Of a stretch of DNA of 64,000 nucleotides, positions 1-64,000 are shown in pieces. Under the pieces are notes generated by a model that was not told where the DNA came from, ran no database searches, and was given only the letters and a program-made list of their open reading frames with translations. The translations under genes were made by a program, and so were the position numbers. Each line of letters starts with the position of its first letter. Within the stretch, counting starts at the first letter, position 1. This DNA comes from Microbacterium sp. TPD7012 (GTDB lineage: Bacteria > Actinomycetota > Actinomycetes > Actinomycetales > Microbacteriaceae), in contig NZ_QDFV01000003.1 in NCBI RefSeq assembly GCF_003075395.1, forward strand, positions 496,685 through 560,684, read 5' to 3'.

Positions 1-1
1 C

Positions 2-346
2 GCCGCGGCCTTCAACGCCGGCGCGATGGAGCTGGGCGCGACGGTGTGCACGGCGCGATCCCCGCGCTGCGAGGTCTGTCCTCTCGCCGGCACCTGCGCC
101 TGGCTCGCCGCGGGACGGCCCGACACCGGCGACACCCGCCGACGCCAGGCGGCGTACGAGGGTTCGGACCGGCAGGCACGTGGCGCGGTCCTGCGGCTGC
201 TGCGCGATGCCGCGCCCGCTCCGGTGCCGCTGCACACGGTCCTGCACGACTGGCCGGATGCGCGACAGCGCGATCGGGCGATCGACTCCCTGATCGCCGA
301 CGGGCTCGCGGAGGCGGACGGAGAATCGATCTCCCTGCCGCGCTGA
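2..346 (+). CDS. mutY: A/G-specific adenine glycosylase MutY, C-terminal part (cut by window edge)
   Basis: This is the last 114 codons of the base-excision-repair enzyme that removes adenine mispaired with 8-oxoguanine. The frame is open from the window edge, so the catalytic helix-hairpin-helix region lies outside. The visible part begins with AAFNAGAMELGATVC and contains the four cysteines of the [4Fe-4S] loop spaced C-x6-C-x2-C-x5-C (residues 15, 22, 25 and 31 of the fragment). Only about 83 residues follow the cluster, fewer than the NUDIX-like 8-oxoG domain of E. coli MutY, as in many short actinobacterial versions. The gene ends 17 bp before the convergent LuxR-type gene. The family call is firm. 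Confidence 0.9.
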   Translation, partial: AAAFNAGAMELGATVCTARSPRCEVCPLAGTCAWLAAGRPDTGDTRRRQAAYEGSDRQARGAVLRLLRDAAPAPVPLHTVLHDWPDARQRDRAIDSLIADGLAEADGESISLPR

Positions 347-362
347 CAGACCGCCTCGCGGC

Positions 363-2435
363 TCAGACGTGCCGATTGGTGCGGTGCGCGAGCGCCGTGA
401 GCTCCACCCGCCGACGCACGTCGAGCTTGGCGAAGACGCGCCCCAGGTGCACCTCGACCGTCCGGACGGAGACGCTCAGGGCCGCGGCGATGTCCTTGTT
501 CCCCGCGCCGCCCACAGCGAGCATCGCCACCTCCACCTCGCGTGCGGTCAGCAGCTGCGACCAGACGTGTCGGCACGACGACAGAGGGTCCGTGGGGACA
601 TCCGCCTCGGCCCCGTGCGGCTCCAGGCGATCGAGCCGATCCCTGACGGCCCGCGCCCAGGCGGCCGCCCCGGCGAGTTCGAAGAGATGCCGGGCGATCC
701 GCAGATGACCTCGCGCGGCGACGACGTCATCGCGGATGGCGCACTGGACGCCGAGCATGGTCTCGACGCGCGCTCTCGCGAAGGGCGAACGCAGGGTCCG
801 GGCGGCGGCGTGCACCTCGTCGCGCTCGGACCGCCAGCGCGCGTCGGTCGTGGTCGCGATCCTGATCCGGAGTTCGTGCGCGAGGAAGACCTCCGGCGGC
901 GCGACGATGCTCGGAGCATCCGAACCGGTCTCCGCGGTCGCGGCGACCTCGTCGAGACCGGGCACCGAGAGGGTCGTCTGCGGTGCCCCCAGGTCGAGCC
1001 AGAGCCGCATCGACGCGGCGGCATCGTCGAACGCACCGGCGAGGAACGACGCGATCGCCCTGTCGACCAGGACGTCGATCCTCGTCGCCGGCGGGAGCGC
1101 GGCCGTGAGGCAACGGGAGACCGGACCGATCTCGCCGCGCACCGCGAGATCCAATCGGCGTGCGAGCACGACCCCCAGGCCGGCGAACGGCATCGCGATC
1201 GGGAGCTCACGCGCGGCGAGCAGGATCCGTTCGCGAGCACGACCGATGTCGCCGCGCCACACGAGCAGCAGCACCTCGACGACCGACCGATAGGCCCGGA
1301 CCACCGGGCTGAACTCGAAGCCGGCCACGAGGGAGTCCGGTTGCTCATCCATGATCGCGTCCGCTGCCAGGGTCCGCAGTCCGAGGTCGACATCCCCGTC
1401 GACGGCCGCGCGCAACGCGCTGAGCATCCGTCCGCTGAGCGGCCCGGTTCCGGTGATCTCGTCGAGGTCGCGGTCTCCGACGAGAAGCCAGCTCAGGGCG
1501 ATCACCGGATCGCGGAGCTCACGCTCAGCGCCGACGCGTGCCGCGCCGACACGCAGAGCATCCAGCCATCGGCGCATTCCCGGGCGATCGCCGCGCTCCG
1601 CGCAGAGCACGGCGGCGAGGGCGGCTGCACGGGTCCACGAATACCAATCGCCGGTGTCGTCCGTGCGGGGGCGGAGGGAGCTCGGGTCCACGTCCGGCAC
1701 CGCACCCTGAAGATGCGTGCGGGCGGTGATCAATCCCGCGAGCCCCTGCAGCCGGTGGCGCTCGGTGCCGTCGGGGAACAGGCTCCCCAGCCACTCCGCG
1801 GCTTCCACCGTGAACCCCGCGCCCACTGAGGCCGCGCCCGCGACGAGCCGCGCCTCATCCCGGTCGGCGCCCTCCGCATGCTTCGTCGCCTCCCGCGCGA
1901 GGAGCAGAGCACGCTCCGGATGGCCGGCTTCCGACAGCTCCCGGGCGATCCGGGTGAGTTCGGCGGCGGCGCGCGGGTCCTGCTCGAGCGAGGCCCGCGC
2001 CCGGTGCCAGTCCGCACTCACCGCATCACCCCGATTCCGGAAGACCCGGCTGAGCCGATCGTGCACGGCGCCGACGACGGCGGCGTCCGTCCTCGCCTGG
2101 ACCCAGATCGCCAGACGCGTGTCCGTGAACCGCACTCTCCCTGCCCGGACGATCAGGTGCCGAGCGACCGGAGCCGCCGAGATCTCGAGCGCGGACCGAC
2201 CGTCGAACGTCAACAGCGGATCGAGTCGGTCGTCGAGCGTGACGGAGAGCGCGAGGAGGAGGTCGCGATCTCGCGCCGGGAGGAGGAGGTCGTGAAAGCG
2301 GGCGGCGATCGCCGGGACGACCGGAAGCGGCGTCGGCAGCGGGCGCAGCCCCGCCCGCTGCGCCGGCAGCAGGCGCTCCACGACCTCACGGATGGCCGGC
2401 ACGTCGCCCTGCAGCTCGACGGCCAGTCGAGACAC
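363..2435 (-). CDS. LuxR-family transcriptional regulator (large, TPR-like middle, no visible P-loop)
   Basis: The 690-residue product ends in a clear LuxR/GerE helix-turn-helix (LTAREVEVAMLAVGG, then SVRTVEVHLGRVFAKL, about residues 625-680). The long middle is an alpha-helical, TPR-like region rich in Ala, Arg and Leu, as in the LAL (large ATP-binding LuxR) family. The first residues (about 10-45, AELLPAQ/PLPTPLPV-like) resemble the segment that normally follows the ATPase core, yet no Walker A or B is present. The frame stays open upstream to a stop at 2616-2618 with no ATG, GTG or TTG, so the GTG at 2435 is the only conventional start. The ligand and target genes are unknown. Confidence 0.75.
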   Translation of the reverse strand: MSRLAVELQGDVPAIREVVERLLPAQRAGLRPLPTPLPVVPAIAARFHDLLLPARDRDLLLALSVTLDDRLDPLLTFDGRSALEISAAPVARHLIVRAGRVRFTDTRLAIWVQARTDAAVVGAVHDRLSRVFRNRGDAVSADWHRARASLEQDPRAAAELTRIARELSEAGHPERALLLAREATKHAEGADRDEARLVAGAASVGAGFTVEAAEWLGSLFPDGTERHRLQGLAGLITARTHLQGAVPDVDPSSLRPRTDDTGDWYSWTRAAALAAVLCAERGDRPGMRRWLDALRVGAARVGAERELRDPVIALSWLLVGDRDLDEITGTGPLSGRMLSALRAAVDGDVDLGLRTLAADAIMDEQPDSLVAGFEFSPVVRAYRSVVEVLLLVWRGDIGRARERILLAARELPIAMPFAGLGVVLARRLDLAVRGEIGPVSRCLTAALPPATRIDVLVDRAIASFLAGAFDDAAASMRLWLDLGAPQTTLSVPGLDEVAATAETGSDAPSIVAPPEVFLAHELRIRIATTTDARWRSERDEVHAAARTLRSPFARARVETMLGVQCAIRDDVVAARGHLRIARHLFELAGAAAWARAVRDRLDRLEPHGAEADVPTDPLSSCRHVWSQLLTAREVEVAMLAVGGAGNKDIAAALSVSVRTVEVHLGRVFAKLDVRRRVELTALAHRTNRHV

Positions 2436-2675
2436 GACGTGGGGCGCGCATCCCCACCCGCGGGAGAGCAGATCGTCGAGAAGCGCCTCGATGACCTCCG
2501 GCGTGGCCGGGAGGCCCCTCTGCGCGTTCGAACCCTCGATGCCGATCCCCCTCAGCTCGGCGGGATGCGATCCCGCAGAGGCGAGGCTAGCAACGGGGAG
2601 TCTCCGGCGGAGCGTCTCACCGACGTTGTATATCGGTCGACGTTCCTGCCGGAGCAGACCTGCAGCCGGACGAGG

Positions 2676-3101
2676 TCAGTCCTGCTCGTCCTCGGTGCGA
2701 TAGGGGTCGGCGTCGCCGGCGTGCGATGCCGAGGAGGCGAGCTTCGCGACCTCTGCATCGCGCTCCTGCGCCTCACGCAGGAGAGCGCCGATGTGGTCGG
2801 CGTTCTCCGGGAGCGCATCGGGGATGAACTCGAGCGTCGGCACGAGCCGCGTACTGAGCTGTCGTCCGACCTCGCTGCGCAGCATGCCCGTGGCCGAGGT
2901 GAGCGCTGCACCGCTGGCGATGCGCTCCTCCTCCGTGCCCAGCACCGTGTAGAACACGGAGGCATGCTGGAGGTCGCCGCTGACGCGGACGTCGGTGAGG
3001 GTGACGAAGCCGAGGCGCGGGTCGCGCAGCCCCTTCTCCAGCCGCTCGGCGAGGATCACGCGGATCCGGTCCGCCAGACGAGCCTGTCGTTCACCAGCCA
3101 T
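2676..3101 (-). CDS. rbfA: 30S ribosome-binding factor A
   Basis: The 141-residue RbfA helps mature the 30S subunit, binding near helix 1 of 16S rRNA. The KH-like family sequence is clear: RLADRIRVILAERLEKGL at the start, DPRLGFVTLTDVRVSGDL, then HASVFYTVLGTEEE. The tail after about residue 120 is acidic and variable. The ATG at 3101 has a strong Shine-Dalgarno (AGGAG, about 6 nt upstream). It is the last gene of the nusA-ylxR-infB-rbfA operon. It is separated from infB by a large inverted repeat, and truB, often next in other genomes, does not follow. Confidence 0.95.
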   Translation of the reverse strand: MAGERQARLADRIRVILAERLEKGLRDPRLGFVTLTDVRVSGDLQHASVFYTVLGTEEERIASGAALTSATGMLRSEVGRQLSTRLVPTLEFIPDALPENADHIGALLREAQERDAEVAKLASSASHAGDADPYRTEDEQD

Positions 3102-3120
3102 TGTTCTCTCCTAAGACCTG

Positions 3121-3204
3121 GCGGTCGTTGAGCGAGCGAAGCGAGACGAAACGCCCTGTAGAAGACGTCTCGTCTCGTCGCTTCGCTCCTCGCTCAACGA
3201 CCGC
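3121..3204. repeat. Imperfect long inverted repeat (REP-like palindrome) between infB and rbfA
   Basis: The left arm, 3121-3153, starts GCGGTCGTTGAGCGA. The right arm, 3166-3204, is its reverse complement apart from two 3-base insertions and one substitution. The 12-nt loop is CCCTGTAGAAGA or close to it. The internal motif GAGCGAAGCGA is short-period and self-similar. As RNA it would form a very stable hairpin in the infB-rbfA message. No other copy was noticed in the window. Confidence 0.85.
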
Positions 3205-3214
3205 GGTGGTTTGA

Positions 3215-5953
3215 TCAGCCGCGAGGCTTCTCGACGAGCTCGGTCGTCTCGATCTCGTCACCGATCTGGATGTCGTTGAACTTGCCGAGACCGATACCGG
3301 CCTCGTAGTCCGTGCGAACCTCGGTGACGTCGTCCTTGAAGCGGCGCAGCGACTCGATGGCGAGGCCATCGGCCACCACGACACCGTCGCGGATGACACG
3401 TGCCTTGGCGTTTCGCGTGATCGTTCCCGACCGCACGATGACACCGGCGATGTTGCCGAACTTCGACGAGCGGAAGACCTCGCGGATCTCGGCGACGCCC
3501 GACTGGACCTCTTCGAACTCCGGCTTGAGCATGCCCTTGAGCGAGCTCTCGATCTCATCGATGGCGTTGTAGATCACCGAGTAGAACCGGATGTCGACGC
3601 CCTCGCGCTGAGCGCGCTCACGCGCCTTCGTGTCGGGACGCACGTTGAAGCCCACGATGATCGCGTTGTCGATCGTCGCGAGGTTCACGTCGGACTCGGT
3701 GATCGCACCGACTCCGCGGTGGATGATGCGCAGCTGCACCGAGTCGTCGACCTCGATCTTGAGGAGCGACTCCTCGAGCGCCTCGACAGCACCCGACACG
3801 TCGCCCTTGATGATGAGGTTGAGCGACTCGACCTTGCCCTCTTCGAGTGCACGGGTGAAGTCCTCGAGCGAGATGCGCTTGCGGGCCTTGGCCAGCTGAG
3901 CGTTGCGCTCGACCGCTTCACGCTTCTCAGCGATCTGACGGGCCATGCGGTCCTCGTCTGTGACGATGAACACGTCGCCGGCGCGCGGCACGGAGTTCAG
4001 ACCCTGCACCTGCACGGGACGCGACGGGTAGGCCTCGAGGACCTGCTCGCCGTTCTCGTCGGCCATCGCACGCACGCGTCCGTAGGCCGTACCCGCGACG
4101 ATCGCGTCGCCGACCCGGAGCGTTCCGGACTGGATGAGCACCGTGGCGACCGAACCGCGACCCTTGTCGAGCTTCGCCTCGATGGCGACACCGCGAGCGG
4201 CCTTGTTCGGGTTGGCCGTCAGGTCGAGACCGGCGTCGGCGGTGAGCAGCACCGCATCCAGGAGGTCCTGGATGCCGGTGTTGGCTCGCGCCGAGACGTC
4301 GACGAACATGACGTCGCCACCGAACTCCTCCGCGACCAGACCGTACTCGGTGAGCTGCTGGCGCACCTTGGACGGGTTGGCGTCGGGCTTGTCGACCTTG
4401 TTCACGGCGACCACGATCGGCACGTTCGCCGCCTGGGCGTGGTTCAGGGCCTCCACCGTCTGCGGCATGATGCCGTCGTCGGCCGCGACCACGAGGATCG
4501 CGAGGTCCGTGACCTGCGCACCACGGGCACGCATGGCGGTGAACGCCTCGTGACCGGGGGTGTCGATGAACGTGATGGCACGTTCGATGCCCTCGTGCTC
4601 CGTCCACACCTGGTAGGCACCGATGTGCTGGGTGATGCCTCCGGCCTCACCCTCGATGACGTTGGTCTGGCGGATCGCGTCGAGAAGGCGCGTCTTACCG
4701 TGGTCGACGTGACCCATGACGGTGACGACCGGCGGACGGATCTCGAGGTCGTCCTCGCTCTCCTCCTCCAGCTCCTGCTCGAGGTTGAGACCGAAGCCCT
4801 CGAGGAGCTCCTTGTCCTCGTCCTCGGGCGAGACCATCTGGATCTTGTAGCCGAGCTCGGCGCCCAGGACCTCGAAGGTCGCCTCGTCCAGCGACTCGGT
4901 GGCCGTGGCCATCTCGCCGAGGTTGAAGAGGATGGTGACGAGGGTTCCCGGCTGCACGGTGTAGCCGGTCAGCGTCTCGATCTTGTCGGCGAAGTCCGCG
5001 ATGGATGCGCCGCGACGCATGCGGATGATCTCCCCGTTGCCACGGGTGACGTTGACGCCACCGACGACCGGGGCGCTCCGCATCTCGAATTCCTGCCGCT
5101 TCGCCCGCCGCGACTTGCGCTGCTTGCTCTTGCCGCCGCCCTTGCCGAAGGCACCGGCGGTACCACCACCGGGACCGCGGCCACGGCCGCCGCCACCACC
5201 GGGACGACCGGCGAAACCGCCACCGGGACGTGCACCGGGGCCGCCTGCACCACCGGGTCCACCCGCGCCGCCGGGACGACCGGGGCCGCCGGGACGCTGC
5301 TGGAACGGTGCGCCGCCGGGACGACCGCCACCACCGGGGCGACCTGCGCCACCGGGACGCGGGGAACCGGGACGCGGGGCGCCCGGACGCGGAGCGCCGG
5401 GGCGAGGCGCCTGCGGGCGCGGGATGTTTCCGGGCGTCGGGCTCGGGCGCTGGCCCATGCCCTGCGCGGAAGCGAAGGGGTTGTTGCCCGGACGGGGACC
5501 CGCCGGACGCTGGCCCATCCCCTGCGAAGAGGAGAACGGGTTGTTGCCGGGGCGCGGGGCACCGGGCTTCGGGGCGCCGCCGTCATCGGACTTCGCCGGT
5601 GCCGGCTCGGCTGCCGGAGCGGGGGTCTCCGCGGCGGGAGCAGGTGCTTCCGGAGCGGGGGCCGCCGGAGCGGGAGTCTCGGGGGCGGGCTTCGGGCCGG
5701 GCTTGGGGCCCGGGGTCGGAGCCTGCTTGGCGGCGGGCTTCGCTGCGGGCTTGGCCGCAGGCGCGGCATCCGCACCGGCCTTGAGCGAGCCGTCGGCCTC
5801 GATCGCCGCACGCAGCTTGCGCGCCACCGGCGGTTCGATGGTCGAGGACGGGCTCTTCACGAACTCGCCGAGTTCCTTGAGCTTTGCAAGAGCGACCTTG
5901 CTGTCGACGCCGAGTTCGGCGGCGATCTCATGTACGCGTGGTTTACCAGCCAC
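3215..5953 (-). CDS. infB: Translation initiation factor IF-2
   Basis: The 912-residue GTPase delivers initiator fMet-tRNA to the 30S subunit and promotes subunit joining. An IF2_N helical domain is at residues 1-50. Residues about 60-285 are a Pro/Ala then Gly/Arg/Pro-rich low-complexity linker containing two copies of a PRPGNNPF...QGMGQRP element, ending in a basic patch. The G domain has GHVDHGKT (414-421), [13 protein letters not shown] and a SAR motif, followed by domains II, III and C2. The GTG start at 5953 has AGGAG 4 nt upstream. It sits between ylxR and rbfA. Its length is usual for actinobacteria. Confidence 0.98.
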
Positions 5954-6047
5954 AATTCTCCTGTCTGAGTCGGTCCACCCAGACAGGGCAGACCACTAGT
6001 CGCGGACGGGTCTCATTTCGAGCCGTTCACTTTGTTTCCATAGCTGT

Positions 6048-6302
6048 TCAGCCTTTGTTTCTTGGTGGGTGCTGTTCGAAGGTCCGCGTGTCCAGCTGAG
6101 TGGACACGCGCAGTGCTCGTCCGAATGCGCGACGCCGCAGAGCGGCATCCATGCATTCCTGTGTCGGATGCAGCCACGCGCCTCTCCCCGGCAGAACGGC
6201 ACGCTCGTCGATGACGAGCACGTTGTTCTGGGACACCACTCTGAGAAGAGAGGAGCGGGGAGCACGCGTGCGACAGCCGACGCACGTTCGTACGGGTTCC
6301 AT
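6048..6302 (-). CDS. ylxR: YlxR/RnpM family RNA-binding protein (DUF448)
   Basis: The 84-residue basic protein has the YlxR signature: MEPVRTCVGCRTRAPRSSLLRV at the start, then PGRGAWLHPTQECMDAALRRRAF. Family members bind RNA and have been described as modulators of RNase P. The position between nusA and infB is the conserved one. The ATG at 6302 is preceded by AGGTG. The C-terminal end (about the last 20 residues) is variable. A gap of about 95 bp separates it from infB. Confidence 0.92.
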   Translation of the reverse strand: MEPVRTCVGCRTRAPRSSLLRVVSQNNVLVIDERAVLPGRGAWLHPTQECMDAALRRRAFGRALRVSTQLDTRTFEQHPPRNKG

Positions 6303-6361
6303 CTTACACCTGCGTTCCCTCGCCCCTCTCCCCGCGTGGTGCGAGTCGGGACGAGATCCGG

Positions 6362-7348
6362 TCAGTCGTCGAGGACGCTGTCGGGCTGGATGTCGATCTT
6401 GGCTCCGGTGAGCTTGGCGGCCAGGCGGGCGTTCTGCCCCTCCTTGCCGATCGCGAGCGACAGCTGGTAGTCGGGCACCAGGGCGCGCACGGCCTTGGTG
6501 CCGGCGTCGAGCACGAAGGCGCTCGTCACCTTGGCAGGCGACAGGGCGTGCGCCACGAAGGTCGCCAGGTCCGGGTCGTGATCGACGATGTCGATCTTCT
6601 CCCCCGCGAGCTCCTCGGTCACCGCGCGGACGCGGCGCCCCATCTCGCCGATGCAGGCACCCTTCGCGTTGATCGACGGATCGTTGGCCTTCACCGCGAT
6701 CTTGGTCCGGTGCCCGGCCTCGCGGGCGAGCGAGACGATCTCCACGAGACCGGCCGCGATCTCGGGCACCTCCAGCGCGAAGAGCTTGCGCACGAGGCCG
6801 GGGTGGGTGCGCGACACCGTGATCTGCGGACCCTTCAGCCCCTTCGCGACGCTGGTCACGTACACGCGCAGGCGGGATCCGTGGGTGTACTCCTCGCCCG
6901 GAACCTGCTCCTCGGGGGGCAGGATGGCCTCGACGGAGCCGAGATCGACGTGGATCATCCGCGGGTTCGGTCCCTGCTGGATGACGCCGGCGACGATGTC
7001 GCCTTCCTTGTCCTTGAAGTCGCCCAGCACGACGTCGTCCGCGATGTCGCGGAGGCGCTGGCTGATGACCTGCTTGGCGGCGAACGCGGCGATGCGGCCG
7101 AAGTCGTCGGGCGTCGCGTCCTCCTCGCCGATGATGGCGCCCTCTTCGTCCTTGACGACCTGCAGCACGGCGACGTGGCCGGACTTGCGGTCGAGCTCGA
7201 CGCGGACGCCCTCGGGCGTGGCACCGTCAGCGGCGACGTGCTTGGAGTACGCGGTCAGGATCGCCTGCTCGATGATCGAGACGAGCTCCTCGAAGGGGAT
7301 CGCCTTCTCCTTCTCGATGCCTCGCAGCAGACTCAGTTCGATGTCCAT
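6362..7348 (-). CDS. nusA: Transcription termination/antitermination factor NusA
   Basis: The 328-residue NusA binds RNA polymerase and nascent RNA and affects pausing, termination and antitermination. The order is N-terminal polymerase-binding domain (MDIELSLLRGIEKEKAIPFEE), S1 domain (about 135-205), then two KH domains (GACIGEMGRRV; SLAIGKEGQNARLAAKLTG). It lacks the acidic AR repeats of E. coli NusA, as is usual in actinobacteria. The ATG at 7348 is chosen because AGGGAGG lies 5 nt upstream; an in-frame extension to 7480 has no coding character. It is the first gene of the operon; rimP, its usual upstream partner, is absent. Confidence 0.96.
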   Translation of the reverse strand: MDIELSLLRGIEKEKAIPFEELVSIIEQAILTAYSKHVAADGATPEGVRVELDRKSGHVAVLQVVKDEEGAIIGEEDATPDDFGRIAAFAAKQVISQRLRDIADDVVLGDFKDKEGDIVAGVIQQGPNPRMIHVDLGSVEAILPPEEQVPGEEYTHGSRLRVYVTSVAKGLKGPQITVSRTHPGLVRKLFALEVPEIAAGLVEIVSLAREAGHRTKIAVKANDPSINAKGACIGEMGRRVRAVTEELAGEKIDIVDHDPDLATFVAHALSPAKVTSAFVLDAGTKAVRALVPDYQLSLAIGKEGQNARLAAKLTGAKIDIQPDSVLDD

Positions 7349-7404
7349 GACGGCCTCCCTATTCAGCTCTCGTCGCGCCTGATCGCACGCGCGACATCCG
7401 TACC

Positions 7405-7414
7405 ACGATACCCT
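7405..7414. promoter_or_regulatory. Candidate overlapping divergent -10 boxes for nusA and the amine oxidase gene
   Basis: On the minus strand TATCGT (7410-7405) could be the -10 of the nusA operon, with about 50 nt of leader. On the plus strand TACCCT (7409-7414) could serve the amine oxidase gene. The two overlap by 2 bp. No convincing -35 is visible for either, so this is weak. Confidence 0.3.
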
Positions 7415-7480
7415 GTGCCCACCGCCTGTTGCCACGGCGGCAGCCGCGCCGCCGCGGCGAAGACGCCGCAGGAGGACCAC

Positions 7481-8836
7481 GTGAACTCGTTCGACACCAT
7501 CGTGATCGGCGCCGGGATGTCGGGCGTCACGGCTGCGCGGATGCTGACGGACGCCGGCCAGCGCGTCGTGGTGCTCGAGGGGCGCGACCGCATCGGCGGA
7601 CGGATGAACTCGGACCGGCAGGCCGGGTTCCCCGTCGAACTCGGGGCGTCATGGATCCACGGGATCGACGGCTCGGCGCTCTGGCGACTCGCTCAGGCCC
7701 TCGATGTGCCGACGCTGGAGTACACGGTGGGCAGCTTCCAGGTCGGCGGGCGCCCGATCGAGAACTTCGACGGCGACGGCAGACCGATGGATGCCGATGC
7801 CACCGCACGATGGATCGCGGATGTCGACGAGGCGGACCGTCTCCTCGTCGAGGAGATCGCGGCGTCCTCGCCCGGCGACACGTATCTGGACGTCACCGAG
7901 CGCGCACTCGACCGCTCCGGGCTCGCACCCGAGCGCATCGACGAGATCCGCGAGTTCTTCCGCCACCGCGTCGAGGAGCAGTGCGGCGCGTGGATCGGCG
8001 ACCTCGACGCTCATGGCCTCGACGAGGACGCGATCGACGGCGAGGAGGTGATCTTCCCGCGCGGCTACGACGAGCTGCCGCACCGCATCGCCGCGGGACT
8101 CGACATCCGCCTCGACCACGTCGTCACGCACGTCGCGCGGTCGGCGGCCGGAGTCGTCGTCCGCACCAGCGATGCCGAGTTCACCGCTGATCGCGCGGTC
8201 GTGACCGTGCCGCTCGGGGTGCTCAAGAGCGGCTCCCTCGTCTTCGAGCCCGCGCTTCCCGATGCCGTCGCCGGCCCCATCGACCGGCTGGGCATGGGCG
8301 TCTTCAACAAGATCTTCCTCCAGTTCCCCGAGCGGTTCTGGAACGAGGAGAGCTACGTCATCCGCGCGCTCGGCGAAGCCGGTGAGCACTGGCACTCCTG
8401 GTACGACGTCTCGGCGGTGAGCGGCATCCCGACCCTGCTCACGTTCGCCGCGGGGCCGTTCGGTCGGCACATGCAGGAGCTCCCGGACGACGAGGTCGTG
8501 GCCGACGTGGTCCGTGCGCTGCGGGTCCTCTACGGCGATGCGGTCGGAGAGCCCGTGGCGCACTGGATCACGCACTGGGGTGAGGACCGCTTCTCCGTCG
8601 GCTCATACTCCCACCTCGCCCTCGGCTCCTCGCATCACGATCACGACGAGCTCGCCGGTCCCGTGGACGACGTGCTGCACTTCGCCGGCGAGGCGACCTG
8701 GGGCGCTGAGCCCGCGACCGTCGGAGCGGCGTACTACTCGGGGCAGCGGGCTGCGGAGCGCATCCTCGGCCGGTCGGTGGATCTCGACGCCTTCGCCGCG
8801 GGCATCACTGCGCGCGAGCAGACGGAAGATCGTTGA
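7481..8836 (+). CDS. FAD-dependent amine oxidase (flavin monoamine oxidase family)
   Basis: The 451-residue flavoenzyme probably oxidises an amine to the aldehyde with release of H2O2. The dinucleotide-binding fold is at the extreme N-terminus (IVIGAGMSGVTAARML, then VVVLEGRDRIGGRMNS). The substrate domain has GASWIHG, and the C-terminal FAD contact FAGEATWGAEPATVGAAYYSG is the family's hallmark ending. The GTG at 7481 is chosen for GGAGG 5 nt upstream and because the Rossmann strand begins at once; the open frame further upstream is antisense to nusA. The substrate (polyamine, aromatic amine or other) cannot be told. The 3' end overlaps the convergent LOG gene by 32 bp. Confidence 0.88.
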   Translation: MNSFDTIVIGAGMSGVTAARMLTDAGQRVVVLEGRDRIGGRMNSDRQAGFPVELGASWIHGIDGSALWRLAQALDVPTLEYTVGSFQVGGRPIENFDGDGRPMDADATARWIADVDEADRLLVEEIAASSPGDTYLDVTERALDRSGLAPERIDEIREFFRHRVEEQCGAWIGDLDAHGLDEDAIDGEEVIFPRGYDELPHRIAAGLDIRLDHVVTHVARSAAGVVVRTSDAEFTADRAVVTVPLGVLKSGSLVFEPALPDAVAGPIDRLGMGVFNKIFLQFPERFWNEESYVIRALGEAGEHWHSWYDVSAVSGIPTLLTFAAGPFGRHMQELPDDEVVADVVRALRVLYGDAVGEPVAHWITHWGEDRFSVGSYSHLALGSSHHDHDELAGPVDDVLHFAGEATWGAEPATVGAAYYSGQRAAERILGRSVDLDAFAAGITAREQTEDR

Positions 8837-9845
8837 TCGCCCGGATGAGCCGGAACAGGTTCCCGACCTGACGCTGGTCCAGGTGCAGGATCAGTCGCGG
8901 CAGGTGCAGCACGTCGTCGTCGGCGACCTCGGCCCTCCGGGGCGCCGCTCGTTCGATCCGCCCGGACGAGAGCATCAGCGCGAACTGCTCGTTCAGCGAC
9001 TCGATCTCGGCATCCGTCGGCTCGTTCCGCAGACGCAGGACGAGCGAGTCGCCGATCCAGCGGAGCGAATCGTAGTTCCGCCAGAAGCCGGCGATCTCGG
9101 CGCGCGCCTTGTCCGCGGAGTCGGTGACGACGACCCGGTCGAAGTCGCCGGGTGAGATGACGCCCATCGGCTCGAGGGTGTCATCGATGTAGCGCTGCAG
9201 GCCCTGCCAGAACGTGCCGCCGGGCTGATCGAGGAGCACGATGGGCGTCGGCTCCGCCTTGCCGGTCTGCTGGAGCGTGAGGAGCTCGAACATCTCGTCG
9301 AGCGTCCCGAAACCTCCGGGCAGGCAGATGAACCCGGAGGATTCCTTGACCAGCATCAGCTTGCGCGTGAAGAAGTACTTCATCGCGACGACCTGACCCT
9401 GACCCGTGACGAGGCTGTTCGCCTTCTCCTCGAAGGGAAGCCGGATCGAGACGCCGAGCGAGAGTTCGGGGCCCGCCCCCTCCGCCGCGGCCTGCATGAT
9501 CCCTGGACCCGCTCCGGTCACGACCATCCAGCCGTCGGTCGCGAGGGCCGCTGCGATGTCGCGAGCCTGCAGGTAGAGCGGGTCGTCCTGTCGCGTGCGC
9601 GCGGATCCGAAGACCGTGACCTTCGGCACGCCGTGGAACGGCGCGAACAGCCGGAACGCATCGCGCATCTCGGCGAGGGCTGCGGAGGCGATCTTCAGGT
9701 CCAGTCGGCCCGCATCGTCCTCACCGAGACCGATCGCCGTGCGGATCATCCGCGTCACGAGCCTGCGTTCGTCATGAACTCCCGCGTCGTCGAGGAGCGC
9801 GTCGATCTCAGCGGTCAGGGTCTCCGCCAGCGGTTCGTCCGTCAT
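8805..9845 (-). CDS. LOG family Rossmann-fold protein (TIGR00730-type)
   Basis: The 346-residue protein has a central LOG/lysine-decarboxylase-like nucleotide-binding domain: VTVFGSAR, GAGPGIMQAAAEGA, and the family motif LPGGFGTLDEMFE around residue 190. Many LOG members cleave the ribose-base bond of nucleoside monophosphates, including cytokinin ribotides. About 90 residues precede the core and about 100 follow it, making it longer than a minimal LOG (about 190), so substrate use may differ. The ATG at 9845 is preferred over a GTG-like extension to 9932 that has no coding character. Specific activity is not known. Confidence 0.82.
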   Translation of the reverse strand: MTDEPLAETLTAEIDALLDDAGVHDERRLVTRMIRTAIGLGEDDAGRLDLKIASAALAEMRDAFRLFAPFHGVPKVTVFGSARTRQDDPLYLQARDIAAALATDGWMVVTGAGPGIMQAAAEGAGPELSLGVSIRLPFEEKANSLVTGQGQVVAMKYFFTRKLMLVKESSGFICLPGGFGTLDEMFELLTLQQTGKAEPTPIVLLDQPGGTFWQGLQRYIDDTLEPMGVISPGDFDRVVVTDSADKARAEIAGFWRNYDSLRWIGDSLVLRLRNEPTDAEIESLNEQFALMLSSGRIERAAPRRAEVADDDVLHLPRLILHLDQRQVGNLFRLIRAINDLPSARAQ

Positions 9846-9932
9846 GATCCCAGCGTCGCATGTGGGAAGGAGCTGATGCATCCCGCAACGCCGCGCTCCG
9901 CGGGAGAGCGGGCGCGGCGTTCGGGCAGACAC

Positions 9933-11687
9933 TCAGCGGGTCAGGCGTTCCACGACGTCGCCGACGGAGATCGCGTCGCGCTCCCCTGTGCTCCGGTCCC
10001 AGAGCTCGACCTGACCATCGGCGGCGCCGCGGCCGACGATGACGATCTTGGGCACGCCGACGAGTTCCGCGTCGCCGAACTTCACGCCGGGCGAGACCTT
10101 GGGTCGATCGTCGTACAGCACGTCGAGTCCGGCGCCTTCCAGCTGCGCCGAGAGCTCTTCAGCGACGTCGAAGGCGACCTGGTCGCGACCCGCGGCCACG
10201 ACCTGCACGTCGAACGGCGCGACGGATGCCGGCCAGATCAGGCCCTTGTCGTCGTTGTTGAGCTCGGCGATGATCGCGAGGATGCGGGTCACGCCGATGC
10301 CGTAGGAACCCATCGTGACGGTGACGAGCTTGCCGTTCTCGTTGAGGACCTTGAGCCCCAGCGCCTCGGCGTACTTGCGACCGAGCTGGAAGACGTGTCC
10401 GATCTCCATGCCGCGAGCGAGCTCGACGGGACCGGAGCCGTCGGGAGCGGGGTCTCCGGCACGGACGTTCGCGATCTCGACGATGCCGTCTGCGAAGAAG
10501 TCCCGCCCGGCGACGACCGAGTGCGCGTGCTTCTGGTCGATGTTCGCGCCGGTGATCCAGCTGGTGCCCTCGCTGACGCGCGGGTCGACCAGATAGCGGA
10601 TGCCGGTGGCCGACTCCTCGCCGAGCACCGCACCGGTCGGCGACCAGGGGCCGATGTAGCCCTTCACGAGCAGCGGGTTGTTCTCGAAGTCGTCGGCCGT
10701 GGCCGTCGCCACCTCGGCGGGGGCGAAGGCCACTTCGGCGCGCTTCTCGTCGACCTCGCGGTCGCCGGGGATGCCGACGATGACGAGTTCGCGGGTGCCG
10801 TCGAGGTGCGTCAGCGAGAGGACGACGTTCTTGAGCGTGTCCGCAGCGGTGTACTCGCCGTCCAGGTGTGCATTGGTGTGCGCGACGAGCGTCTCGATGG
10901 TCGGGGTGTCCGGCGAGTCGAAGATGACCGGCGCCGCATCGGCGTCGAACGCGATCGCCTCGGGGACAGCCGTCGTGAAGGCCTCGACGTTCGCCGCGTA
11001 ACCGCCGGCGCTGCGGACGAAGGTGTCCTCACCGACGGGCGTGGGGTGCAGGAACTCCTCGCTGCGCGAGCCGCCCATCGCGCCGGCATCCGCCTGCACG
11101 ATGACGTACTCGAGCCCGAGACGCTGGAAGATGCGCTCATACGCGTCGCGCTGCGACTGGTAGCTGGCGTCGAGGCCCTCATCCGAGGCGTCGAAGGAGT
11201 AGGCGTCCTTCATCGTGAACTCGCGACCGCGGAGCAGACCTGCGCGCGGGCGCGCCTCGTCGCGGTACTTGTCCTGGATCTGGTAGATCGTCAGCGGGAG
11301 ATCTTTGTACGACGAGTACAGGTCCTTCACGAGCAGCGTGAAGGCCTCCTCGTGCGTGGGCGCGAGGAGGTAGTCGCCGCCCTTGCGGTCCTGGAGCCGG
11401 AACAGCAGATCGCCGTACTCCTCCCAGCGCCCGGTCGCCTCGTACGCCTCACGCGGCATGAGCGCCGGGAAGTGCACCTCCTGCGCGCCGGCCTCGGCCA
11501 TCTCCTCACGGACGACGGCCTCGATCTTCGCCTTGACGCGCAGACCCAGTGGCAGCCACGCGAAGATGCCGGCAGCCTGCGGGCGGATGTATCCCGCCCG
11601 GATCAGCAGCTTGTGGCTGGCGACCTCTGCACCGGCAGGGTCTTCGCGGAGCGTACGGAGGAAGAATTTCGAGAGACGAGTGACCAC
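9933..11687 (-). CDS. proS: Prolyl-tRNA synthetase (bacterial type with editing domain)
   Basis: The 584-residue class II synthetase charges tRNA-Pro. Motif 1 is near residues 50-80, motif 2 is [12 protein letters not shown] and [20 protein letters not shown], and motif 3 ([16 protein letters not shown]) is near residue 455. The insert between motifs 2 and 3 (about 220-400) is the INS editing domain that clears Ala-tRNA-Pro. The anticodon-binding domain is C-terminal. The start is the GTG at 11687: a -10 box TAGACT (11699-11694) lies 6 nt before it, implying a leaderless message. Gene order proS...nusA is the ancestral one, here interrupted. Confidence 0.97.
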
Positions 11688-11693
11688 GGCTCA

Positions 11694-11699
11694 AGTCTA
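11694..11699 (-). promoter_or_regulatory. -10 box TAGACT of proS, leaderless type
   Basis: TAGACT on the minus strand is separated by 6 nt from the GTG start of proS, so transcription would begin at or next to the start codon. No Shine-Dalgarno is present. Confidence 0.55.
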
Positions 11700-11731
11700 G
11701 TGAGCCGTGGACACCCGTCTCTGCGACGACG

Positions 11732-12502
11732 TCAGTTGAGCGCGGGCAGTCCGGACGGGACGACTCCCCCGCCGTACAGGCTGACGGCGAGCTCCTGCAG
11801 CGCGGTGAGTGCCACGCGCTGCGGGAGCGGCCCGTAGGAGATGCGTGCGACGCCGAGCTTCTCGTAGTCCGAGGCGGCGAGAGCGCCGGGGACGCCGATC
11901 ACGCTGACCTTGCGTTCGCCGATGCCCTCGACGAGCTGACGGGTGACGTTCGCGTCGAGAAGGCCCGGCACGAAGACCGCGGTCGCACCCGCGTCGAGGT
12001 AGGCGCGGCCCCGCTGGATCGCGTCGGCGATGCTCTCCTGGACCGGGCGGTGACCCGCGCGGACGAAGGCGTCGGTGCGCGCGTTGAGGGCGAACGGGAC
12101 GCCCTCGGCTTCAGCGGCCTTCACGATCGCCTCGACGGCGGCGACCGACTCGTCGAACGGCTTGAGCCGGTCTTCGACGTTCGCGCCGACGATGCCGACA
12201 CCGATCGCGAGGCGGGTGGTCTCCCCCGCGTCTCCGTAGCCGTCGTCGAGATCGGCGGTGACAGGCACTTGGACGGATGCCGCGATGCGCCCGACCATGT
12301 CGATCATCAGGTCGCGCGGCGTCGCACCGTCGTCGTACCCGAACGAGGCGGCGATGCCGTGTCCGGCGGTGGCGATCGCCTTCGTCTCAGGAAGGGCGGC
12401 GACGGCACGGGCGCCGACGACATCCCACACGTTCACGACGCGGAGGATCTCCGGAGCGTCATAGAGTCCGACAAGGGTCTGGGCCTTGGCTGCAGTGGTC
12501 AT
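11732..12502 (-). CDS. Isocitrate lyase/PEP mutase superfamily protein
   Basis: The 256-residue TIM-barrel protein belongs to the ICL/PEPM superfamily that makes or breaks C-C or C-P bonds next to a carboxylate. The metal-site signatures are visible: VTADLDDGYGDA (about 80-91), GANVEDRL (about 105) and ALNARTDAFVRAGH (about 140). It lacks the KKCGH loop of true isocitrate lyase, so it is more like the oxaloacetate decarboxylase/carboxyvinyl-carboxyphosphonate group; the substrate is unassigned. A -10 box TAGCGT (12514-12509) 6 nt before the ATG indicates a leaderless transcript. It is monocistronic here. Confidence 0.8.
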   Translation of the reverse strand: MTTAAKAQTLVGLYDAPEILRVVNVWDVVGARAVAALPETKAIATAGHGIAASFGYDDGATPRDLMIDMVGRIAASVQVPVTADLDDGYGDAGETTRLAIGVGIVGANVEDRLKPFDESVAAVEAIVKAAEAEGVPFALNARTDAFVRAGHRPVQESIADAIQRGRAYLDAGATAVFVPGLLDANVTRQLVEGIGERKVSVIGVPGALAASDYEKLGVARISYGPLPQRVALTALQELAVSLYGGGVVPSGLPALN

Positions 12503-12508
12503 GACTCC

Positions 12509-12514
12509 ACGCTA
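12509..12514 (-). promoter_or_regulatory. -10 box TAGCGT of the PEP mutase-like gene, leaderless type
   Basis: The box is 6 nt upstream of the ATG at 12502 on the minus strand, with no Shine-Dalgarno between. Confidence 0.5.
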
Positions 12515-12665
12515 ACGCGGGTGGTCGACATCGGGGGCGGTGCGGGTGGAACAATCGCGAGGCTCCTCGGAGCTGTTCCGTTGTGTTGGGACAGGATGCT
12601 GGTGTGTCGGTTTGTGGGCGTGATCTGGGGGTTTCAATGTCGGTGGCCCCTGGTTCACTAGGGGT

Positions 12666-14147
12666 ATGACAGCACTGGCGGACGCGACGGTCGAGCAGGT
12701 GAACGCGCTGGGTGCGGTCACCGAGATGCTCGTCGAGGTCGAGCGCACGATCAGCAGCATGCAGGCCGTCCGGGACGGTTTCCTCGCGGTCGGGTCCCGG
12801 TTGGCGGTCGACGTCGCGGGCCAGGCGGGGTCTCGGGAGGAGGCGGATCTGGTGTTGCGGTCGGTCGCGGCGGAGTTCGCGGCCGCGCTGCGGGTGTCGG
12901 ACCGGACGGTGCAGCGGCGGATGACGGACGCGTCGTTCCTGGTGGAGCGTTTCCCGTCGGTGTGGCGGGCACTGGGGTCGGGGCGGATCAGTGCCGGGCA
13001 TGCGCGGGTGATCTGCGACGCCGGCGAGCACCTGGACGATCCCGCGGACCGGGAGGCGTATTCGGCGGAGATGATCGGGTTCGCGGAGACGGAGTCCGCG
13101 AACCGGGTCGCGCGGTGGGCGCGGCGGGTCGCGGAACGGTACCAGGCGCGTCCGGTCAGTGACCGGCACAAGGATGCGCGGAAGAAGCGGGGCGTGTGGG
13201 TGAAAGACCTCGCTGACGGGATGGCGGAACTCGGCATGTGCGGGCCCGCCGCGTTGGTGCATGGAGCATTCGAACGGATCACCGCCATGGGAAAGACCGT
13301 GCAGGAACAGACGGTGCCGGAACAGACGGTGCCGGAACAGACGGTGCCGGAACAGACGGTTCAGGAACAGACGGTTCAGGAACAGACGGTGCAGGAACAG
13401 ACGGGCCCGACCCGGGCGGATGCCGGAACGCACGCGACCGCGAGTGCGCCCGCAGGCGAGTCGCCGGAGACCGCGTTCGGCCCGGCCGCGGATGCGACGC
13501 GGACCGCGGGACGACCGACCGGTGACACGGTCGCCAAAGACCCGCGCACTCTGGGACAGATCCGCGCGGACATCGCCCTCGACCTGCTCCTCACCGGAGC
13601 CCCGGCAGGGCACGACACCCCCGGCGGCCTCCTCGGAGCGATCACGGCAAGCGTGTCGGTCACGGTCCCGGTCACGACTCTGATGGGGCACGGCACGACC
13701 CCCGCGGAACTGAACGGGTGCACCCCGATCGACCCCGACACCGCGAGACACCTCGCGGGGGCGGCATCCGGGTGGGATCGCATCCTCACCGACCCCATCA
13801 CCGGCGCGCTCCTCACTGTCGACCGCTACCGACCCAGTGCGGAGCTGAGACGACACCTCCGGGCCCGGGACCAGCGTTGCCGATTCCCCACCTGCGGGTA
13901 CGCCGCCACCCACAGCGATATCGACCACCACCACGACGCCGCCCACGGCGGTGCGACCACGGTGGAGAACCTCGGCCACCTCTGCCGACGACACCACGTC
14001 CTCAAGCACCACTCGCCATGGCACGTCGAACCCCTCGGCGACGGCACCTACGCCTGGACCAGCCCCACCGGCCGCACCTACATCGACAAGCCGCCGCCCC
14101 CGCACACCATCACCTTCACCGAAGACGACACCCCACCACCCTTCTGA
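12666..14147 (+). CDS. HNH endonuclease with DUF222 domain (13E12 repeat family)
   Basis: The 493-residue protein has a DUF222 region (about 15-190) and a C-terminal HNH nuclease domain: RCRFPTCGYAATHSDIDHHH, then NLGHLCRRHHVLKHH (about 400-450), with Cys and His metal ligands. The family is widely multiplied in actinobacteria; a role in DNA cleavage or mobile introns is suspected but unproven. Residues about 212-246 are seven tandem five-residue units (VQEQT or VPEQT) coded by 15-bp DNA repeats, a likely slippage hot spot. It is flanked by a PEP mutase-like gene on the other strand and an RNB nuclease downstream. Confidence 0.88.
   Translation: MTALADATVEQVNALGAVTEMLVEVERTISSMQAVRDGFLAVGSRLAVDVAGQAGSREEADLVLRSVAAEFAAALRVSDRTVQRRMTDASFLVERFPSVWRALGSGRISAGHARVICDAGEHLDDPADREAYSAEMIGFAETESANRVARWARRVAERYQARPVSDRHKDARKKRGVWVKDLADGMAELGMCGPAALVHGAFERITAMGKTVQEQTVPEQTVPEQTVPEQTVQEQTVQEQTVQEQTGPTRADAGTHATASAPAGESPETAFGPAADATRTAGRPTGDTVAKDPRTLGQIRADIALDLLLTGAPAGHDTPGGLLGAITASVSVTVPVTTLMGHGTTPAELNGCTPIDPDTARHLAGAASGWDRILTDPITGALLTVDRYRPSAELRRHLRARDQRCRFPTCGYAATHSDIDHHHDAAHGGATTVENLGHLCRRHHVLKHHSPWHVEPLGDGTYAWTSPTGRTYIDKPPPPHTITFTEDDTPPPF
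13299..13403 (+). repeat. Seven tandem 15-bp in-frame repeats inside the HNH gene
   Basis: The unit is GTGCAGGAACAGACG, with variants GTGCCG (units 2-4) and GTTCAG (units 5-6). The copies are otherwise identical in GGAACAGACG. They code for VQEQT, VPEQT x3 and VQEQT x3. The unit length is a multiple of three, so changes in copy number keep the frame. Confidence 0.95.
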
Positions 14148-14222
14148 TACCCCGCGCCCTTCCGACGCCCCAGCCTTCCGACACCCTGTGCTCTTCCGAC
14201 GCCGCTCTGCAGCGGCTCGACC

Positions 14223-14228
14223 TAGTGT
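14223..14228 (+). promoter_or_regulatory. -10 box TAGTGT of the RNB gene, leaderless type
   Basis: TAGTGT is followed after 6 nt (GGAGAC) by the ATG at 14235. The GGAG could alternatively act as a very close ribosome site, but the spacing fits a leaderless message. Confidence 0.5.
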
Positions 14229-14234
14229 GGAGAC

Positions 14235-15650
14235 ATGCCTCAGCGCCGATCTCACGTCGCCCCGTCCGCCGCGCAGACCGAGCTCGCCTCGGCACTGGCC
14301 GCGTTGCGGGAATCCGTCGACGCCCCGATCGAGTTCCCGGCCGACGTCCTCGCCGAAGCCGCAGCTGCCGATCCGACGGATCCCGAACTCGACCTGCGGG
14401 AGGTTCCGTTCGTGACCCTCGACCCGGCGGGATCCCGCGATCTCGACCAGGCGTTCCACCTGGAGCGCGACGGCGCCGGGTACACCGTCCGCTACGCGAT
14501 CGCCGATGTCCCCGGTTTCGTGACACCTCGGGGTGCGGTCGATGTCGAGGCACGCCGCCGCGGGCAGACCCTGTATGCAGCGGACGGACGAATCCCTCTG
14601 CATCCGCCGGTTCTCAGCGAAGACCGCGCCTCTCTCCTCGCCGACGTCGACCGGCCCGCCCTGGTGTGGACGTTCTCGCTCGACAGCGACGGCGCCGTCA
14701 CCACGTTCCGACTCGAGCGGGCGCTCATCCGCTCCCGCGCACAGCTCGACTACGTGACGACGCAGGCCTCCCTCGACCGCGGGGAGGAAGGACCCGCGAC
14801 TCTGCTTCCCGAGATCGGCGCACTGCGCATCGAGCAGGAACGCGTCCGCGGCGGCGCGAGTCTCAATCTCCCCGACGAGGAGGTCGTGCGCGCTGCCGAC
14901 GGCACCTATGGCATCGAGCGTGCCAGCCCGCTGCCCGTCGAGGAGTGGAACGCACAGCTCTCACTGATGACCGGGATGGCCGCCGCATCGCTCATGATCG
15001 ACGCCGGCGTCGGCATCCTGCGCACGATGCCTCGACCCGATGACGACGCCTTCGAGACCTTCCGACACCAGACCGAGGCCCTCGGCCGCCCGTGGACCAC
15101 CGGCGACTACGGCGAATACCTGCGAGCCCTCGACCGGACCGACCCTCTGACGCTTCCGGTGCTGCAGGCCGCCGCATCGCTCTTCCGCGGCGCCGGCTAC
15201 GTCACGTTCGACGGAGCGGCCCCGAAGGACGCGATCCAGGCCGCGATCGCCGCGCCCTATGCGCACGCGACCGCTCCGCTGCGGCGCCTCGTCGACCGCT
15301 GGGTGCTCGCGATCTGCCTCGCGGTCTCGACCGGCCAGGAGATCCCGTCGTGGGCGCGCGAGTCGCTCGACGACCTGCCCGGATTGATGCAGGAGTCCGG
15401 ACGACGCGCATCCCAGCTGAACGCGGCGACCATCAACAACGTCGAAGCAGCTCTCCTCACCCCACTGGTCGGCACCGAGATCGACGCGACCGTCATCGAG
15501 CTCCGCGGCGAACGGGCATCCATCCAGATCGCGGAGCCCGCCGTGACAGCATCCGCTCCGGTCCCCGCCGGTGCGCAACCGGGCGACGTGGTCCGGCTGC
15601 GGGTCGTCCGGGTCGACATCCCGCGCGGCGAGATCGAGTTCGCGATCTGA
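14235..15650 (+). CDS. RNB-domain ribonuclease (RNase II/R family)
   Basis: The 471-residue protein is a 3'-5' exoribonuclease of the RNase II/R superfamily. The catalytic RNB domain carries TLDPAGSRDLDQAFHL near residue 60, with the acidic metal ligands, and YAIADVPGFV about 25 residues on; APYAHATAPLRRLVDR (about 340) is the conserved RNB end. It is shorter than E. coli RNase II (644) or R (813): the cold-shock domains are missing in front and only a small OB-like tail follows. This short form is common in actinobacteria. Substrate preference cannot be told. Confidence 0.87.
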   Translation: MPQRRSHVAPSAAQTELASALAALRESVDAPIEFPADVLAEAAAADPTDPELDLREVPFVTLDPAGSRDLDQAFHLERDGAGYTVRYAIADVPGFVTPRGAVDVEARRRGQTLYAADGRIPLHPPVLSEDRASLLADVDRPALVWTFSLDSDGAVTTFRLERALIRSRAQLDYVTTQASLDRGEEGPATLLPEIGALRIEQERVRGGASLNLPDEEVVRAADGTYGIERASPLPVEEWNAQLSLMTGMAAASLMIDAGVGILRTMPRPDDDAFETFRHQTEALGRPWTTGDYGEYLRALDRTDPLTLPVLQAAASLFRGAGYVTFDGAAPKDAIQAAIAAPYAHATAPLRRLVDRWVLAICLAVSTGQEIPSWARESLDDLPGLMQESGRRASQLNAATINNVEAALLTPLVGTEIDATVIELRGERASIQIAEPAVTASAPVPAGAQPGDVVRLRVVRVDIPRGEIEFAI

Positions 15651-15695
15651 CCCCGGGCCTCCGGCCTCGCCGACGGCGGGAGCGACGAGCGCCGC

Positions 15696-16559
15696 TCAGC
15701 CCGCCGGCACCGCGGTCGTCGTCATCACCAGCAGCTGCGGGTCGGTCAGATCCAGCGTCACCGTGATCGAGGCGAACTCCGACAGCGACGCGACGTGCGT
15801 CCCGCCGCACAGGATCACGGCTTCACCCTCGGGCAGCTCGCAGTGCCAGCGCCGGCGATCGACGATGGTCGGCCCCTCGACCTCGATGCGGCTGGAGGCT
15901 CCCGACGCCACCCAGTCGGCGAGCTGGGCGTTGATGCGCGCCGCACGGGCGTCGAGCGTGGCTGCGAAGGTCTCCGTGTCGAACCCGGCACGACGCAGAC
16001 TCTTCCCGAGCCGGTACTCGTCCACCGCACCGTCCTCGTGGATGCGACTGGTCTGGTTCGCCCGACCCTCGAAGTCGGGGTTGCCGAGCGCGTCGGCGCC
16101 GGGGTCCTTGCGCCACAGGTCGGCGACGGCGAGGTCCAGCGCGAGCGAGGCGAGATGGCACGCGGTGTGCCCACGGCTCAGTCCCGCACGGCGAGAGGCA
16201 TCCACCGACAGCGTGACCGGTGTACCGGGGACAAGCCCCTCGGGCGCATCCCCGGCGAGGCGATGCCCCACCAGCCATGTCCAGCCCTCGGCGCCGCGCT
16301 TGACGGGGATGGCGCTGCCGACGGCGAACTCGCCGGCATCGCTCGACGCCGCCATGACGGCCTCGACGACGGCCGCACGCTCGTCCCCCGCGGTCATCTC
16401 TCCGGAATCGCCGGGCTGATCGGGCCAGGTGTGGTCCACGGGATGGAACGGCGACACGTCGACGACGACCACGACTCCGTCGGGAGCGGCCTCGACCCGC
16501 GTGACCACTCCGTCTCCGATCACAGATCCATCGGCGAAGGACACGATCGTTGACGACAT
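15696..16559 (-). CDS. AlaX-like trans-editing/SAD-domain metal-dependent hydrolase
   Basis: The 287-residue protein resembles the second additional domain of alanyl- and threonyl-tRNA synthetases and the free AlaX proteins that deacylate mischarged tRNA-Ala. The zinc motifs are both visible: SRGHTACHLASLAL (HxxxH, about residue 130) and ILCGGTHVASLSE (CxxxH, about 250). A front beta domain (about 1-100) precedes them. The ATG at 16559 is chosen for AGGAG upstream; the longer frame to 16709 reads into the neighbouring gene's promoter. The substrate tRNA is inferred from the family only. Downstream RNB is convergent. Confidence 0.8.
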   Translation of the reverse strand: MSSTIVSFADGSVIGDGVVTRVEAAPDGVVVVVDVSPFHPVDHTWPDQPGDSGEMTAGDERAAVVEAVMAASSDAGEFAVGSAIPVKRGAEGWTWLVGHRLAGDAPEGLVPGTPVTLSVDASRRAGLSRGHTACHLASLALDLAVADLWRKDPGADALGNPDFEGRANQTSRIHEDGAVDEYRLGKSLRRAGFDTETFAATLDARAARINAQLADWVASGASSRIEVEGPTIVDRRRWHCELPEGEAVILCGGTHVASLSEFASITVTLDLTDPQLLVMTTTAVPAG

Positions 16560-16615
16560 GGGACTCCTGGGGTCGGTGCGAAGTGACGGGAAGGCGTCCG
16601 GGGACGCCGACATGA

Positions 16616-16948
16616 TCAGTGAGCCGGCGGAATGGTGAAGCTCGCGAGCTTGTCGCCCTCCACCACGAAGATGCCATCGGACTCGCCGTTGAACACGCGA
16701 CTCGACCATCCGAACCGGATGCGGGTCGTCTCCCCCTCGGTCGTGGCGCTCAACACGGTCATGCGCGCTCCGGCGCCGATCGCATCGCTTCCCGCCCAGC
16801 TTCGGACGCCGTCGGGGCCTGCCTTGACCGTTCCCCAGTCGCTCACGAAGCCGTCGGCGGTGAACGCCGACACGAAAGCCTCGGTGTCAGCCGCGTTGAT
16901 CGCATCGACCATCGCCTGCACGGGAGCGGGTACGGAGTTCTGCGACAT
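16616..16948 (-). CDS. Nuclear transport factor 2/SnoaL-like small protein
   Basis: The 110-residue protein has the cone-shaped NTF2/SnoaL pattern: VQAMVDAINAADTEAFVSAF, then GFVSDWGTVKAGPDGVRSW, then beta strands RIRFGWSSRVFNGESDGIFVV. Members are enzymes, carriers or stress proteins of many kinds, so no function is given. Two ATGs are in tandem (16951 and 16948). The second is preferred because AGGAG then stands 6 nt away. It follows ispG by 24 bp on the same strand and may be cotranscribed with it. Confidence 0.75.
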   Translation of the reverse strand: MSQNSVPAPVQAMVDAINAADTEAFVSAFTADGFVSDWGTVKAGPDGVRSWAGSDAIGAGARMTVLSATTEGETTRIRFGWSSRVFNGESDGIFVVEGDKLASFTIPPAH

Positions 16949-16971
16949 CATCGTCTCCTTCGGGTCTCGCG

Positions 16972-18123
16972 TCAGACCGTGACGACCTGGGCCGTGCCGA
17001 GCGGAGCCTCGGGGCCCATCTCGGCGGCGATCCGGTTCGCCTCCTCGATCAGCGTGGCGACGATGTCGGCCTCGGGGACGGTCTTGATGACTTCGCCCTT
17101 GACGAAGATCTGCCCCTTGCCGTTGCCGGAGGCGACACCGAGGTCGGCCTCGCGCGCCTCGCCGGGACCGTTCACGACGCAGCCCATCACGGCGACACGC
17201 AGCGGGACGGTCATGTCCTTGAGCCCCTCGGTCACGTCTTCCGCGAGGGTGTACACGTCGACCTGCGCGCGTCCGCACGACGGGCACGACACGATCTCGA
17301 GCTTGCGCTCGCGCAGGTTGAGGGACTGCAGGATCTGGTGACCGACCTTGACCTCTTCCGCGGGAGGTGCGGACAGCGAGACGCGGATGGTGTCGCCGAT
17401 GCCCTCGCCGAGCAGGATGCCGAACGCCGTCGCACTCTTGATCGTGCCCTGGAACGCCGGACCTGCCTCGGTGACGCCGAGGTGCAGCGGCCAGTCGCCC
17501 ATCTGCGCGAGCAGGCGGTAGGCCTGGACCATGATCACCGGGTCGTTGTGCTTCACCGAGATCTTGAAGTCGTGGAAATCGTGCTCCTCGAAGAGCGAGG
17601 CCTCCCAGCGCGCGCTCTCGGCGAGGGCCTCCGGAGTCGCCTTGCCGTACTTCTGCAGCAGACGCGGGTCGAGGGACCCTGCGTTGACGCCGATCCGCAG
17701 CGAGACACCCGCGTCCTTCGCCGCCTTCGCGATCGCGCCCACCTGGTCGTCGAACTTGCGAATGTTGCCCGGGTTCACACGCACGGCGGCGCAGCCGGCG
17801 TCGATCGCCTGGAAGACGTACTTCGGCTGGAAGTGGATGTCGGCGATCACCGGGATCTGGCTCTTCTTCGCGATGATGTGCAACACGTCGGCATCGTCCT
17901 GCGAGGGAACCGCGACACGCACGATCTCGCAGCCGGACGCCGTGAGCTCGGCGATCTGCTGCAGGGTCCCGTTGATGTCGGTCGTCTTCGTCGTCGTCAT
18001 GGACTGCACGCTGACGGGTGCGTCACCACCGACGAGCACCTTGCCCACCTTGATCTGGCGGGACTTGCGACGCGGGGCGAGGACGACGGGGACCTTCGGC
18101 ATCCCAAGATTCACTGCTGGCAC
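16972..18123 (-). CDS. ispG: 4-hydroxy-3-methylbut-2-en-1-yl diphosphate synthase (flavodoxin)
   Basis: The 383-residue IspG (GcpE) is the penultimate MEP-pathway enzyme, reducing MEcPP to HMBPP with a [4Fe-4S] cluster. The TIM barrel is N-terminal ([31 protein letters not shown]). The cluster ligands are in [11 protein letters not shown] (about 290) and [16 protein letters not shown] (about 325). The GTG at 18123 is chosen because TAGGCT (18135-18130) is 6 nt upstream, a leaderless arrangement, though the GTG at 18114 has a weak Shine-Dalgarno. With dxr at 25397 it marks the MEP pathway in this region. Confidence 0.97.
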
Positions 18124-18129
18124 CCCTCA

Positions 18130-18135
18130 AGCCTA
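18130..18135 (-). promoter_or_regulatory. -10 box TAGGCT of ispG, leaderless type
   Basis: TAGGCT on the minus strand is followed by 6 nt (TGAGGG) and the GTG start of ispG. Confidence 0.55.
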
Positions 18136-18212
18136 CGCCGCCAGGATGCACGAGGGCTGGATGTCGGCCGCATGGTCACGGTGTCATCCGCCCGGGGACG
18201 GCGCCTCCGGTG

Positions 18213-18221
18213 TGGTAGTTT
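18213..18221 (+). promoter_or_regulatory. Extended -10 promoter of the trp leader (TGGTAGTTT)
   Basis: TG at 18213-18214 and TAGTTT at 18216-18221 form an extended -10. The predicted transcription start, 7 nt downstream, coincides with the ATG of the leader peptide. No TTGACA-like -35 is seen at the usual distance. The leader peptide would therefore be read from a leaderless RNA. Confidence 0.5.
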
Positions 18222-18228
18222 TCACCCC

Positions 18229-18264
18229 ATGCTCGCGAACTTCACCTGGTGGCCCGCCTCCTAG
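18229..18264 (+). CDS. trpL: trp leader peptide, 11 residues with tandem Trp codons
   Basis: The open frame reads MLANFTWWPAS and stop. Two adjacent TGG codons (18247-18252) sit just before a GC-rich region that can pair in alternative ways ahead of a terminator hairpin. This is the classical sensor of charged tRNA-Trp: stalling at the Trp codons would free the antiterminator. It lies 88 bp upstream of the trpE-trpG fusion gene. It is too short for ordinary gene calling. Confidence 0.9.
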   Translation: MLANFTWWPAS

Positions 18265-18316
18265 GCGGTGTGTTCGCGTTCCCACGAATCCAGACCGCCT
18301 CCGGGGCGGTCTTTTC
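18253..18316 (+). promoter_or_regulatory. Tryptophan transcription attenuator (alternative hairpins)
   Basis: Four pairing segments can be read. Segment 1 CCGCCT (18254-18259) pairs with segment 2 AGGCGG (18263-18268). Segment 2, extended to AGGCGGT, pairs perfectly with segment 3 ACCGCCT (18294-18300). Segment 3, as AGACCGCC (18292-18299), pairs with segment 4 GGCGGTCT (18305-18312). With Trp plentiful, 1:2 and 3:4 form and transcription stops; with a ribosome stalled on the Trp codons, 2:3 forms and transcription continues. Confidence 0.85.
18292..18316 (+). terminator. Intrinsic terminator of the trp attenuator
   Basis: An 8-bp GC-rich stem (AGACCGCC / GGCGGTCT) with a 5-nt loop is followed by TTTT. 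It lies between the leader peptide and trpEG and is the 3:4 hairpin of the attenuator. Confidence 0.88.
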
Positions 18317-18352
18317 GTTGAGCCGAGCCGGAGCCCTGCACAGGAGACATCG

Positions 18353-20236
18353 ATGACCCTCTCACGACTCGCCGAGCTCAGCACCGACCCGGCGTCATCC
18401 TTCGTGCTGATCGCACGCGACGGCGCCGACACCGTCGAGCTCCTCACCGGCGATGTCGTCGACGTCGACCTGCTCCGCGACATCCCGCTCGACGTCGACG
18501 GCGTGCCGCGCGAGGTGTTCGCGCTCGTCCCGTATCGACAGGTCCGCGAGCGCGGCTTCGTGGCGCAGGACGACGGGGCGCCCCTGCGCTGCATCGTCGT
18601 GGACGAGCACGTGCACCTCGACACCGCGCAGCTTCTCGCCGCGCTCCCCGACGCACCCGTGCCGCTGCACGACGACGGCTTCGACATCGCGGACGCGGAG
18701 TACGCCGCGATCGTCGAGAAGGTCATCGCCGAGGAGATCGGACGCGGCGAGGGAGCCAACTTCGTCATCCGCCGCGACTTCACGGCGAACATCGACGTCG
18801 ACGACCGCACAGCGGCGCTCACCTGGTTCCGCGCGCTGCTCACGCACGAGCGCGGGGCGTACTGGACGTTCGCCGTGTTCACCCCCGGCCACATCGCGGT
18901 CGGTGCGAGCCCGGAGGCGCACGTCGTCGCCCGCGGCGGCGTCGTCACCATGAATCCGATCTCCGGCACGTTCCGGCACCCGGCCGGAGGCGCCACCAGG
19001 GAGACCCTCGTCGACTTCCTCGCGTCGACGAAGGAGACCGAAGAGCTGTTCATGGTCGTCGACGAGGAGCTCAAGATGATGAGCGCCGTCTGCTCCGACG
19101 GCGGCAGGATCACGGGTCCGCACCTCAAGGAGATGTCACGGCTCACGCACACCGAGTACATGCTGCGCGGACGCAGTGCCCTCGATCCCCGCGACATCCT
19201 GCGCGAGACGATGTTCGCCCCCACGGTCACCGGCTCTCCGATGCAGAACGCCTGCGCGGTCATCCGCCGGCATGAGAAGAAGCCCCGCGGCTATTACTCC
19301 GGTGTGGCGGCCCTGTTCACCCCGAATGACGCCGGTGGACACGACCTCGACGCCCCGATCCTCATCCGGACCGTGTATCTCCAGGATGGCGCCCTGAGCG
19401 TCCCTGTGGGCGCGACCCTGGTGCGGCACTCGGACCCGCTCGGCGAGGTGTCGGAGACCCACGGCAAGGCAGCGGGCGTTCTGGGCGCCATCGGCGCCAT
19501 CGACCGCGATCGCGTTGCCGAGGCCCGCAGCGACGCGGATGCCCCCGGTGACGAGAAGGCACTCGCCGACGATCCGACGATCGCCGCACTGCTCTCATCG
19601 CGCAACGCCCGGCTCGCGGACTTCTGGCTCAACCCGCAGGGCGACGACCTCGACGGACCTTTCGCCGGACGTACCGCCCTCGTCGTCGACGCCGAGGATC
19701 GCTTCACGACGATGCTCGCCCACCAGCTCCGCCACCTCGGCCTCGCCGTCACGATCAGCCCCTGGAGCGAGGTGCAGGACGCCGATCTCGATGCGGCCGA
19801 CATCGTCGTGGCTGGCCCCGGCCCAGGCGACCCTCGGGATGCCGCGAACTCCCGTATCGCCCGCATGCGCGAGGTCGTCGCTCGGCGCATGGATGCCGAG
19901 GCCCCGCTGCTCGCCGTCTGCCTGAGCCACCAGATCCTCAGCGACCGCTTCGGCATCGCGCTGACGTCGCTCGATGCTCCGCATCAGGGCCTCCAGAAGG
20001 CAGTGCCCGTGTTCGGTGAGGAGCCGTCGATCGGCTTCTACAACACCTTCACCGCCCGGGTCGCACCCGGCACGACGACGGTCGGGCCGGCGGAGGTCTC
20101 GGCGGACGCCGGATCGGGCGACGTCTATGCGCTTCGCGGCGCCCACTTCGCCTCGGTGCAGGGGCATCTCGAGTCGATCCTGTCGCGAGACGGCATCCAC
20201 ACGCTCGAACGTCTCGTCCGTCACGCACTCGCCTGA
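18353..20236 (+). CDS. Fused anthranilate synthase (TrpE-TrpG type, PhzE-like)
   Basis: The 627-residue protein joins a chorismate-binding component I domain (about 1-420; SPEAHVVARGG, TMNPISGTFRHP, SPMQNACAVIRR) to a class I glutamine amidotransferase (about 437-627). The triad is visible as Cys523 in LLAVCLSHQ, His605 and Glu607 in SVQGHLES. The CLSHQ elbow and overall layout are closest to PhzE-like enzymes, which make ADIC, but the upstream Trp attenuator argues that this one makes anthranilate for tryptophan. The ATG at 18353 has AGGAG 6 nt upstream. No phenazine genes are nearby. The choice between anthranilate and ADIC synthase is an inference. Confidence 0.85.
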   Translation: MTLSRLAELSTDPASSFVLIARDGADTVELLTGDVVDVDLLRDIPLDVDGVPREVFALVPYRQVRERGFVAQDDGAPLRCIVVDEHVHLDTAQLLAALPDAPVPLHDDGFDIADAEYAAIVEKVIAEEIGRGEGANFVIRRDFTANIDVDDRTAALTWFRALLTHERGAYWTFAVFTPGHIAVGASPEAHVVARGGVVTMNPISGTFRHPAGGATRETLVDFLASTKETEELFMVVDEELKMMSAVCSDGGRITGPHLKEMSRLTHTEYMLRGRSALDPRDILRETMFAPTVTGSPMQNACAVIRRHEKKPRGYYSGVAALFTPNDAGGHDLDAPILIRTVYLQDGALSVPVGATLVRHSDPLGEVSETHGKAAGVLGAIGAIDRDRVAEARSDADAPGDEKALADDPTIAALLSSRNARLADFWLNPQGDDLDGPFAGRTALVVDAEDRFTTMLAHQLRHLGLAVTISPWSEVQDADLDAADIVVAGPGPGDPRDAANSRIARMREVVARRMDAEAPLLAVCLSHQILSDRFGIALTSLDAPHQGLQKAVPVFGEEPSIGFYNTFTARVAPGTTTVGPAEVSADAGSGDVYALRGAHFASVQGHLESILSRDGIHTLERLVRHALA

Positions 20237-20255
20237 GCACCTGCCCCGGGGCCGC

Positions 20256-21569
20256 TTACTGCAGGATGTCGACAGGGTTGAACAGGTCGGCGACCAGCAG
20301 GAGCGCGCCCATCCCGATCAGCAGCACCGCGACGACGACCGTCAACGGCACGAGCCGGGTGGCGTCGACGGGTGCCGGCGGAGGCCGACGGAACAGCTTC
20401 GCCCAGATCCGCTTGATGCCCTCCCACAGCGCGACCACGACGTGACCGCCGTCGAGGGGCAGCAGCGGGATGAGGTTGAAGACGAAGAGGGCGATGTTGA
20501 GCGAGCCCAGAAGTCCGAGGAGCACCGCGAAGCGGTTCAGGATCGGGGCGTCGGTCGCGGCGACCTCTCCGGCGATGCGGCCGACCCCGACCACGCTCAG
20601 CGGCCCGTTCGGGTCGCGCTCGCCTCCGGTCACGAGTGACACTCCGACGTCCCAGAGCCGCACCGGCAGCGTGACGATCAGCGAAGCCACCCTGGCGACG
20701 TTGTCCGCCGTCATCTCCGGGCCCGCGCTCAGAGGCTGCTGCACGTAGCCCATCTGCGATCCCATGCCGACGTAGCCGACCTCCTTGACCACGGGCTCGC
20801 CGGCTTCGTCGAGGATCGGCTGCCCGCTGGCATCCGTGATCGTGCGCTCGGCGGCGATCGGCGTGATGCGCAGGGTCTGCTCCGCACCGTCGCGGCGAAC
20901 CACCATGTCGAGAGTCTCGCCGGGTGCCGCCTGGACGATCGCCGTCGCATCGGCGAACGTCGACACCGGCTGGCCGTCGATCGAGACCAGCACATCGCCC
21001 GGCTCGATGCCCGCCTCGGCCGCCGGCGATGCCGGATCGTCGGCCGAGCACTCCGTGGCCGTGGACTCCGCCGGTACGACGCACTCGGTCACCGACGCGA
21101 TCGTCGTCGTCCCCTGCTGCACGCCGATGCCGGAGACGAGGACCGTGAAGATGATGACCGCGAGGAGCAGGTTCATCAGCGGCCCGCCGAGCATGACGAC
21201 CACGCGCTTCCACACCGGGAGCCTGTAGAAGACCCGGTCCTCCGCGCCCTCGGCGATGGTCTCGTCGTTCGCGGAGCGCGCATCCTGGATCAGCGTGCGG
21301 AACACGCCCTTCGCCGGACCGGCGGTCTTCGACGCCGGGTACATGCCCGACATCGAGATGAAGCCGCCCAGCGGCAGCATCTTGAATCCGTACTCGGTCT
21401 CGCCGATCCGCTTCGACCACAGCCGCGGACCGAAGCCGATCATGTACTGGCCGACGCGCACGCCGAAGAGCTTGGCGGGGACGAGATGGCCGACCTCATG
21501 CAGGCCGATCGACAAGCCGAGGCCGATCAGCATGAACAGGATGCCGCCCACATAGAGCAGGATTTCCAC
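20256..21569 (-). CDS. rseP: Site-2 intramembrane metalloprotease RseP
   Basis: The 437-residue M50 protease cuts membrane proteins such as anti-sigma factors or remnant signal peptides within the bilayer. The zinc site HEVGH is at residues 24-28 in the first membrane helix, and the third ligand lies in IPLLPLDGGHV (about 385). A PDZ domain (about 165-265) lies between membrane segments. The last helix is at the C-terminus. The GTG at 21569 has TAGCGT (21581-21576) 6 nt upstream, indicating a leaderless message. In related genomes dxr-rseP-ispG are contiguous; here they are spread over 10 kb. Confidence 0.95.
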   Translation of the reverse strand: MEILLYVGGILFMLIGLGLSIGLHEVGHLVPAKLFGVRVGQYMIGFGPRLWSKRIGETEYGFKMLPLGGFISMSGMYPASKTAGPAKGVFRTLIQDARSANDETIAEGAEDRVFYRLPVWKRVVVMLGGPLMNLLLAVIIFTVLVSGIGVQQGTTTIASVTECVVPAESTATECSADDPASPAAEAGIEPGDVLVSIDGQPVSTFADATAIVQAAPGETLDMVVRRDGAEQTLRITPIAAERTITDASGQPILDEAGEPVVKEVGYVGMGSQMGYVQQPLSAGPEMTADNVARVASLIVTLPVRLWDVGVSLVTGGERDPNGPLSVVGVGRIAGEVAATDAPILNRFAVLLGLLGSLNIALFVFNLIPLLPLDGGHVVVALWEGIKRIWAKLFRRPPPAPVDATRLVPLTVVVAVLLIGMGALLLVADLFNPVDILQ

Positions 21570-21575
21570 GTGCTC

Positions 21576-21581
21576 ACGCTA
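21576..21581 (-). promoter_or_regulatory. -10 box TAGCGT of rseP, leaderless type
   Basis: TAGCGT on the minus strand is followed by GAGCAC (6 nt) and the GTG of rseP. It is divergent from the -10 box at 21623. Confidence 0.5.
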
Positions 21582-21622
21582 CTGCCCGCAGCCTAGGAAT
21601 CCGCCCGGCACACCGCTCCGGC

Positions 21623-21628
21623 TAGGCT
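21623..21628 (+). promoter_or_regulatory. -10 box TAGGCT of the membrane protein gene, leaderless type
   Basis: TAGGCT is followed by GACACG (6 nt) and the GTG at 21635. Confidence 0.55.
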
Positions 21629-21634
21629 GACACG

Positions 21635-22216
21635 GTGACGACCCGGCAGCTGCGATTGGTACGCGCTGCCGCCGTCTCCTCCGTGGCCACGCTCATCGCC
21701 GCCGTCTCGCACACGCTCGGCGGCGGATCCGCGCCGCATCCGCTGCTGATCCTCGCGATGTCCACTCTGCTCACCCCGCTCTGCGCACTTCTCGTGGGCG
21801 TCCGGCCGTCGCGCCCTCGCGTCGCAGCCACCGTCCTGTTCGCGCAGGCGGCTTTCCACCTGCTGTTCCAGGTGCTGGGTTCGCCGACGGGATCCGCCGC
21901 GGTCGGCGCCGGCCATTCGCATCACGTCGCGCTCGACGCCCTCGGGGCGCTGCCGCCTGTCGCGGCGGCGGATACGACGATGCTCTTCGCGCACATCGTC
22001 GCGGCGGCGATCACCACGCTGCTCATCTGGCACGGCGAAGCGCTGCTGCGCGGCATCGCCCGCTGGTTCCAGACGCTTCTCCTCCGAGCGGTCCTGAGCG
22101 CGCCCGCCGAGCACCGGCGCCCCGACTCTCTCCGTTCCCTCCTCGTGCGCCCCTCCGACGCCGCGGTCTCCGCCGCCGTGTCGCGACGCGGACCTCCGGT
22201 GCTCGTCCGCGGCTGA
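21635..22216 (+). CDS. Unrecognised membrane protein upstream of YcnI
   Basis: The 193-residue product is not recognised by name. It has about four hydrophobic segments (residues about 8-27, 37-55, 62-80 and 112-130), the motif GHSHH in the loop between the third and fourth, and a basic, probably cytoplasmic tail. The His-rich loop and the position 100 bp upstream of a YcnI gene suggest a link to copper or other metal handling, which is only an inference. The GTG start at 21635 follows a -10 box by 6 nt, so the message would be leaderless. Confidence 0.65.
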   Translation: MTTRQLRLVRAAAVSSVATLIAAVSHTLGGGSAPHPLLILAMSTLLTPLCALLVGVRPSRPRVAATVLFAQAAFHLLFQVLGSPTGSAAVGAGHSHHVALDALGALPPVAAADTTMLFAHIVAAAITTLLIWHGEALLRGIARWFQTLLLRAVLSAPAEHRRPDSLRSLLVRPSDAAVSAAVSRRGPPVLVRG

Positions 22217-22316
22217 TCCGCCGCACCGACGTTCCGCTGCCCCGGCAGCGTCATCCTTCGCGGGTTCCCGCGTCGTTCCGACGCGCCCGCATCAACGAGC
22301 AATCAGGAGTACTCCC

Positions 22317-23000
22317 ATGTCCCGCAACACCTCCCGCAGCCGCGCCCGTCGCGTCTCGATCACCTCCGCCGCCGTCTTCGGCGGTGCCGTCCTCGCTCTC
22401 GCCGTCCCGACGATGGCCGCCGCGCACGTCAACGTCAGCCCCGACGAGATCGTGGCCGGCGACCACGGCGTGCTCACCTTCTCCTTCTCGCACGGGTGCG
22501 ACGACTCCCCCACCACAGCACTCCGCATCACGATGCCCGAAGGTCTCGCATCCGTGGCTCCCACGCTCGACGGCGACTGGACCATCGACGTCGAGCGCGG
22601 CGCCGACGGATTGGTGAGCGCCGTGACCTACACAGCCCTCACCCCCGTTCCGGTCGATCTCCGTGGCGCGGTGAGCATGTCGGTGGGCCTCGACGAGGAC
22701 ACCCCGGCCTCTTTGGCGTTCCCGGTCGTGCAGCAGTGCGTCGAAGGGGCGACCGAGTGGACGCAGCTCGCTGCCGAGGGTGAGAACCCCCACGACCTGG
22801 ACTCCCCCGCACCCGTCGTGACCGTCACCGAGGCCGCTGCCGGCGGCCATGGCGAGCACGGTGCGACGGAGACCACGACGGATGCCGCGGCGGAGCCGGT
22901 CGCCGCGGACCCGCTGCCCACGGTCCTCGGTACGGGCGGACTCGTGGCCGGGATCGCCGCCCTCGTGGTCGCAGTGCTCGCCTACCGTCGCCGCGTCTGA
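22317..23000 (+). CDS. YcnI family copper-associated membrane-anchored protein (DUF1775)
   Basis: The 227-residue exported protein starts with a signal peptide (about 1-36) ending in AAAHVNV; the histidine exposed after cleavage is the conserved metal-binding residue of the YcnI family, whose members bind Cu(II). The DUF1775 beta-sandwich spans about 37-165 (SPDEIVAGDHGVLTFSFSHGC). A His/Glu/Thr-rich linker and one C-terminal membrane helix followed by RRR anchor it outside the membrane. The ATG at 22317 has AGGAG 9 nt upstream. No copper chaperone or CopC/CopD gene follows directly. Confidence 0.85.
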   Translation: MSRNTSRSRARRVSITSAAVFGGAVLALAVPTMAAAHVNVSPDEIVAGDHGVLTFSFSHGCDDSPTTALRITMPEGLASVAPTLDGDWTIDVERGADGLVSAVTYTALTPVPVDLRGAVSMSVGLDEDTPASLAFPVVQQCVEGATEWTQLAAEGENPHDLDSPAPVVTVTEAAAGGHGEHGATETTTDAAAEPVAADPLPTVLGTGGLVAGIAALVVAVLAYRRRV

Positions 23001-23092
23001 CGACACGGTCCGCCTCCTCCCGTGCATCGCGCGCGGAAGGGGGCGGGCCGCAGACGGGGTTCGTCCCGGCTCCGTGAGATCATGGATTCGAC

Positions 23093-24715
23093 ATGTCGAT
23101 TGAACAACAACCGAGCCTGCCTCCCGTGCTCCGCCCCGCGAACCCGCCCCGGCGTGAGCTGTCCGAACTCGCCTCCCGATTCGCCGACGCCGTCCGCGGC
23201 GATGTGACCGGCATCGTGGTCTCCGGCATCACCCTCGCCACCGCGGATCTGCGGCCCGGCGAGGCGTTCGTCGCGATCCAGGGCGTCAACCGCCACGGTG
23301 CGGACTTCGCCGTGGCCGCGGCGGAGAAGGGGGCCGTGGCCGTCATCACCGATGAGCCGGGCGCCGAGATCGCCGCAGCGTCCGGAGTCCCGATCCTCGT
23401 GGTGGAGAACCCCCGCGCGATCCTCGGAGACCTCAGCGCCTGGGTCTACGGCACCGGTGCCGACGACCCGCTCCCGCTGCTGTTCGCGACCACCGGCACC
23501 AACGGCAAGACGAGCGTCTCGCACCTGCTGGAGGGCATCCTCGATCAGATGGGCGTCGTCACCGGCCTCTCCTCGACCGCCGAGCGCCACATCGCGGGCG
23601 AGATCATCGTCTCGCGGCTGACCACGCCGGAGGCGTCCGAGATGCACGCCCTGCTCGCACTGATGCGCGAGCGCGAGGTCGAGGCCGTCGCAGTCGAGGT
23701 CAGCGCGCAGGCCCTGTCGCGGCACCGCGTCGACGGCATCCGCTTCGACGTCGCCGGGTTCACCAACCTCAGCCACGATCATCTCGACGACTACGCCGAC
23801 ATGGACGAGTACTTCGAGGCCAAGCTGCCGCTGTTCCGCCCCGATCGCGCGCAGCGCGCCGTGATCTGCCTCGACTCCGCGTCGGGCGCCGTCGTGGTGG
23901 AGCGCTCCGAGATCCCGTCTGTGACCGTCGGCACTCCCTCGATCGCGGCCGATCCCGACGCCGCAGGAGGCGCGGACTGGGTCGTCGTCATCGATGAGGA
24001 GCGCGCCGCCGGCACGACCTTCACGATGACGGGCCCCGCCGGCTCGCTCACCACGACCGTCCCGGTGATCGGTCCGCACATGGCCGCGAACGCCGCGCTC
24101 GCGATCGTCATGCTCCTCGAGGGCGGATACCCGTGGCAGCGCATCGTCGACGCGCTCACCCGCGACGGCGGCATCCGCGCCTATCTCCCCGGCCGCACGC
24201 AGCTCGTCTCCGGAGACCGGGGACCGGCGGTCTTCGTCGACTTCGGGCACTCGCCCGACGCGTTCGAGAAGACCCTCGCCGCCGTCCGGCGCGTGACGCC
24301 AGGACGCGTGCTGATGCTGTTCGGCGCGGACGGCGACCGCGACGCGAGCAAGCGGTTCGACATGGCACGCACCGCCGTCGAGGGCAGCGACGTGCTCGTC
24401 GTGACCGACCACCACCCGCGCTTCGAGGATCCTGCCTCGATCCGGGCGACTCTGGTCGCCGGCGCGCGGCGCGCACGGCCGGATGCCGAGATCCACGAGT
24501 ACTCCCCGCCCGAGAGCGCCATCGTCGCGGCCGTCGGCCTGGTCGGGGACGGCGATGCGATCCTCTGGGCAGGACCCGGGCACCAGGACTACCGCGACAT
24601 CCGCGGGGTCCGCACGCCGTACTCGGCGCGAGAGCTGGCCCGACGCGCCTTGCGCGCTGCCGGATGGCCCGTGCCGGATTCGCGCTGGCCGGTGCCGTAC
24701 CCCGACGAGGACTGA
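23093..24715 (+). CDS. MurE-like Mur ligase outside the division cluster
   Basis: The 540-residue ligase has the MurE order: N-terminal UMP-binding domain (SGITLATADLRPGEAFVAI), central ATP domain with TTGTNGKTS (133-141), and C-terminal domain. MurE adds the third amino acid of the peptidoglycan stem. The position of the DNPR motif that selects diaminopimelate reads DHHPR (439-443), so a different substrate (Lys or Orn, or a non-wall substrate) is likely. The gene is not among mur/fts genes, so it may be a paralogue of the essential murE. The start at 23093 has no good ribosome site. Confidence 0.8.
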   Translation: MSIEQQPSLPPVLRPANPPRRELSELASRFADAVRGDVTGIVVSGITLATADLRPGEAFVAIQGVNRHGADFAVAAAEKGAVAVITDEPGAEIAAASGVPILVVENPRAILGDLSAWVYGTGADDPLPLLFATTGTNGKTSVSHLLEGILDQMGVVTGLSSTAERHIAGEIIVSRLTTPEASEMHALLALMREREVEAVAVEVSAQALSRHRVDGIRFDVAGFTNLSHDHLDDYADMDEYFEAKLPLFRPDRAQRAVICLDSASGAVVVERSEIPSVTVGTPSIAADPDAAGGADWVVVIDEERAAGTTFTMTGPAGSLTTTVPVIGPHMAANAALAIVMLLEGGYPWQRIVDALTRDGGIRAYLPGRTQLVSGDRGPAVFVDFGHSPDAFEKTLAAVRRVTPGRVLMLFGADGDRDASKRFDMARTAVEGSDVLVVTDHHPRFEDPASIRATLVAGARRARPDAEIHEYSPPESAIVAAVGLVGDGDAILWAGPGHQDYRDIRGVRTPYSARELARRALRAAGWPVPDSRWPVPYPDED

Positions 24716-24742
24716 CCGCGGGGCCGCCCGGCGGGCTCTCGT

Positions 24743-24831
24743 CGTCAGGCCGCCGCGATCAGCCGATCGGCCGTCTGGCGCGCCCACGATTCCGCGGCCG
24801 CGAGCGACTCGACCGTGAGCGCATCGGGCGG
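24743..24831. repeat. Direct repeat, distal copy of the dxr 3' end
   Basis: These 89 bp match 25395-25483 with one mismatch (GGCCGTCTGG here, GGCAGTCTGG in dxr). Read on the minus strand they encode the last 29 residues of Dxr from [10 protein letters not shown] to the stop. The copy has no reading frame leading into it, so it is an orphan fragment. Confidence 0.95.
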
Positions 24832-24935
24832 CCGGCCAACCGCAGATTGGACATCCGTACGACAATCGAGGTCCACCAGTCGAGCACAAGCCAGTGGCTA
24901 CATATCGATATTCTGAAATGCGCCTGCTTTCGCAC

Positions 24936-24964
24936 TTGAGCACCATCTGAGGCCTGGACACAAT
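24936..24964 (+). promoter_or_regulatory. Candidate promoter of the islet gene (TTGAGC-17-CACAAT)
   Basis: The -35 TTGAGC (24936-24941) and the -10 CACAAT (24959-24964) are 17 bp apart and each match the consensus at 4 of 6 positions. The start point would leave a leader of about 40 nt before the ATG at 25012. This sigma-70-like layout differs from the -10-only promoters of neighbouring genes. Confidence 0.4.
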
Positions 24965-25011
24965 AGGTCGTTGTCGCCACATACGGAGCAGTGAGAGGAT
25001 TCAGGATCCCG

Positions 25012-25260
25012 ATGATGAAAAAGACTGTGACACGGAACGCCGGCACGATATTGGGTGCTTCATTGCTGCTCGCAGGCGCGAGTATAGCGGTACCCTCTGC
25101 CGCCCATGCAGGGACGATAGTCCAATCGAGGGATTACTCAACTCAGTTCCAGTGCAATATCGGCAGAGACACCCTTAGGGTCCAGGGGTTCAACGTCGCC
25201 CCCCATTGCACGTACGACGGCCTCTTCAAGACATGGAGCTTCTGGTACGAGACCAAGTGA
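25012..25260 (+). CDS. Small secreted protein of unknown function (islet cargo)
   Basis: The 82-residue product starts with basic residues and a long hydrophobic stretch ending in SAAHA, a typical signal peptide (cut near residue 32), leaving about 50 residues with two cysteines that could form a disulfide. The mature part is polar and aromatic-rich (FKTWSFWYETK at the end). I do not recognise the family; a bacteriocin-like or surface role is possible but unsupported. ATGs at 25012 and 25015 and a GTG at 24991 are all possible starts; those near 25012 place the Lys-Lys pair at the very start. Codon use and GC (about 57%) differ from its neighbours. Confidence 0.6.
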   Translation: MMKKTVTRNAGTILGASLLLAGASIAVPSAAHAGTIVQSRDYSTQFQCNIGRDTLRVQGFNVAPHCTYDGLFKTWSFWYETK

Positions 25261-25269
25261 TCCGCTAGT

Positions 25270-25363
25270 CGCGTGTGGAAAGCGACTCGCGCGAGTGCGC
25301 CGGCAGTTGACAGTGACTTCGGTTGCTCCCTGTCGAAGCGCGGCACCCGGGCTGTCACACGCG
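25270..25363. repeat. Short inverted repeat in the islet 3' region
   Basis: CGCGTGTG (25270-25277) and CACACGCG (25356-25363) are perfect complements 78 bp apart, bracketing most of the noncoding DNA between the small gene and dxr. The significance is unclear. Confidence 0.35.
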
Positions 25364-25394
25364 CGGTCCAGCGGGGATCAAACGCAGGCGGGCG

Positions 25395-25483
25395 CGTCAG
25401 GCCGCCGCGATCAGCCGATCGGCAGTCTGGCGCGCCCACGATTCCGCGGCCGCGAGCGACTCGACCGTGAGCGCATCGGGCGG
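25395..25483. repeat. Direct repeat, dxr-proximal copy
   Basis: This copy is the true 3' end of dxr, covering 29 sense codons and the stop. It begins two bases beyond the stop codon and ends where the orphan copy diverges (T here, C at 24832). Confidence 0.95.
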
Positions 25484-26479
25484 TTCGTGCGCGTCGACGA
25501 CGCGGGCGATGGTGTCGACGATGCCGAGGAACGACAGGCGCCCCTCGTGGAAGGCGTCGACGGCCTGCTCGTTGGCGGCGTTGTAGACCGCGGGGAAGGT
25601 CGCGCCGGCTCGCCCGACGGCCTTCGCGAGTGCGACCGACGGGAAGGCCGCGGCGTCCAGAGGCTCGAAGGTCCACGAGGAGGCCGTCGTCCAGTCCAGG
25701 GGACGTCCGACTCCGCCGACACGGTGCGGCCAGTCGAGGCCCAGCGAGATGGGCAGGCGCATGTCAGGCGGGGAAGCCTGCGCGATCGTCGAGCCGTCGA
25801 TGAACTCGACCATCGAATGGACGATGGACTGCGGATGGACCACGACGTCGATGTCGTCGTACGCGATGTCGAAGAGGAGATGTGCCTCGATGACCTCGAG
25901 CCCCTTGTTCACGAGGGTGGCGGAGTTCGTCGTGACCATGCGCCCCATGTCCCACGTCGGGTGCGCGAGCGCCTCCGCCGGGGTGACGTCTGCCAGCTCG
26001 GCGCGGCTGCGACCGCGGAACGGACCACCGGATGCCGTGACGACGAGCCGTCGCACCTCAGCATGCGTTCCCGCCCGGAGCGCCTGCGCCAGCGCGGAGT
26101 GCTCCGAGTCGACCGGCACGATCTGCCCGGGGGCCGCGGCCGCGAGCACGAGCTCGCCGCCGACGATGAGCGACTCCTTGTTCGCGAGAGCGAGGGTTCG
26201 TCCGGCCTTCAGCGCGGCGAGGGTCGAGCCGAGCCCGATCGAACCCGTGATCGCGTTGAGGACGACATCCGCCTCGACATCCCGCACGAGCTGCTCGGCC
26301 TCGACCGCGCCGAGGGCCGTGTCCTCGACCTGGAACTGCGCCGCCTGAGCCGCGAGCATCTCCGCGTTCGATCCGGCGGCGAGGCCGACGAGTTCGAAGC
26401 GCCGAGGATTCGCGCGGATCACATCCAGCGCCTGCGTTCCGATGGAGCCGGTGGAGCCGAGGACGATGATGCGACGCAT
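25397..26479 (-). CDS. dxr: 1-deoxy-D-xylulose 5-phosphate reductoisomerase
   Basis: The 360-residue enzyme makes MEP from DXP with NADPH, the first committed step of the MEP isoprenoid pathway. The Rossmann start [43 protein letters not shown] (metal and substrate acids) and [13 protein letters not shown] are all present. The C-terminal helical domain is complete. The ATG at 26479 follows TAGGCT (26491-26486) by 6 nt. The stop at 25397 lies at the junction with the 89-bp repeat, so the gene is intact despite the islet. Confidence 0.97.
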
Positions 26480-26485
26480 GACGCC

Positions 26486-26491
26486 AGCCTA
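26486..26491 (-). promoter_or_regulatory. -10 box TAGGCT of dxr, leaderless type
   Basis: TAGGCT on the minus strand is separated by GGCGTC (6 nt) from the ATG of dxr. Confidence 0.55.
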
Positions 26492-26510
26492 GGACACGCG
26501 CCCGCCGCGA

Positions 26511-27473
26511 CTACTGCTGCGGCTGGACGGGCGTGGTGGCGAGGATGTCGACGACGAAGACGAGGCTCTCCTTCTGGAGCTCATGCCCCTCGTTCGCGCC
26601 GTAGCCGTCAGCCGGCGGCATCACGACGACGACCTGCGAGCCGACCTTCTGGCCCTCGAGAGCCTTCCGGAAGCCGGCGACGACACCGGTGGTCTGGAAC
26701 TGCGCCGGCGCCGCGTCGCGGCTCCAGCTCGAGTCGAACTCGCTGCCGTCGGACCACTTCACGCCGAGGTACTGCACCACGACCAGGTCACCGGAGGCGA
26801 CCGTTGCACCGTCGCCCTGCTTGAGGACCGCGACCTTGGTCTCGGTGGGCGCGTCCCCGTCGGGGATCGTCACGGTCGGCTTCCCGGCCTTGTCGAGCTC
26901 GACGGCGGGCATGCCGGGGGTCGGATCGACAGGGGTGCCCGTCGCGACCTCGGGGAGGTGCTCGACGGCCTCGGCGTAGACGACCTTGCTGGTCCCTCCC
27001 TCGCCGAAGACATTGCCCGGGAGCGCGAGAACGATGCGCGATCCGACCGGCTCGCACTCGAGAGCGGCGACGAACAACGAGGACTGGTCAGTGTCGAGCA
27101 AGATGGGCAGCAGACCCTCGTCACCGCGTGCCGACGAGTCGAGGACCTCACCCGTCGCGGCCTCGATGATCTGATACTGCACGGACACGAGGTCACCCAC
27201 CCCGATGTCCTCGCCGTCGCCCGCGCTCACCACGGTACGCTCGACGCCCGCGAAGGCGGCGTCGGCCGGCACGGTGATCTTGGTATCGGCACCCTCGCCG
27301 TCGACGACCACCGCATCGGAGGTGTCGCCCGGCTGCGCGTCCAGCGCGCAGGAGCTCGACGCCGTGGGATCGGGCGTGCTCGAACTCTCCGGGGCACCGC
27401 TGCCGGAGCAGCCTGCCAGCAGAAGGGTCGCCGCAGCGACGGTGGACAGGATGACGAGCGGACGCTTGCGCAC
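26511..27473 (-). CDS. Lipoprotein with two FKBP-type peptidyl-prolyl isomerase domains
   Basis: The 320-residue protein is a predicted lipoprotein: the signal peptide ends in LLLAGC, the lipidated Cys being about residue 22. After a Ser/Thr/Pro linker come two FKBP-like domains, at about 85-175 (DLVSVQYQIIEAATGEVLDSS) and about 225-315 (DLVVVQYLGVKWSDGSEFDSSW, GYGANEGHELQKESLVFVVDI). The second is closest to active FKBPs; the first is more divergent. It probably folds proteins outside the membrane. The GTG at 27473 has GAGG 7 nt upstream. Confidence 0.88.
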   Translation of the reverse strand: MRKRPLVILSTVAAATLLLAGCSGSGAPESSSTPDPTASSSCALDAQPGDTSDAVVVDGEGADTKITVPADAAFAGVERTVVSAGDGEDIGVGDLVSVQYQIIEAATGEVLDSSARGDEGLLPILLDTDQSSLFVAALECEPVGSRIVLALPGNVFGEGGTSKVVYAEAVEHLPEVATGTPVDPTPGMPAVELDKAGKPTVTIPDGDAPTETKVAVLKQGDGATVASGDLVVVQYLGVKWSDGSEFDSSWSRDAAPAQFQTTGVVAGFRKALEGQKVGSQVVVVMPPADGYGANEGHELQKESLVFVVDILATTPVQPQQ

Positions 27474-27584
27474 AGGGAGACCTCAAGATCGCGGGCGGGA
27501 CACTCCATCCTCCCCCATCCCCCTTTGCCCGCGCTGGGAGGCGCGGCGCGATTCTTCATTCCCGCGATGGCATGGATCCGGGAG

Positions 27585-27590
27585 TAACCT
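27585..27590 (+). promoter_or_regulatory. -10 box TAACCT of the acyltransferase gene, leaderless type
   Basis: TAACCT is followed by GCTCTG (6 nt) and the ATG at 27597; no Shine-Dalgarno is present. Confidence 0.5.
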
Positions 27591-27596
27591 GCTCTG

Positions 27597-28394
27597 ATGA
27601 CCTCTGAGCAGTCCGTCGAGCCCGAAGCCTCGTCAGAAGAGATTCCGGCCTCAGAGGAATCAGCGAAACCGCGCCACGCCGGATTCGCCTACCGGCTCGG
27701 ACGCGGGCTCATCACGCCGCTGGCCCGCCTGGTCTACCGGCCGCGGATCGAAGGCCGTGAGAACGTTCCGCTGAGCGGACCCGTGATCTTCGCGAGCAAT
27801 CACCTCTCTTTCATCGACTCGATCGCCATCCCGGTCGCCGCTCCGCGACCCGTGCACTTCCTGGCGAAGTCGACCTACTTCGAGGGCACGGGCTTCCAGG
27901 GCTGGATGAGCAAGACGTTCTTCCAATCGATCGGTGCGATCCCGGTTCGCCGAGGCGCCGGGCAGGCAGCGCTCGATGCGCTCGACCTGCAGCGCCAGCT
28001 CCTGGATGAGGGCCTCGCGGTCGCGCTCTATCCGGAGGGCACCCGCTCCACCGACGGCCGCCTGTACAAGGGCCGCACGGGCGTGGCGTTCCTCGCTCTC
28101 CAGACGGGCGCACCGGTCGTACCCGTCGGCCTGATCGGAACCGACAAGGTGATGCCGGTCGGCGCGAAGGTCCCCACCATCTCCGAGCGGATCACGGTGC
28201 GGTTCGGCGAACCGCTCGACCTGTCCCCGCACGGGCCCGCGACGAGCGGACGAGCACGTCGACTCGCGACCGACGACATCATGGCAGCGATCCACGCCCT
28301 CTCGGGCCAGGAGCTCGCAGGCGCCTACAACGAGGCTCCGGCGCAGGGAGCCATCGAGAAGATCAAGCAGGCGCTGCCGCACGAACGACGCTGA
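27597..28394 (+). CDS. 1-acyl-sn-glycerol-3-phosphate acyltransferase (PlsC-like)
   Basis: The 265-residue membrane-associated enzyme transfers an acyl chain to lysophosphatidic acid or a related lipid. The catalytic NHLSFIDS (HX4D, about residue 63) and the phosphate-binding VALYPEGTRSTDGRLY (about 145) are both intact. An acidic Glu/Ser-rich N-terminus of about 20 residues precedes a basic segment. Which acyl acceptor it uses is not shown by sequence. The start follows a -10 box by 6 nt. Confidence 0.87.
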   Translation: MTSEQSVEPEASSEEIPASEESAKPRHAGFAYRLGRGLITPLARLVYRPRIEGRENVPLSGPVIFASNHLSFIDSIAIPVAAPRPVHFLAKSTYFEGTGFQGWMSKTFFQSIGAIPVRRGAGQAALDALDLQRQLLDEGLAVALYPEGTRSTDGRLYKGRTGVAFLALQTGAPVVPVGLIGTDKVMPVGAKVPTISERITVRFGEPLDLSPHGPATSGRARRLATDDIMAAIHALSGQELAGAYNEAPAQGAIEKIKQALPHERR

Positions 28395-28411
28395 CGCGAC
28401 GCCGCCGCGCG

Positions 28412-28912
28412 CTACGACGCGAGCGCGGTGACCGTCGCCTCGTGCCGCACCGGGAAGTTCATCGAGTTCGCGATGAAGCACCACTCGTTCGCCTGCGCGT
28501 GGGCGCGCTCGGCAGCGTCGATCATCGACGCCTCGGCGACGACGACCTCCGGCCGCAGCAGGACCTCGACGAAGGCTCCTCCGCCCGCGCCGTTCTCGCG
28601 CATCATCCCGCTCGCCTGATCGCGGTAGGACACGACGACGACGCCGGCCGTCACGCAGGCATGGAGGTACGACAGCAGGTGGCATTCGGACAGCGATGCC
28701 AGCAGCAGATCCTCAGGGTTCCATCGTGAGGGATCGCCGCGGAACGGCTTGTCGGACGAGGCGAGGAGCTCGGGCTTCCCGTCGACCTCGATCGTGACGT
28801 CGCGGCGATAGTCGCGATAGCCGCTGGTCCCGCTGCCGGTGTTCCCGGTCCAGGTGGACGTGAGGGCGTAACGGTGCTCGCCGAGGGCGCGGGGGGTCGA
28901 CTGCTCTGCCAT
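28412..28912 (-). CDS. OsmC family protein
   Basis: The 166-residue protein has the OsmC/Ohr fold with two redox cysteines: one in SLSECHLLSYLHACV (which contains Cys-x10-Cys in the central helix) and a further Cys in NEWCFIAN near the C-terminus. DKPFRGDPSRWNPEDLLLAS is the usual entry to the helix. Relatives reduce organic hydroperoxides using lipoyl or low-molecular thiols. The ATG at 28912 follows a CAGACT sequence by 6 nt, a weak leaderless promoter. Whether it is Ohr- or OsmC-like in substrate is open. Confidence 0.82.
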   Translation of the reverse strand: MAEQSTPRALGEHRYALTSTWTGNTGSGTSGYRDYRRDVTIEVDGKPELLASSDKPFRGDPSRWNPEDLLLASLSECHLLSYLHACVTAGVVVVSYRDQASGMMRENGAGGGAFVEVLLRPEVVVAEASMIDAAERAHAQANEWCFIANSMNFPVRHEATVTALAS

Positions 28913-28948
28913 ACGTCAAGTCTGCCAGGGCCCGGCGGGACGCGGCGT

Positions 28949-28954
28949 TAGGAT
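28949..28954 (+). promoter_or_regulatory. -10 box TAGGAT of the asparaginase gene, leaderless type
   Basis: TAGGAT is followed by CGAGAG (6 nt) and the GTG at 28961. Confidence 0.5.
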
Positions 28955-28960
28955 CGAGAG

Positions 28961-29956
28961 GTGCTGGAGACTCTCACCGTTCAGGATGCCGTGGAACTCG
29001 CCGTCGTCGAACGCAGCGGGTTCGTCGAGTCCCGCCATGCGGGTGCCGCCGTCGTGCTGTCGCCCGACGGCGAGATCGTCGCACGCCACGGCAACGTCGA
29101 GGCGCTGATCCTTCCGCGTTCCAGCCTCAAGCCGCTGCAGGCCGTCGCCTGCATCACGGCGGGTGCCGTCCTGGAGGGCGAGCAGCTGGCACTCTCGACG
29201 GCCAGCCACACCGGGACCGATCGCCATGCCTCCGTGGTCCGCGACATCCTGACCGAGGGCGGTCTGACGGAGGACGACCTCGGCTGCCCCCCGGCCTGGC
29301 CGACGGACTCGGCGACGCGGGACGAACTCGTCCGCGAGCACGGCCAGACGGCGCGCGTGCGCATGAACTGCTCCGGCAAGCACGCCGCGATGCTCCGGGC
29401 CTGCGTGGCCACGGGCTGGTCGACCGACGGATACCTGGATCCCGCGCACCCGCTGCAGGCTCACATCCGCGAGGTCGTCGAGCGCCTCTCCGGCGAGAAG
29501 ATCGCGCACACGGCGATCGACGGCTGCGGAGCACCGGTGCACGCGCTCACGCTCACCGGACTCGCCCGCGCCATCCACCGGATCGGCACGGCTTCGGATC
29601 GCTCCCCGTTCGCGCTGCACCGTGTTGCCGGCTCTCTGGTGCGCGCGGTGCGGGAGAACCCGTGGACGATCGAGGGCCCCGGCCGTCCCGACACGATCGC
29701 GATCGAGAAGCTCGGGGTGTTCACCAAGGGCGGCGCCGAAGGCGTGATGGTGATGGTCGCCCCGAACGGCACCACGGTGGCGCTGAAGATGCTCGACGGC
29801 GCCCCGCGTGCCTCGACCGTCGTCGCCGCGACCCTGCTGGCTCGCGCCGGCGGTCTGAGCGATGCCGACGTCGCAACTCTCCAGGCGGCTCTTCCGCTCG
29901 AGGTCCTCGGTGGCGGCGGCGTGGTCGGCAGCATCCGACCGGGTAGCGGCATCTGA
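28961..29956 (+). CDS. Asparaginase (AnsA/thermolabile L-asparaginase family)
   Basis: The 331-residue protein belongs to the asparaginase family found in actinobacteria and rhizobia (pfam06089), unrelated to the E. coli type. Conserved blocks are LILPRSSLKPLQAVA, STASHTGTDRHASVV, RMNCSGKHAAMLRACV and AIDGCGAPVHALTL; Ser/Lys and Cys residues of the active site fall in these blocks. It would hydrolyse asparagine to aspartate and ammonia in the cytoplasm, as no signal peptide is present. The start is the GTG at 28961, set by the -10 box 6 nt upstream. Confidence 0.88.
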   Translation: MLETLTVQDAVELAVVERSGFVESRHAGAAVVLSPDGEIVARHGNVEALILPRSSLKPLQAVACITAGAVLEGEQLALSTASHTGTDRHASVVRDILTEGGLTEDDLGCPPAWPTDSATRDELVREHGQTARVRMNCSGKHAAMLRACVATGWSTDGYLDPAHPLQAHIREVVERLSGEKIAHTAIDGCGAPVHALTLTGLARAIHRIGTASDRSPFALHRVAGSLVRAVRENPWTIEGPGRPDTIAIEKLGVFTKGGAEGVMVMVAPNGTTVALKMLDGAPRASTVVAATLLARAGGLSDADVATLQAALPLEVLGGGGVVGSIRPGSGI

Positions 29957-29980
29957 CCCACCCCGGGTCGGCACCCTCTC

Positions 29981-32722
29981 TCACCCCGGCGTGAGCGCCG
30001 GAACGATGACGCGCCGCGGCGACCCAGCCCCGCGCACCGACCACGCACGACCGGCGTGCGGACGCGCGAAGGGCGGAAGCTCGCGGACGCCTGCGAGCTG
30101 ACGGAGATCCGTCGGCTGCTCGGCGCGGATGAGGATCTCCCCTTCGGCGCGGATGCGCTGCCAGACCGACCAGCTGCGCTGCCAGGTCTCCGCGTCCGCG
30201 ACGAGGATGCACGAGGCGGACGGACGGAGCCTCTCCGCATCGGGCAGGAGCACCTCGCAGTCGGGGTGAGCGATCTGCAGCCGCGCGACGATCTCCGGGG
30301 CGCCCGTGCTCACCACCGCGGTGATGCTCGCCGCCGGGACCCACGCCGGAGGCACTGCCTCCGCGGAGATGGCGACCGCGTGCTCCTCGACCCACGCGAA
30401 CTGGACCTCACGCCCGCCCAGCGTCGCGCGGCCGGCGATGCGATCGCGGACGAACCCCGACGGCTCGCCTCCGGCGGCGATGTGCTCGACGCGGCTCGGC
30501 ATCCGCAGCAGAGCCCTCCGCGGAAGCGCGTCGAGAAGGCGCCCCACCGGACCTGTCGCACGCGCCGCAGTCATCACGACGGTTGCGCCTCCGCCCGCCC
30601 TCAGGACCTGTTCCCAGCGCTGGGCGAGCTGCTGCGCGTGCTCGGACGGCAGTCCGGCGAGAAGGACGTCCACATCGTCGCACAGCACCACAGCGGGCAG
30701 CGGTTCGCCGCCGGTCGCCCAGGCCGTGACGAGATCCCAGGCGTGCTCGGGATCGGACGGCACCCATCGTGCATCGGCGCGCTGCGCCGCGATCGTGCGC
30801 AGCGCCGCGGTTCGCCCCGACCCCGGAGCGCCCAGGATGGACAGGCCCCGCTCCGGCCCGGGGTGCAGCACCTCCAGGGGCTGGGACTGCCGCTCGGGAG
30901 CGTCGGCCCGTCCGAGGACGACCTGTCCCGCCGGGAGAGCCGCGGCGGGTCCGGTGAGATCGCTGAGCGGGATACGGCCGGGGAGCGAAGCAAGCCAGGG
31001 GCTGCGCGGCCGGTCGACGGCTGCCCACCGCATCCCCACGCGCCGCAGGTCCGACGCGCCGGTGAGGGCGACACGCAGCGCGACCGGAGCGTGATCCTCG
31101 GGGCGGCGCACCAGGGCGACACCGCGTGAGCCCGCGCCGCCCGGGAGCTCGGCGGCGGCATCCGTGCCGATCACGAGCCTGCTGTCGGCGGCGTCTCCGA
31201 CCCGCAGGCTGATCCGCAGAGGGCAGTTCGCCGCGAGGGCGTCGCGGACCACCCCTGCGGCGCGTTGGGTGCCGAGGATGAGGTGCATGCCCAGCGCCCG
31301 ACCACGCGCGGCGACGTCGGTGAAGACGGCACCGAGATCCGGATGCTCCTGCAGGAGAGCCGCGAACTCGTCGACCACGATGATCAGTCGGGGCATCGCC
31401 ACGTCGCGCACGTCTCTGGCGCCCGCGGCCGCGAGCACCGCCTCCCGGTGCCGCAGCTCCGCGGTCAGACTCGACACGCCTCGTCGCGCGCCCTCGTCGT
31501 CGAGATCGGTGATGACGGCCGCGACCTGTCGGAGCTCTCTCAGCGGCTCGAAGGCCGTGCCTCCCTTGAAGTCCGCGAGCACGAACGTCACGCGGTCGGG
31601 GCCGTTGGACGCGGCGATCGCGGTCACCCAGGTCACGAGGAGCTCGCTCTTCCCCGTCCCTGTCGTGCCGGTGACGATCGCATGCGGCCCGTCCTCCACG
31701 ATGTCGACCACGATGTCCTCGTGGGCGCTCCGTCCGATGACCGCGGGAAGTCCGTGGTCGCCCGGTGACTGCGCGAGTTCGCGCATGCCTACGGACACCG
31801 GCAGCATGTCGGCGTCCCGATGCTCCTCCCGGCATTCCCCGGCGACCGCCTGCGCCTGCGCGAGCGAGAGGCATTCCACGGCGACGTCCGCGATGCCTCG
31901 CGGCGTCCGCAGCGTCGCCGACCCCGGCTCCGCGACGTCGATCACGGTCGTGATGCCGTCGGGCACCTCGCCTCCCGCCTGAGTCAGCCAGACGACCGCA
32001 TCCGCATCGACCCGTGGGCCGCTCGACGCCGCGACGCCGATCCGGAATCCGCTCCGTCGTGCGCGCAGCGCGTGCGGCAGCGACTCGAGTCCCCAGCGCG
32101 CGAGATCGTCGCCGACGAGCGAGAGCTGAGCCGCACCGAATCGCAGACACAGCTGCACGACGACGGCCCGGGCCACCGCGGCCGTCAGCGCCTCCGGTCC
32201 GCGCAGACAGATGCCCCGTCCGAGCGGAACCGCGAGCGGCGCATCGTGCAGCGTCGCCGACCGCTCCCGGAAGTCGCGCGTGCGTGCATCGTCTCCCCCA
32301 CCGCAGCGGATGCCGCTCGGCACCCTTCCCCTGCCCACCACGAGCGAACTCGACTCGTCCGGCGGGTGCGCGCCGCGCAGCGGCGGCTGGACGAGGCATG
32401 ACGCGGCATCAGGATCCTGGAGCCATCGTGCCGCGCGCTCCTCGCGCTGCCGGCGCTCCAGCCCGGCTTCGGCCTCGGCCCATGCCGCTGCGGCCTCCGC
32501 AGCGTTCCGGCGCCGGTCCCGGCGTCGGCTCCGCGCCGCGTCGGCGAGAGAAGCGACCAGCATCAGAGGTCCCAGTGCGGCGAAGCAGAGGGCGAACAGA
32601 GAACCGGTGACCAGCCAGAGCACCACGCCGGCCGCGACGGGGACGATCGCCGCCATGAACGGCAGAGCGGGCCTCCGTGGCGAAGGCGGCGCAGCAGGGA
32701 GCGTGATCGGAAAGGAGTCCAT
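29981..32722 (-). CDS. FtsK/SpoIIIE-type ATPase (EccC/EssC-like)
   Basis: The 913-residue protein has two membrane helices near the N-terminus (about 20-60), a basic coiled segment, then an FtsK/SpoIIIE ATPase with Walker A GTTGTGKSE (352-360) and Walker B RLIIVVDEF (445-453). A second ATPase-like domain has only a degenerate P-loop GAPGSGRT (631-638). This layout is that of type VII secretion motors rather than chromosome translocase FtsK (no gamma domain is seen). No WXG100, EccB or EccD genes are near. It is followed upstream by a PP2C phosphatase gene on the same strand. The function is inferred only by family. Confidence 0.78.
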   Translation of the reverse strand: MDSFPITLPAAPPSPRRPALPFMAAIVPVAAGVVLWLVTGSLFALCFAALGPLMLVASLADAARSRRRDRRRNAAEAAAAWAEAEAGLERRQREERAARWLQDPDAASCLVQPPLRGAHPPDESSSLVVGRGRVPSGIRCGGGDDARTRDFRERSATLHDAPLAVPLGRGICLRGPEALTAAVARAVVVQLCLRFGAAQLSLVGDDLARWGLESLPHALRARRSGFRIGVAASSGPRVDADAVVWLTQAGGEVPDGITTVIDVAEPGSATLRTPRGIADVAVECLSLAQAQAVAGECREEHRDADMLPVSVGMRELAQSPGDHGLPAVIGRSAHEDIVVDIVEDGPHAIVTGTTGTGKSELLVTWVTAIAASNGPDRVTFVLADFKGGTAFEPLRELRQVAAVITDLDDEGARRGVSSLTAELRHREAVLAAAGARDVRDVAMPRLIIVVDEFAALLQEHPDLGAVFTDVAARGRALGMHLILGTQRAAGVVRDALAANCPLRISLRVGDAADSRLVIGTDAAAELPGGAGSRGVALVRRPEDHAPVALRVALTGASDLRRVGMRWAAVDRPRSPWLASLPGRIPLSDLTGPAAALPAGQVVLGRADAPERQSQPLEVLHPGPERGLSILGAPGSGRTAALRTIAAQRADARWVPSDPEHAWDLVTAWATGGEPLPAVVLCDDVDVLLAGLPSEHAQQLAQRWEQVLRAGGGATVVMTAARATGPVGRLLDALPRRALLRMPSRVEHIAAGGEPSGFVRDRIAGRATLGGREVQFAWVEEHAVAISAEAVPPAWVPAASITAVVSTGAPEIVARLQIAHPDCEVLLPDAERLRPSASCILVADAETWQRSWSVWQRIRAEGEILIRAEQPTDLRQLAGVRELPPFARPHAGRAWSVRGAGSPRRVIVPALTPG

Positions 32723-32781
32723 GCACCTCAGTGCACAGCATGGCGCATCTGGAGAGGATGCTGTCCACAGGAGTGGAGCGG

Positions 32782-33582
32782 TTACTCCGCGGACTCGTCC
32801 TCTGTGGAGAGCGAGTCGTCCTCGCCGCTCACCTGAACGATGACCAGCGTGACGTTGTCGCGTCCGCCGTTCTCCAGCGCTGCGGCGAGCATCGCATCGA
32901 CGGCATCAGCGGGGTCGGCGTTCTCGCGCAGGAAGTGCTGGATCCCGTAGTCGGTCAGCTCCTTCGTGAGCCCGTCCGAGCAGATGACGAAGCGATCGCC
33001 CGCCCGCACATCGATCGTGAGGTAGTCCGGCGGGGTGAGCTCGCTCGCACCGACGGCACGCGTGATGACGTTGCTGTACGGGTGCCCCTCGGCCTCCTCC
33101 GGACTGAGCTTGCCCGCCGTGATGAGCTCCTGCACGACGGAGTGGTCCGTCGTCACCTGCACGAGCCGGTCGTCACGGAGCAGGTAGACGCGGGAGTCGC
33201 CGATGTTGAGCGAGACCCACTGCGGCTCGTCCCCCGCGACGTCGAGGAAGACGCCGGTGAGCGTGGTGCCGGTGCCCTCGTCGGTCGTCTCCGGGTGATC
33301 GGCGATGTCGGCCACGGCCAGCTCGAGAGCGTTCTCGATCGCAGCCCTGTCGACCTCGCCCGACTCGACGACCGCTTCGAGCCTCGCGACGGTGCTGCGG
33401 CTGGCGATCTCTCCCCCGGCATGACCGCCCATGCCGTCGGCGACGATGAACAGCGGGTACTCCGCAAGGAACGCGTCCTGGTTCGTCTCACGACGACGTC
33501 CCAGGTCGGTGACGCCTGCCCACGAGAGCAGCAGCGGGCGCTGCGCGATCGTGATGCTGCGCGTCTTCGTCGTCTCAGCCAC
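32782..33582 (-). CDS. PP2C-type serine/threonine protein phosphatase
   Basis: The 266-residue phosphatase removes phosphate from Ser/Thr using two metal ions. The motifs TNQDAFLAEYPLFIVADGMGGHAGGE, GTTLTGVFLD, LNIGDSRVYLLRD, VITRAVGA, FVICSDGLTKELTD and GGRDNVTLVIV appear in order, so it is a complete PstP-like catalytic domain without a membrane segment. The C-terminus is acidic. The GTG at 33582 has GGAGG 6 nt upstream. It is transcribed towards the FtsK-like gene 59 bp away; no kinase gene is in the window. Confidence 0.92.
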   Translation of the reverse strand: MAETTKTRSITIAQRPLLLSWAGVTDLGRRRETNQDAFLAEYPLFIVADGMGGHAGGEIASRSTVARLEAVVESGEVDRAAIENALELAVADIADHPETTDEGTGTTLTGVFLDVAGDEPQWVSLNIGDSRVYLLRDDRLVQVTTDHSVVQELITAGKLSPEEAEGHPYSNVITRAVGASELTPPDYLTIDVRAGDRFVICSDGLTKELTDYGIQHFLRENADPADAVDAMLAAALENGGRDNVTLVIVQVSGEDDSLSTEDESAE

Positions 33583-33661
33583 GTGCTGCCTCCGATGGAC
33601 CTGCGGCGGATCGGGCGAGCGCAGGATACTCACACATCGTAGTGGAACTCCGGTTCCCGGC

Positions 33662-34645
33662 TCATACCCGGGCACCCGGGTCTTCGGGCAGCGGGAACAG
33701 CCTGTCGATGGTCTCGCGGTCGGCGGCGTCGGGGCGCCAGGCGTCTCCCGCAAGGGCGTTCGCCTCGACCTGGGCCGCCGAGGTGGCACCGGCGATCACG
33801 CTCGAGACGACGGGGTTGGAGAGGAGCCAGCCGAACGACGCCTGCAGCATCGTGATGCCTCGTTCGTCGCAGAACCCGCGGAACTCCTCGATGGCAGCCC
33901 ACGGCGCGTTCTCCCACACGTGGCGACGACTCGACATGATGCGGCTCGATGCGGGGCCGCCTTCCCGGGTGAACTTGCCCGTCAGCAGCCCGTTGTGCAG
34001 CGGGAAGAACGGGAAGAACCCGAGCCCATAGCGCTCCACGGCGGGGAGCACCTCGCGTTCGGCCGCACGAGCGAGCAGCGAGTAGTGGTTCTGAGATGAG
34101 ATGAAGCGGCCCGTCGACCGCTCGCGTGCGGTGAACTCCGCCTCGGCGATCTGCCAGCCGGAGAAGTTCGAATGCCCGTAGTAGCGGATCTTGCCTTCGC
34201 GAACGAGCTCATCGAGGGCATCCGTCGTCTCCGCGATCGGCGTCTCGGGATCGGGCAGGTGCAGCTGGTAGAGGTCGATCCAGTCCGTGCGCAGTCGGCG
34301 CAAGGACTCCTCCACTGCTCGACGGACGTATCGACGGGAACCACGGCCCGCGGGAAAGGCGTAGCCCATGTCGCGCTCGTGGCCGAACTTCGTCGCGAGC
34401 ACCACGCGGTCTCGGCGCCCTTCCAGGGCCTGTCCCATCAGGGTTTCGCTGGTGCCGGCGACAGCGCCGTACATGTCCGCCGTGTCGAGCAGCGTGATCC
34501 CGTTGGCGATCGCGGCATCGATGACCTCGCGGGTCCCGGTGAGCGTCTCGGTGGCGGTGCCGCTGCGTCCGAAGTTGTTGCAGCCGAGGCCCGTTGCCGA
34601 CACGAGCAGACCGGAGGCGCCCACCCGGCGCTGCGACATGACCAT
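33662..34645 (-). CDS. Aldo/keto reductase
   Basis: The 327-residue NADPH-dependent oxidoreductase has the AKR barrel with catalytic Asp/Tyr in LLDTADMYG (about 55-63), Lys in VVLATKFGHER (about 88) and His in YQLHLPD (about 132), plus the cofactor loop SSVIAGATSAAQVEANA. It looks like the YhdN/Tas-type group reducing aldehydes or ketones; the substrate is unknown. Start candidates are ATGs at 34645 and 34639; the first is chosen because TAACGT (34658-34653) is 7 nt upstream, a leaderless layout. A terminator hairpin separates it from the upstream gene. Confidence 0.87.
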   Translation of the reverse strand: MVMSQRRVGASGLLVSATGLGCNNFGRSGTATETLTGTREVIDAAIANGITLLDTADMYGAVAGTSETLMGQALEGRRDRVVLATKFGHERDMGYAFPAGRGSRRYVRRAVEESLRRLRTDWIDLYQLHLPDPETPIAETTDALDELVREGKIRYYGHSNFSGWQIAEAEFTARERSTGRFISSQNHYSLLARAAEREVLPAVERYGLGFFPFFPLHNGLLTGKFTREGGPASSRIMSSRRHVWENAPWAAIEEFRGFCDERGITMLQASFGWLLSNPVVSSVIAGATSAAQVEANALAGDAWRPDAADRETIDRLFPLPEDPGARV

Positions 34646-34652
34646 GGTCTCC

Positions 34653-34658
34653 ACGTTA
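34653..34658 (-). promoter_or_regulatory. -10 box TAACGT of the aldo/keto reductase gene
   Basis: TAACGT is followed by 7 nt (GGAGACC) and the ATG at 34645 on the minus strand. GGAG may also help the second ATG at 34639. Confidence 0.45.
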
Positions 34659-34701
34659 GCGCCCGTACCGTCGCTGTCGGCGCGGCCCACGGCGGGAACG
34701 G

Positions 34702-34735
34702 CACAGGGCCCCCGACCGAAGTCGAGGGCCCTGTG
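34702..34735 (-). terminator. Hairpin terminator after the small membrane protein gene
   Basis: A 15-bp stem with one mismatch (CACAGGGCCCCCGAC / GTCGAGGGCCCTGTG) closes a loop of 4-5 nt just downstream of the gene ending at 34744. No clear T-run follows, as often in high-GC genomes. Confidence 0.65.
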
Positions 34736-34743
34736 TCCGACGA

Positions 34744-35535
34744 TCAGGCCGGAGGCTGCGTCGGGTCGGACGGCGGCGCAGGCGGAGCTGCCGGCGGCGC
34801 GGTCGGAGGTGCCGGCGGAGTGGCCGGAGGAGCTGCCGGCGGTGCCGGCGGCGTGGTGGGCTGCGCCGGAGGCACGGGGGCCCCGGTCGCCGGTGCGGCA
34901 GGAGCAGCGGGCGGCGCGTAGCCGGGCTGTGCCGGCGGCGCGTAGCCGGGCTGCGCGGGAGGCGCGTACCCCTGCGGAGCGGGAGGCGCGTAGCCCTGGG
35001 GGGCGGCGCCGTAGCCCTGCTGAGGTGCGGCGGCAGCCGGCTGGACGGGGATGCCGTCCCACACCGTGCGGTCTCCGAGGAAGCCGTTGCCCGCCCAGGA
35101 GGCCGGCTGGATGTTCGGGTTCCAGCGCGACTTGTCGAACGCGTTGATACCCAGCCAGACGATGCTCAGGAAGACGTAGAGCACGACCCAGACCGCATCC
35201 TTCTGCAGCTTGAGGCCGACGCGCCACGCGGCGATCACGGACAGCACGGCCAGCGCGATCGAGAAGACGAAGCCGATCCCGATCCAGCTGAGGAGCGCAG
35301 CGCCACCGATGCCGTAGAGCACGAGCCACGGGCTCAGGTCACCAAGCTTGAAGAAGATCATCGTGTTGTAGACGGGCACCCAGGCGCGCCACTTGCCCTG
35401 CACTCCGGCCTTCTCGAAGATCTTCATGTAGAAGAGAGAGCCCAGTACATAGCCGGCGATCGCGATCAGGAAGATCACGAAGGAATATGCGAGAAGCAGG
35501 CCGGCGTAGCCTGCTCCGTAGTCGTCGTAATCCAT
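34744..35535 (-). CDS. Membrane protein with Pro/Ala-rich repeats (DUF5684-like)
   Basis: The 263-residue protein has four or so membrane helices in residues about 10-140, with GKWRAWVPVYNTMIFFKLGD in a loop typical of small signal-peptidase-neighbour or DUF5684-type membrane proteins. From about 165 it is a low-complexity tail with repeated GYAPPA and Gln-Gly-Tyr units, then Pro/Ala-rich repeats. The function is unknown. The start is the ATG at 35535, or a GTG at 35544; neither has a strong ribosome site. The tail is probably cytoplasmic and disordered. Confidence 0.7.
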   Translation of the reverse strand: MDYDDYGAGYAGLLLAYSFVIFLIAIAGYVLGSLFYMKIFEKAGVQGKWRAWVPVYNTMIFFKLGDLSPWLVLYGIGGAALLSWIGIGFVFSIALAVLSVIAAWRVGLKLQKDAVWVVLYVFLSIVWLGINAFDKSRWNPNIQPASWAGNGFLGDRTVWDGIPVQPAAAAPQQGYGAAPQGYAPPAPQGYAPPAQPGYAPPAQPGYAPPAAPAAPATGAPVPPAQPTTPPAPPAAPPATPPAPPTAPPAAPPAPPSDPTQPPA

Positions 35536-35674
35536 GAGACTCACATTCTTTGGTCTCGGGAGACGGCTTTCGCCCCCCGCAAACGAAGCGACCGCCTCGC
35601 ATTGGACATGGTAGCGGTGCGCATGGGGGCGGGCAACGAACCACGCGGGGAGTTTCATCCCGCGTCACCTGGCG

Positions 35675-36421
35675 TCATTCGGCGACGACGAGCTCCAGGA
35701 CGCCGGCATCATCCGTGCCGCGGAGGACGACGTCGCTCTTCTCCGCCCAGCGGCGGAGGCCCCGCAGCGACGTGATGCGCGGTCGGTCCTCGGCCAGCGC
35801 ACGGACGAGGAGCCCCTTGGACTTCTTGTTGAAGTGGTTGAGCGCCCTGCCGTGCTCCGTCACGACGCGCACGTAGGAGGAGGGGACGGATGCCGGGACG
35901 GGCCCGAGAGCCACGTAGGCCTCGCTCCGCAGGTCGAGCACGAAGGCCGGAGCGGACTCCGCGATGGCAGACGATGTGGCATCCGCCCAGTGGCGCCGGA
36001 GGGCCGGGAGGCCGGGAACCGAGGTCCCTGCGGAGAGCCGGTACGTCGGCAGCGCATCCAGGGCCCCGATCGGTCCGAGCGGGGCGCTGTGGATCCACAC
36101 GTGCTCGCCGAGCCAACGTCGGGATGCCGTCGACAGGGTCGCGGCGTCGAGCGCGTCGAAGAGCACTCCCGTGTAGCGGTCGACCGCGGGCATGGTCGGC
36201 GCGGTGCGCAGCGTCCGATTGTGCTCCACGTCACCGGCCTGGCGGTCGCTGAGCTTCAACACCCGACGGGCGGCCTCCTCGTCGGCGGCGAGCTCGATCA
36301 GCGCGTCGAGCGCGGCGGATCGGTGCGCGTGGAGCTCTGGGAGCGCCAGCGACGAGAGAGCCAGCGGTGCGCCGTCGCCGCCCGGACGCTTGGTCTCCGA
36401 CGGTGGGAGCAGGATCTTCAT
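35675..36421 (-). CDS. yaaA: YaaA family peroxide-stress protein (DUF328)
   Basis: The 248-residue protein matches the YaaA family, which lowers free iron and protects DNA during peroxide stress in E. coli. Conserved parts are MKILLPPSETKRPGG at the start, RYTGVLFDALD, and the C-terminal HFNKKSKGLLVRALAE. The ATG at 36421 is preceded by GAGG. It follows the ATP synthase operon on the same strand by 89 bp and may be independently transcribed. Confidence 0.87.
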   Translation of the reverse strand: MKILLPPSETKRPGGDGAPLALSSLALPELHAHRSAALDALIELAADEEAARRVLKLSDRQAGDVEHNRTLRTAPTMPAVDRYTGVLFDALDAATLSTASRRWLGEHVWIHSAPLGPIGALDALPTYRLSAGTSVPGLPALRRHWADATSSAIAESAPAFVLDLRSEAYVALGPVPASVPSSYVRVVTEHGRALNHFNKKSKGLLVRALAEDRPRITSLRGLRRWAEKSDVVLRGTDDAGVLELVVAE

Positions 36422-36443
36422 GGGACCTCGGGGACAGACACGA

Positions 36444-36492
36444 CCGCCCCGGATCGCCGACAGCTCGAAGAGCGCGGGACGGTCCGGGGCGG
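36444..36492 (-). terminator. Inverted repeat after the atp operon, possible terminator
   Basis: CCGCCCCGGA (36444-36453) and TCCGGGGCGG (36483-36492) can pair over a 29-nt loop. It lies between atpC and yaaA. There is no T-run, so termination here is only a possibility. Confidence 0.4.
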
Positions 36493-36510
36493 ACGGGTGG
36501 AACAGGACTG

Positions 36511-36771
36511 CTAGGCGATGAGAGCCGCGTTGCCGGCGACGATGGTCAGGGTGTCGCCCTCCATGGAGAGGAACCCGTCCTGCGCGTTGGCCAGCACCTT
36601 GGTGCCGTCGGTCTGGGTGATCCGGACCTGGCCCTCGGCGAGGATGGCCAGCACCGGCTCGTGGCCGGTCATGAAGCCGATCTCGCCCTCGACGGTCTTG
36701 GCGACCACGAGGCTCGCCTCTCCCGTCCAGACCTCCGCGTCCGCGGAGACGAGGCTGACGTGCAGAGCCAT
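36511..36771 (-). CDS. atpC: ATP synthase epsilon subunit, short form
   Basis: The 86-residue protein has the N-terminal beta-sandwich of epsilon (LHVSLVSADAEVWTGEASLV, then GEIGFMTGHEPVLAIL and DTLTIVAGNAALIA). The C-terminal two-helix domain of about 45-50 residues, which in E. coli and Bacillus can extend into the enzyme and inhibit ATP hydrolysis, is absent; the frame ends just after the sandwich. The start at 36771 is 3 bp inside the end of atpD (overlap). It is the last gene of the operon. Confidence 0.93.
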   Translation of the reverse strand: MALHVSLVSADAEVWTGEASLVVAKTVEGEIGFMTGHEPVLAILAEGQVRITQTDGTKVLANAQDGFLSMEGDTLTIVAGNAALIA

Positions 36772-36773
36772 GG

Positions 36774-38249
<1,476 letters not shown>

Positions 38250-39149
38250 CTATTTGCTCGACGAGAGCGCGTCGGCGCCGCCGACGATCTCTGCGATCTG
38301 CTGCGTGATCTCCGCCTGACGCGCGTTGTTGCGCAGGCGGGTGTAGTCGGTGATGAGCTTGTCGGCGTTGTCGCTGGCGGACTTCATCGCCTTCTGCGTC
38401 GCGGCCTGCTTGGCGGCCGACGACTGCAGGAGTGCGTTGAAGACGCGGCTCTGGATGTACACCGGCAGGATCGCGTCCAGCACGGTCTCGGCATCCGGCT
38501 CGAACTCGTACAGCGGGTAGACGGTGTTCCCGGCCTCCGACTCGTCTGCTTCCGAGATCTCCAGCGGAAGCAGGCGCACGGACTCCGGCGACTGCGTCAT
38601 CATGCTGACGAAACGGTTGTACACGAGGTGGATCTCGTCGACGCCGCCCTCGTCCGCACCGCGGGAGAAGTCCTCGAGCAGCTGCTGCGAGATCTCCTCC
38701 GCCGTGCGGAACGACGGGGTGTCGGTGTCGCCGGTCCACTCCGCGGCCGCCGCGATGCGACGGAACTGGAAGTAGCCGACGGCCTTGCGACCGACGAGGT
38801 AGAACACCGGCTCCTTGCCCTGCTCGCGCAGGAGCTCCGCCACCTCGAGACCCTCACGGAGGATCTGCGAGTTGAAGGCTCCCGCGAGACCGCGGTCCGA
38901 AGAGAAGATCACGACCGCGGAGCGGCGGATCGTCTCGGGCTCACGGGTGAGCGGGTGGTCGACGTTCGAGTGCGTCGCGACGGCGGACACGGCCCTCGTC
39001 ACGGCCCGCGCGAAGGGACTGGACGCCTTGACGCGTGCCATCGCCTTCTGGATGCGCGAAGCCGCGATGAGTTCCATCGCCTTCGTGATCTTCTTGGTCG
39101 TCTGAGCAGAAGAGATCTTCTGCTTGTAGACCCTGAGTTGAGCGCCCAT
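38250..39149 (-). CDS. atpG: ATP synthase gamma subunit
   Basis: The 299-residue shaft of F1 is recognised by the two long helices that form the coiled coil: [20 protein letters not shown] at the N-terminus and the C-terminal [33 protein letters not shown] is the family signature. The ATG at 39149 is 20 bp after atpA. Confidence 0.97.
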
Positions 39150-39169
39150 GAAATCAGTACCTCACGCGG

Positions 39170-40810
39170 TTACGCGCGACGACCCTTGACGATCTTCTCC
39201 TGGTTGACGTCGTCCGCCTCGGCCGCCGCATGCTCCTCGTGACCGGGAGCGCCGATGGCGTGTCCCTTGCCACCCTGGAACTCCAGGACGAAGGCATCCG
39301 TGTGCTTCTCGAGCTCTGCGACCGTGTCGTCGTCGAGGACGTTGGTCTCGCGCAGGGTCTCGAGGACCTTGGTGTTGCGACGCAGGTAGTCCAGGAGCTC
39401 GCGCTCGAAGCGGAGGACGTCGGAGACCTCGATCGTGTCGAGCTTGCCCTTCGTTCCGGCCCAGATCGAGACGACCTGCTCCTCGACGGGGTACGGCGAG
39501 TACTGCGGCTGCTTGAGCAGCTCGGTCAGACGCGCACCGCGGGACAGCTGACGACGCGAAGCCGCGTCGAGGTCGGACGCGAACATCGCGAAGGCCTCGA
39601 GCGAGCGGTACTGCGCCAGCTCCAGCTTCAGCGTTCCGGAGACCTTCTTGATCGACTTGACCTGCGCGTCGCCACCGACTCGCGAGACCGAGATACCCAC
39701 GTCGACCGCGGGACGCTGGTTGGCGTTGAAGAGGTCGGACTGCAGGAAGATCTGGCCGTCGGTGATCGAGATCACGTTGGTCGGGATGTACGCCGAGACG
39801 TCGTTCGCCTTGGTCTCGATGATCGGGAGACCCGTCATCGATCCGGCGCCGAGCTCGTCGGACAGCTTCGCGCAACGCTCCAGCAGACGGGAGTGCAGGT
39901 AGAAGACGTCACCCGGGTAGGCCTCGCGGCCCGGCGGGCGACGCAGGAGGAGCGAGACGGCACGGTAGGCCTCGGCCTGCTTCGACAGGTCGTCGAAGAT
40001 GATGAGGACGTGCTTGCCGCCGTACATCCAGTGCTGGCCGATCGCGGAACCCGTGTAGGGGGCGAGGTACTTGAAGCCGGCGGGGTCGGATGCCGGAGCC
40101 GCCACGATCGTGGTGTACTCCAGGGCGCCGGCCTCTTCGAGCGCGCCCTTCACCGAGGCGATGGTCGAGCCCTTCTGGCCGATGGCGACGTAGATGCAGC
40201 GGACCTGCTTGTTGACGTCGCCCGACTCCCAGTTGGCCTTCTGGTTGATGATCGTGTCGATCGCGATGGCCGTCTTGCCGGTCTGGCGGTCGCCGATGAT
40301 CAGCTGGCGCTGACCGCGGCCGACGGGGATCATCGCGTCGATGGCCTTGATGCCGGTCTGCATCGGCTCGTGGACCGACTTGCGCTGCATGACGCCGGGC
40401 GCCTGCAGCTCGAGCTCGCGGACCGCTTCGGTGGCGACCGGGCCGAGGCCGTCGATCGGGTTGCCGAGCGGGTCGACCACGCGGCCGAGGTAGCCGTCGC
40501 CGACGGGGACCGAGAGGACCTCTCCGGTGCGGGTGACCTCCTGGCCGGCCTCGACGCCGGTGAACTCACCGAGGACGACGACACCGATCTGGTGCTCGTC
40601 CAGGTTGAGCGCGAGACCCTTGGTGCCGTCTGCGAAGGTCACGAGCTCGTTGGCCATGACGCCGGGCAGGCCCTCGACGTGCGCGATTCCATCCGCGGCG
40701 TCGATGACGGTGCCGACCTCGGTCGCCGCGGCCCCGGTGGGCTCGTAGGCGGCGGCGAAGTCCTTCAGCGCGTCACGGATGACGTCGGGGCTGATCGATA
40801 GTTCTGCCAT
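39170..40810 (-). CDS. atpA: ATP synthase alpha subunit
   Basis: The 546-residue noncatalytic nucleotide-binding subunit has GDRQTGKT (173-180), the arginine-finger region SISRVGG, and QTLEY-type ends. The C-terminus has an extra acidic/His tail ([15 protein letters not shown]) of about 25 residues beyond the E. coli protein. Such extensions occur in actinobacteria and in mycobacteria influence ATP hydrolysis. Confidence 0.98.
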
Positions 40811-40857
40811 TGTCTTCCCTTTGTATCTGGGTGCGCGGTTCCCCGCGCGAAGTCGTG

Positions 40858-41648
40858 TTAGCCCGCGAGCTTCTGGCGAAGGTCTGCGAGTCGAGCGGAG
40901 ATGCTGCCGTCGATGACGTCATCGGCGATCTGCACGCGCAGGCCTCCGACGACGGCAGGGTCGATGACGACGTTGAGCGAGACCGTGCCGTCGTAGCGGC
41001 GCGAGAGCGCGTCGCTGAGACGGGTGCGCTGCGCCTCGCTGAGCTCGGACGCACTGTGGACCGTCGCCACGACTCGACCGTGCTGGCTCGAGACGATGCG
41101 CGTGGCGCGGCTGAGCAGCTGGCGCACACGCCGCTCGCGCGGCTGGCGCACGAGCGAGGAGACGATCAGCGTGGCGGGAGCGCTGTAGCCGCCGTCGGCG
41201 AGCAGTCGCTCCACGAGAGCGCCCTTGGCTTCCTCTCCCCCGAGGCGGCTGCCCAGGGCGAGCTCGAGCTCGGCGTTGGCGGCGATCACGCGGGAGAACC
41301 CGAAGATCTCCCCCTCGAGATCGGCGCCCGGCTCCGCGATCGACGCGGCGCGGATCGCGAGCTCCTCGATGCCGTCCACCAGCTCGGAGGCGTTCGACCA
41401 GCGCTCGGCGACGACGGTCTTCAGGACGCTCTGCGCGTCTGCGGAGAATCCGCCGAAGACCGCCGTGACGACGTTCTGTCGCGCCTCGGCCGGAGCCGAG
41501 GGATCAGCGAGCGCGCCGCTCAGCTGGGACGACTCGCTCACGGCACGCCCGGCAGCGAAGAGCTCCCGTGCGGTGTCGAGAGTGACGCCCTTCGCTGCGG
41601 CAAGCGTCTCGATGGATGCCGCGAGTGCCTGAGTGGTCGCGCTGCCCA

Positions 41649-41649
<1 letters not shown>
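40858..41649 (-). CDS. atpH: ATP synthase delta subunit (long form)
   Basis: The 263-residue delta subunit holds the peripheral stalk to F1. The C-terminal part has [22 protein letters not shown] and [18 protein letters not shown], the family ending. It is longer than the 177-residue E. coli protein because of an extended N-terminal helical region; it is not fused to subunit b as in mycobacteria. Its ATG shares one base with the stop codon of atpF (TAATG). Confidence 0.93.
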
Positions 41650-42527
<878 letters not shown>

Positions 42528-43334
42528 TCAGTGCTCTTCTGCGACCGCGAGCTGGATGTAGACCGCGGTGAGGACGGTGAAGACGTAGGCCTGCAGGACG
42601 GCGACCAGGATCTCGAAGAGAGTGAAGGCGCCGCCGAAGGCGAGGGTTCCGACACCGAGAGCGGCCCAGCCGCCACCTGCGGTGAAGAAGAAGAACTGCG
42701 TCGCTGCGAAGCAGAGGACCAGGATCATGTGGCCGACGACCATGTTCATCAGCAGTCGCAGGGTGAGCGTCACCGGGCGGATGATGAAGGTCGAGAGCAG
42801 CTCGATCGGGGTCACGATGATGTACACCGGCCACGGGACGCCGGCCGGGAACAGCGCGTTCTTGAAGAACTTGCCCGGGCTCTTCTTGATGCCCGCGTAG
42901 ATGAACGTCACGTAGCTGACGAGCGCGAGGACCAGTGGCACGGCGATGATGCTGGTTCCGGCGATGTTCAGGAACGGGATGATGCCCGTGATGTTCATGA
43001 ACAGCACCATGAAGAAGATCGCGGTGAGGATCGGCAGGAAGCGGTCGCCGTCCTTGCGTCCGAGCAGGTCGTGCGCGATGTTGCCGCGGACGAGTCCGAG
43101 GCCCATCTCGACGAGGCTCTGGAAGCGGCCGGGCACCACCGTCATGCGACGCGTGCCGAGCCAGAGGATGAGGACCACCGCGATGACCGAGAGCAGCTGC
43201 ACCAGGTGGATGCGGTGCACCGGGATGCCCGCGACCTCGAACAGGATCTCCGGGAAGAACTCATCGATGGACGGGCCGTGGAACTCGCCGTCAGTGGCAA
43301 GTCGAGGGATCAGGGTCGCAGCAAGATTAAACAG
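42528..43334 (-). CDS. atpB: ATP synthase a subunit, apparent CTG start
   Basis: The 268-residue proton channel of Fo has the essential Arg in LTLRLLMNMVVGH and six or so helices. The conserved N-terminal stretch DGEFHGPSIDEFFPEILFE lies upstream of the first possible ATG or GTG (GTG at 43220), so that start would remove about 38 residues. The frame is open to a stop at 43362-43364 and contains no ATG, GTG or TTG above 43220. A CTG at 43334 has GGAG exactly 6 nt upstream and gives a product beginning with (M)FNLAATLIPRLATDGEF, so it is taken as the start. The family is certain, the start less so. Confidence 0.88.
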   Translation of the reverse strand: MFNLAATLIPRLATDGEFHGPSIDEFFPEILFEVAGIPVHRIHLVQLLSVIAVVLILWLGTRRMTVVPGRFQSLVEMGLGLVRGNIAHDLLGRKDGDRFLPILTAIFFMVLFMNITGIIPFLNIAGTSIIAVPLVLALVSYVTFIYAGIKKSPGKFFKNALFPAGVPWPVYIIVTPIELLSTFIIRPVTLTLRLLMNMVVGHMILVLCFAATQFFFFTAGGGWAALGVGTLAFGGAFTLFEILVAVLQAYVFTVLTAVYIQLAVAEEH

Positions 43335-43456
43335 CGCGGGCTCCAGCTTCGGGGCACCGGTCTAAACCGGGGCGACGATGGTCGGTGTGCAATCAGCGCA
43401 AGCGCTCGCGGGCGAGCGGCGGGCACTCCTCAACACTATCAGAATCTGAGGATGCC

Positions 43457-43975
43457 CTAAGACCGGGGGCCGACCTCGGACGATCCCTCTTCGGGCCGAT
43501 TCGCCGACCCGGGCGCGACGTCCTCCGGCACCTCGGTCGGCAGCGTCGTGTCGCTGACGTTCGGCAGCCGCATGCGCGTGAGCACGATGACGTCGATCAC
43601 GAGCGACATGATCACTCCCGCGACGATCGAGAGGAAGAACACCATCGGGTGCAGCCACGGCTGACCGGCCAGCAGGATCATCACCACGACGAAGACGCCG
43701 AGCTTGAGCAGCCAGCCGCCGAGCACGATGGCGAAGAAGAACTGCACGTAGAGGGGGTCGCCGTACCAGCGGTTGGCGACGAGGATGCTGATGCCCGTGA
43801 TGGCGAGGAACAGGGCGGAGAGGAGCACGCCGAGAAGGCCGCTCACGAGCCCCTCCCCCTGGGCGACGAGGAATCCGACACCGCCGGCGACGATCGCGAG
43901 CACCGCGGTCGCCACCGCCGACCAGATGAGGGTTCGACGCAGGATCGGGGTGCTGGATACGGGGCTGGGGCTCAT
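43457..43975 (-). CDS. AtpI-like membrane protein upstream of the ATP synthase genes
   Basis: The 172-residue protein has four hydrophobic helices (about 17-38, 45-66, 78-100 and 110-130) and a polar, acidic C-terminal tail. Its place just before atpB, as with atpI in other bacteria, suggests a helper of c-ring assembly or ion supply, but sequence resemblance to AtpI is weak. The ATG at 43975 has GGAG 5 nt upstream and shares its A with the stop codon of the transferase gene (TGATG), so the two are translationally coupled. Confidence 0.75.
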   Translation of the reverse strand: MSPSPVSSTPILRRTLIWSAVATAVLAIVAGGVGFLVAQGEGLVSGLLGVLLSALFLAITGISILVANRWYGDPLYVQFFFAIVLGGWLLKLGVFVVVMILLAGQPWLHPMVFFLSIVAGVIMSLVIDVIVLTRMRLPNVSDTTLPTEVPEDVAPGSANRPEEGSSEVGPRS

Positions 43976-45144
43976 CAGGACTCCACGGGTGTCGGATCGG
44001 GTGCAACCCCCGCCGGGCGCTTCCTGCGGCGGGTAGGACTCAGGGTGATGACGAGGCAGGCCGCGATGCCCACGATGCCGAAGCCGACGCCGGGCAGGTA
44101 CTGGCCGGGCCAGTCCTCCCTCGCGCCGACGTACATGAGCAGGACGGCGAGCGAGATGACCGCCGTCCATGCGTAGAAGATGAGGACCGCGTCCCGGTCG
44201 CGATGTCCGAGGTCGAGCATCCGGTGGTGCAGGTGCTTGCGGTCTGGCGAGAACGGCGACTTGCCGGCGTTCATGCGGCGGAGCACCGCCAGACCGAAGT
44301 CGAGGAGCGGCAGGAGGACGACCAGGAGCGGCAGCAGGATCGGGATGAACGCACCGAGCAGCTGCGAGCGGCCGAGGCGCTCCGGGTCGAGGGCCGAGGG
44401 ATCCATCTGCCCTGTGAGCGCGATCGCGGACGTCGACATCAGCAGCCCGAGCACCAGTGCGCCGGAGTCGCCCATGAACAGCTTCGCCGGGCTCCAGTTG
44501 AGCGGGAGGAAGCCCAGGCACGCGCCGATGAGCACGGCGGCGATGAACGTCGAGAGGTTGAAGTAGCTGGAGGCACCGGAGTCGCGCGTGAAGATGTACG
44601 AGTACGCGAAGAAGACGCCGTTGGAGATGAGGCACACGCCCGCGACGAGACCGTCGAGGCCGTCGATGAAGTTGACGGCGTTCATGACGATCACGATCGC
44701 GAACATCGTCATCGTGATGCTGACCCAGCTCGAGAAGACGATGAGGTCGCCGAACGGGAGCGACAGGATCTGCAGGCCGCCGCCGACCGTGATGATCCCG
44801 GCGGCGAGGAACTGCGCGCCCAGCTTGATCATCCAGTCCAGGTCCCAGAGGTCGTCGACCACGCCGATGACGGCGATCAGGAAGGAGGCGCCGAGGATCG
44901 ACCACATGGTCGTCGGCGGGATCCAGATGCTCTGGAAGAAGGGGTTGGCCGCCGAGAACGCGAAGGCGGCGGCGATGCCGAGGAAGATGGCGACGCCGCC
45001 GAGACGCGGGGTGGGCGTCGTGTGCACGTCACGATCGCGGATGCCGGGATAGAGCTTGAAGCGCAGGCTCAGCCGCCAGACCGCCCAGGTCAGCCCGAAG
45101 GTTATGACGGCGGTGATGACGATCGTGAAGAGGTACTGCTTCAC
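43975..45144 (-). CDS. WecA/TagO-type undecaprenyl-phosphate sugar-1-phosphate transferase
   Basis: The 389-residue polytopic enzyme starts a lipid-linked glycan by adding a sugar phosphate, usually GlcNAc-1-P, to undecaprenyl phosphate. Motifs of the MraY/WecA family are present: GVVDDLWDLDWMIKLGAQ, NAVNFIDGLDGLVAG, FMGDSGAL and PDRKHLHHRML with the conserved histidines. About ten or eleven membrane helices are visible. It could prime teichoic acid-like or arabinogalactan-like polymers. It overlaps the upstream tsaC gene by 4 bp (ATGA). Confidence 0.9.
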   Translation of the reverse strand: MKQYLFTIVITAVITFGLTWAVWRLSLRFKLYPGIRDRDVHTTPTPRLGGVAIFLGIAAAFAFSAANPFFQSIWIPPTTMWSILGASFLIAVIGVVDDLWDLDWMIKLGAQFLAAGIITVGGGLQILSLPFGDLIVFSSWVSITMTMFAIVIVMNAVNFIDGLDGLVAGVCLISNGVFFAYSYIFTRDSGASSYFNLSTFIAAVLIGACLGFLPLNWSPAKLFMGDSGALVLGLLMSTSAIALTGQMDPSALDPERLGRSQLLGAFIPILLPLLVVLLPLLDFGLAVLRRMNAGKSPFSPDRKHLHHRMLDLGHRDRDAVLIFYAWTAVISLAVLLMYVGAREDWPGQYLPGVGFGIVGIAACLVITLSPTRRRKRPAGVAPDPTPVES

Positions 45145-45881
45145 GGGTTCCCGTCCTGCTCCTCCGTGTGCTCCTCGTGCGGGTGGTCCTCGTGCGACTC
45201 CTGCGCGCCGTCGGACTCGAGCAGATCGCCGAGCACCTCGGCCAGCTGCTCCCGCGTGACGACGCCGTGGCGGAGGATGCGCACGACCCCCGGCTCATCG
45301 TCCCCGCGCCGGACGAGCGAGGTCGCGTCGACGATCGTCGAGGCGATGCCGTTCTTGCTCATGCCGTCGGCGAGGTACACCGCGACGCTGTCGCCCAGCA
45401 TCTTCTCCGCGTCGAGAGCCGAGATCGCGGCATCCTCGCCCGTGAGGTTCGCGCTGGAGACGGCGAGCGGGCCGGTCTCGGCGAGCAGCTCGAGCGCCAC
45501 GTGGCCCTCCGGCATGCGCACGGCGACGGTCCCGAGGGTCTCCCCGAGGTCCCAGACCAGAGACGGCTGCGCCGGGAGCACGATCGTGAGACCGCCGGGC
45601 CAGAACGCGTCGACGAGACGCTGCACGGGCTCCGGCACCGACTCGGCCAGTGCCGCGAGGGTGTCCTTCGAGCCGATCAGCACGGGCGGCGGCTGGTTGC
45701 GACCGCGACCCTTGGCGTCGAGAAGACGCTGCACGGCGGTCGGTGAGAAGGCGTCGGCGGCGACGCCGTACACGGTGTCTGTGGGCATGACGATGAGTTC
45801 GCCGCGGCCGATCGCCTGGCGTGCGTTGCGCATTCCGGCGAGCAGCTGCGCCTCGTCGCGGCAGTCGAAGATGGTTGACAT
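45141..45881 (-). CDS. L-threonylcarbamoyladenylate synthase (Sua5/YciO/YrdC)
   Basis: The 246-residue protein makes threonylcarbamoyl-AMP for the t6A modification of tRNAs. YrdC features are GELIVMPTDTVYGVAADAFS, KGRGRNQPPPVLIGS, DAFWPGGLTIVLPA and PLAVSSANLTGE. The tail is acidic and His-rich (HEDHPHEEHTEEQ), a poorly conserved end. The ATG at 45881 lies 9 nt after TAGAAT (45896-45891). It starts the tsaC-transferase-atp series. Confidence 0.93.
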   Translation of the reverse strand: MSTIFDCRDEAQLLAGMRNARQAIGRGELIVMPTDTVYGVAADAFSPTAVQRLLDAKGRGRNQPPPVLIGSKDTLAALAESVPEPVQRLVDAFWPGGLTIVLPAQPSLVWDLGETLGTVAVRMPEGHVALELLAETGPLAVSSANLTGEDAAISALDAEKMLGDSVAVYLADGMSKNGIASTIVDATSLVRRGDDEPGVVRILRHGVVTREQLAEVLGDLLESDGAQESHEDHPHEEHTEEQDGNP

Positions 45882-45890
45882 GACGGTTCG

Positions 45891-45896
45891 ATTCTA
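45891..45896 (-). promoter_or_regulatory. -10 box TAGAAT upstream of tsaC/sua5 and the atp series
   Basis: TAGAAT on the minus strand, 9 nt before the ATG, would give a leader of only 2-3 nt. It could start a transcript running into the atp operon. Confidence 0.45.
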
Positions 45897-45933
45897 TGCG
45901 GGACGGATGCGGCGGAAGCTCGACGTGTGCTGA

Positions 45934-46794
45934 TCAGGGCCGGAGAGCGGTCGTCGTGCGGTCGCGCAGCGTCAGGTCGCGGTGCGTGGCGGCGGCGCGC
46001 CAGCCGTCGGCGGTGAGCAGATCGCGGATCGATCCGCCCTGCAGCTCGCCGTGCTCGATGACGAGCAGGCCGCCGGGGCGGAGCAGTCGCAGCGCCCTGG
46101 TGCTGAGCACGCGCACGATGTCGAGCCCGTCCTCACCCCCGTACAGCGCCATGGCGGGGTCGAACAGACGGACCTCCGGATCGCGCGGGATCGCCGCGTC
46201 GGGGACGTAGGGCGGGTTGGAGATGACGACGGATGCCGTGCCGTCGAGCTCCGGGAAAGCCTCGCCGAGGTCGGAGAGGACGAGCGTCAGGTTCTCGACC
46301 CCTGCCGAGTTCCGGCTCGCCCACGCGTGCGCGTCCGGGGAGAGCTCCGCCGCGAAGACGCGGGCGTGCGGCACCTCGGTCGCCATGGCCAGGGCGATCG
46401 CTCCGCTCCCCGTGCCGAGATCGACGCCGATCGGCGCGGGCTCCGGTGCGTTCAGCAGCGCGTCGATCGCGTACTGCACGACCGTCTCGGTCTCGGGTCG
46501 CGGTACGAAGACGCCGGGGCCGACCGCGAGTTCGAGGTGCCGGAAGGGTGCGGTGCCGGTGATGTGCTGCAGCGGCTCGCGGGCCGACCGCCGGGTCACG
46601 AGTTCGTCGAGGGCGGCGGAGGCATCGTCGGACGCCCGGTCACCGCGGACGATCGCCGCCTGCACCTCGCCGCGGCGCTGGCCCAGCACGTGTCCGGCGA
46701 GCAGCTCGGCATCGACCAGCGGATCCGGCACACCGGCGTCGGCGAGGCGCTGGGCAGCAGCGCGCACGAGGGCGGCGAGCGAGTTCTCAGGCAT
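45934..46794 (-). CDS. prmC: Peptide chain release factor N5-glutamine methyltransferase
   Basis: The 286-residue SAM-dependent enzyme methylates the Gln of the GGQ motif in release factors. GVDLGTGSGAIALAMA is the SAM loop and VISNPPYVPD is the catalytic NPPY motif. Its substrate RF1 (prfA) is in the window about 2 kb away; in many genomes prfA and prmC are adjacent. The ATG at 46794 is chosen because TACGCT (46807-46802) is 7 nt upstream; a TTG at 46815 is the alternative. Confidence 0.95.
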   Translation of the reverse strand: MPENSLAALVRAAAQRLADAGVPDPLVDAELLAGHVLGQRRGEVQAAIVRGDRASDDASAALDELVTRRSAREPLQHITGTAPFRHLELAVGPGVFVPRPETETVVQYAIDALLNAPEPAPIGVDLGTGSGAIALAMATEVPHARVFAAELSPDAHAWASRNSAGVENLTLVLSDLGEAFPELDGTASVVISNPPYVPDAAIPRDPEVRLFDPAMALYGGEDGLDIVRVLSTRALRLLRPGGLLVIEHGELQGGSIRDLLTADGWRAAATHRDLTLRDRTTTALRP

Positions 46795-46853
46795 GGCTTC
46801 CAGCGTAGAGTGCAAGCGTCCGTCACATTTCCGGCCCCCGCAGTCCGCTCACC

Positions 46854-46859
46854 TAGGCT
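46854..46859 (+). promoter_or_regulatory. -10 box TAGGCT of cysK
   Basis: TAGGCT is 33 nt before the ATG of cysK, which has AGGAAAGG upstream, so this is a normal leadered message. No strong -35 is seen. Confidence 0.4.
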
Positions 46860-46892
46860 GGTGCGCAGCGACCCGCTCAGGAAAGGTTCCTC

Positions 46893-47831
46893 ATGCCCGG
46901 TATTCACTCCGACATCACGACCGCGTTCGGCAACACCCCGCTCGTCCGCCTGAACAGGGTCGCCGAGGGCGTCGGCGCCACGGTGCTGGCCAAGCTCGAG
47001 TTCTACAACCCGGCTTCCAGCGTCAAGGACCGCCTCGGCATCGCCATCGTCGACGCCGCCGAGGCATCGGGCGAGCTGAAGCCGGGCGGCACGATCGTCG
47101 AGGCGACCAGCGGCAATACGGGCATCGCGCTCGCCATGGTCGGCGCGGCTCGCGGCTACAAGGTCATCCTCACGATGCCGGCGTCCATGTCGAAGGAGCG
47201 GCGCATGCTGCTCAAGGCGTTCGGTGCCGAGCTCGTCCTGACCGACCCGACCAAGGGCATGACCCAGGCGATCGCCGAGTCCGAGGAGATCGCCGCGAAG
47301 ACGCCGGGTGCCGTGCTGGCGAAGCAGTTCGCGAACGAGGCGAACCCCGCGATCCACCGCAAGACCACGGCAGAGGAGATCCTCCGCGACACCGACGGCA
47401 AGGTCGACTACTTCGTCGCCGGCATCGGCACCGGCGGAACGATCACGGGTGTCGGACAGGTGCTGAAGGAGCGCATCCCCGGCGTCAAGATCGTCGCCGT
47501 GGAGCCCAAGGACTCCCCCATCCTCACCGAGGGCCACCCCGGCCCGCACAAGATCCAGGGCATCGGACCCAACTTCGTGCCCCCGATCCTCGACCGCGAC
47601 GTGCTCGACGAGGTCATCGACGTCACGTTCGACGACGCGATCCGCCTCGCCCGTGAGACCGCGGCCAAGGACGGCATCCTCGTCGGCATGTCGAGCGGTG
47701 CCGCGATCTGGGCGGCGCTCGAGATCGCCAAGCGCCCCGAGGCCGCGGGCAAGAACATCGTCGTGATCATCCCCTCGTTCGGCGAGCGGTACCTGTCGAC
47801 GGCGCTGTACGAGCACCTCCGCGAAGAGTGA
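46893..47831 (+). CDS. cysK: Cysteine synthase A (O-acetylserine sulfhydrylase)
   Basis: The 312-residue PLP enzyme makes cysteine from O-acetylserine and sulfide. The lysine that binds PLP is in [13 protein letters not shown], the substrate loop is [12 protein letters not shown], and [12 protein letters not shown] is the phosphate-binding loop. It overlaps cysE by 4 bp (GTGA), so the two steps of cysteine synthesis form one operon and probably one complex. Confidence 0.97.
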
Positions 47832-48403
47832 GCACGTCGATCTGGGCTCGCGTTCGCGAGGACATCGCGGCCGCGCGCCTGCGGGATCCCGCTGCACGCA
47901 GCGCGGTCGAGGTCGCTCTGCTGTACCCGGGGCTGCACGCCATCTGGGCGCACCGCATCTCGCATGCGCTGTGGCGGCGCCGGCTCCGGCTGCTCGCCCG
48001 TGCCGGGTCGCAGCTGTCGCGCTGGCTCACCGGGGTCGAGATCCATCCCGGTGCGACGATCGGTCGGCGCTTCTTCATCGACCACGGCATGGGCGTGGTC
48101 ATCGGCGAGACGGCCGAGATCGGCGATGACGTGATGCTGTATCACGGCGTGACCCTCGGCGGTCGCACGCGCGACGCCGGGAAGCGGCATCCGACGCTGG
48201 GTGACGGTGTCGCCGTCGGCGCCGGCGCGAAGATCCTGGGACCGGTGACGATCGGCGCCGGGTCCGTGGTCGGCGCGAACGCCGTGGTGACGCGGGATGC
48301 CCCTGCCGACAGCATCCTGGTCGGCGTGCCTGCCAAGCCACGGCATCGCACGATCGGCGAGGACACGCGAGCGCTGCTCACCGCGCCCGACTACTCCATC
48401 TGA
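47828..48403 (+). CDS. cysE: Serine O-acetyltransferase
   Basis: The 191-residue enzyme acetylates serine to O-acetylserine. The short N-terminal helical domain is followed by left-handed beta-helix hexapeptides ([52 protein letters not shown]). It is a short form, about 190 residues versus 273 in E. coli, as in Bacillus and actinobacteria. The C-terminus ends in an Ile, as in tails that plug the active site of CysK. The GTG at 47828 overlaps cysK by 4 bp. Confidence 0.95.
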
Positions 48404-48415
48404 GCGACGCCGCCG

Positions 48416-48823
48416 CTACCGGCGGCGGGAGTCCTTCGCCTCGACCTTGCGCTTGAGGAAGATCAGCGGCAGCAGCACGCTGCCGAGCGCGGTGATCAGC
48501 CAGACGATGACCGAGCCGAGCAGCCAGCCGGTGAGGTCGACGATGCGCAACCCGCCGATGGGGAGCAGCACCACGACGATGAGGGAGATCAGGGTCGAGA
48601 AGATCCCGATGCCGCCCATCAGCACCGGCGCGTAGCGGTCGGCGAGCTTGCTCACCCACGGCGCGAGCACGCTCTGCAGGATTGCGAAGATCAGGATGCA
48701 GATGACGAAGCCCCACCATTTGTCCCACTGGATCTGGAAGCCCTCGAGGAGCGCGTCGGCGACGATGAGGCCGAGGCCGGCGGACACGACGTACATCAGG
48801 CCGCGGAACAGAAGTGTGATCAC
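48416..48823 (-). CDS. Phage holin family / DUF4-TM membrane protein
   Basis: The 135-residue protein has four membrane helices and belongs to the mycobacterial four-TMS phage-holin-like group (pfam04020), found on many bacterial chromosomes without phage. VADALLEGFQIQW and the basic C-terminus (LKRKVEAKDSRRR) are typical. The function is unknown. The GTG at 48823 follows TAGGCT (48835-48830) by 6 nt. It is convergent with cysE. Confidence 0.8.
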   Translation of the reverse strand: MITLLFRGLMYVVSAGLGLIVADALLEGFQIQWDKWWGFVICILIFAILQSVLAPWVSKLADRYAPVLMGGIGIFSTLISLIVVVLLPIGGLRIVDLTGWLLGSVIVWLITALGSVLLPLIFLKRKVEAKDSRRR

Positions 48824-48829
48824 GGGCCG

Positions 48830-48835
48830 AGCCTA
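48830..48835 (-). promoter_or_regulatory. -10 box TAGGCT of the holin-like gene, leaderless type
   Basis: TAGGCT is followed by CGGCCC (6 nt) and the GTG at 48823 on the minus strand. Confidence 0.5.
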
Positions 48836-48855
48836 GCGCTCAGCGGATGCAGACG

Positions 48856-49935
48856 TCAGGAGTCGCCGCCGACGGCGGCCAGACGCGCTTCCTCGTCGGC
48901 CGAGATGGCGCTCTCGATGATCGGGTCGAGCGCGCCGTCCATGACCTGGTCGAGGTTGTAGGCCTTGAACCCGGTGCGGTGATCCGCGATGCGGTTCTCC
49001 GGGAAGTTGTAGGTGCGGATGCGCTCGGAGCGATCCATGCCGCGGATCTGCGACCTTCGGGCGTCGGATGCCGCGGCATCCAGCTCTTCCTGCTGCCGGG
49101 CGAGGAGTCGGGCGCGCAGCACGCGCATGCCGGCCTCGCGGTTCTGCAGCTGCGACTTCTCGTTCTGCATCGAGACGACGATCCCGGTCGGCACGTGCGT
49201 GATGCGGACGGCCGAGTCGGTGGTGTTGACGGACTGCCCGCCGGGGCCCGACGACCGGAAGACGTCGATCTTGAGGTCGTTCTGATCGATCTGGATCTCC
49301 TCGGGCTCATCCACCTCGGGGAAGACCAGCACACCGGTCGTCGATGTGTGGATACGGCCCTGCGACTCGGTCGCCGGCACGCGCTGCACCCGATGCACGC
49401 CGCCCTCGTACTTCAAGTGTGCCCAGACGCCCTGCGCAGGGTCGGTCGAGGAGCCCTTGATCGCGACCTGGACGTCCTTGTAGCCGCCGAGATCGGACTC
49501 GTTCCGCTCCAGGAGCTCGGTCTTCCACCCCTTGGACGCGGCGTACTGGACGTACATGCGCAGCAGATCGGCGGCGAACAGCGCCGACTCGGCGCCGCCC
49601 TCCCCCGCCTTGATCTCCATGATCACGTCACGGGCATCGTCGGGGTCGCGCGGGATCAGCAGACGCCGCAGTCGCTCCTGCGAGGACTGCAGCTCCTCCT
49701 CCATCGCCGGGATCTCGGCCGCGATCGACTCGTCCTCACGGGCGAACTCGCGCGCGGTCTCGAGGTCGTCGGTCGCAGCGACCCAGGCCTCGTAGGCGGC
49801 GACGATGCGCGACAGCTCGGCGTAGCGGCGGTTGACGCGCTTCGCCCGACCGGCATCGGCGTGCACCGCCGGGTCGGAGAGCTCCTCCTGGACCCGGCGA
49901 TGCTCGTCGATCAGAGTCTGTACGGACTCGAACAC
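48856..49935 (-). CDS. prfA: Peptide chain release factor 1
   Basis: The 359-residue RF1 reads UAA and UAG. The codon-recognition PAT motif lies in [10 protein letters not shown] and the catalytic GGQ in [15 protein letters not shown] (about 230). The N-terminal domain is coiled-coil-like. It starts at the GTG at 49935, only 11 bp after the end of rho, so the two are cotranscribed. It is the substrate of PrmC at 45934. Confidence 0.97.
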
Positions 49936-49946
49936 GGAACGGCCGC

Positions 49947-51953
49947 TCAGCGGATGTTGTTGTCGTGCCCGTGCGCGCCCGAGGAGAGCGCGGGGATCGA
50001 CTTCTGCATCTGCACGAGGAACTCGACGTTGGAGTTCGTCTCCTTGAGCTTGCCGAGCACGACCTCGAGAGCCTGCTGCTGGTCGAGGCCGGCGAGGGCG
50101 CGACGCAGCTTCCAGGTGATCTTGACCTCGTCGGCCGAGAGCAGCATCTCCTCGCGACGGGTGCTCGACGCGTTCACGTCGACCGCCGGGAAGATGCGCT
50201 TGTCGGCGAGAGCGCGCGACAGGCGCAGCTCGCTGTTGCCGGTGCCCTTGAACTCCTCGAAGATGACCTCGTCCATCTTGGAACCGGTCTCGACGAGCGC
50301 CGTGGCGAGGATCGTGAGCGATCCGCCGTTCTCGATGTTGCGCGCCGCGCCGAAGAAGCGCTTGGGCGGGTACAGCGCCGAGGCGTCGACACCGCCGGTC
50401 AGCACGCGACCGGATGCCGGGGCGGCGAGGTTGTACGCGCGGCCGAGGCGGGTGATCGAGTCGAGCAGCACGACGACGTCGCGGCCCAGCTCGACGAGGC
50501 GCTTGGCGCGCTCGATCGCGAGCTCGGCGACCGTGGTGTGGTCTTCGGCCGGACGGTCGAAGGTCGAGGCGATGACCTCGCCCTTCACGGTGCGCTCCAT
50601 GTCGGTGACCTCTTCAGGGCGCTCGTCGACGAGCACGACCATGAGGTGGACCTCGGGGTTGTTCTGCGCGATCGCGTTCGCGATCTGCTGCAGCACGATC
50701 GTCTTGCCGGCCTTCGGCGGGGCGACGATGAGACCGCGCTGCCCCTTGCCGATCGGGGCGACCAGATCGATGATGCGCTGCGTCAGCTTCTCGGGGGCCG
50801 TCTCCAGGCGCAGACGCTCCTGGGGGTACAGCGGGGTGAGCTTGCCGAAGTCGACGCGGGTGGCCGCGTCGTCGATCGACAGGCCGTTGATCGAGTCGAC
50901 CTTGACCAGGGCGTTGTACTTCTGACGGCCCTGCTGCTCGCCCTCACGGGGCTGCTTGATCGAGCCGACGACCGCGTCGCCCTTGCGGAGGTTGTACTTC
51001 TTGACCTGTCCGAGCGACACGTAGACGTCGCTGGGACCGGCGAGGTAGCCGGTCGTGCGCACGAAGGCGTAGTTGTCGAGCACGTCGAGGATGCCGGCGA
51101 TCGGGATCAGGACGTCGTCCTCGCCGATCTCGGTGTCGAACTCGTCGGTGGGCTCTCCGCCGCGGCGCTTGTTGCGCTGACGGTTGCGGTTGTTCCCGCC
51201 CGGCTGATCGTCTGCGGCGCCCGCGGCGGCCTGAGGCTGCTGCTGGTCCTGCGCGGCACCGTTCTGACCGCGACCACGGTTGCGGCTGCGGTTGCGGTTG
51301 CGGCCACGGCCGCCCTGTTCGTCGCCCCCGTCGGAGTCGGAGGAGGCGTCGTTGTTCTGCGCGTCGGCGTTCTGCGCGTTGCCGTTCTGGCCGTCATCGC
51401 TCTGGGCATTGCCGTTCTGGCTGCCGCCGCGCGCGTTGCTGTTGCGCGAGTTGCGCTTGGGGGCGGACTCGTTCTGTCCGCCGTCGTCCTGGCCGGACTC
51501 GGCGGGCGCGGAATCGGCGGCGGGCTCGGAGGCCGGGGTCTCGGCGTCAGCCGCCGGCTTCTGCGCGCCGCGGCGACCGCGACCCGTGGTCTTCGGGGCG
51601 GCCTCGGCCGGCGCCTCGGCGGCGGCAGGAGCCTCGGCCGGCGCCGCGGCGGCATCCGCGGCAGGAGCGTCGGCGTCTGCCTTCTTCGCGCGGGTGCGGC
51701 GGGGAGCCTTCGCCTTGGGGGCGGCCTCCGCGCTCTCGGCGCCGTCGCCGGAGGGAGCCGCCTGCGGCTCGGCGGCCGCGGGCGCGGCATCCGTCTTCTC
51801 GGCGGCCTTCTCGGCCTTCGCCGCCGCTGTCGCGGTGGTGGCGCGACGCGGTGCGCGCTTGCGCGCCGGCGCCTTCTCGGTGTCGGCAGCGGCCGCAGGG
51901 GCATCGGCGACGGACGTCGTCTGATCGTTCTGGGTCTCGGAGAGGTTCTCCAC
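49947..51953 (-). CDS. rho: Transcription termination factor Rho, with long low-complexity insert
   Basis: The 668-residue hexameric helicase ends Rho-dependent transcripts. The ATPase core has APPKAGKT (411-418), [16 protein letters not shown] and [11 protein letters not shown], and the RNA-binding domain is just before it (about 280-365). Residues about 10-270 are disordered: first Ala/Pro/Lys/Glu-rich, then a Gln/Asn/Gly/Asp and Arg-rich part ([20 protein letters not shown], then [14 protein letters not shown]). The GTG at 51953 is chosen because AAGGGAG is 5 nt upstream; ATG at 51974 lacks one. Confidence 0.96.
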
Positions 51954-52125
51954 GAGTACTCCCTTATATGTCATGGGAAATGAGCGTTGAACGCGCACAA
52001 CGGGTGCTGCGCGCGATCGCACGGGCTGACGCTCGGCGCCAGCCGGCCTCGGCAGGGAGTTCTCGGAAGAAATCTGCCTCAGGGGTTTGCGTGCGGGTCT
52101 TGCAAGATTTGCAATGGGGCCAGAT

Positions 52126-53085
52126 TCACGAAACTACGTGGAGCCCTCCGCTCGCCCCCACTGTACCACCACGGACGTCGACGGCGAGCAGGAGCGCCTC
52201 CCACGGGGTGTCGGTGACGCGATCCGCGAGATCGACGGCGTCCTGACGGCTGCCGGGACCGTCGGCGAGCACGAGCACGCTCGGTCCGGCGCCGGACACC
52301 ACGGCGGCGAAGCCCTCGGCGCGGAGCGCCTGCACGAGCCGCTGCGTCTCGGGCATCGCCTCGGCGCGATAGTCCTGGTGGAGACGGTCGGCCGTGGCGT
52401 CGAACAGCAGCTCGGGGCTCTGCATCAGCGCGGCGATCAGCAGCGCCGAGCGCGAGACGTTGAACACCGCATCGGCCGTGGAGACCTGGGGCGGCTGCAG
52501 GGATCGCGCCTGCGAGGTCGACATCGTGTACGCCGGGACGAGCACGAGCGGAGAGACACCTCGGTGCACGAGGAGCTTCTTGTGCTGCGGGCCGCGCTCC
52601 CCCACCCAGGCGATCGTCAGTCCGCCGAAGAGTGCGGGGGCGACGTTGTCCGGGTGGCCCTCGAGCTCGGTGGCGAGACGCAGCAGGTCGGCGTCGTCGA
52701 TCTCGACGTCGCCCTCCAGCAGCCCCTTGGCGGCGAGCACGCCGGCGGCGACGGCCGCGCCGGAGGACCCGAGACCGCGGCCGTGCGGCACGCCGTTCTC
52801 GGCCACGATCCGCAGCCCGGGAACCGGACGGCCGACGTCCGCGAAGACATAGGCGATGGTGCGCACGATCAGGTTCGACGAGTCGCGCGGGATCTCCTCC
52901 GCACCGGAGCCGGTGACCTCGATCTCGAGCTGACCGGCGGGAAGCGCGGTGACCTGGAGCGTGTCGTAGATGCTGAGCGCCAGCCCCAGGGTGTCGAATC
53001 CCGGGCCGAGGTTCGCGCTCGTGGCGGGAACCGTCACCTCGACGGTGCGCCCCTCGACGGGCTGTGAGTCGGCCGCCACCGTCAC
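52126..53085 (-). CDS. thrB: Homoserine kinase
   Basis: The 319-residue GHMP kinase phosphorylates homoserine on the way to threonine. Motif 1 is VTVPATSANLGPGFDTLG, motif 2 is PHGRGLGSSGAAVAAGV, and motif 3 is AAVVSGAGPSVLVL. The GTG at 53085 overlaps hom by 4 bp (GTGA). Threonine synthase is not in the window. A gap of about 170 bp precedes rho. Confidence 0.95.
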   Translation of the reverse strand: MTVAADSQPVEGRTVEVTVPATSANLGPGFDTLGLALSIYDTLQVTALPAGQLEIEVTGSGAEEIPRDSSNLIVRTIAYVFADVGRPVPGLRIVAENGVPHGRGLGSSGAAVAAGVLAAKGLLEGDVEIDDADLLRLATELEGHPDNVAPALFGGLTIAWVGERGPQHKKLLVHRGVSPLVLVPAYTMSTSQARSLQPPQVSTADAVFNVSRSALLIAALMQSPELLFDATADRLHQDYRAEAMPETQRLVQALRAEGFAAVVSGAGPSVLVLADGPGSRQDAVDLADRVTDTPWEALLLAVDVRGGTVGASGGLHVVS

Positions 53086-54386
53086 TCGCCTTCCACGCGG
53101 AGCACGGAGATGACGCGCTCCACGACGGCGCTGCCGGCGAGGGCGTCGACGGTCGCGCTGAGCGCCTGCTCGGTCGCGCGGTGCGTGCCGATGATCAGTC
53201 GTGCGGTCGGCTCATCCTCGCCCTCCACCGTCTGCACGACGGTCGCCACGGAGACGCCCCCGTCGCTGAGCGTGCCGGCGACCGTGGCGAGCACGCCCGG
53301 CGCATCCGCGACCTCGAGCGTGATCTGATACCGGGTGGTCACATGGCCGATCGGGACGACAGGGAGGTTGGCCCTGGTGGACTCGCCGACGCCGACACCG
53401 CCCGCGATGTGGCGCCGGGCGGCGGAGACGACGTCGCCGAGAACAGCGGATGCCGTCTGCACCCCGCCCGCGCCGGCGCCGTAGAACATCAGGGAGCCGG
53501 CGGCCTCGGCCTCGACGAACACCGCGTTGTTCGCGCCGTGGACGGATGCCAGCGGGTGCGTGGCGGGAACGAGCGCCGGGTAGACGCGCACCGAGATCGA
53601 CTCCGCACCGTTCGCCTCGAGCCGCTCGCACACGGCGAGCAGCTTGATCACGAAGCCGGCGGCACGCGCCTCCTCGATCATCGAGGCCGTGACCGAGGTG
53701 ATGCCCTCGCGGTAGACGGCGTCGAGCGGCACGGCCGTGTGGAAGGCGAGGCTGGCGAGGATCGCCGCCTTCTGCGCGGCGTCGTATCCTTCGACATCGG
53801 CCGTCGGGTCGGCCTCCGCGTAGCCCAGGCGCTGGGCGTCGGCGAGCACATCGCCGAAGTCGGCGCCCTCGGTGTCCATCCGGTCGAGGATGTAGTTCGT
53901 CGTGCCGTTCACGATCCCCATGATCCGCACGACGCGGTCGCCGGCCAGCGAATCGCGGAGCGGGCGGATGATCGGGATGGCGCCCGCGGCTGCCGCCTCG
54001 TAGTAGACGGAGGCGCCGACACGGTCCGCGGCCTCGAAGAGCTCGGGACCGTGCGTCGCGAGCAGCGCCTTGTTGGCCGTCACGACGTCGGCGCCGGATC
54101 CGATCGCCTGCAGGATGTTCGTGCGAGCGGGCTCGATGCCGCCGATCAGCTCGATCACGATGTCGGACCCGAGGATGAGCGTCTCGGCGTCGGTCGTGAA
54201 GAGCTCCTTCGGCAGGTCGGCGTCACGGGGTGCGTCGACGTCGCGGACGGCGATGCCCGCGAGCTCGAGCTCTGCCCCGGCCCGGTCGGCCAGTTCGTCG
54301 CCATGGCGCAGCAGGAGAGCCGCGACCTGCGAGCCGACCGCTCCCGCGCCCAGCAGCGCCACACGAAGTCGTCGGTAGTCAGTCAT
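53082..54386 (-). CDS. hom: Homoserine dehydrogenase
   Basis: The 434-residue enzyme reduces aspartate semialdehyde to homoserine. The Rossmann start is VALLGAGAVGSQVAALLLRHG; TANKALLATHG and GIVNGTTNYILDRM are catalytic-domain marks. A C-terminal ACT domain (about 350-430, YQITLEVADAPGVLATVAGT) suggests feedback by threonine. Strong Shine-Dalgarno (GAAGGAG). It is cotranscribed with thrB and probably lysA. Confidence 0.96.
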   Translation of the reverse strand: MTDYRRLRVALLGAGAVGSQVAALLLRHGDELADRAGAELELAGIAVRDVDAPRDADLPKELFTTDAETLILGSDIVIELIGGIEPARTNILQAIGSGADVVTANKALLATHGPELFEAADRVGASVYYEAAAAGAIPIIRPLRDSLAGDRVVRIMGIVNGTTNYILDRMDTEGADFGDVLADAQRLGYAEADPTADVEGYDAAQKAAILASLAFHTAVPLDAVYREGITSVTASMIEEARAAGFVIKLLAVCERLEANGAESISVRVYPALVPATHPLASVHGANNAVFVEAEAAGSLMFYGAGAGGVQTASAVLGDVVSAARRHIAGGVGVGESTRANLPVVPIGHVTTRYQITLEVADAPGVLATVAGTLSDGGVSVATVVQTVEGEDEPTARLIIGTHRATEQALSATVDALAGSAVVERVISVLRVEGE

Positions 54387-54416
54387 GGTTGCTCCTTCGG
54401 AAGCTTCGGAGGTGGG

Positions 54417-55877
54417 TCATCTGTCTCCCTCGGGGGCGTGCGCCCCGTCGATGCCCGCGTCCCGGGCCAGCAGGTCGTCGATGGTCTCACCGCGGACGAT
54501 GACCCTCGACCGACCGTCGCGCACGGCGACGACCGGCGGACGCGGAACATGGTTGTAGTTGCTCGACAGCGAGGCGCAGTACGCGCCCGTCGCGGGAACC
54601 GCGAGCAGATCGCCCGGCACGAGATCGGCCGGGAGGTATTCGTGATCGACGACGATGTCGCCGGATTCGCAGTGCTTGCCGACGACGCGGCTGAGCTGAG
54701 GCTCTCCCCCGCCGATGCGCGAGGCGAGGCGTGCCGAGAACTGGGCGCCGTACAGCGCGGTGCGGGCGTTGTCGCTCATGCCGCCGTCGACGCTGACATA
54801 CCGGCGGACCGCGCCGGATTCCACCGTCACGTCCTTCGTCGTGCCGACCTCGTACAGGGTCACGCCGGCGGTGCCGACGATCGCACGCCCCGGCTCGAAG
54901 GACAGGGCGGGCACCGGGATGCCGCGCGCGGCGCAGCCCTCGGCGACCGCGGAGACGATCTCACCGGCGAGGACCTCGATCGGCGTCGGATCGTCGACGC
55001 GGGTGTAGGCGATTCCGAATCCGCCACCGAGGTTCAGCTGCGGCACCGGACCGCCCTCCAGGAGTGCGGCGTGCAGCTCGAGGACGCGGGACGCCGACTC
55101 GCGGAAGCCCGCGACCCCGAAGATCTGGGAGCCGATGTGGCAGTGCAATCCCGCGAAGTCGAGCCCGGGGAGCTCCCGGATGCGGGCGACCGCGTGCGCG
55201 GCCTCGGCGAGCGGGAATCCGAACTTCTGGTCCTCGTGGGCCGTGGCGAGGAACTCGTGGGTCTCGGCATGGACTCCGCTGATGACGCGCACCAGCACGC
55301 GCTGGACCGCACCGGTTCGCGCGGTGATCGCCGCGAGACGCTCGATCTCGATCGCACTGTCGACGATGACGGTGCCGACGCCGGCGATCACGGCGCGCTC
55401 GAGTTCGGCGGTCGACTTGTTGTTGCCGTGGAAGCCGAGCGACGCCGGGGACACGCCCGCGGCGAGCGCCACCTCGAGCTCTCCTCCGGTGCACACGTCG
55501 ACACGCAGTCCTTCGTCGACGACCCAGCGCGCGACGGTCGTGGAGAGGAAGGCCTTGCCTGCGTAGTAGACCTGCGCCGTCGTGCCGTTGTCGGCCGCCG
55601 CCTGGTCGAAGGCGGTCCGGAAGGCCCTGGCGCGGCCGCGGACCTCGTCCTCGTCGAGCACGAGCACAGGGGTGCCGTAGGTACGGGCGAGGTCTGCCGC
55701 GCTCACGCCGGCGATGTCGAGGACGCCGTCGGCGTCGCGCACCGCGGAGGCCGGCCACACTCCGCTCGCGAGGTCGTTCGCGTCATCGGGGACGACGAGC
55801 CATTCCGGGGCGAGCGAATCGGCAGGGGGAAGCACTGAGCACCAATCGTGGAACGGAGCGCGTCGCTGAATACGCAC
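54417..55877 (-). CDS. lysA: Diaminopimelate decarboxylase
   Basis: The 486-residue PLP enzyme makes lysine from meso-diaminopimelate. PLP binds the Lys in VYYAGKAFL (about 108), HIGSQIFG and GGGFGIAYT are cofactor contacts, and KHCESGD (about 410) carries the active-site Cys of the dimer partner. The start at 55877 (GTG) is preceded by TAGAAT 15 nt upstream, not by a ribosome site; an internal start near LAPEWL is possible. It opens the lysA-hom-thrB operon. Confidence 0.95.
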   Translation of the reverse strand: MRIQRRAPFHDWCSVLPPADSLAPEWLVVPDDANDLASGVWPASAVRDADGVLDIAGVSAADLARTYGTPVLVLDEDEVRGRARAFRTAFDQAAADNGTTAQVYYAGKAFLSTTVARWVVDEGLRVDVCTGGELEVALAAGVSPASLGFHGNNKSTAELERAVIAGVGTVIVDSAIEIERLAAITARTGAVQRVLVRVISGVHAETHEFLATAHEDQKFGFPLAEAAHAVARIRELPGLDFAGLHCHIGSQIFGVAGFRESASRVLELHAALLEGGPVPQLNLGGGFGIAYTRVDDPTPIEVLAGEIVSAVAEGCAARGIPVPALSFEPGRAIVGTAGVTLYEVGTTKDVTVESGAVRRYVSVDGGMSDNARTALYGAQFSARLASRIGGGEPQLSRVVGKHCESGDIVVDHEYLPADLVPGDLLAVPATGAYCASLSSNYNHVPRPPVVAVRDGRSRVIVRGETIDDLLARDAGIDGAHAPEGDR

Positions 55878-55892
55878 ATCGAGGTTGACCCG

Positions 55893-55898
55893 ATTCTA
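55893..55898 (-). promoter_or_regulatory. -10 box TAGAAT upstream of lysA
   Basis: TAGAAT on the minus strand is 15 nt before the GTG of lysA, giving a leader of about 8 nt. No -35 was identified. Confidence 0.4.
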
Positions 55899-55971
55899 GG
55901 GCACCGCCCCGGAGCGCCTTGTCACGGTGACGCCCGGCGTCAAGCCCCTCCGGCTGTTTCACACGGGCTCA

Positions 55972-55977
55972 TAGGGT
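55972..55977 (+). promoter_or_regulatory. -10 box TAGGGT of the BrkB-type gene, leaderless type
   Basis: TAGGGT is followed by GGGGGC (6 nt) and the GTG at 55984, which fixes that codon rather than the ATG at 55987. Confidence 0.5.
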
Positions 55978-55983
55978 GGGGGC

Positions 55984-57033
55984 GTGATGAACACCGAATC
56001 GCCCTCTGAGACCGCTGATCGCCCTGGCCTCGTCGCGCGCGTCACCGGGCCCCTGATCGCCTGGGCGCTGCGGAGGCGCCTCGTGCGGGCCGCGCTGCTG
56101 TACACCGAGCGTCGCGGACCGATGCTCGCCGACAGCGTCACCTACCGCGCGCTGTTCAGCGTCTTCGCGGGAGTCCTCCTCGGCTTCTCGATCGCGGCCC
56201 TGTGGCTGGCGGGCAATCCCGAGGCGTGGCGGGCGATCATCGACTCGGTCCAGTCGGTGGTACCGGGGCTCATCGGCGACGACGGCGTGATAGATCCGAA
56301 GGATCTCCAGAAGCCGGCATCCCTGTCCGTCGCTGGCATCGTGTCGCTCGTCGCGCTCATCGGAGCTGCCCTCGGCGCGATCGGGTCGCTGCGCACCGCC
56401 GTGCGCGTCATCGCCGGCACGGTCCAGGACGACATCCTCTGGGTGTGGGTGATCCTCCGCAACCTCGCTCTGGCGCTCGGCATCGGACTCTCGTTCGTCG
56501 CCGCGGCCGCCGTGACCTTCGTCGGCCAGCTCGGCGTGGCGTGGATCAGCGATCTGCTCGGGCTCCCTGCGGACTCGGCGCTCGTCAGCTGGAGCGCCCC
56601 GGTGCTCTCCCTCGTGGTGGTCTTCGCCCTCGACACGCTCCTCCTCGTCGGCGTCTTCCGTCTGCTCTCCGGCGTGCGCCCCGCCGCGCGGTCGCTGTGG
56701 AGCGGTGCCCTGCTGGGCGCATTCGGGCTCGTCGTCCTCCAGCAGCTGTCGAGCCTCTTCGTCGGCGGCGCCACCAGCAACCCGCTCCTCGCCACCTTCG
56801 CCTCGCTCCTCGCGCTCCTGATCTGGCTCAACCTGTCGACGCAGGTGATGCTGCTGGCGTGCGCCTTCATCGTGACCGCCGAGGAGGAGCGGACAGACCG
56901 CGTGCATCAGAGGTTCGGGGCCACGACGTTCCCGCAGCGTCGCCTCCAGCGCGCCGAGGTCGACGTGCAGATCGCCACCGCCGAGCTCCGGGCCGCGCAG
57001 AAGGCCGCTTCCGGCGACGGCACGGCCTCCTGA
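55984..57033 (+). CDS. YihY/BrkB family membrane protein
   Basis: The 349-residue protein has six membrane helices in the YihY/BrkB arrangement (DSVTYRALFSVFAGVLLGF in the first, GALLGAFGLVVLQQLSSLFV in the fifth). The family's role is not established; BrkB was linked to serum resistance in Bordetella. A basic, Gln-rich C-terminal tail is cytoplasmic. Divergent from lysA, and not cotranscribed with the operon downstream, which has its own promoter. Confidence 0.85.
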   Translation: MMNTESPSETADRPGLVARVTGPLIAWALRRRLVRAALLYTERRGPMLADSVTYRALFSVFAGVLLGFSIAALWLAGNPEAWRAIIDSVQSVVPGLIGDDGVIDPKDLQKPASLSVAGIVSLVALIGAALGAIGSLRTAVRVIAGTVQDDILWVWVILRNLALALGIGLSFVAAAAVTFVGQLGVAWISDLLGLPADSALVSWSAPVLSLVVVFALDTLLLVGVFRLLSGVRPAARSLWSGALLGAFGLVVLQQLSSLFVGGATSNPLLATFASLLALLIWLNLSTQVMLLACAFIVTAEEERTDRVHQRFGATTFPQRRLQRAEVDVQIATAELRAAQKAASGDGTAS

Positions 57034-57052
57034 CGCGGGTCCACCCCTCGTA

Positions 57053-57078
57053 GTGACCAAATGGGATAGTCTGGTCAC
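57053..57078 (+). promoter_or_regulatory. Palindromic operator candidate overlapping the hydrolase-TetR promoter
   Basis: GTGACCA (57053-57059) and TGGTCAC (57072-57078) are perfect inverted 7-bp arms separated by 12 bp. A -10 box TAGTCT (57067-57072) lies within. The first gene starts at 57094 and the second is a TetR-family regulator, so it is a good candidate for autoregulation by that protein. Confidence 0.65.
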
Positions 57079-57093
57079 AACGAGAGGAATCCC

Positions 57094-57999
57094 ATGGACC
57101 CCCGACGCGCACGCATCACCGTCGCCGATGCGGAGATCTCCTTCCTCGAATGGCGCCCGGCGGAGGAATCCGGCTCGACGGTCCTCCTGCTGCACGGCGG
57201 CGGCGCCGACAGCGCCGAGCTGTCCTGGTCCGAGGTCGGACCGGCACTCGCGGCCACAGGGCACCGTGTCATCGCTCCGGATCATCCCGGTTTCGGTCGC
57301 AGCCCGCGCGCGGAGTGGCCGCTCACACAGGAGCGGCTGGTCCGCTACGTCGGCGAGTTCGCCGACGCCGTCGGCCTCACGGACTACGCGATCGGCGGAC
57401 TCTCGCTCGGCGGGGGCATCGCGCTCGGACACCTCCTCGCCCAGCCGGGACGGGCTCGCGGTGCGATGCTGCTCGGGTGCTACGGCCTCATGCCTCGGCT
57501 CGCCGACGGGCCCTTCGGCGGGCTCACGCAGGTCATGACCTTCCTCCTGCTGCGGAGCGGGGCGCTGGCGGCGATGACCAGGCGCTACATGCGGAACCGT
57601 TCGGCGATGGAGCGCGGCCTCCAGGATCTCGTCCGCGAGCCGACGGCGCGCACGCCCGAGCTCGTCGATGCGGTCCTCGCCGAGGGGGCATCCGGCACCG
57701 GCACCGCCGTCTTCAGCGAGTGGCAGAAGGACCAGGTGCTCTGGAACCGGCTGCGCACCGAATACACCGCGCAGCTGCCCTCCGTCCGCACGCCGACCCT
57801 CCTCGTGCACGGCGATCACGACAGCGGGGTGCCGATCGGGCGCATCCGGTTCGCCGCAGAGCGGATGCCGGACGCGACGCTGCTCACGGTCCCCGACGCG
57901 GGACACTGGGTGCAGCGCGACCGCCCCGACGTCGTCATCCCGGCGATGCTCACTCACCTGCAGAGGATCGACGATGCCCAGACCTCTCGTCCCGAATAG
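57094..57999 (+). CDS. Alpha/beta hydrolase, first of hydrolase-TetR-hydrolase operon
   Basis: The 301-residue serine hydrolase has the nucleophile elbow GLSLGG (about 103-108), the oxyanion loop LLHGGGADS, the acid in LVHGDHDSG and the catalytic His near PDAGHWVQRDRP. It resembles meta-cleavage-type hydrolases acting on small esters or C-C bonds; the substrate is unknown. The ATG at 57094 has GAGAGGAA about 7 nt upstream. Its end overlaps the TetR gene by 26 bp. Confidence 0.85.
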   Translation: MDPRRARITVADAEISFLEWRPAEESGSTVLLLHGGGADSAELSWSEVGPALAATGHRVIAPDHPGFGRSPRAEWPLTQERLVRYVGEFADAVGLTDYAIGGLSLGGGIALGHLLAQPGRARGAMLLGCYGLMPRLADGPFGGLTQVMTFLLLRSGALAAMTRRYMRNRSAMERGLQDLVREPTARTPELVDAVLAEGASGTGTAVFSEWQKDQVLWNRLRTEYTAQLPSVRTPTLLVHGDHDSGVPIGRIRFAAERMPDATLLTVPDAGHWVQRDRPDVVIPAMLTHLQRIDDAQTSRPE

Positions 58000-58555
58000 G
58001 CGCGAACGCGTCCTCGATGCCGCCGAGGAACTCGTGCTCGCTCGCGGCTTCGACGCGATGAGCGTCGCGGCGATCGCCGAGGGTGCCGGCATCGGCAAGG
58101 GCGCCGTCTACCTGGAGTTCCCGGGGAAGAACGACATCCTCGACGCCCTGCTGCAACGCGGGACAGCCCGGCTTCGCGAACGAGCGCGGGCGGAGGTCGG
58201 AGATCGGCCGCGACTCAGTGCGGCGTATCGTGCCTCCGCACGGGCGCTGCGGGATGACGCGCTGATGACCGCCGCCTTCCTCGACGATCGTGGCGTGCTC
58301 GGCGCCCACGTGACCGAGGTCGAGCACGGGCGCTACCGCGAGCGTCATCTCGGCGTCGTCGAATGGCTGCACGACCTCCAGCGCCGGGGAGAGATCGACG
58401 AACAGGTCGATGCGGAGGCGCTGGCTCTGGCGCTGTCGAGCGCGACGATCGGACTGCTCTCCGCCGCGCGACTGCTCGGTCCGCTCTCCTCGGAGCAGCT
58501 CGAGAGCGCGATCGACACCGTCGGCCGGATGGCCGCTTCCTTCGAGAGGAACTGA
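57974..58555 (+). CDS. TetR family transcriptional regulator
   Basis: The 193-residue repressor has the TetR helix-turn-helix at the N-terminus (RERVLDAAEELVLARGFDAM, then IAEGAGIGKGAVYLEF). The C-terminal ligand domain is unclassified. It lies between two alpha/beta hydrolases, overlapping the first by 26 bp and adjoining the second, so it most likely controls this operon, perhaps through the palindrome at 57053. The ATG at 57974 is preceded by GAGG. Confidence 0.88.
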   Translation: MPRPLVPNRRERVLDAAEELVLARGFDAMSVAAIAEGAGIGKGAVYLEFPGKNDILDALLQRGTARLRERARAEVGDRPRLSAAYRASARALRDDALMTAAFLDDRGVLGAHVTEVEHGRYRERHLGVVEWLHDLQRRGEIDEQVDAEALALALSSATIGLLSAARLLGPLSSEQLESAIDTVGRMAASFERN

Positions 58556-58557
58556 CG

Positions 58558-59289
58558 ATGCACATCGACCGCTACGGCCCCGAACGCGGCACACCGCTGC
58601 TGCTTCTGCATGGAGGCGGTGTCGCCGGCTGGATGTGGGAGCCGATGCGCGCGCACCTCGACGAGGGGCACCGCATCCTCCTGCCCGACCTGCCGGGGCA
58701 CGGACGCAGCGCGGACCAGACCTACACCTCGCACGACGACGTTATCCCGGCACTCGAGGAGCTGCTGGAGGACGAGGGCCGTCCCGCCACGGTCGTCGGC
58801 TTCTCGCTCGGCGCCCAGCTGGCGGTGCTGTTGGCCGCCCAGCGCCCGGACCTGGTCGAGAAGGTGATCGTCGTCAGCGCTCAGGCGATCCCGATGCGCG
58901 CGGTCGGCCCGATGCTCGCCGTCCTCAGTGCGACCGCGGGACTCGCCCGGCAGGAGTGGTTCGCGAAGCTCCAGGCGCGGGAGCTGTTCGTCCCGCCGGA
59001 GCATCTCGACGACTACGTGCGGACGTCTGCCGGCATCTCCCGAGAGACCCTGCTCAACGCCGTCGAAGAGAACCTGCGCTTCACACCACCGGACGGCTGG
59101 CGACATTTCCCGGGCGCCGCGCTGATCCTCGCGGGTTCGAAGGAGAAGACGCTGATGAGGCGCTCGTCCGCCGCACTGCACGAGGCTCTGCCGCAGAGCG
59201 AGCGGGAGATCATCGCCGACTGCGGTCACGGCATCCCGCTGCAGCGCCCCGCCTGGTTCGCGCAGCGGGTCGAGTCCTGGATGCGCTGA
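58558..59289 (+). CDS. Alpha/beta hydrolase, third gene of the operon
   Basis: The 243-residue hydrolase has LLLLHGGGVAGWMWEPM (oxyanion loop), GFSLGAQLA (nucleophile Ser, about 83) and a C-terminal His in DCGHGIPLQRP. It is about 60 residues shorter than the first hydrolase and not a close copy. The pair probably acts on the same or linked compounds. The ATG at 58558 is 2 bp after the TetR stop, with GAGG upstream. Confidence 0.83.
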   Translation: MHIDRYGPERGTPLLLLHGGGVAGWMWEPMRAHLDEGHRILLPDLPGHGRSADQTYTSHDDVIPALEELLEDEGRPATVVGFSLGAQLAVLLAAQRPDLVEKVIVVSAQAIPMRAVGPMLAVLSATAGLARQEWFAKLQARELFVPPEHLDDYVRTSAGISRETLLNAVEENLRFTPPDGWRHFPGAALILAGSKEKTLMRRSSAALHEALPQSEREIIADCGHGIPLQRPAWFAQRVESWMR

Positions 59290-59304
59290 CGGCGCTCCTG
59301 CCGG

Positions 59305-60156
59305 TCAGCGCGGGCAGACGCCCTTCTCGAGCAGAGCCGGATCGGTGGCGATCGCACCGTCGACGTCGATGTCGATCACGGCCTCGCTGCCCACGATCGC
59401 GAGTCCGGTGAGGGTGAGGCCGGCGGGAAGCTGATCCGCGATGCAGATGCGCTGCGTCCGCGTCAGGCTGTCTCCGACCGATCCGAGCATCGAGCCGACG
59501 CCATCCACATCGACGTCGAGTCCGCCGATCGACAGCCCCACCGGCGTGAGCTCGAGGTCACCCTCCGCAGCACCGGGCGTGAGTGTCAGCGTGAGGGGGA
59601 CGGCCGCCCCGAACACCGTGAACGAGCCGCCCAGCGTGGCGTTCGGCGCGTCGAAGACGACGGATTCGACCGGCAGGTCGGTTCCGGCGAGCAGGGTGGT
59701 GAACTCGGCCTGGTCGATCCGGATCGTGCCGGAGGCACCGCCCAGGTCTCCCCCGCGCAGGGGGATGCCCGTCGCGGTCACGTCCGCGGCACCGGTGATC
59801 CCCTCGAGGGTCACGGCATCCGTCGACAGGTGAAGCGTGTCGAGTCGTCCGCCGATCAGCTGCGGGAGCAGCACGCCCTCCGCGTCGACGTCGAGCTGCT
59901 GGTCGGCGGGGAGGTCCAGCTGCTCGATGACGAGGGACCGCACGATCCCGGGAAGGATCGAGCGCGCGATGAACTCCGCCGCGACGACGAGCAGCGCCAG
60001 CAGCACCACGACGATCAGCAGCACCCACGGCCAGCGGCGACGACGCGTCGGCCGCTCGGCATCCGCCTCCGCGGGCGCATCGGACCCGGGGATCACGAGC
60101 GTCGGATGCTCTGCCGAAGCGTCAGGATACGGCAGGGTGTGGTTGTCGTCGCTCAT
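59305..60156 (-). CDS. DUF2993/LmeA family membrane-anchored protein
   Basis: The 283-residue protein has a cytoplasmic acidic N-terminus, a basic stop (RPTRRRRWP), one membrane helix (about 43-63, VLLIVVVLLALLVVAAEFI) and an extracytoplasmic DUF2993 domain. Family members such as LmeA of mycobacteria bind phospholipids and support envelope glycolipid synthesis. It lies between argS and the hydrolase operon. The function here is by family only. Confidence 0.8.
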   Translation of the reverse strand: MSDDNHTLPYPDASAEHPTLVIPGSDAPAEADAERPTRRRRWPWVLLIVVVLLALLVVAAEFIARSILPGIVRSLVIEQLDLPADQQLDVDAEGVLLPQLIGGRLDTLHLSTDAVTLEGITGAADVTATGIPLRGGDLGGASGTIRIDQAEFTTLLAGTDLPVESVVFDAPNATLGGSFTVFGAAVPLTLTLTPGAAEGDLELTPVGLSIGGLDVDVDGVGSMLGSVGDSLTRTQRICIADQLPAGLTLTGLAIVGSEAVIDIDVDGAIATDPALLEKGVCPR

Positions 60157-60195
60157 GCTGCCATCCTGCCCTACCGGCGCGGTGGACAGCCGTCG

Positions 60196-61860
60196 CTACA
60201 TGCGCTCCGGAGCGGACACGCCGAGCAGGTCGAGTCCGTTGCGGAAGACCTGGCCGGCGGCATCGTTCAGCCACAGGCGCGTGCGGTGCACGCTCTCGAT
60301 CGGGTCGTCGCTCAGGGGGATCACGCGGCAGTTGTCGTACCAGCGGTGATACAGCCCCGCGAGCTCCTCGAGGTAGCGCGCCACGCGGTGCGGTTCGCGC
60401 ACCTCGGCCGCGAATGCGACGATGCGCGGGAACTCCTGCAGCGCACCGAGCAGTGCCGCCTCGGACTCGTGCGTGAGCGTCTCGGGGGCGAACTCCGAGC
60501 GGTCGACGCCGGAGTCGGCGGCGTTGCGCGCCACGTTGTGGGTGCGGGCATGCGCGTACTGCACGTAGAACACCGGATTGTCGTTGGTGCGCTTCTGCAG
60601 CAGCTCGGGGTCGAGCGCGAGCGGCGAGTCGGCGGGCGAGCGCTCCAGCGAGTAGCGCAGCGCGTCGGTGCCGAGCCATTCGCGCAGGTCGTCCATCTCG
60701 ATGATGTTGCCCGCGCGCTTGCTCAGGCGGGCGCCTCCGACAGACACGAGCTGTCCGATGAGCACCTCGACGTCCTTCTCGGGATCGTCGCCGGCGGCTC
60801 CCGCGAGCGCCTTCAGGCGGTGCACGTAGCCGTGGTGGTCGGCGCCGAGCAGATAGATCTTGTGCGCGAAGCCGCGGTCGCCCTTGTTGAGGTAGTACGC
60901 GGCGTCTGCCGCGAAGTACGTGTACTCGCCGTTGGAGCGGCGGATCACGCGATCCTTGTCGTCGCCGAAGTCGGTGGTGCGCACCCACACCGCGTCGTCC
61001 TGGTCGAAGACGTGACCCTGTTCGCGCAGACGGTCGACGGCCTGGTCGACGAGGCTGACCCCGTCGGCGTTCTTCGCGTGCAGCGTGCGCTCGGAGAACC
61101 AGACGTCGAAGTGCACGTTGAACTTCGACAGGGACTCCTGCTGCTCCGCCAGCTGGTACTCGTAGCCGAGCTCTCGGGCGACGATCACCTTCTCGTCGTC
61201 TTCCAGGTTGAGGAAGTCGGGGCGGGCCGCGAGCACGCGGGCGGCGAGATCGTTGATGTAGCTGCCCGCGTAGCCGCCCTCCGGCGTGGGCTCGCCCTTC
61301 GCCGCGGCGACGATGGACTGCGCGAAGCGCTCCATCTGGGCGCCGGCGTCGTTGATGTAGAACTCGCGAGCGACGGTGGCACCGGATGCCGCGAGCACGC
61401 GGCCGATCGCATCGCCGAGCGCCGCCCAGCGGGTGTGGCCGATGTGCAGCGGCCCGGTGGGGTTCGCGCTCACGAACTCGATGTTGATGCTGCGTCCGGC
61501 CTGGGTCTCGTTCGTGCCGTAGGCGGCTCCGGCGTCGACGATCGTCTTCGCGAGCGCACCTGCGGCCGCCGCGTCGAGGCGGATGTTGATGAAGCCGGGT
61601 CCGGCGACCTCGGCGCTGGCGACGCCGTCGACACCGGCGAGACCGTCGGCGATCTGCTGGGCCAGCTCGCGCGGATTCGTGCCGAAGGGCTTCGCGAGAC
61701 GCATCGCGATGTTCGAGGCCCAGTCGCCGTGGTCGCGATTGCGCGGACGCTCGAACACGATGTCGGATGCGGCGAGCTCGAGGGGCTCGCCGGGACGTCG
61801 TTCCTCCGCGATCGGTGCGAGGACGGCGAGGAGGGCTTCGGCGAGCGTTTCAGGGTTCAT
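60196..61860 (-). CDS. argS: Arginyl-tRNA synthetase
   Basis: The 554-residue class I synthetase charges tRNA-Arg. The N-terminal Add1 domain is followed by the HIGH motif in GPLHIGHTRWAALGDAIG, the KMSKS-equivalent ARLSKRAGNIIEMDDL, and the C-terminal DALR domain. Its tRNA substrate, tRNA-Arg(CCG), is encoded about 900 bp away. TAAACT (61875-61870) is 9 nt before the ATG. In relatives argS precedes lysA; here 4 kb separate them. Confidence 0.97.
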   Translation of the reverse strand: MNPETLAEALLAVLAPIAEERRPGEPLELAASDIVFERPRNRDHGDWASNIAMRLAKPFGTNPRELAQQIADGLAGVDGVASAEVAGPGFINIRLDAAAAGALAKTIVDAGAAYGTNETQAGRSINIEFVSANPTGPLHIGHTRWAALGDAIGRVLAASGATVAREFYINDAGAQMERFAQSIVAAAKGEPTPEGGYAGSYINDLAARVLAARPDFLNLEDDEKVIVARELGYEYQLAEQQESLSKFNVHFDVWFSERTLHAKNADGVSLVDQAVDRLREQGHVFDQDDAVWVRTTDFGDDKDRVIRRSNGEYTYFAADAAYYLNKGDRGFAHKIYLLGADHHGYVHRLKALAGAAGDDPEKDVEVLIGQLVSVGGARLSKRAGNIIEMDDLREWLGTDALRYSLERSPADSPLALDPELLQKRTNDNPVFYVQYAHARTHNVARNAADSGVDRSEFAPETLTHESEAALLGALQEFPRIVAFAAEVREPHRVARYLEELAGLYHRWYDNCRVIPLSDDPIESVHRTRLWLNDAAGQVFRNGLDLLGVSAPERM

Positions 61861-61869
61861 AGCCGTCCC

Positions 61870-61875
61870 AGTTTA
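61870..61875 (-). promoter_or_regulatory. -10 box TAAACT of argS
   Basis: TAAACT on the minus strand is 9 nt before the ATG at 61860, predicting a very short leader. Confidence 0.45.
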
Positions 61876-61919
61876 CGGCGCGCGATGACGGTCCCCGACG
61901 CCGCGGCGGCGCGGGGAAT

Positions 61920-61947
61920 TTGCGTTCGCCTTCCGGTGATCTACTCT
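61920..61947 (+). promoter_or_regulatory. Promoter TTGCGT-16-TACTCT of the SGNH hydrolase gene, leaderless type
   Basis: The -35 TTGCGT (61920-61925) and -10 TACTCT (61942-61947) are 16 bp apart, and 6 nt later is the ATG at 61954. It is the best-formed promoter in the right half of the window. Confidence 0.6.
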
Positions 61948-61953
61948 CATGCA

Positions 61954-62769
61954 ATGCACGACTCCGCCGCCCGACGCCGACTGCGCACCGTGGGCATCGC
62001 CATCGCCCTGCTGCTCGCCGTCTCCGCGGGCGTCCTGGGCGTGTGGCGACCGTGGACCCCGATGCCCGCCGCGGCCCCGGTCGGAGCCTCCGCCGACGGC
62101 GAGGGAAGCGCTGCCTCGGTCGTCGCTCCGGCACCGCTGAGCCTTCCCGATCACCCGCGTGTGCTCGTGTTCGGCGATTCCTGGACCTACGGTTCGGCAG
62201 CGACCGATCCGACCCAGGGATACGCCTACGTGCTCGCGGGACTCGTGGGCGGCGAGACCATCGTCGACGGTGTCCGCGGCAGCGGCTACCTCAAGCCCGG
62301 GCTCGACGGTCCGACCTTCGGCGAGCGCATCGCCCTCCTCGACCCGGCGCTCGCGCCGAACCTGATCATCATCCAGGGGTCGATCAACGACCGGGCGCAG
62401 GGCGTGACCGGCTACCGCGAGGCCGTCACCGCCGCCTGGGACGCGCTGACCGCGAAGTACCCGGAGGCGTCGATCGTCGTGCTGGGCCCCGCGCCGCACG
62501 AGCTGCCGGTGGGCGCGGCGACCGCGCGCATCGACACCGACCTCTCCGAGCTCGCGGCAGCACGCGGCTGGTGGTACATCTCCCCCATCGCGCTCGACTG
62601 GATCACCGATCAGAACTACCTCGACGTCATCGACGTGGACTTCGGTCACAAGCACCCGTCCACCGAGGGGCACCGTTATCTGGCCGAGAGGCTCGCCGCC
62701 GCACTCGATGAGCTGCGCGGCGCTCCGGTCACCGAGGCCGGTGGGTCGGAGACCACCCCCGACGAGTGA
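61954..62769 (+). CDS. SGNH/GDSL-type hydrolase, membrane-anchored or secreted
   Basis: The 271-residue esterase-like enzyme has an N-terminal hydrophobic segment (about 13-32) that anchors or exports it. SGNH blocks are VLVFGDSWTYGS (nucleophile Ser), GSGYLKPG, IIIQGSINDRAQ (Asn) and the catalytic Asp/His in FGHKHPSTEGH. It could deacetylate a cell-surface sugar or lipid; the substrate is unknown. The ATG at 61954 is set by the promoter 6 nt upstream; another ATG at 61949 is out of frame. Confidence 0.85.
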   Translation: MHDSAARRRLRTVGIAIALLLAVSAGVLGVWRPWTPMPAAAPVGASADGEGSAASVVAPAPLSLPDHPRVLVFGDSWTYGSAATDPTQGYAYVLAGLVGGETIVDGVRGSGYLKPGLDGPTFGERIALLDPALAPNLIIIQGSINDRAQGVTGYREAVTAAWDALTAKYPEASIVVLGPAPHELPVGAATARIDTDLSELAAARGWWYISPIALDWITDQNYLDVIDVDFGHKHPSTEGHRYLAERLAAALDELRGAPVTEAGGSETTPDE

Positions 62770-62785
62770 TATCGTCGTTCGGTAC

Positions 62786-62858
62786 GCCTCCGTAGCTCAG
62801 TGGATAGAGCGCCGGTTTCCGGTACCGTAGGTCGCAGGTTCGACTCCTGTCGGGGGCA
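62786..62858 (+). tRNA. tRNA-Arg, anticodon CCG
   Basis: A 73-nt cloverleaf: acceptor GCCTCCG/CGGGGGC, D-stem GCTC/GAGC, anticodon loop TTCCGGT with anticodon CCG (reads CGG), T-loop TTCGACT. The base pair at 27-43 is a C-T mismatch, otherwise stems are regular. CCA is not encoded. It is 16 bp downstream of the SGNH hydrolase gene. Confidence 0.95.
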
Positions 62859-62860
62859 CG

Positions 62861-62908
62861 AAATCGCAGAAGGGGACCGTCCGCCAGGACGGTCCCCTTC
62901 TGCGATTT
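62861..62908 (+). terminator. Perfect 22-bp hairpin after tRNA-Arg
   Basis: The arms 62861-62882 and 62887-62908 (AAATCGCAGAAGGGG... and its exact complement) surround a 4-nt loop GCCA. The outer A/T pairs give TTT on the plus strand and also on the minus strand, so it can end transcription from both sides: the tRNA on one, the small gene at 62938 on the other. Confidence 0.9.
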
Positions 62909-62937
62909 CTAGGTAACCCCCTACCGAGGGGCCCCGA

Positions 62938-63183
62938 TCAGAGGAGCAGATCCTCGAGGTCGCTGAGCGACAGAGTCCGTCCGCTCGCCACCGGATTCCC
63001 CTCCTCGACCCGGAAGTCGTAGAGGTCGCCGTCGCGCCGCAGGTGGGCGACGTAGTCGAGGTCGTGCGCGCGGTGCACCTCCCACTCCCCCGGTGCGACG
63101 CACGTGAACCGGTACGTGTTGTTCGCGCTGCTCCATTCGGTCACGACATCGGGTTGATCCTCAAGACGGATCGAGTTGCTCAT
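62938..63183 (-). CDS. Small protein of unknown function
   Basis: The 81-residue polar protein is not recognised. It has no signal peptide or membrane segment; the order is WSSANNTYRFTCVAPGEWEV, then YVAHLRRDGDLYDFRVEEGN, predicted as beta strands. The ATG at 63183 has AGGGAG upstream. It lies between a tRNA terminator and a DUF2945-type gene 12 bp away on the same strand and may be cotranscribed with it. Confidence 0.7.
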   Translation of the reverse strand: MSNSIRLEDQPDVVTEWSSANNTYRFTCVAPGEWEVHRAHDLDYVAHLRRDGDLYDFRVEEGNPVASGRTLSLSDLEDLLL

Positions 63184-63195
63184 GGCGGTCTCCCT

Positions 63196-63417
63196 TCACT
63201 TCGAGGTCTTCAATCGCCGGAGGGCCGCGCCCTTATGCGCAGCGCGAGCACCGGTCTTCTCCGACGTCACGATGAACGCGGGCTCACCCGCGGATGCTGT
63301 GAACCTCTGCCCGTCGAGCTCGAAGTCCTCGACGCGCCTTTCCTCGACGACGCCTCGGGTGCGCCCCTGCGAGGTGTTCCATGACACCCGGTCGCCTCTG
63401 CCCAGGGATTCCGTCAT
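63196..63417 (-). CDS. DUF2945/hypervirulence-associated Tudor-like small protein
   Basis: The 73-residue basic protein fits the DUF2945 pattern: GDRVSWNTSQGRTRGVV at the start, then a beta-barrel segment PAFIVTSEKTGARAAHKG. The family occurs in bacteria and fungi, without known biochemical function. The ATG at 63417 has AGGAG 5-6 nt upstream. The next 167 bp up to the DUF6510 gene show no gene or clear signal. Confidence 0.78.
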   Translation of the reverse strand: MTESLGRGDRVSWNTSQGRTRGVVEERRVEDFELDGQRFTASAGEPAFIVTSEKTGARAAHKGAALRRLKTSK

Positions 63418-63584
63418 CGCTTCTCCTTCTTCTCGGGGTCGTGACCCCGCGCACGCTCGGCCACAGGGCTGCCTCTCTCCTGGTCCGATCGAGCCTGCGC
63501 TCTGATCGACGCCCCATGAAGGGGGTTGCCAAGCGATCGGATCTCATGGCACCGGTAGAGGGATGTCGGAAAGCCGAGCCCCCG

Positions 63585-63851
63585 TCAGACGCCGATCGCG
63601 CCGAGCGTCCCGACGACGAGTCGAGGGCCGTCCTGCCCGCGCAGCAGAGTGAACAGCGTCCTGGTACAGGATCGGCACCGCACGATCGCGGAGTGACTGT
63701 CGACCTCGACCACGGTCTCCGCGACGTTCGCCGCGGTTCCGCACCCGGAGCAGGTGGCGACGAGCGAGGTGATGTCGGCGCCGAACAGGTCGCCCATCAT
63801 CCCCGCGAGGCAGTTGCCGTCGACGATCATCGAGCTGTGAGCAGCATCCAT
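63585..63851 (-). CDS. DUF6510-type small zinc-ribbon-like protein
   Basis: The 88-residue protein has two CxxC pairs (TCSGCG and RCRSC) about 30 residues apart, a rubredoxin-like or zinc-ribbon pattern. Family members occur in actinobacteria next to oxidoreductases. Its ATG overlaps the stop codon of the oxidoreductase by one base (TGATG), so the two are coupled; a role as electron carrier or metal-site partner is an inference. Confidence 0.75.
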   Translation of the reverse strand: MDAAHSSMIVDGNCLAGMMGDLFGADITSLVATCSGCGTAANVAETVVEVDSHSAIVRCRSCTRTLFTLLRGQDGPRLVVGTLGAIGV

Positions 63852-64000
63852 CAGCGACCTCCGAATCGCTCGGTGCGCACGCGCGCAGGATCGTGGCCGA
63901 GGCGGACGAGTGCGTCCGCGGCATGCTCGACGAAGCCGGTCGGCCCGCAGACGAAAACGAGCGGCTCCCGCTCGGGCGGCCAGACCGCGTCCCGGAGCGT
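63851..64000 (-). CDS. Oxidoreductase NAD-binding C-terminal part (ferredoxin-reductase-like), cut by window edge
   Basis: The last 49 codons of a FAD/NAD(P)-binding oxidoreductase are visible, with LVFVCGPTGFVEHAADALVR, the conserved CGP motif of the ferredoxin-NADP reductase family, and the ending RTERFGGR. The flavin domain lies outside. The gene is upstream of and coupled to the DUF6510 protein. Confidence 0.8.
   Translation of the reverse strand, partial: TLRDAVWPPEREPLVFVCGPTGFVEHAADALVRLGHDPARVRTERFGGR

Follow-up and report, generated by a model that had tools for sequence, protein, structure and literature searches.

How a tryptophan attenuator is read by a ribosome that would start at the very 5' end of its transcript is the question raised by this locus. 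In the enteric trp attenuator, the leader peptide is preceded by a ribosome-binding site within a 5' untranslated region. In the window (the whole stretch of 64,000 nucleotides from Microbacterium sp. TPD7012 analysed here), the + strand gap between a divergent ORF (16972-18123), a putative ispG, and an ORF starting at 18353 holds a leader and attenuator with the following features:

18213-18221, + strand: extended -10 element, TG-g-TAGTTT (TG at 18213-18214, TAGTTT at 18216-18221)
18222-18228, + strand: spacer of 7 nt between the -10 element and the ATG
18229, + strand: predicted transcription start, at the A of the ATG that opens the leader, separated from the -10 element by the 7-nt spacer
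18229-18264, + strand: leader ORF of 11 residues, MLANFTWWPAS (ATG at 18229-18231, TAG at 18262-18264)
18234-18240, + strand: 5' arm of the outer stem, in leader codons 2-4 (partner 18272-18278)
18247-18252, + strand: tandem Trp codons of the leader, TGGTGG
18254-18259, + strand: segment 1 (inner arm)
18263-18269, + strand: segment 2, overlapping the stop codon
18272-18278, + strand: 3' arm of the outer stem (partner 18234-18240)
18292-18300, + strand: segment 3
18304-18315, + strand: segment 4 and T run (18312-18315), intrinsic terminator
18342-18346, + strand: Shine-Dalgarno-like AGGAG of trpEG, 6 nt 5' of the trpEG ATG
18353-20236, + strand: fused PhzE-like trpEG, the anthranilate synthase gene by domain and structure matches and the gene presumably regulated

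The 11-residue leader with its two adjacent Trp and the extended -10 element 7 nt before the ATG were found as a preliminary description of this DNA had given them. The same description had proposed four segments with exact pairings of 6-8 bp. This holds for 1:2 (18254-18259/18263-18268, 6 bp) and 2:3 (18263-18269/18294-18300, 7 bp), but 3:4 (18292-18300/18304-18312) extends over 9 bp and includes one G-U. The 2:3 antiterminator and the 3:4 terminator with its U tract are mutually exclusive, as in the classical trp attenuator. The 3:4 hairpin, GC-rich and reaching with its T run from 18292 to 18315, was also picked up by a terminator scan. The leader RNA (92 nt) folds at -39.9 kcal/mol (z -3.30), and only 1 of 200 shuffles was equally stable. 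We also used a joint test of the four-segment geometry (for 3:4 at least 8 bp, a loop of at most 8 and a T tail; for 2:3 and 1:2 a minimum of 6 bp and 5 bp, respectively), which the window passes and 0 of 2000 dinucleotide shuffles do. It was passed as well by 64 of 95 leaders from congeners; the 31 that failed did so on the strict 3:4 criterion (27), on 2:3 (2) or on 1:2 (2). At the gathering threshold, the only Rfam match in the whole window was a tRNA. The attenuator is compact: it runs over 84 nt between the leader ATG and the last base of the terminator stem, and packs promoter, start codon, sensor codons and terminator into ca. 100 bp. Elsewhere in the window, an ORF (12666-14147) that by eye looks like an HNH-type protein has a mid-protein run of near-identical five-residue repeats (TVPEQ/TVQEQ).

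The product of trpEG combines a chorismate-binding domain (residues 115-372) with a glutamine amidotransferase domain (443-622), and its closest solved structure is 3r74 (residues 27-626, E 7e-155), which we take to be PhzE. No NCBIfam cut-off was reached among the best 25 of 41 rows. The genome contains three chorismate-binding genes. Since the second scores best as pabB (308.9 bits, under the cut-off of 328.4) and the third as isochorismate synthase (249 bits, over the cut-off of 224.75), trpEG is the only anthranilate synthase candidate of the genome, a status that fits control by Trp. This single candidate is PhzE-like and not a standard TrpE. Named relatives at 84-92% identity are Microbacterium. 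Within 1.5 kb upstream of two Glycos_transf_3 matches, IGPS, trpS and the two other chorismate-binding matches, we found no short ORF with at least two Trp codons and a -10 element at 5-8 nt.

We searched 99 Microbacterium genomes for the locus. Three (G044, G046 and G064) were excluded, as their best match was partial, and 97 loci were read upstream. Left out of these were L008, at a contig edge with 100 nt upstream, and L100, a second paralogue (43% identical) in G097, which leaves 95 leaders. Tandem Trp codons in a short ORF upstream of a trp gene, as in the classical attenuator, were present in all 95 readable loci, which are related (76 distinct first 60 nt) and so do not amount to 95 independent cases. 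The leaders are 9-12 codons long and start with ATG (91) or, in four cases, GTG. The first WW is preceded by four to seven codons and is followed by exactly three codons and then the stop in 94 of the 95, and by two in L092. The residues before WW are highly variable, and the shortest leaders, two in number, have 9 residues. The wide variation ahead of WW suggests that the constraint is therefore on the Trp codons and on their distance to the stop codon and segment 2. A T-tailed terminator was found by script in 94 of the 95 leaders; the script found none for L092, which was excluded from the folding and helix tests (n = 94). In L096 the 3:4 stem is followed by ACTGGTGTC in place of the T run, a weak tail, and this locus is perhaps a decaying attenuator.

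Where would the transcript begin? In the window, a scan of 18100-18400 for the sigma-70 consensus found no -35/-10 pair, and the promoter, as read from its letters, is a TG-extended -10 element without an evident -35. Among the 95 congener leaders the motif TAnnnT precedes the start codon by 6 nt in 60 and by 7 nt in 35, with the TG extension in 91, compared with a background of 10 of the 1304 ATG triplets of the window that have TAnnnT 6-7 nt upstream. A motif of this kind so close upstream of the start codon has been published as the signature of leaderless actinobacterial genes (PMC3160421), and in S. lividans the distance from the -10 element to the transcription start is on average 6.3 nt (range 4-9; PMC8079986). 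From the conserved position of the -10 element we infer that transcription of the leader starts at the ATG or within one base of it. A transcript that starts well upstream, with the leader peptide translated from within a 5' untranslated region, would be physically possible, as the leader ATG lies about 105 nt away from the divergent ORF. However, the 110 nt upstream of the 95 leaders contain no conserved promoter element other than the TAnnnT at -13/-12 (95 occurrences, against 11 in total elsewhere) and no -35-like peak, column conservation drops above about -18, and not one of the 95 has a Shine-Dalgarno-like motif at -16 to -5 of the leader start. We consider such a leadered attenuator improbable. 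A Trp attenuator and a leaderless leader peptide, which the preliminary description had proposed jointly, are well supported, first by the conservation in 95 of 95 loci and second by where the one promoter element that is conserved lies.

To follow the alternative pairings we used a masking model, in which the RNA behind the front edge of the ribosome is hidden, this edge being set 11 or 13 nt beyond the A-site codon's first base. When the ribosome stood on one or the other Trp codon, the model formed 2:3 before segment 4 was transcribed in 93 of 94 leaders, with both footprints. With the ribosome at the stop codon, it formed 2:3 in none and 3:4 in all 94. In the model only, a ribosome on the Trp codons would free segment 2 and one at the stop codon would mask it, as expected of a classical attenuator. 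At equilibrium, 3:4 won despite the stalled ribosome in 88 of the 94 leaders (first Trp codon) and in 90 (second), and antitermination must therefore be kinetic. Ribosome-free RNA ending before segment 4 gave 2:3 at equilibrium in 34 of 94 leaders, including that of the window, and the outer stem in 57, so that the terminating default would also rest on the order of folding. RNA that ended just before segment 3 almost always contained the outer stem (93 of 94 leaders), whereas the inner 1:2 stem was present in 50. To terminate by default without a ribosome, the hairpin of 18234-18278 would have to form first and persist.

The 1:2 stem of the preliminary description is present, but it is only the inner part of this longer hairpin. 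The outer stem (18234-18240/18272-18278), which pairs leader codons 2-4 with the RNA beyond segment 2, had been missed and is covarying. Aligned over 84 distinct leaders, it shows changes on both sides in 6 of its 7 pairs, and 0 of 500 shuffles reach its covariation score, shared ancestry not being fully removed in this or in the permutation tests. Its covariation was 0.123, against at most 0.070 for slid partners, with 16.5% of cells unpaired. The 74 distinct pairs of outer arms gave -11.05 kcal/mol for cognate arms, against -9.99 (sd 0.24) for arms dealt among species (0/200). Controls without pairing sense were weaker (3' arm reversed, 52/200; 5' arm reversed, 10/200; 3' arm complemented, 87/200), and complementing both arms, which keeps Watson-Crick pairing, still gave 0/200. 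Outer arms from 40 distinct leaders of a more distant set, for which a wider 3' region was used than in Microbacterium, gave -15.49 against -12.83 (sd 0.44; 0/200, reversed 26/200). The covariation that had been suggested as a check on the stems was, across the Microbacterium leaders, found in the outer stem and in 3:4 (4 of 9 pairs changed on both sides), but not in the inner 1:2 stem, where no pair changed on both sides and the permutation test gave a weak signal (4/200), nor in 2:3, whose core is nearly invariant and so yields no covariation support.

The outer stem begins 5 nt from the predicted 5' end and would pair bases 6-12 of the RNA, so that once formed it would be expected to hinder leaderless initiation. 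It is possible that the outer stem has been selected as a gate on leaderless initiation and that the trpEG attenuators of actinobacteria share it, a proposal that we make tentatively and regard as somewhat doubtful. If true, the 5' end would be closed once about 50 nt had been made, and only a ribosome loading near the polymerase would read the leader. Ribosome and polymerase would be synchronised without a Shine-Dalgarno site, and each leader would be used a single time.

We believe that the region is, with high probability, a ribosome-mediated transcription attenuator of trpEG whose leader peptide is translated from a leaderless 5' end. Transcription would begin at the leader ATG or within a base of it, and a ribosome would initiate on the leaderless 5' end and translate MLANFTWWPAS behind the RNA polymerase. 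With charged tRNA-Trp scarce it would stall on either TGG, leaving segment 2 free, and 2:3 would form before segment 4 exists, so that the polymerase would read into trpEG. With ample Trp the ribosome would reach the TAG three codons on and mask segment 2, and 3:4 would terminate transcription. Without a ribosome, the hairpin of 18234-18278 (outer stem plus inner 1:2) can form first and hold segments 2 and 3 apart, so that termination is the likely default. As this hairpin pairs RNA bases 6-12, leaderless initiation would be poor on a leader that is released or late, and ribosome loading is probably early and once per transcript. How a ribosome that starts at the very 5' end couples to the polymerase had seemed puzzling in the preliminary description, and the spacing and the masking geometry answer it in part.

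One alternative is that the leader peptide acts in trans, like peTrpL of S. meliloti, with the attenuator only part of its function. There is a precedent in that species (PMC7298713), and termination at the attenuator would yield a small leaderless mRNA. However, the residues before WW vary widely, two leaders have only 9 residues, and the outer stem, judging from the folding, would hinder translation of a released leader. We regard such a role in trans as very improbable.

At order or phylum level we examined 36 loci outside Microbacterium. A WW leader preceded at 5-8 nt by TAnnnT is present in 23 of them, two (L124 and L125) have WW without TAnnnT, and 11 show no leader. Ten of these 11, including L118 and L122, have no WW leader further upstream either, and the remaining one, L108, is unreadable, with 25 nt upstream. 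Five of the 11 (L110, L128, L136, L137 and L138) are second copies in genomes where the other copy has a leader. A further set of 80 named loci showed WW with TAnnnT at 6-7 nt in 55 of 57 in its Microbacterium-dominated part, which overlaps in part the 95 congeners, and in 20 of 23 others, among them Plantibacter, Agromyces, Jiangella, Blastococcus, Kutzneria and more. The two exceptions among the 57 are matches that begin close to the end of a contig, with 115 nt and 1 nt of upstream sequence, and the three among the 23 are one locus of P. aeruginosa PA7 and two of Streptomyces. Judging from these counts (23/36 and 20/23), trpEG attenuators of actinobacteria appear commonly to share the leaderless design reported for Streptomyces. 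That the locus is a constitutive terminator or an untranslated structure with an incidental WW ORF is hardly credible: the terminator is indeed strong and thermodynamically dominant, but WW is kept in 95 of 95 congeners and the three codons to the stop in 94, while the flanking residues and the number of codons before WW change, and WW leaders recur at 20 of the 23 other named loci and are absent at that of P. aeruginosa PA7.

A T-tailed terminator was found by script in 25 of the 40 distinct leaders of the distant set. Of these 25, 23 formed 2:3 with a stalled ribosome, and three leaders (L104, L120 and L201) still formed it with the ribosome at the stop codon; the fit of the model is thus better in Microbacterium than in the relatives of this genus. 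Seven loci from order relatives (L109 and L111-L116, family f14) have WWW or WW, a -10 of the leaderless type and GC hairpins, with no T-tailed terminator found by script; termination or control may be different in them. Fused PhzE-like copies without a WW leader comprise the five second copies named above together with L100, L218, L219 and L220, and in the congener genome of L100 (G097) another copy does carry a leader. Possibly the attenuator marks the fused-gene copy that is used for tryptophan.

The design itself is not new, contrary to what the preliminary description had implied, since leaderless leaders of attenuators, those of trp attenuators before trpE or trpE(G) among them, are in print (PMC8079986, PMC7298713, PMC11857589). 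With the enteric trp attenuator (Rfam RF00513) the window shares the four segments, the tandem Trp codons and the U-tract terminator, but the corresponding Trp_leader model scored only 31.2 bits on a relaxed search, below its gathering score of 41. Classical trp attenuators are known in Corynebacterium and Streptomyces (PMC1262725), and like the one in the window they have a leader with double or triple UGG, a GC-rich terminator and a poly-U tract; the first part of that paper discusses neither leaderless starts nor Microbacterium. The leader before trpE in C. glutamicum has three consecutive Trp (PMC4046766). A trpE attenuator of S. venezuelae was described by Lin, Paradkar and Vining (cited in PMC1262725 and PMC4833913), and a 2015 title cited in PMC4833913 concerns Trp attenuators across Actinobacteria. 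A literature search on attenuator terms showed no occurrence of the word Microbacterium among the matches listed, which is no proof of absence.

A close parallel is trpL1 of S. lividans, MFAHSTRNWWWTAHPAAH, which lies before trpE and is reported to have a leaderless transcript that contains two hairpins and a stretch enriched in uridine (PMC8079986). Both are leader peptides with tandem Trp, that of the window being leaderless by prediction, but trpL1 has 18 residues, WWW and a longer tail, whereas the leader of the window has 11 residues, WW and three codons to the stop. The gene behind trpL1 in S. lividans is trpE; the homologous fused gene at L131, which is 52% identical to trpEG of the window, has a leader that differs from trpL1 by one residue. 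In S. meliloti, Trp attenuation acts on a trpE(G) gene whose leader RNA is likewise leaderless, its 5' end being the ATG of trpL (PMC7298713); this system differs in belonging to a distant phylum and in its 14-residue peptide with a role in trans. Leaderless regulatory short ORFs of an actinobacterium are also represented by the mycobacterial polycysteine ORFs (Canestrari 2020, cited in PMC13236596), which differ in sensing cysteine and in working, according to PMC13236596, by translation attenuation. In C. glutamicum the start codon of ilvL is one nucleotide from +1, and the first hairpin of the ilvBNC leader has been proposed to shield leaderless initiation (PMC11857589), as the outer stem of the window may do, with the differences that branched-chain amino acids are sensed there and that the sequence is another. 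The leaderless trp attenuator is thus already described in related bacteria, and what is added here is one structural detail, the covarying outer stem, in what may be a clean system for studying how ribosome and RNA polymerase stay in step where there is no Shine-Dalgarno site.
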